Positions 1-17,984 of a DNA stretch of 17,984 nt are shown here, piece after piece. The notes beneath the pieces are model-generated. The model was not told the origin of the DNA, did not search any database, and saw only the letters and a list, made by a program, of their open reading frames with translations. How positions within the stretch are numbered: the first letter of the stretch is position 1; each line of letters opens with the position of its first letter. The position numbers and the translations under genes are program-made. This DNA comes from Myxococcota bacterium (lineage in GTDB: Bacteria; Myxococcota_C; UBA6777), in contig JAKLKB010000137.1 of the NCBI GenBank assembly GCA_023150835.1, positions 1 to 17,984 on the forward strand, in the 5' to 3' direction.

Positions 1-4
1 GGGC

Positions 5-31
5 AGCGTCTGCATTTGGTGCATACAGCGT
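5..31 (+). repeat. 27-bp direct repeat, left copy
   Basis: This stretch matches 17958-17984 at 24 of 27 bases in the same orientation, with the shared core GTGCATACAGCGT. The two copies sit at opposite ends of the window in non-coding DNA, each next to a G-rich palindrome. I read it as a dispersed intergenic repeat rather than an attachment site, because no integrase is visible. Confidence 0.6.
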
Positions 32-74
32 GCGTCATGAAAAAACAAAATCCCCGATGCTTCCGACTTTCGCT

Positions 75-98
75 CCCTCCCCTGTTCACGGGGGAGGG
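75..98. repeat. GC-rich palindrome with GTTCAC loop
   Basis: An 8-bp stem (CCCTCCCC with GGGGAGGG) encloses a loop containing GTTCAC. A related palindrome with the same loop core lies at 17926-17943, where the surrounding sequence is in the opposite orientation. It could act as a transcription stop downstream of hypB, but it lies about 140 bases past that gene and has no clear T-run, so I class it as a dispersed palindromic repeat. Confidence 0.5.
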
Positions 99-102
99 CG
101 GG

Positions 103-140
103 GTGGGGGGCTTTCCTCCGCTTCACCTAACGCCTATGGG
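103..140 (+). repeat. 38-bp direct repeat, copy 1
   Basis: The sequence is identical over 38 bases to 174-211, with starts 71 bases apart. It begins GTGGGGGGCTTTCCTCC and ends CGCCTATGGG. It lies in the non-coding stretch after hypB. No gene is supported in 1-238, where the short reading frames are low-complexity repeat translations. Confidence 0.85.
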
Positions 141-173
141 CCCGAGATTGATGCCAGGGACACCAGCAACATC

Positions 174-211
174 GTGGGGGGCTTTCCTCCGCTTCACCTA
201 ACGCCTATGGG
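174..211 (+). repeat. 38-bp direct repeat, copy 2
   Basis: This is the perfect second copy of 103-140. It is followed by a GGGGCAGCGCCCC palindrome and then by the end of hypB at 239. Confidence 0.85.
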
Positions 212-238
212 GCAGCGCCCCACAACACCGAAATTGGA

Positions 239-1312
239 CTATGCTTTTTGTTGACGGAGCCAGTCGTACCAAGCGGCCATGCCATCACCCGAGCGGGCAG
301 AGACTTGGAGGATGGCGGCGTCGGGTTGGATGGTGCGGATGGCGTCGAGTGCGCGGGGGAGATCGTAATCGAGGTAAGGCAAGAGGTCGATCTTGGTCAG
401 TAGGACGAGATCGGCGGAGCGGAAGATGTGGGGGTATTTGAGGGGTTTGTTTTCGCCTTCGGTGACGGACATCAAGACGATGCGCTTGTGTTCGCCGAGA
501 TCAAAGAGCGAGGGACAGACGAGGTTTCCGACATTTTCGATAAAGAGCAAGGTTTTGTCTTGGAGAGGGAGTTGGGGGAGGGCTGCCCAGATCATCTCGG
601 CTTCAAGATGGCAGCCTTTGCCTGTGTTGACTTGGATGGCGGGAGTTCCTGTTGCGCGGATCGATTCGGCATCCAAAGAAGTGGCTTGATCGCCCTCGAT
701 GACAGCGCAAGGTGCGCCGATCTCGCGCAAAGTACGTTCGAGCAAGCAAGTCTTCCCCGCCCCGGGCGAACTCATCAGATTCAGCGCAAACACACCCCGC
801 CCTGCAAAAAATCCCCGATTTCGCTCCGCGATCCGATCGTTTTTCTCCAGCACACGCTGCTCCAAAAGATGAAGGTCCAAAACCTCCGTCTCTGCGGCTT
901 TTGAGGCTTTGGGCGGATGCGGATGTTCGTGAGAGTGCGGATGTTCGTGGGAGTGCGGATGTTCGTGAGAGTGCGGATGTTCGTGGAAGTGCGGATGTTC
1001 GTGGGAGTGCGGATGTTCGTGGGAGTGCGGATGTTCGTGGGTATGCGGATGTTCGTGGGTATGCGGATGTTCGTGGGTATGCGGATGTTCGTGTTCGTGC
1101 GGATGTTCGTGGGAGTGCGGATGTTCGTGTTCGTACGGATGTTCGTGAGAGTGCGGATGTTCGTGTTCGTGCGGATGTTCGTGAGAGTGCGGATGTTCGT
1201 GTGTGTGTGTATGCGGATGTTCGTGTGTATGTGTATGGAGTGGGATGGATTGTCCATGTTGGTTGGAGAGGGTGGTGTTGTTTGTGTTGCCACATCCGCA
1301 AGTTATGCACAT
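239..1312 (-). CDS. hypB: HypB, nickel-binding GTPase for hydrogenase maturation
   Basis: HypB is the GTPase that, with HypA, loads nickel into the [NiFe]-hydrogenase large-subunit precursor in the cytoplasm. The protein (357 aa) starts MCITCGCG, the N-terminal CxxCxC nickel site known from E. coli HypB. Residues 26-132 are a histidine tract (53 His in 107 residues) built on the hexamer S/T/E-H-E-H-P-H. The G domain follows: Walker A SSPGAGKT (K187, T188), EGDQ (D208), the metal site C234-H235, a further cysteine C266 in NVGNLVCP, and the guanine-specificity TKID. The start overlaps the end of hypA by 10 bp, so the two are translationally coupled. His-rich tracts occur in other HypB proteins, where they store nickel; this one looks unusually long. 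It is the last gene of the cluster. Confidence 0.97.
   Translation of the reverse strand: MCITCGCGNTNNTTLSNQHGQSIPLHTHTHEHPHTHTHEHPHSHEHPHEHEHPHSHEHPYEHEHPHSHEHPHEHEHPHTHEHPHTHEHPHTHEHPHSHEHPHSHEHPHFHEHPHSHEHPHSHEHPHSHEHPHPPKASKAAETEVLDLHLLEQRVLEKNDRIAERNRGFFAGRGVFALNLMSSPGAGKTCLLERTLREIGAPCAVIEGDQATSLDAESIRATGTPAIQVNTGKGCHLEAEMIWAALPQLPLQDKTLLFIENVGNLVCPSLFDLGEHKRIVLMSVTEGENKPLKYPHIFRSADLVLLTKIDLLPYLDYDLPRALDAIRTIQPDAAILQVSARSGDGMAAWYDWLRQQKA
917..1237 (-). repeat. 18-bp coding minisatellite (HypB His tract)
   Basis: About 17 in-frame units of 18 bp (a few with small length differences) encode variants of xHEHPH in HypB residues 26-132. Near-identical neighbouring units suggest slippage or recombination, so copy number may vary between strains. 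The same repeat opens long false reading frames in other frames on both strands. Confidence 0.9.
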
Positions 1313-1644
1313 GGTTCGGTCTCCATTTCTTTGATCAGGAGCTCGTCACCGCTGAGGATGCGGAGGCGGGCTTTTTTTTCGCAAGGGCAAAGGGCAGAGA
1401 AGGAGGGAAGAGAAAGGATCTGATCGCAACCGAGGCATTGAGCGCGAGCGGGGAGGGTGTCGATGTGGAGGGTGGCTCCTTGTGCGAGGGTTCCGGCGGC
1501 GCAGGCATCGAAGCAGAAGCGGAGTGCGGAGATCTCGACGTTGGTGAGTGTGCCGACGTGGAGTCGGATAGAGCGGATGGTTTGGCCGTTGGCGTGTTGG
1601 AGTGCGACGCGGAGGATATCGCGAGTAAGGGAGAGTTCGTGCAT
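1303..1644 (-). CDS. hypA: HypA, hydrogenase nickel insertion metallochaperone
   Basis: HypA (113 aa) binds nickel at its N-terminus and works with HypB to insert nickel into the hydrogenase large subunit. The start MHELSLTRDIL contains the conserved MHE nickel motif (His2, Glu3). The C-terminal zinc domain begins with the normal CLGC pair, but the second pair reads C-P-C-E instead of C-P-x-C. Alignment to the usual C-P-x-C-x3-RLR-x-x-x-G-D/E-L pattern puts glutamate in the fourth ligand position and moves the cysteine one residue earlier. The ATG at 1644 overlaps the hypE stop by one base (TAATG), which fixes this start over the longer upstream extension. The tail LLIKEMETE matches the family. 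Confidence 0.95.
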   Translation of the reverse strand: MHELSLTRDILRVALQHANGQTIRSIRLHVGTLTNVEISALRFCFDACAAGTLAQGATLHIDTLPARAQCLGCDQILSLPSFSALCPCEKKARLRILSGDELLIKEMETEPCA

Positions 1645-2780
1645 TAGCAGATCCGAGGGAGTTGTTCGCCGACGAGCATGGCAAGGATGCGCTCGCCGCC
1701 GAAGCCATTTTGAAGGGTGACGATGCCTTTGGGTTCGGGGCGACAAGAGCCGATGATGGCGGCGTGTTGTCCGAGAGGATGGGCGCGCATGACGGCGAGA
1801 GCGGTTTGGGCTTGTTCGGCAGGGACGGCGAGAGCGAGTTTGCCTTCGTTGGCGAGGTGGATGGGATCGAAGCCAAGGATCTCACAGAAGCCTTGAACTT
1901 CGGGGCGGATGGGGATCTTTGTGGCGTCGATGGCGATGTGGAGGTTGGAGGCTTGAGCGATCTCGTTGAGGGTGGCGGCGAGTCCGCCGCGAGTGAGGTC
2001 GCGCATGGCGCGGGGAGTGATCTTGGCATCGAGTAAGGCTGCGATCAGTCCGTGGAGTGGGGCGCAGTCGCTTTCGATGGTGGTTTCGAGTTGAAGTTCG
2101 CCGCGTGCGATCAAGATCGCTGCGCCATGATCGCCGAGGTATCCGTTGATCAGGATGGCGTCGTTGGGTTGAAGTTGGTGGGCGGCGATCTGTTGAGAAG
2201 CGGGGATCACGCCGATGCCAGCGGTGGAGATGAAGATCTTGTCGGCGGCTCCGCGAGGGACGACTTTGGTATCGCCTGTGACGATCTGGACACCGGCTTG
2301 ACGGGCGGCTTGGCCCATACTGGCGAGGATCTCGCGCAAAGTGTCCATCGGAAGGCCCTCTTCGAGAATCAGGCTGCAAGAAAGGTAGAGTGGGCGTGCG
2401 CCCGACACAGCCAGATCGTTGATCGTGCCGTTGACTGCGAGTTTTCCGATATCACCGCCCGGGAAAAACAAGGGGCTGACAACGTAGCCGTCTGTTGTAA
2501 AGGCCAAGCGGTCGCCGTGGAGGGCCATCTCAGCAAGAGAAAAGCGGGCTTGGTCTTCTTGGATCTGGAGGTTGGGGTTGTCAAAGGCGCTACGGATCAC
2601 ATCGTCGATCAGGTCGCGCATGGCTTTTCCGCCGCCACCGTGGGCTTGGGTGATCACCGTGTCGCGCACACGCCCTGCGCGGCGACGGGCACCTTCGATG
2701 CGATCCCACAGTTGGGGAGAGGGATAGCGGGCCTCTGTGCTGTCGGGGACGGGCTGTCGGGTGGGCTTGGTGTCGGTCAT
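1644..2780 (-). CDS. hypE: HypE, carbamoyl dehydratase for cyanide ligand synthesis
   Basis: HypE takes the carbamoyl group from HypF on its C-terminal cysteine and dehydrates it with ATP to a thiocyanate, the source of the CN ligands. The protein (378 aa) has the PurM/AIR-synthase-like fold signatures AHGGGGKAM, TTDGYVVSP, GGDIGKLAVNGTINDLA and TGDTKVV. It ends PRIC, with the required terminal cysteine. About 45 residues precede the conserved AHGGGGK, so the N-terminus is somewhat longer than in many HypE proteins. Two adjacent ATGs (2783 and 2780) overlap the hypD stop. I chose 2780 because AGGAG then sits 5 bases upstream instead of 2. The gene is coupled to hypD upstream and to hypA downstream. 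Confidence 0.96.
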   Translation of the reverse strand: MTDTKPTRQPVPDSTEARYPSPQLWDRIEGARRRAGRVRDTVITQAHGGGGKAMRDLIDDVIRSAFDNPNLQIQEDQARFSLAEMALHGDRLAFTTDGYVVSPLFFPGGDIGKLAVNGTINDLAVSGARPLYLSCSLILEEGLPMDTLREILASMGQAARQAGVQIVTGDTKVVPRGAADKIFISTAGIGVIPASQQIAAHQLQPNDAILINGYLGDHGAAILIARGELQLETTIESDCAPLHGLIAALLDAKITPRAMRDLTRGGLAATLNEIAQASNLHIAIDATKIPIRPEVQGFCEILGFDPIHLANEGKLALAVPAEQAQTALAVMRAHPLGQHAAIIGSCRPEPKGIVTLQNGFGGERILAMLVGEQLPRIC

Positions 2781-3919
2781 CATCGCTCCTGCGGTAGGGT
2801 GCGTGTGGTTGCGAGGCGGCCATAGTTGTAATAAGCGGCGCAAGCGCCTTCGGAAGACACCATACAAGCGCCGATCGGGGTTTCGGGGGTGCAGGCGGTT
2901 CCAAAGACTTTGCACTGCCAAGGTTTGATCGCGCCTTTGAGGACTTCACCGCACTGACAGGCTTTGGGGTCGGGGACAGAGCGCGAAGGCAGCAAGAAGC
3001 GTTTTTCTGCGTCAAGATGAGCATATTCGGGGCGGATCTGTAGGCCGGAGTTGGGGATCGAGCCAAGGCCGCGCCATTCAAAGCATTCACGGGGCAAGAA
3101 GACTTTTTCGAGGGCTTGTTGGGCGATGCGGTTTCCGCTGTTTTGGACGACGCGCTTGTATTGATTTTCGACGGTACATCGGCCTGTTTGGAACTGTTCG
3201 AGCAGCATCACAAGGGATTGTAAGAGATCGAGGGGTTCAAAGCCGCTGATCACGATGGGCTTGTGGTGGGTCTCGCAAAGGGCGAGGTAGGGTTCGAGGC
3301 CGATTACCATTGTCACATGGCCGGGGCCGATGAATCCGTCGATTTGGAGGAGGGGATCATCGAGTAGTGCTTGAAGTGTCGGGATGATGGTGATGTGCGT
3401 GGAAAAGAGGAAGAAGTTGGAGAGACCTTCTTCGTGAGCTTGTAGGAGCGTTAACGCGGCGGAAGGAGCGGTGGTTTCAAAGCCGATACCAAAAAAGACG
3501 ACGTCGCGGTCGGGGGATTGGCGGGCGAGGGCGAGGGCGTCGCTTGGTGAGTAGACGGTGCGGATATCGGCTCCTTCGGCTTTGCATTGAAGGAGACTTT
3601 TTTGGGAACCCGGGACGCGGAGGGTGTCGCCGTATGTGGTAAAGATCACGTTGGGTTGTGTGGCGATGGCGATGGCGTCGTCGACACAGCCGACAGGAAG
3701 GACGCAGACAGGGCATCCCGGGCCGTGAACCATCTCGATCCCTTCGGGGAGCATGGACTCGATCCCGAACTTAAAGAGGGTGTGGGTATGGCCGCCGCAA
3801 ACTTCCATGATCTTGAGTGGGTGCTGTGCGTCTCGCCCCAATACACGGACTTGATGGGTGATCTGCTGTAAGAGTTGTTGGCCAGTTACTGGATCACGAA
3901 ATTCGTCAACGTATCTCAC
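2780..3919 (-). CDS. hypD: HypD, Fe-S scaffold for Fe(CN)2CO assembly
   Basis: HypD (379 aa) forms a complex with HypC that holds the iron while the CN and CO ligands are attached. Visible family motifs are EVCGGHTH, GPGCPVCVLP, GFETTAP, and a C-terminal cluster-binding region with cysteines in CQCGE, WQCKVFG, GACMVSSEGAC and the ending AYYNYGR. I chose the GTG at 3919 (VRYVDEFRDP): GGAGG lies 6 bases upstream, the resulting length matches the family, and the start overlaps hypC by 14 bp. The longer frame beginning at 3991 runs across hypC in another frame and its first 24 residues look unlike HypD. Confidence 0.96.
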   Translation of the reverse strand: MRYVDEFRDPVTGQQLLQQITHQVRVLGRDAQHPLKIMEVCGGHTHTLFKFGIESMLPEGIEMVHGPGCPVCVLPVGCVDDAIAIATQPNVIFTTYGDTLRVPGSQKSLLQCKAEGADIRTVYSPSDALALARQSPDRDVVFFGIGFETTAPSAALTLLQAHEEGLSNFFLFSTHITIIPTLQALLDDPLLQIDGFIGPGHVTMVIGLEPYLALCETHHKPIVISGFEPLDLLQSLVMLLEQFQTGRCTVENQYKRVVQNSGNRIAQQALEKVFLPRECFEWRGLGSIPNSGLQIRPEYAHLDAEKRFLLPSRSVPDPKACQCGEVLKGAIKPWQCKVFGTACTPETPIGACMVSSEGACAAYYNYGRLATTRTLPQER

Positions 3920-4214
3920 CCGTTCCCTCCGAAGTTTTGGTGTCTGTGGGTTCGATCGAGGCGATCTCTTTTTGGAGATCGCCCATCTCACGCAAGAGGT
4001 CGAGCGTTCGTTGAGCTTCTTGTGGATCGATGCGATTCATCGCGAAACCGACATGCACAAGCACCCACGCACCCACGCAAGTCCCGATGGCGTGGTCTTG
4101 ATCGACGATGCAGGCAAGATTTATAGTGCGACGAACGCCGCCGATCTCGACGATGCCGAGCTTGCGGGCGGTATCCGTCACTTGGATGATTTGTCCGGGG
4201 ATTCCTAAACACAT
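3906..4214 (-). CDS. hypC: HypC, hydrogenase maturation chaperone
   Basis: HypC (102 aa) carries the Fe(CN)2CO unit with HypD and holds the hydrogenase large-subunit precursor open for metal insertion. It begins MCLGIPGQI, with the essential Cys2, and has the conserved VGAWVLVHVGFAMNRID block. The last 25 or so residues are a polar tail beyond the conserved domain. A strong Shine-Dalgarno (GGAGGGA) precedes the ATG by 4-5 bases. It is the first gene of the coupled hypCDEAB run. The 104 bases separating it from the upstream lipoprotein gene probably hold the promoter, but I could not identify a convincing one. Confidence 0.96.
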   Translation of the reverse strand: MCLGIPGQIIQVTDTARKLGIVEIGGVRRTINLACIVDQDHAIGTCVGAWVLVHVGFAMNRIDPQEAQRTLDLLREMGDLQKEIASIEPTDTKTSEGTGEIR

Positions 4215-4318
4215 ACGCTCCCTCCGTCTGTTGCGTCCCCCGTGTTGTGCCAGAACTGCTCGAAATATGCAACCGTGCGGAGAGGCGGGGCTTGGGGAGG
4301 GCCTTTGATTGGAGTCGA

Positions 4319-4765
4319 TCAGTACCCGAGCATCTTTTTCTTAAGAGCAGAGCAAAGCGCAGACTTTTTCGCCGAATCTTTTTCGGGCAAGGCTCGGCAG
4401 ATTTGGAGGTATTGTTGTTCGAGGCTTGCATTTCGCGTTTGCGTCGTGGTTTTACCCCAACTGCCGAGTGCGATGGAACCTGAAGCGTAAGCACGAACTT
4501 TTTGCATCCGTGATCGCCAGAGGAGTTCTTTTTGGGAAGGATTGCGCTCTTGTCGTTTGTAACGACCTGTCGGCGTGGAGGCTTTTGTGGTCATCGCTTC
4601 GCGGGTGGTTCCACAAAAATCGCGTGGATCTTTTGGGCGCGGGGTTGCTGGAGCCGTTGACTGGAGTGCTTGTGGGCTGTGTGTGATGGCTTGTGGGCGG
4701 TTGATTTCTTGTTTGCAACCGAACAACAAACACGCACTGAGAACGATATATCCGTGGTTTCGCAT
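4319..4765 (-). CDS. Small putative lipoprotein of unknown function
   Basis: The protein (148 aa) is not recognised. It begins with a short lipoprotein-type signal peptide, with hydrophobic VLSACLLFG followed by Cys17 (lipobox LFGC). A proline- and threonine-rich linker of about 30 residues follows, consistent with a lipid-anchored protein tethered to the outer or inner membrane. The C-terminal half is basic, with three further cysteines including C-x-x-ALPEKDSAKKSALC. AAGGA lies 9 bases before the ATG. It sits between the cysteine-rich paralogues and hypC on the same strand. Nothing in the sequence links it to hydrogenase. Confidence 0.7.
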   Translation of the reverse strand: MRNHGYIVLSACLLFGCKQEINRPQAITHSPQALQSTAPATPRPKDPRDFCGTTREAMTTKASTPTGRYKRQERNPSQKELLWRSRMQKVRAYASGSIALGSWGKTTTQTRNASLEQQYLQICRALPEKDSAKKSALCSALKKKMLGY

Positions 4766-4781
4766 CGTTTAGAATCCTTGG

Positions 4782-5195
4782 TCATGGACTGGGGTAGTTA
4801 GGGCAGACAAATTCCCTGTCCGTCCAAACTTTACAGCGTTTTTTTTCACAGATGGCTTTGGACGTGAAGGGGAGATCAAAAACGAAGCCTCTTTTGCCAT
4901 CGCAGTCTTTGGAAAAGTAGCGATCATGAAAGACTCGGAATTCTCTGTATTTTTTGGATGCCGCAAAGCCATCCACAAAACGGATAAATTCTCTGCGCTC
5001 GCATGTCCGTAGCATACCTTTGACAGCGAGAAGTTCGCAATCATCATTCTTTTCACAATCGTTGGGATGAGTTTCAACAAATTTTTGAAAAGCATCGTCG
5101 ATCTCTCCGCAAGGCATGAGCGCGATCTGTGCATCGAGACAAGACATCCCAAAAAAGCTCCAACACAAAAGCAAGACAAAGAAAAACCTTCTCAT
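4782..5195 (-). CDS. Cysteine-rich exported protein, paralogue 1 of 3
   Basis: An unrecognised 137-aa secreted protein. A hydrophobic signal (FFFVLLLCWSFFG) ends at Cys19 in GMSC. The glycine at -3 is atypical for a lipobox, so lipidation is uncertain. The mature part has 8 conserved cysteines in the pattern MxC, NDC, xDDC, xxC, KDC, AxC, KRC, FVC, which would allow four disulfides. The core HPNDCEKNDDCELLAVKG and DGFAASKKYREFRVFHDRYF are shared with the next two genes. This is the most diverged of the three copies. The 16 bases just before the ATG are the same as before paralogue 2, so the leader was duplicated with the gene. No metal-binding or catalytic motif is evident. Confidence 0.85.
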   Translation of the reverse strand: MRRFFFVLLLCWSFFGMSCLDAQIALMPCGEIDDAFQKFVETHPNDCEKNDDCELLAVKGMLRTCERREFIRFVDGFAASKKYREFRVFHDRYFSKDCDGKRGFVFDLPFTSKAICEKKRCKVWTDREFVCPNYPSP

Positions 5196-5222
5196 CAGGA
5201 GGCTCTTTCATTACGAAAAGGG

Positions 5223-5256
5223 AGCGGGCTCACGGGCCTTACCGAAGCAAGCCCGC
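5223..5256. other. Hairpin between paralogues 1 and 2
   Basis: The 7-bp stem GCGGGCT/AGCCCGC encloses a loop of about 20 bases in the 76-base gap between two of the cysteine-rich genes. There is no T-run on the minus strand after it, so an attenuator or partial stop is possible but unproven. Confidence 0.3.
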
Positions 5257-5271
5257 CTCTTCAGGGGTGGG

Positions 5272-5679
5272 TCATGGCATGTGAGGGCAGACAAATTCGT
5301 CATTTGTTTGAACTTTGCAACGTTTGTTGTAGCATACGGCTTGAGAGGTTAATGGACGATCAAAGGCGTGAGCCCTTTTGCCGTCGCAGTCTTTGGAAAA
5401 ATAGCGATCATGAAACAGTCTAAATTCATTGTATTTCTTGGATGCAGCAAATCCATCTGCATAACCGAGAAATTCATGTTCATTACATCGATTAAACTCT
5501 CCTTTCACCGCGAGAAGTTCGCAATCATCATCTTTTTCGCAATCATTTGGGTGATTTTCAGCAAATTTTCGAAAAGCTTCATGGAGTTCAGGACACGACA
5601 TCAACGCAATTTGCGTGTCAAGACAAGAAATTCCCAAAAAGCTCCAGCACAAAAGCAAGACAAAGAAAATATTTCTCAT
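5272..5679 (-). CDS. Cysteine-rich exported protein, paralogue 2 of 3
   Basis: This 135-aa protein has the same design as its neighbours: signal peptide to Cys19 (LGISC), then ALMSCPELHEAFRKFAENHP, NDCEKDDDCELLAVKG and eight spaced cysteines, ending FVCPHMP. It is nearly identical to paralogue 3 over most of the mature protein, and the DNA is also very similar, so this duplication is recent. The differences cluster around NRCNEHEF versus NQCERREF and AHAFDRPLTSQ versus LNFDGPFTSQ. The start lies 12 bases after the paralogue 3 stop, so the two are cotranscribed. No strong Shine-Dalgarno is seen, only AAAGAG. Function unknown. Confidence 0.88.
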   Translation of the reverse strand: MRNIFFVLLLCWSFLGISCLDTQIALMSCPELHEAFRKFAENHPNDCEKDDDCELLAVKGEFNRCNEHEFLGYADGFAASKKYNEFRLFHDRYFSKDCDGKRAHAFDRPLTSQAVCYNKRCKVQTNDEFVCPHMP

Positions 5680-5691
5680 CAGGAGGCTCTT

Positions 5692-6099
5692 TCATGGCAT
5701 GTGAGGGCAGACAAATTCGTCATTTCTTTGGACTTTGCAACGTTTGTTGTAGCAAACGGCTTGAGAGGTGAATGGGCCATCAAAATTGAGAGCCCTTTTG
5801 CCGTCGCAGTCTTTGGAAAAATAGCGATCATGAAACAATCTAAATTCATTGTATTTCTTGGACGCAGCGAATCCATCTGCATAGCCGAGAAATTCTCTAC
5901 GTTCACATTGATTAAGCTCTCCTTTCACCGCAAGAAGTTCGCAATCATCATCTTTTTCGCAGTCATTCGGGTGATTTTCAGCAAATTTTCGAAAAGCTTC
6001 GCCGAGTTCAGGACACGACATCAACGCGATCTGCACGCCGATGCAAGACGTCCCAAAAAAGCTCCAACACAAAAATAATGCAAAATAAGTCTTTTTCAT
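5692..6099 (-). CDS. Cysteine-rich exported protein, paralogue 3 of 3
   Basis: The first gene of the tandem triplet (135 aa). I chose the ATG at 6099 (MKKTYFALFLCW) over the longer frame from 6171 because GGGAGA precedes it at good spacing and a signal peptide begins at once. The signal ends at Cys19 (FGTSC). The mature protein carries the triplet's eight-cysteine pattern with HPNDCEKDDDCELLAVKG and DGFAASKKYNEFRLFHDRYF. It starts 29 bases after the end of the frameshifted exported-protein gene, so all four may share a transcript. Paralogy suggests dosage or variation of a surface or periplasmic protein. The biochemical role is unknown. Confidence 0.87.
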   Translation of the reverse strand: MKKTYFALFLCWSFFGTSCIGVQIALMSCPELGEAFRKFAENHPNDCEKDDDCELLAVKGELNQCERREFLGYADGFAASKKYNEFRLFHDRYFSKDCDGKRALNFDGPFTSQAVCYNKRCKVQRNDEFVCPHMP

Positions 6100-6128
6100 G
6101 ATCTTCTCCCTTTCTTTCCTAGCCTTGC

Positions 6129-7144
6129 TTATCGACAAGGCCACTGTTCTGTATTGAGCAATTTTCGGCAAAGATGTTTTTCCATCACCTCGAAATCATT
6201 GCCACCTCGAAGCCCGTACACCGTACCCGATGGTGTGGGGGTGGAGACACTGTATGTCCCGTCCGCAAAGGGTAGGAATTGGATGGAGGAAGAAAAATCT
6301 CCGACTGCGGGGATCTGGAGCGTTGTGGAAGGTGGGGTGAGTACGGCCAAGCCTTTGGTGGCGGCGGTTTCAGGGTCTTCAAAAAAGGCGTTGGAAACAA
6401 CGTGATCGGACGGCCAATTGTAGCGGATCGACCATCTTTGGAAAATGGCAGGGGGGGCGTTTGGTGGGCTGCTTGGATGCAGATCTGCAGTTGTCAACGC
6501 GGACTTTGAAAGGAAAGCGATGGAGCGTTGTGTGTCTCCGTTTCTTTTCGTCACGGTGGCGATCAAATGCCCCGTGTTGGGGGAGATCTCGTTGCCATTT
6601 GTCCAACGTGGGGAGTGAAAGACAATGGCGGGCTTGTTAAGCGTTTTGATCGATCCATCGGCGTCTTCGATGAATTCCCATCGTAAGTCTGCTCCGATAG
6701 TGGCGAGGCACCAAAAGCTAACATCCGCTGTCGAGAGTATGTCTGCGCGCGTCGAAGAAAGAAGCATATATGTTTTTCCCTCGTTGTTAGTCGCGAGATG
6801 GGGAATGTTGACAAGGCTCGGACTAAAGGATGTTGCGGGTGCCTCTGGAACGTTTGCTTTGTAGCGGGGAAGAGGTCGTATATGTAGACTACGGTATCGG
6901 GCGCATGGGAAGGATTGGTTGCCACCAAGTTGTGTGTGCGCAGGGCGTATGTACCCGGGCCTTTTTCTCCAAAGTCGTATGTGAAAATGCCGGTGGTTTG
7001 GATATTTTTCAGCACATGATCGGCTGCGGATGCTTTGGCTCCCCACCCAAGAAACAACCCCGCTGTGGCGAAAAGATCGCAGAAGACAGTTTCGCTCTTT
7101 GTTGGCTGTGAAAAAAAACTATCTTTTTGTTCAGTTTTTTTCAT
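6129..7144 (-). pseudogene. Exported protein of unknown function, frameshifted
   Basis: Two overlapping frames together form one protein of about 338 aa. The upstream frame (from the ATG at 7144) has a signal peptide ending ASA|AD near residue 40 and runs to VVYIYDLFP (residue 93). The downstream frame continues sensibly as RYKANVPEAPATSFSPSLVN and runs to the stop at 6129. The switch fits loss of one C in a run of four (plus-strand GGGG at 6866-6869): with five C the frame reads DLFP-RYKANVP. Beyond that point the upstream frame turns unconvincing, and before it the downstream frame is arginine- and histidine-rich noise. It may be a true broken gene or a homopolymer sequencing error. The many short strand-like segments (ATVTKRNGD, GTYSVSTPTPSG) suggest a beta-rich exported protein. 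AAGG precedes the ATG. No family recognised. Confidence 0.75.
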
Positions 7145-7258
7145 GCGATTTACCTTCGGGCAAACGGTTCACGTGTGTGATCTGGCGTTGTTTTTTGAGG
7201 AAATAAGGTGTGAATCAAAGGTGGGAGAGGTTTCAAAATTTCCCCGAAGTCGTTTTGA

Positions 7259-7287
7259 GAGTTACACAACGTTCAGGGATGTGTCAA
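7259..7287 (-). promoter_or_regulatory. Weak candidate promoter for the exported-protein genes
   Basis: On the minus strand a perfect -35 box TTGACA (7287-7282) is followed after 17 bases by TAACTC, a poor -10 box. It lies about 115 bases upstream of the ATG at 7144. The surrounding 7145-7404 is non-coding and purine-rich on the plus strand. Confidence 0.25.
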
Positions 7288-7404
7288 CAGAAAAGATCGC
7301 AGAAAAGTGGATCAAAAGAGAATGATTTTCATCGAATGATGTTTGAAAGAGAAGGAGTAAGAAGAAGAAAGAGTTCCTTTTGAGAGAGACGATTTCTCTA
7401 TAAA

Positions 7405-7609
7405 ATAGGAGTTACGCAGTTGAAAAGGAAACCGCGAAAATCAGCCCGTTGTAGGGGCGTATTGCATACGCCCAAGACTGAAAATCAGCCTGTTGTAGGA
7501 GCGGTTCGCGAACCACCCAAGACTGAAAATCAGCTTGTTGTAGGGGCGGTTCGCGAACCGCCCAAGACCGAAGATGTGCCTTTTTTGTGCCCAACCGCGT
7601 AAGTCCTAT
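7405..7609. mobile_element. MITE-like element 1 with 18-bp terminal inverted repeats
   Basis: The left end ATAGGAGTTACGCAGTTG (7405-7422) matches the reverse complement of the right end (7592-7609), ATAGGACTTACGCGGTTG, at 16 of 18 bases. The element is 205 bp and has no gene. Its interior is three tandem hairpin units (7436-7569). The size, terminal repeats and lack of coding capacity fit a non-autonomous element mobilised by a transposase elsewhere. The right end abuts element 2, forming a 24-bp near-palindrome at 7597-7620. Confidence 0.7.
7436..7569 (+). repeat. Three tandem 44-45-bp hairpin units
   Basis: The units at 7436-7479, 7480-7524 and 7525-7569 share GAAAATCAGC, TTGTAGG and CCAAGAC. 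Each holds an inverted repeat core, for example GGGCGGTTCGCGAACCGCCC. The stems differ between units in a compensating way (GCGTATTGCATACGC versus GCGGTTCGCGAACC), so folding appears to be kept rather than sequence. There are no spacers, so this is not a CRISPR array. Confidence 0.85.
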
Positions 7610-7781
7610 AGGAGTTACGCAGTTGCCAAAAAAAAGCCGTGTTCGCGACACTGCAAGCGACATCGTCGTTGTGTTGAAAAACCTGTGCTCTCTTCGCCAA
7701 ATACGGGGTCAAGGGAGCCGCGCTCCCTTGTGGTGTGTGGGGTGAAACCCCACAAAAACCGTCCAACTGCATAACTCCTAT
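7608..7781. mobile_element. MITE-like element 2 with 18-bp terminal inverted repeats
   Basis: The left end ATAGGAGTTACGCAGTTG (7608-7625) matches the inverted right end (7764-7781) at 17 of 18 bases. The element is 174 bp, non-coding, and shares 2 bp with element 1. Its interior is copy A of a dispersed 117-bp repeat. The right end stops 2 bp before the hypF stop codon (7786-7784), so hypF itself is intact but its original downstream sequence has been displaced. Confidence 0.75.
7637..7753 (+). repeat. Dispersed 117-bp repeat, copy A
   Basis: This starts CCGTGTTCGCG, contains ATACGGGGTCAAGGGAGC and ends with a GTGGGGTGAAACCCCAC hairpin. Related copies lie at 11243-11359 (minus orientation) and 17737-17850 (plus). 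Only this copy lies between the MITE-type terminal repeats. Confidence 0.75.
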
Positions 7782-7783
7782 CT

Positions 7784-10276
7784 TTACAAATCATGTCGAT
7801 TTGCGTTTGTGCAGTGGGTGGCGGAAAGCAGCCTTGCAGCAGCGATTACGGCTTGTCCAAGGGAGATGCCGCCGTCGTGGGTGGGGACGTGTTGGTGGAG
7901 AAGGACGGACAACCCTTGTTTGTGTAGGGTATTGCGGACGTGTTGGAGCAGGAGAGGATTTTGCCAGACGCCGCCCGAAAGCGCGACGGTATCGAATGGG
8001 TAGAGTGAGCGGATCTGAGCTGTAAGCGTTGTGATGGCGTGTGCTAGGGAAAGATGGAAGCGTGCGGCGATCTCGCTTTTGGGTCGGGCGTTTTGGATGT
8101 CAGCAAGCAAGGTGGGCCACATGGGACGGGGAGAAAGGATTCGTGTGGGGTCTGGTGCGTCGTGGAGGATGGCGAAGGGATAAAGCGTTGGGTTGCGCTC
8201 GGAAAGAAGGGGATCGGAGGAAGCGAGGGAAGCGAGGACGATAGCGGCTTGGGCTTCTTCTTCGATGGATGCGGGGAAGATGTCGAGGGCTGCGGCGACG
8301 GCATCGAACCAGCGGCCACAAGAGGAGGTGGGGGGCGCAAGATCGGGGCGTTGGAGCATCAAGCCGAGCAGCCCATGTGGGCGATGAGAAAGCAGACGCA
8401 GCGGATCGAGCGAGCCGAATTGGGCCAACCAAGCCTCCAGCGGTTGTTGTGTGAGCAGGTGCGCGTAAAGATTGCGCCAAGGTTGACGGGCGGCGAGATC
8501 ACCGCCGAGCAGCGGGAAAGATTCAAAAGCCGCGACACGTCGAAAAGATCCGTAGTCGGCGAGCAAGAATTCACCACCCCAAAGCTCTCCATCGGGGCCA
8601 TAACCAAGGCCATCGAGTGCGATCCCCAACAGCGGTGGTGCGTGGAGTGGGCGTTGGTGTTCGGCCATACAAGCGGCGATGTGGGCGTGGTGGTGTTGGA
8701 TGCGATGTATCGGGAGGTTGTGTTCTTCGGCGAGTGTGTGTCCGTGTTGTGTGGCGGTGTATTGAGGGTGGGCATCGACGGCGATCACGGCGGGGGAATG
8801 ATCGAAAAGCGTGGTGATCTCGTGTAAGCCTTCTTTCCATGCAGCAAAAGTCGCGTACTGATCGAGATCGCCGAGGTGTGGGGAAAGCAGGGCTTTTCCG
8901 CCTTGGAGCATACAGAAGGTGGCTTTGAACTGACCGCCGAGGGCAAGGATGGGCGGTGCGTTGGTGAATTCAGGCGGCAGAGAGAGCGGTTGGGGTGCGT
9001 AGCCGCGAGCGCGTCGGATCAGGCGAGGGGTTCCTTGATCGATCCATGCGACGGAGTCGTCGATCTGATGGGCGATGGGTCGGTCGTGAGAGAGGATCGC
9101 GTCGGCGATATCCGCCAAGCGTTCGAGGGCATCGTCATCATGGATACAGGGTGGATCGTGGCTGCGGTTGCCGCTGGTGCAGACAAGAGGACGATCGAAT
9201 GGAGCGATCAAAAGCTGATGTAGCGGTGTGGTGGGCAACATGATGCCGATGTCGCGCTGGTAAGGGGCGACGAGTGGTGAGAGCGTGGTGGAGGGCTTGG
9301 CAGGCAACAGGACGATCGGAGCGGCAGGATGGGTCAAAAGTGAATGTGCAGCATCTTCTACTTGCGCAAAGGCCGATGCGACGGAGAGATCACGCACCAT
9401 CAGAGCAAAAGGCTTGAACATCCGCTGTTTTCGTTGGCGGAGTCGCAACACGGCGGACTCTTGAGTGGCATCGCAACAAAGGTGATATCCGCCTAAGCCT
9501 TTAACAGCGAGGATTCCTCCCGAGGCAAGAAGTTGATGGGCTGCTTGCAAGACTTCGGCGTCGGTGGTGGGGGCTGCCTCGAACGTCTTATAAAAGGGCA
9601 TCTGTTTTTGCTGGGCATCGGTTTCGGTGGTGGGGGTGGTTTCGCAGAGCGGAAGGGAGGGCGTCTGTTTTCGCGGGACATCGGCGTCGGTGGGAGAGAG
9701 GGCACGGAAGCGAAGGTGTGGGCCGCATCGTGGGCAAGCGATGGGCTGAGCGTGAAAACGGCGGTCGTTGGGGTCTTCGTATTCAGTGCGGCAAGCCGGA
9801 CACAACGGAAAGGCCGTCATGGTGGTGCGTGGTCGATCATAAGGCATGGATTGGACAATGGAGTAGCGGGGGCCGCAATGCGTACAGCTTGCGAAAGCAT
9901 AACCAAAGCGGCGGTCGTTGGGGTCGGATATCTCTCGAAGGCAAGCTTGACAGATCGCTGCATCAGGCGGGATGGTGGTTTGCAAAGGCCCGCTTTGACT
10001 GGGGCGGATGGTGAAGGTGGCGGTCTCTTCGGGGGAAAGGGTGATCGGGGTGCGTTGGATGTGTTCGATCTTTGCGATGAGTGGTAATTTTTCGCGCAGC
10101 GCCTCAATAAAAGCGGTGGATTGGTCGGTGGATGCGGCAAGATGGATCGTGACACCTGCGGGGCCATTGAGTACCCATCCACCAAGGCCCATCTCTTGGG
10201 CAAGACGCGCAACGGTGGGGCGAAACCCGACGCCTTGCACAGTTCCTTGGATCTGAATCCGTTCTCCAGAAAACAT
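7784..10276 (-). CDS. hypF: HypF, carbamoyltransferase for hydrogenase cyanide ligands
   Basis: HypF converts carbamoyl phosphate, through carbamoyl adenylate, to a carbamoyl group handed to HypE's terminal cysteine. Domains run in the standard order. An acylphosphatase domain covers about 1-92, with GTVQGVGFRP and the catalytic Arg19. Four zinc-finger cysteine pairs follow (C109/C112, C131/C134, C159/C162, C181/C184). A YrdC-like domain comes next (about 241-430, LAVKGLGGYHLCCDA), then a Kae1-like domain with HHHAH. At 830 aa it is longer than many HypF proteins (about 750-780). Part of the excess is a Thr/Pro/Gln-rich insert at about 191-236, between the zinc fingers and YrdC. AGGAG lies 8 bases before the ATG. 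It is on the same strand as hypCDEAB but 3.6 kb away. Confidence 0.97.
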   Translation of the reverse strand: MFSGERIQIQGTVQGVGFRPTVARLAQEMGLGGWVLNGPAGVTIHLAASTDQSTAFIEALREKLPLIAKIEHIQRTPITLSPEETATFTIRPSQSGPLQTTIPPDAAICQACLREISDPNDRRFGYAFASCTHCGPRYSIVQSMPYDRPRTTMTAFPLCPACRTEYEDPNDRRFHAQPIACPRCGPHLRFRALSPTDADVPRKQTPSLPLCETTPTTETDAQQKQMPFYKTFEAAPTTDAEVLQAAHQLLASGGILAVKGLGGYHLCCDATQESAVLRLRQRKQRMFKPFALMVRDLSVASAFAQVEDAAHSLLTHPAAPIVLLPAKPSTTLSPLVAPYQRDIGIMLPTTPLHQLLIAPFDRPLVCTSGNRSHDPPCIHDDDALERLADIADAILSHDRPIAHQIDDSVAWIDQGTPRLIRRARGYAPQPLSLPPEFTNAPPILALGGQFKATFCMLQGGKALLSPHLGDLDQYATFAAWKEGLHEITTLFDHSPAVIAVDAHPQYTATQHGHTLAEEHNLPIHRIQHHHAHIAACMAEHQRPLHAPPLLGIALDGLGYGPDGELWGGEFLLADYGSFRRVAAFESFPLLGGDLAARQPWRNLYAHLLTQQPLEAWLAQFGSLDPLRLLSHRPHGLLGLMLQRPDLAPPTSSCGRWFDAVAAALDIFPASIEEEAQAAIVLASLASSDPLLSERNPTLYPFAILHDAPDPTRILSPRPMWPTLLADIQNARPKSEIAARFHLSLAHAITTLTAQIRSLYPFDTVALSGGVWQNPLLLQHVRNTLHKQGLSVLLHQHVPTHDGGISLGQAVIAAARLLSATHCTNANRHDL

Positions 10277-10416
10277 CTTTTGCGCTCCTTTGGGCGGTCA
10301 GCAGGCTTTTCGTAGCACAAAAGAAGCGCATGGAGAAGAGGTTTTTGGGCAAGGAAAGCCTCAAGTAAGGACAAGAATGATACGAGATCCGCCCATAGTG
10401 TGCGCGGAATATGTAG

Positions 10417-10438
10417 GGGCAGCCCCCTGTGGCTGCCC
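10417..10438. other. Hairpin upstream of hypF
   Basis: The stem GGGCAGCC/GGCTGCCC with a 6-base loop is preceded by TGTAGG, like the units at 7436-7569, so it is probably another member of the same TGTAGGGGC hairpin family. It lies in the 224-base gap (10277-10500) between the small membrane protein and hypF, where it could reduce read-through. No clear T-run follows on the minus strand. Nothing else is recognised in this gap apart from the hypF Shine-Dalgarno. Confidence 0.5.
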
Positions 10439-10500
10439 AAAAAGAGGGCGTCCACAGCGGAGCGCATGACCCTTCGAGCACACTTCTGTCGTGTACCGTA

Positions 10501-10743
10501 TTAGTCCTGCGCTTGGGGTGGGACGGAGAGTTTTTTGCGCAGGAGAAGGAGTCCCCAACCAAAGAAGAAGATGGGAAAGGCCGCGTGCATCAGCAGATCC
10601 AAGACATCCATCGGTTGAAAGGTGGTCCAAAATCGATAGTTGGAGTGTGTGAGATAGGCCCACAACATCCCCAGTTTTTGCCAAAGATGTGGGTGAAATA
10701 AAGAGAGGATGCCGAGTAGGAAAGGAAAGAGGATCTTGAGCAT
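10501..10743 (-). CDS. Small membrane protein with two helices, unknown function
   Basis: An 80-aa protein with two hydrophobic segments (about residues 3-17, ILFPFLLGILSLF; and 50-66, HAAFPIFFFGWGLLLL) flanked by an aromatic loop (YRFWTTFQPMDVLD) and a basic C-terminal tail (LLRKKLS). Its composition is clearly membrane-protein-like, unlike the other two minus-strand frames. The start is uncertain: no good Shine-Dalgarno precedes the ATG at 10743, and a GTG at 10764 would add 7 residues. Further upstream the frame becomes arginine-rich and implausible. It lies 61 bases downstream of the proposed selenoprotein, so the two may form a small operon ahead of hypF. I do not recognise the family. 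Confidence 0.6.
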   Translation of the reverse strand: MLKILFPFLLGILSLFHPHLWQKLGMLWAYLTHSNYRFWTTFQPMDVLDLLMHAAFPIFFFGWGLLLLRKKLSVPPQAQD

Positions 10744-10804
10744 GGTTCGCGCAGAGGCCCCCACCCATCTTTCGATCGGGCGGAGGGAGCGAGCGCGCTC
10801 CTTT

Positions 10805-10984
10805 CTACGTCGAAGGGGATGAGCCTTGTTTGGGCGGATCATCCGAGGATTTGGGATTGTTTTTATTGTTCTCCGCCGGAGAACAGGCACCGCGCATTCA
10901 GGTGGAAACGCCCATCTTGGGCAAGATCCACAACTGCAACGCAAAGTAGATCGCAAGGAAGACAAAGAGGCCCCATGAATCCAT
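10805..10984 (-). CDS. Candidate selenoprotein, small membrane-anchored, internal UGA
   Basis: The ATG at 10984 has AAGGAG 10 bases upstream and opens a frame of 28 codons. These encode one transmembrane helix (WGLFVFLAIYFALQLWIL, residues 4-21) and then LPKMGVST, followed by TGA at 10900-10898. The same frame continues past the TGA as MRGAC and a hydrophilic, Ser/Pro/Asn/Lys-rich tail to TAG at 10807-10805, giving 59 residues if UGA is read as selenocysteine. The motif would be T-U-M-R-G-A-C, a U-x4-C pair of redox type facing away from the helix. A hairpin 20 nt after the UGA fits a bacterial SECIS. The alternative is an ordinary 28-aa membrane micropeptide ending at TGA. What I see is the frame, the helix and the hairpin; selenocysteine is inference. 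A competing 106-aa frame (11183-10863) overlaps it. Confidence 0.6.
10867..10885 (-). promoter_or_regulatory. SECIS-like hairpin downstream of in-frame UGA
   Basis: In the transcript UGUUCUCC pairs perfectly with GGAGAACA (8 bp) around the loop GGC. Twenty nucleotides separate the UGA (10900-10898) from the first loop base, which is G. The known bacterial SECIS rule is a stem-loop starting soon after the UGA, with a G among the first two loop bases about 16-37 nt away. This matches, although the loop is at the short end. Because the DNA is a palindrome, a protein-binding site is the alternative. Confidence 0.5.
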
Positions 10985-11164
10985 CGGTTTGCAACTCCTT
11001 GGGTGCGCTTTGTGAGAAGGCTTCTTCTACGCGCCCGATGCAGCGGAAAAAAGCCTCGACTGGGTTGCACCCATCGGCTGTAGAGCCAACGAATGCAAAG
11101 AAAGGTGCAATGTGCTGCTTTGTCTTCTTGCATAGGATTGATCGGGTGGTGCTGGTGTTGTGGA
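10985..11164 (-). other. Leader region of candidate selenoprotein
   Basis: This is 180 bases between the candidate selenoprotein start and the dispersed repeat. It contains the AAGGAG ribosome site (about 11000-10995) and probably the promoter, though no clear -35/-10 pair was found. A minus-strand frame (11183-10863) reads through it with a moderately protein-like middle (IAPFFAFVGSTADGCNPVEA) but has a repeat-derived N-terminus and collides with the selenoprotein frame. I do not call it a gene. Confidence 0.4.
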
Positions 11165-11168
11165 GCGT

Positions 11169-11217
11169 CACCCCACACCCCACCCTAGACTGTCGCCCCT
11201 TGACCCCGTGTTGGCGA
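11169..11217 (-). repeat. Partial copy of dispersed repeat
   Basis: On the minus strand this reads TCGCCAACACGGGGTCAAGG and ends in a GTGTGGGGTG tract, matching the second half of the 117-bp repeat. It lies directly after copy B in the same orientation, making a tandem one-and-a-half copy. Confidence 0.6.
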
Positions 11218-11242
11218 GGAGATCATCCTATGGATAGTTTGT

Positions 11243-11359
11243 GTGGGGTTGGAACCCCACGCCCCGCAAGGGGTCTTGGCCCCCTTGACCCCGTATCGGC
11301 GAGAAGATCGCAGGTTTTTCAAACTCACAGCGGCGTCGCTTGAAGTGCTGCGAACACGG
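11243..11359 (-). repeat. Dispersed 117-bp repeat, copy B (inverted)
   Basis: On the minus strand this starts CCGTGTTCGCAGCACTTCAA, contains GCCGATACGGGGTCAAGGGG and ends GTGGGGTTCCAACCCCAC. It has the same length and order of blocks as copy A. It opens a false plus-strand extension on the kinase frame: the first 39 codons from 11243 are repeat DNA. Confidence 0.8.
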
Positions 11360-11405
11360 GATTTTTGTCTACCGCATTCGTCCGATCTGAAGGCCCTTTT
11401 GTCGC

Positions 11406-11422
11406 AAGGAGCGTCTTTCGTG
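11406..11422 (+). promoter_or_regulatory. Ribosome binding site and GTG start of first kinase
   Basis: AAGGAG (11406-11411) is followed by 8 bases and GTG at 11420, in frame with the kinase. This site decides the start, since the longer frame from 11243 is repeat-derived. Confidence 0.6.
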
Positions 11423-13729
11423 TATGAACAAAAACAACAGTCTCTGCTGCATCCGCGTTTTGCACCCATCGGGCGAGAGGACGCACACCCTGAACTTTCA
11501 GAGAAAAAGGCTGAATCGAAAGACACGGACAAGCCTGCATCCGTAGCCACCGAGGCCAACGAGAGAAGCCAAGCAAAGGAAACAGCCGAAACATCTCAAA
11601 CAGCCGAAACAGCCGAAGTGCAGGATCTTTCCGGGATGGGTCTTTCGCAAGAGGACACGTTGATGTTTGCAAATCGGTTGGTTCGATCGCTGATGCGGCC
11701 CAAAAAAACACAACCACCGCCCGAAAAGACCGACACTACCGCGATGATCTTGGCACCCAAAAAGCCCGATGCAGCGGCGATGATCTTGGCACCCAAAAAG
11801 CCCGATGCAGCGGCGATGATCTTGGCATCCGAAACGCCCGATGCCACAGGCACAATCACCTCATATCAAACGCCCGATGCCACAGGTACAATCACTTCAT
11901 ATCAAACGCCCGATGCCACAGGTACAATCACTTCATATCAAAAGCCTGATGCAGCGGGAATCATCGCCGCGCCTGAAAAGCCCGATGCAACGGGCGTGAT
12001 CGTCTCGCCTGAAAAGGCTGATGTCACGGGTGTTGCGGTACGATCCGAATCCATCCACGAGCGAGGGGGCTTGATTGGAGAAGAGCCTGAAGGCGCAACG
12101 GTCGAGATGTCGAGCTTTTTGGCCTCGATCAAGGACGGCGAGTCGATCTCTTCGGGGGATCTTCCGATCATGTCGATGTATGCGACGCTTCCCGAAGAAC
12201 AGCGCAGAAAGCGACTGTCTTCGGGCGAACTTCCTGTGGTGTCGAGGTACGCAGCACGTTCGGAAAAACAAGCAAACCACGCCCACGAAAAGCCCACCAA
12301 CCATCCAACTGAGGCCGATGATGCGGCCTCTTCTGCTTCGTCGTCTGCGGCTTTTTCTGTTTCGTCGGCTGCGGCCTCTTCTGTTTCGTCGTACGCACCT
12401 GTTCACGAAGCGGAGCCTACGTTGATCGCGCAAGAGAAAGCGAATGTGGGGATCGAGGTGGATGTGCTTGCTGCGGATACTCCTGAGCTTGCGGTGTGGG
12501 ACGATGATGCGCCAGAGACGGTGCTTTTGAAGACTTTTCCCCCCGCGACTGCGACGCAGTCCGAGATGGAAGTGGTGGTTGTACCTACATCTGCGCCTGC
12601 ATCTGCGCCTGTACCGATGAGCGTACCTACGATGGCGTCTGCGCCTGCACCGATGAGCGCGCCGATAGCGGCATCTGCGCCTACACCGATGAGCGTACCT
12701 ACGATGGCATCTGCGCCTACACCGATGAGCGTACCTACGATGGCGTCTGCGCCTGCACCGATGAGCGCGCCGATAGCGGCATCTGCGGCTGTACCTGCGA
12801 AAAAGAAACGAGCGATCGTTTTGGCAGAGCGGTATGCGTTGTTGGAGAAGATCGGGGAAGGGGCAACGGGTGAAGTGTTTCGTGTGCATGATATGGAAGT
12901 GGGGGATATCATCGCGTTGAAGCTGTTGTCGATCGCGCACAGCCGCAAGCGGGATAGTTTGGAGCGTTTTCGTCGGGAAGTGCGGCTGGCTCGGCGTATT
13001 ACGCATCGCCACATTGCGCGGATCTTTGATATGGGCAAGTTAGGGGAGCGCTATTATTTGACGATGGAGTTGATCCAAGGCCGTTCTTTGGACAGGTTGA
13101 TCGCTTCGGAGGCGTTGTCTTTTGGGCGGGTTTGTGCGTTATTGCGACCGATCTGTGAGGGTTTGCAAGCGGCGCACGAAGCGGGGGTGATCCATCGGGA
13201 TCTCAAGCCGGAAAATATCTTGATCGAACAAAAGGGCCGTGTGGTGATCACGGACTTTGGGATTGCGCGGCAAACGGCGGGGGAAGAGGTCTTTAAGACG
13301 TTGGATGGGAGTGTGATGGGAACGCCCGCGTATATGGCTCCAGAGCAGATCAAAGCAGGAAGTGTGGTGGATCAGCGAGCGGATATCTTTGCGTTGGGGG
13401 CGATCTTGTATGAGATGTTGACGGGAAAGCCTGTTGCAAAGGGGGGGAACTTGATGGAAGTGTTGATGTCGAGGATCCAGTCGCCGCCGCCTGACCCGCG
13501 TGATATCCGCCCCGATATCCCCGCGAACTTGGCGGATTTAGCGCGGGATTGCATGGCACTTGACCCCAACGAGCGCCCGCAGGATATGAGCGTGATGTTG
13601 GTTCGTTTGGCGCAGATCCGAGGGGCGCTTGAGCAAGAAGACACGCCTCGGCCAACAGCCCGATTGAAGGGCTTTGCAGAAGGGATGTTGTCGCTGCTTG
13701 GTTCCAAAAAGGGCAACGTCACGCCCTAA
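11420..13729 (+). CDS. Hanks-type Ser/Thr kinase with repetitive N-terminal region
   Basis: This 769-aa protein is a PknB-type kinase with the catalytic domain at its C-terminus (about 471-745). Key residues are the glycine loop GEGATGEV, Lys501 (ALK), HRDLKPEN with Asp594, DFG at Asp612 and APE at 640-642, so it should be active. No transmembrane helix is seen, so it is probably cytoplasmic. The first 470 residues are low complexity. Nine 12-residue units (103-210) of the type KPDAAAMILAPK or TPDATGTITSYQ are followed by two SSG(D/E)LPxxSxYA boxes, an Ala/Ser-rich stretch, and five 12-residue SAPxPMSxPxxA units (395-454). This layout suggests a flexible arm with many Thr/Ser sites for autophosphorylation or partner docking (inference). 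I chose GTG 11420 for its AAGGAG and to avoid repeat B. A second kinase follows, pointing the same way. Confidence 0.93.
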   Translation: MYEQKQQSLLHPRFAPIGREDAHPELSEKKAESKDTDKPASVATEANERSQAKETAETSQTAETAEVQDLSGMGLSQEDTLMFANRLVRSLMRPKKTQPPPEKTDTTAMILAPKKPDAAAMILAPKKPDAAAMILASETPDATGTITSYQTPDATGTITSYQTPDATGTITSYQKPDAAGIIAAPEKPDATGVIVSPEKADVTGVAVRSESIHERGGLIGEEPEGATVEMSSFLASIKDGESISSGDLPIMSMYATLPEEQRRKRLSSGELPVVSRYAARSEKQANHAHEKPTNHPTEADDAASSASSSAAFSVSSAAASSVSSYAPVHEAEPTLIAQEKANVGIEVDVLAADTPELAVWDDDAPETVLLKTFPPATATQSEMEVVVVPTSAPASAPVPMSVPTMASAPAPMSAPIAASAPTPMSVPTMASAPTPMSVPTMASAPAPMSAPIAASAAVPAKKKRAIVLAERYALLEKIGEGATGEVFRVHDMEVGDIIALKLLSIAHSRKRDSLERFRREVRLARRITHRHIARIFDMGKLGERYYLTMELIQGRSLDRLIASEALSFGRVCALLRPICEGLQAAHEAGVIHRDLKPENILIEQKGRVVITDFGIARQTAGEEVFKTLDGSVMGTPAYMAPEQIKAGSVVDQRADIFALGAILYEMLTGKPVAKGGNLMEVLMSRIQSPPPDPRDIRPDIPANLADLARDCMALDPNERPQDMSVMLVRLAQIRGALEQEDTPRPTARLKGFAEGMLSLLGSKKGNVTP
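11726..12049 (+). repeat. Nine 36-bp coding repeats in kinase 1
   Basis: The repeats encode 12-residue units. The middle three (TPDATGTITSYQ) are identical in protein and nearly so in DNA, and units 2 and 3 are nearly identical, so the array has expanded recently in blocks. Confidence 0.92.
12602..12781 (+). repeat. Five 36-bp coding repeats in kinase 1
   Basis: The array encodes 12-residue SAPxPMSxPxxA units just before the kinase domain. Units alternate between a VPTMA and an API AA ending, pointing to duplication of a two-unit block. It probably forms an extended proline-rich linker. Confidence 0.9.
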
Positions 13730-13764
13730 CCGCTCAAGACATCACGCCCTAACCGCTCAAGACA
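13719..13764 (+). repeat. 23-bp perfect tandem duplication across kinase 1 stop codon
   Basis: The 23-base unit at 13719-13741 is repeated exactly at 13742-13764. The first copy contains the TAA stop (13727-13729), so the coding sequence is unaffected while the trailer was duplicated. Confidence 0.9.
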
Positions 13765-13881
13765 ATTGATGTTGCGGATGAGATGGGCTGCTGCTTCGAT
13801 AGCACCAAAGCTCTTGTGGAGCGTATGTAGCGCGAAGCGTGGGTTGTGGCGAAAGCTCTTCTTTAGAGCAGTGCGATGGAT

Positions 13882-13898
13882 GGAGGAGCGAGGCATTG
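13882..13898 (+). promoter_or_regulatory. Ribosome binding site and TTG start of second kinase
   Basis: GGAGGAG (13882-13888) lies 7 bases before TTG at 13896, in frame with the kinase. It is far stronger than anything before the upstream GTG at 13839, which would add 19 unconvincing residues. Confidence 0.65.
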
Positions 13899-16800
13899 AA
13901 CGAGCAGGACGTAACGAACAAGACTTCATTGACCCAAGAGACTTTGTTGTTTCGAGGGGATGCGCCTGTCGAACAAGGAGAGAAGTTCTCGGGAACGCCA
14001 GCGTCTCCGACGGGGGAACTGGTGCGCGTGGGCCAGCTTACGTTGGAGGCGGGGCAAGCGTTGTTCGATGATTGGCCGCGTTATACCTTTCACGGCGTGC
14101 TTGGAAAAGGCGGATCCGGGCTTGTTTTCCGTGTGTTTGACGAGATGCTGCGGCGGGTGGTGGCGTTAAAATTTCTTCAGCGTTGCGATCCGCGTCGGTT
14201 GGAGCGTTTGTTGTGGGAAGCCCAAGCGCAAGCGCGAGCGGATCATCCGAACATCTGCAAGGTGTACGAAGTCGGGACGTTTCAGGGCTATCCGTATATC
14301 TCGATGCAGTACATCAAAGGGGAAAGTTTAGAGAAAGCCAGCGTGAAGATGTCGTTGCTGCAAAAGGTCGCGGTATTTCGTGCTTTGGCGGATGCGCTTC
14401 ATGCGGCCCATCGGCAAGGCTTGTTGCATCGGGATATCAAGCCTTCGAACATCTTGGTTCGGGAAGAGGAAGGGGGCCGTTGGCAGCCGTATATCTTGGA
14501 CTTTGGGATCGCGCATGAGTTCAGTCGGGAGGGGGCCAAGGAAGGGGCTTCTTGGGTGGGGACACCATTGTATATGTCTCCCGAGCAGATCGCGGGGGAT
14601 GCCGCACATCTGGACCGTCCGACCGATGTGTACGGGCTGGGCGTAGCGTTTTATGAGTGCTTGGTGGGGCAGCCGCCTTTTCGTGGAGAAGGCAGAGCGT
14701 TGTTTGAAAAGATCTTACAAGAAAAGCCCCCATCCTTGGCGCGTTTGGGGATTCCACGCGATCTGGCGGCGATTGTTCACAAGTGCCTCGCCAAACATCC
14801 AAGCAATCGCTATGCGTCGATGGCGGATCTGTCGGCGGATCTGGCGTGCTTTGCGGAAGGATCGCCTGTGACGGCGCGGACGGGCCTGTTTTATCGTTGG
14901 GGGAGACAGGTCTATCGCCATCGCTGGATGGTGTCTGTGGCGGTGCTGGTGGTGTTTGCGTTAAGCGTTGGATTGTTTCAGGCTTGGCAGCGTCGCGTAG
15001 AGCGTTTTCGGGCTGTGCAAGAGCGGCAGCGTCAACAACAAGCTGCGCATCTGCGGGCGCAACAGGTGCGTTATTGGACGCTTTCTTTTCAAGAGCGCAC
15101 CCAAAAGATCGCTTCGTTGATGCGGTTGTCTGCGATGTTGCCGCTGCATGATACGACCCCTGAGCGAAACAAGGCGTTGCGACTGCTCGAAGCTCTGGAG
15201 CGGGATACAAAAAAAACAGATGATATCTTGCGTGGTTATGCGCATCATCGGGTGGGCATGGCGTATCTTCGTTTGGGTCAGCGCAAAGAAGCGCGCAAGC
15301 ATCTGCGGCTTGCGTGGTCGATGGGCGAAAAGAGCGCGGGGCCGATGTTGGCTTTGTTGGGTTGGGAGAGCCAGTGGATCAAAACCACGCAGATCGGAAA
15401 AAGGTTGAAGGGCTCGAAACTACCGCGCTATCTGCGTTATCTGAACCCTCTACAACGAGGAAAGGAAGCGGAGAAAGGCGGGTATGATCCAGCAGAGATC
15501 GCCGTGTTGGAGTCGATGCGGCTGCTTGGCAAAGATCAATGGCCTCGCGCATTGGAGGTTTTACAAAAGGGTTTTGTCGAATATCCGTGGATGTACGAGT
15601 TATTGCGGCTGCAAGCGCACATCCATTGGAGCCGTGTGGTCTGGCAACTGCGGCGTGTGAGAGCCACACAGAAACAACGCGGTGAAAAAGCGCTCCTGCA
15701 AGCGGAGCAACATTACCGTTTGGCGGTCGGACTTTTAGAGCGTGCGTTGCAGATCGCCCCAAGTGAAGCGGGGTTGTATGAGTCGCTGTGCTTTGCGTAC
15801 GCGGTGTACACGAGAATTACCGAAGGGAGCGCACAAGCCGATCAAAGCGTGATCGGGAAAGGGATCGCGTCTTGTGAACACGCGCTGGTGGCGAGACCCG
15901 ACACACGGCTTGCTCACTTGTTGCTGTCTTTGCTGTACAGCGCCCAAGGGCGGCAGGCGTTTGAACAGCAGAAACCCAACATACAGTGGCTCAATCGCGC
16001 CCTTGCCTCCAGTCGTAAGGCGTTGTCTCTGTACCCAAATGACGGGGCATTGTTGTTGGAGAGCGCACGCATCCGCACGGCTTTTGCGGAAGAGGCGATG
16101 TGGCGTGGTGGACCACCACGCGGTCATTGTCGAGCTTCTGTATCGTTCTATGAGCGGGCCTTTCGGCTCGATCCCATCGTCAGTATCGAGCCTTATCTGC
16201 ATGGGATGTGGTTGTGCGCGTTTCACCAAGTCCGACACCACCGCGATCCGCGATTCTATCTTGATCGAGGCAAACAATTGATCGCCGAGTTGCGCCGAAT
16301 CCAAGCCACAAACAGCGGCACGCGGCTTTTGCTTCCCGAGGGATATCTCACGCTATTCGAGGGGCTAAGTCTCTACACACAGGGCTTGTTTGAGGCACAA
16401 CAGCAACGTTCTCCGCTTCCGTGGTTTTCTCGTGCATTCGAAAAACTCTCGAAGGTATCGAGCAAAAGTGTGGATGGCTTTGAGCAGCTTGTGATGGGAT
16501 TCGTTGTGATGGGCTTGTTGGAGTGGTCGAAACAAGCATCACCCGCACAAGCGACGCGCTGGTTGACGCTTCTTGGAAAGCAGATGGTTGGGTTGCGCTC
16601 TCGTTCGGCTTCTGCGCCTTGGGCGTATTATCTGGAAGGCCGCTCTGCGCTGTTGGTGGCGCGACGCATCGAACACGATCCACAAAGGCGCCTCAAAAAG
16701 CTCCAAGAAGCGGAGTCTCTTTTGTCCGCAAGCATCCGAAGAAAAACGGACTTTTTTGACGCACACGCGGCTTTGCTCGAAGTCTCTCTGACCACAGCCC

Positions 16801-17714
16801 AGACCCCCATCCCTGCGCAAAAAGAGCCGGTGATCTTGGACGAGCACGTCGGGGCCGAAGATATCCCGCTCTCCGACGGAACTCAGAGAGAAAAAACAGG
16901 CACGCCCCCAAACGACAAGGATCAAACACAGCCCACCCCAACCGCTTCACCTCGGCGAGGCGACGAACCAACTGCTTCACCCCGACGAGATGGCGAACCC
17001 CCCGCCCCACCCGTCGCTCCAGAAGCCACAAACAAAAACAGAATACGAGGCCAAACCAGCAGCACCAAGCAAAAACCGAAGGATCGAACGGTCAAGTTAA
17101 AAGGTCTGCAAAGCCTTCGGACAGGCAGCGCATGGGGATATGGTCAACGACAACCACCACATCTCGAAATGTTGCGTGCTTTGTTTGAAAAAATCGCAAA
17201 AGCAGGTCGCAAGAAAGAAACACAAGAACAGGCTTTGTTTCTTGGGCGGCAGGTCCACCCAACGCAGATCCTTCGGTTGATCCAACGCGCAGAAAAGATC
17301 CGCTCTTTTCCTCACAGCCCACAGCGCACAAGATTGCTTGCGGAAGTTGAACAAACCTTGCGGCGCACGTACGCTTTACAACAAATCGCACGTAGCGCCG
17401 CTTCACCACCTACGGTACAGAGGGGCGCTGCACCCGGTACCGCACGAAAAGCCGCTGTACCGCCCATCGTACAGAGGCTCGCTGCGCCTCGCAATCTACA
17501 AAAAGCCGTTGTTTTACCCACCATAAGGCCAAGATCCCAAACAACGACACCACCCCAAAGGCCGACCTCTCTGCCCGTCGGAGTGATTCGCCCCACCTCT
17601 CGGCCTATTGCTCGTCCGATCTATCAACTCGTCAGGGAGATCCGTCCGACCTCTCGGCCTGTTCGTGCTGATCGTCCGACTTCTCGATCCTTACGGCACA
17701 AGCCCACTCCATAG
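13896..17714 (+). CDS. Membrane-anchored Ser/Thr kinase with TPR-like region
   Basis: A 1272-aa protein with an N-terminal PknB-type kinase domain: glycine loop GKGGSG, Lys92, HRDIKPSN with Asp180, DFG at Asp202 and SPE at 228-230, so all catalytic residues are present. One transmembrane helix (about 344-364) is followed by a basic, Gln-rich coiled-coil segment (365-393). A long alpha-helical region with TPR-like repeats then runs to about residue 970 (for example AHHRVGMAYLRLGQRKEARK, ALQIAPSEAGLYESLCFAYA, ALSLYPNDGALLLESARI). The last 300 residues are low complexity: TASPRR boxes, a short helical block, APxxxQK units and four RPTSxP/S boxes. This kinase-TM-TPR plan is common in myxobacteria. 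The C-terminal part would lie in the periplasm if the kinase is cytoplasmic, which suggests sensing by protein contact (inference). It lies 166 bases after kinase 1. Confidence 0.93.
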   Translation: MNEQDVTNKTSLTQETLLFRGDAPVEQGEKFSGTPASPTGELVRVGQLTLEAGQALFDDWPRYTFHGVLGKGGSGLVFRVFDEMLRRVVALKFLQRCDPRRLERLLWEAQAQARADHPNICKVYEVGTFQGYPYISMQYIKGESLEKASVKMSLLQKVAVFRALADALHAAHRQGLLHRDIKPSNILVREEEGGRWQPYILDFGIAHEFSREGAKEGASWVGTPLYMSPEQIAGDAAHLDRPTDVYGLGVAFYECLVGQPPFRGEGRALFEKILQEKPPSLARLGIPRDLAAIVHKCLAKHPSNRYASMADLSADLACFAEGSPVTARTGLFYRWGRQVYRHRWMVSVAVLVVFALSVGLFQAWQRRVERFRAVQERQRQQQAAHLRAQQVRYWTLSFQERTQKIASLMRLSAMLPLHDTTPERNKALRLLEALERDTKKTDDILRGYAHHRVGMAYLRLGQRKEARKHLRLAWSMGEKSAGPMLALLGWESQWIKTTQIGKRLKGSKLPRYLRYLNPLQRGKEAEKGGYDPAEIAVLESMRLLGKDQWPRALEVLQKGFVEYPWMYELLRLQAHIHWSRVVWQLRRVRATQKQRGEKALLQAEQHYRLAVGLLERALQIAPSEAGLYESLCFAYAVYTRITEGSAQADQSVIGKGIASCEHALVARPDTRLAHLLLSLLYSAQGRQAFEQQKPNIQWLNRALASSRKALSLYPNDGALLLESARIRTAFAEEAMWRGGPPRGHCRASVSFYERAFRLDPIVSIEPYLHGMWLCAFHQVRHHRDPRFYLDRGKQLIAELRRIQATNSGTRLLLPEGYLTLFEGLSLYTQGLFEAQQQRSPLPWFSRAFEKLSKVSSKSVDGFEQLVMGFVVMGLLEWSKQASPAQATRWLTLLGKQMVGLRSRSASAPWAYYLEGRSALLVARRIEHDPQRRLKKLQEAESLLSASIRRKTDFFDAHAALLEVSLTTAQTPIPAQKEPVILDEHVGAEDIPLSDGTQREKTGTPPNDKDQTQPTPTASPRRGDEPTASPRRDGEPPAPPVAPEATNKNRIRGQTSSTKQKPKDRTVKLKGLQSLRTGSAWGYGQRQPPHLEMLRALFEKIAKAGRKKETQEQALFLGRQVHPTQILRLIQRAEKIRSFPHSPQRTRLLAEVEQTLRRTYALQQIARSAASPPTVQRGAAPGTARKAAVPPIVQRLAAPRNLQKAVVLPTIRPRSQTTTPPQRPTSLPVGVIRPTSRPIARPIYQLVREIRPTSRPVRADRPTSRSLRHKPTP

Positions 17715-17736
17715 GCGTCGCTTGTGAGCAAAAACC

Positions 17737-17850
17737 CCGTGTTTGCAGCCGTTCAAGCGGCACCGCCGTTGGGTTGAAACACGAATGCTCGTCCCGCCGA
17801 TACGGGGTCAAGGGGGCTTTGCTCCCTTGCGGGGTGTGGGGCTGCGCCCC
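17737..17850 (+). repeat. Dispersed 117-bp repeat, copy C
   Basis: This starts CCGTGTTTGCAGCCGTTCAA, contains GCCGATACGGGGTCAAGGGG and ends in a GGGGCTGCGCCCC hairpin. It lies 22 bases after the second kinase stop. The rest of 17715-17984 holds no supported gene. Confidence 0.75.
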
Positions 17851-17925
17851 ATACGCGCCTTGTTAAGGTGGAAACACCGGAGGGTCGAGGATGATCGCCG
17901 TTTTGGGTGTTGGCCCCCCCTCAAT

Positions 17926-17943
17926 CCCCCCGTGAACGGGGGG
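17926..17943. repeat. GC palindrome CCCCCC-GTGAAC-GGGGGG
   Basis: A 6-bp C/G stem surrounds GTGAAC, whose reverse complement GTTCAC is the loop core of the palindrome at 75-98. The flanks (GGAAGTTGGAACG here, and the inverse near 59-70) also correspond, so these are inverted copies of one repeat family. Confidence 0.6.
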
Positions 17944-17957
17944 AAGTTGGAACGGGT

Positions 17958-17984
17958 AGCGTCTGCGTCTCGTGCATACAGCGT
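17958..17984 (+). repeat. 27-bp direct repeat, right copy
   Basis: This matches 5-31 at 24 of 27 bases in the same orientation. It ends exactly at the window edge, so its full extent is unknown. Confidence 0.6.

Follow-up and report, generated by a model that had tools for sequence, protein, structure and literature searches.

The window, a 17,984-nucleotide stretch of a Myxococcota contig (JAKLKB010000137.1, assembly GCA_023150835.1), carries a hypB-hypA-hypE-hypD-hypC cluster and hypF (239–4214 and 7784–10276, minus strand), and close to the N terminus of its HypB runs a long nickel-storage-type repeat rich in His (HEHPHSHEHP). Three tandem paralogous ORFs for small Cys-rich, secreted- or lipoprotein-like proteins (137, 135 and 159 aa) lie at 4782–6171 on the minus strand; the two of the three that were scanned had no Pfam match. 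On the plus strand, two large tandem kinase-like proteins are encoded at 11243–13729 and 13839–17714; the first was confirmed by the Pfam Pkinase model and, ahead of its kinase domain, contains long tandem repeats of the Ala/Pro/Ser-rich and PDA types. The subject of this analysis is a short frame on the minus strand, running from an ATG at 10984 to a TAG stop at 10805 and interrupted by a single UGA, with 28 codons ahead of the UGA and 30 past it. The features of the locus are as follows.

10995–11000, minus strand: Shine-Dalgarno-like AAGGAG, 10 nt upstream of the ATG, recognised from sequence
10805–10984, minus strand: predicted selenoprotein gene, 59 codons including one UGA read as Sec; one TGA in each of five own-phylum genomes
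10925–10981, minus strand: single membrane helix, residues 2–20, predicted by AlphaFold2 with the family alignment
10898–10900, minus strand: in-frame UGA, predicted selenocysteine 29; shared by nearly all homologues and replaced by a Cys codon in nine Planctomycetota homologues of Sec-lacking genomes
10883–10900, minus strand: U-M-R-G-A-C, redox-type motif (UxxxxC); Cys at +5 in 77 of the 82 Sec forms examined
10867–10885, minus strand: bacterial SECIS-type hairpin UGUUCUCC(GGC)GGAGAACA, nucleotides 16–34 counted from the U of the UGA
10501–10743, minus strand: second small hydrophobic ORF (80 aa), lying downstream; the sister genome (L009) alone shares it

Translated with the UGA as U, the frame reads MDSWGLFVFLAIYFALQLWILPKMGVST-U-MRGACSPAENNKNNPKSSDDPPKQGSSPST. 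The first-pass annotation had proposed a small membrane selenoprotein here, and its account of the AAGGAG, the helix, the U-x4-C spacing and the 30 codons past the UGA stands; what it left out is the strand, which is the minus one. The plus-strand reading of 10805–10984 was tried and rejected, as it gives unrelated peptides. Gene finders miss the 59-residue protein because the UGA interrupts its gene, and annotation cuts it there into two pieces, both below the length at which genes are called. The frame by itself is unconvincing, since a mechanical count (ATG 25–60 codons upstream of the UGA, at least 25 codons downstream, Cys within 7) gave five comparable UGA-interrupted frames in the window; its significance comes from homology. 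The UGA could be an ordinary stop, at the end of a hydrophobic peptide of 28 residues or outside any gene, with the downstream frame open by chance. Such chance frames occur, as the count demonstrates, and short helices are common. The distribution and conservation of the homologues bear directly on this alternative.

Scanning genome contigs with the read-through protein initially identified 20 loci, in Myxococcota, Desulfobacterota-type deltaproteobacteria, Planctomycetota, KSB1 and Melainabacteria. The UGA occupied the identical site in the context xWILPKxGxxT-U-[MLV] at all of them (20/20), and each of the 18 genomes concerned had exactly one gene with one TGA. Within the phylum of the window the gene was present in 5/5 genomes examined. 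Larger samples gave 165 carriers among 395 Desulfobacterota genomes (~40%), nearly all with one TGA, and matches in 40 of 392 Planctomycetota genomes, of which 38 were convincing (~10%). No relative was found on viral contigs or on plasmids. A common motif, [W][IV]LP[KR]xG[VI]xT-U-[ML]SxxC, runs through the homologues; among ~90 members P at –7 and G at –4 never vary, 97% keep T at –1 and 93% keep Cys at +5. The first-pass annotation would have had the homologues end at this stop if the UGA were not read through; conservation instead continues past it, above all at the Cys. Compared with the sister species, the differences past the UGA are distributed over codon positions as 2/0/5. Four Desulfobacterota matches that stop short of the UGA site (L076–L079) turned out, on reading, to have the UGA displaced by one residue, to carry it in variant motifs or to contain two UGAs. 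L077 and L079 have two in-frame UGAs, in PSUGAP right after the helix and in PTUDGP[TS]C near the C terminus (~residues 27–70), and may be double-selenocysteine members in which the UxxxxC motif is displaced.

We asked how the state of the UGA site relates to the selenocysteine machinery. The genome of the window encodes SelB (G000:C113), SelA (C204) and a tRNA-Sec with anticodon TCA (C24), so that the machinery whose absence would have counted against the first-pass annotation is in place. Among the homologues the in-frame UGA is either conserved or aligned with Cys, both of the states that had been predicted. Nine full Planctomycetota matches have no stop, a Cys codon replacing the UGA (TCMSGAC, TCLSGLC, TCLSGFC, TCLSGMC, TCMSGGC, TCLFQCC, TCMSCSTSC). 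SelB and SelA were detected in 0/9 of these Cys-form genomes, and a SelB search repeated with looser limits gave just elongation-factor matches under the cut-off. In contrast, among 27 full UGA-form Planctomycetota SelB was found in 24 genomes and SelA in the remaining three. For SelB alone, Cys versus UGA forms, the Fisher test gave p = 2e-6, with an effective number of Cys forms below nine because some are close relatives, including one cluster. SelB was present in 157 of the 165 Desulfobacterota carriers; seven of the eight carriers without a full SelB had SelA, and the eighth had SelB-like pieces on several contigs. This co-occurrence says little, since SelB is nearly universal there (353 of 395 sampled genomes overall), and Planctomycetota were therefore used for the test.

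A SECIS-type hairpin with G in its apical loop lies just past the UGA. In most Sec forms the loop centre is 17–30 nt (mean 25) from the U of the UGA, usually with a G in the loop. Hairpin strength relative to synonymous shuffles had a mean z of +1.99 (SE 0.12) over 81 Sec forms, the sequences not being independent, and a mean z of –0.03 in the Cys forms (n = 9), which lack the hairpin. Ten distinct sequences form a class in the same register; every one of their pair cells held a standard pair (60/60), and five of the six pairs had changes on both sides. The covariation score was 0.907, compared with 0.348 ± 0.065 for shuffled alignments (0/500 as high) and no more than 0.40 with the partner slid. 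The signal is family-wide: the hairpin of the window, measured against dinucleotide shuffles, is unexceptional alone (z –0.5). Rfam SECIS_1 (RF00031) gave zero matches here and likewise in every control genome, so that its silence carries no weight.

These results argue strongly against an ordinary stop. A motif kept across the UGA in several phyla, Cys-codon homologues that read straight through, a Sec/Cys state tied to selA/selB and covariation in the SECIS-type hairpin leave that alternative very improbable. The read-through might otherwise serve as a selenium-responsive leader that controls a downstream gene, the peptide itself being functionless. The brevity of the frame, its recoding hairpin and the nearness of other genes would suit such a leader, but the downstream genes vary while the peptide residues are conserved, and Cys versions persist where Sec recoding is impossible; we consider it highly unlikely. 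We conclude from the comparative evidence that the UGA is read as Sec and that the protein is a selenoprotein, with a probability of about 0.97.

AlphaFold2 predicts one confident helix, residues 2–20 (mean pLDDT of residues 1–20 ~85), followed by low confidence. The mean charge is ~–0.4 in the first residues and ~+2.2 from the helix end into the tail. By the positive-inside rule, the positive charge C-terminal of the helix would place the Sec- and Cys-bearing tail on the cytoplasmic side, which suggests an N-out/C-in topology with Sec29 and Cys34 cytoplasmic, ~ten residues from the membrane. With the UxxxxC pair, the product is very probably a Sec-decoded membrane protein of redox type.

Gene neighbourhoods were examined at 81 loci. 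No constant partner gene was found among them, and neighbours vary widely between lineages. The 80-aa ORF downstream in the window, which has no family match, is a possible partner. The absence of a constant partner bears on the proposal that the protein belongs to a membrane enzyme complex as a small subunit similar to CydX, with a structural or assembly role, and that its Sec and Cys bind a metal or haem instead of forming a mobile redox pair. The size of the protein and its one helix agree with this proposal, and c-type cytochromes, NrfD or Hyp genes adjoin some members (the window, L010, L126, L133 and L134; NrfD at L134). However, a dedicated subunit would be expected to keep its partner, and the tail is of low confidence and apparently unstructured, which together make such a subunit unlikely.

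Recurrent neighbours point to thiol and sulfane-sulfur redox. The Cys forms have an MBL-rhodanese gene upstream and an SQR-like flavoprotein gene downstream. At L157, L161–L165 and L171 (Planctomycetota) we observed an operon-like array of a TauE/SafE-like permease, MBL-rhodanese, the selenoprotein-family gene and the SQR-like flavoprotein; the full array belongs to Cys-form relatives, with part also in a Sec-form genome, the permease being identified from sequence only. The same MBL-rhodanese adjoins L171, the Sec form of another planctomycete. Thioredoxin adjoins L011 and L118, a thioredoxin-reductase-like protein L017, a rhodanese-YgaP protein L170, YgaP-type membrane proteins L156 and L158, and DUF302 L010, L011 and L169; ArsR-type regulators adjoin several loci. 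The carrier at L017, Geothermobacter hydrogeniphilus, is in culture. None of these neighbour families recurred among 79 farther genes of the same loci, a control that is imperfectly matched. The link to sulfur comes from a subset of loci, because neighbours vary and those in the window are hydrogenase maturation genes.

The same neighbourhoods could be read as those of a membrane-surface antioxidant that reduces peroxides or repairs lipids, a role suggested for membrane selenoproteins of eukaryotes, and that is not tied to sulfane sulfur in particular. Sec lends itself well to the reduction of peroxides, and genes of the AhpC/TSA family, for carboxymuconolactone decarboxylase (AhpD-type), thioredoxin and CcdA/TlpA-like proteins lie near in several lineages. 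Nevertheless, the closest operon-like associations are with sulfide-oxidation genes, and Desulfobacterota, many of them presumably anaerobes, make up most of the carriers sampled. An antioxidant role of this kind is thus rather unlikely, if less so than a CydX-like subunit. A role in sulfane-sulfur and thioredoxin chemistry, the reading we prefer for the neighbourhoods, is put forward tentatively.

In the mechanism we propose, SelB and Sec-tRNA would decode the UGA, directed by the adjacent downstream hairpin with its G-rich apical loop, and ribosomes would produce the 59-residue protein rather than stop at 28. The N-terminal helix would anchor the protein in the inner membrane. The selenolate could then attack a membrane-side disulfide, persulfide or polysulfide, Cys34 would resolve the intermediate as a selenosulfide, and thioredoxin may re-reduce the Sec29/Cys34 pair; some organisms without Sec machinery would perform the same chemistry with Cys. 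The family might in this way act as a general sulfane-sulfur or thiol relay that works at the cytoplasmic side of the inner membrane and shuttles electrons or sulfur between thioredoxin and quinone-linked sulfide oxidation, lineages that lack Sec machinery using Cys versions; we regard this as possible, at somewhat less than even odds.

The family apparently is uncatalogued and widespread. No NCBIfam or Pfam model scored above its cut-off for the Sec forms, nor any NCBIfam model for the Cys forms, and a resemblance to Pfam YMF19 (E 0.14; best 0.098 among members) was rejected as a chance membrane-helix match. A profile search of the PDB returned nothing meaningful (best E 1.1). A 2026 inventory covering 119 families of prokaryotic selenoproteins (PMC13188914) has, in the parts examined, including most rows of its Table 1, neither the string UxxxxC nor a small single-helix protein. 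As text, the family motif is absent from 5.39 million open papers, a corpus that places subscription literature outside its scope and leaves priority uncertain. The authors of deep-Sep state that their method may miss selenoproteins without Cys homologues (PMC12013277); in the present family such homologues are uncommon and were encountered in no more than a few planctomycetes. Selenoproteome catalogues overlook very small membrane members, and this family would rank among the more widespread bacterial selenoproteins. A minimal membrane selenoprotein of 50–60 residues with natural Cys counterparts suits the question of why Sec is used, and the family is a testable candidate for membrane sulfur redox traffic.

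Among known systems, the eukaryotic SelK and SelS have a tiny single-helix membrane anchor with Sec in a flexible tail thought to be cytosolic. Their Sec sits close to the C terminus, in a different context, and is inserted by the eukaryotic system; the likeness to the bacterial family is in architecture only, and no homology is expected. The bacterial selenoproteins TsoA (LULAxC, NF045695) and TsoB (UxxxxU, NF045694), which PMC13188914 lists, resemble it in a spacing other than CxxU and in the ArsR-type regulator (TsoR) modelled there, ArsR-type neighbours occurring at some loci here. They differ in that the present family has no NCBIfam match, TsoB is a rhodanese/DsbD fusion, and the scores of the ArsR neighbours fall far short of the cut-off for TsoR. 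For the selenoprotein subtype of Type III sulfide:quinone reductase (NF049943), the relative is the SQR-like neighbour of the Cys forms (262.7 bits against a curated cut-off of 525 bits), not the selenoprotein itself. YgaP-like membrane domains and membrane rhodaneses (PF11127, PF00581), small inner-membrane sulfur-relay proteins, are similar in kind and are neighbours of L156, L158 and L170; the selenoprotein family does not match PF11127 and has instead one helix and the UxxxxC motif.
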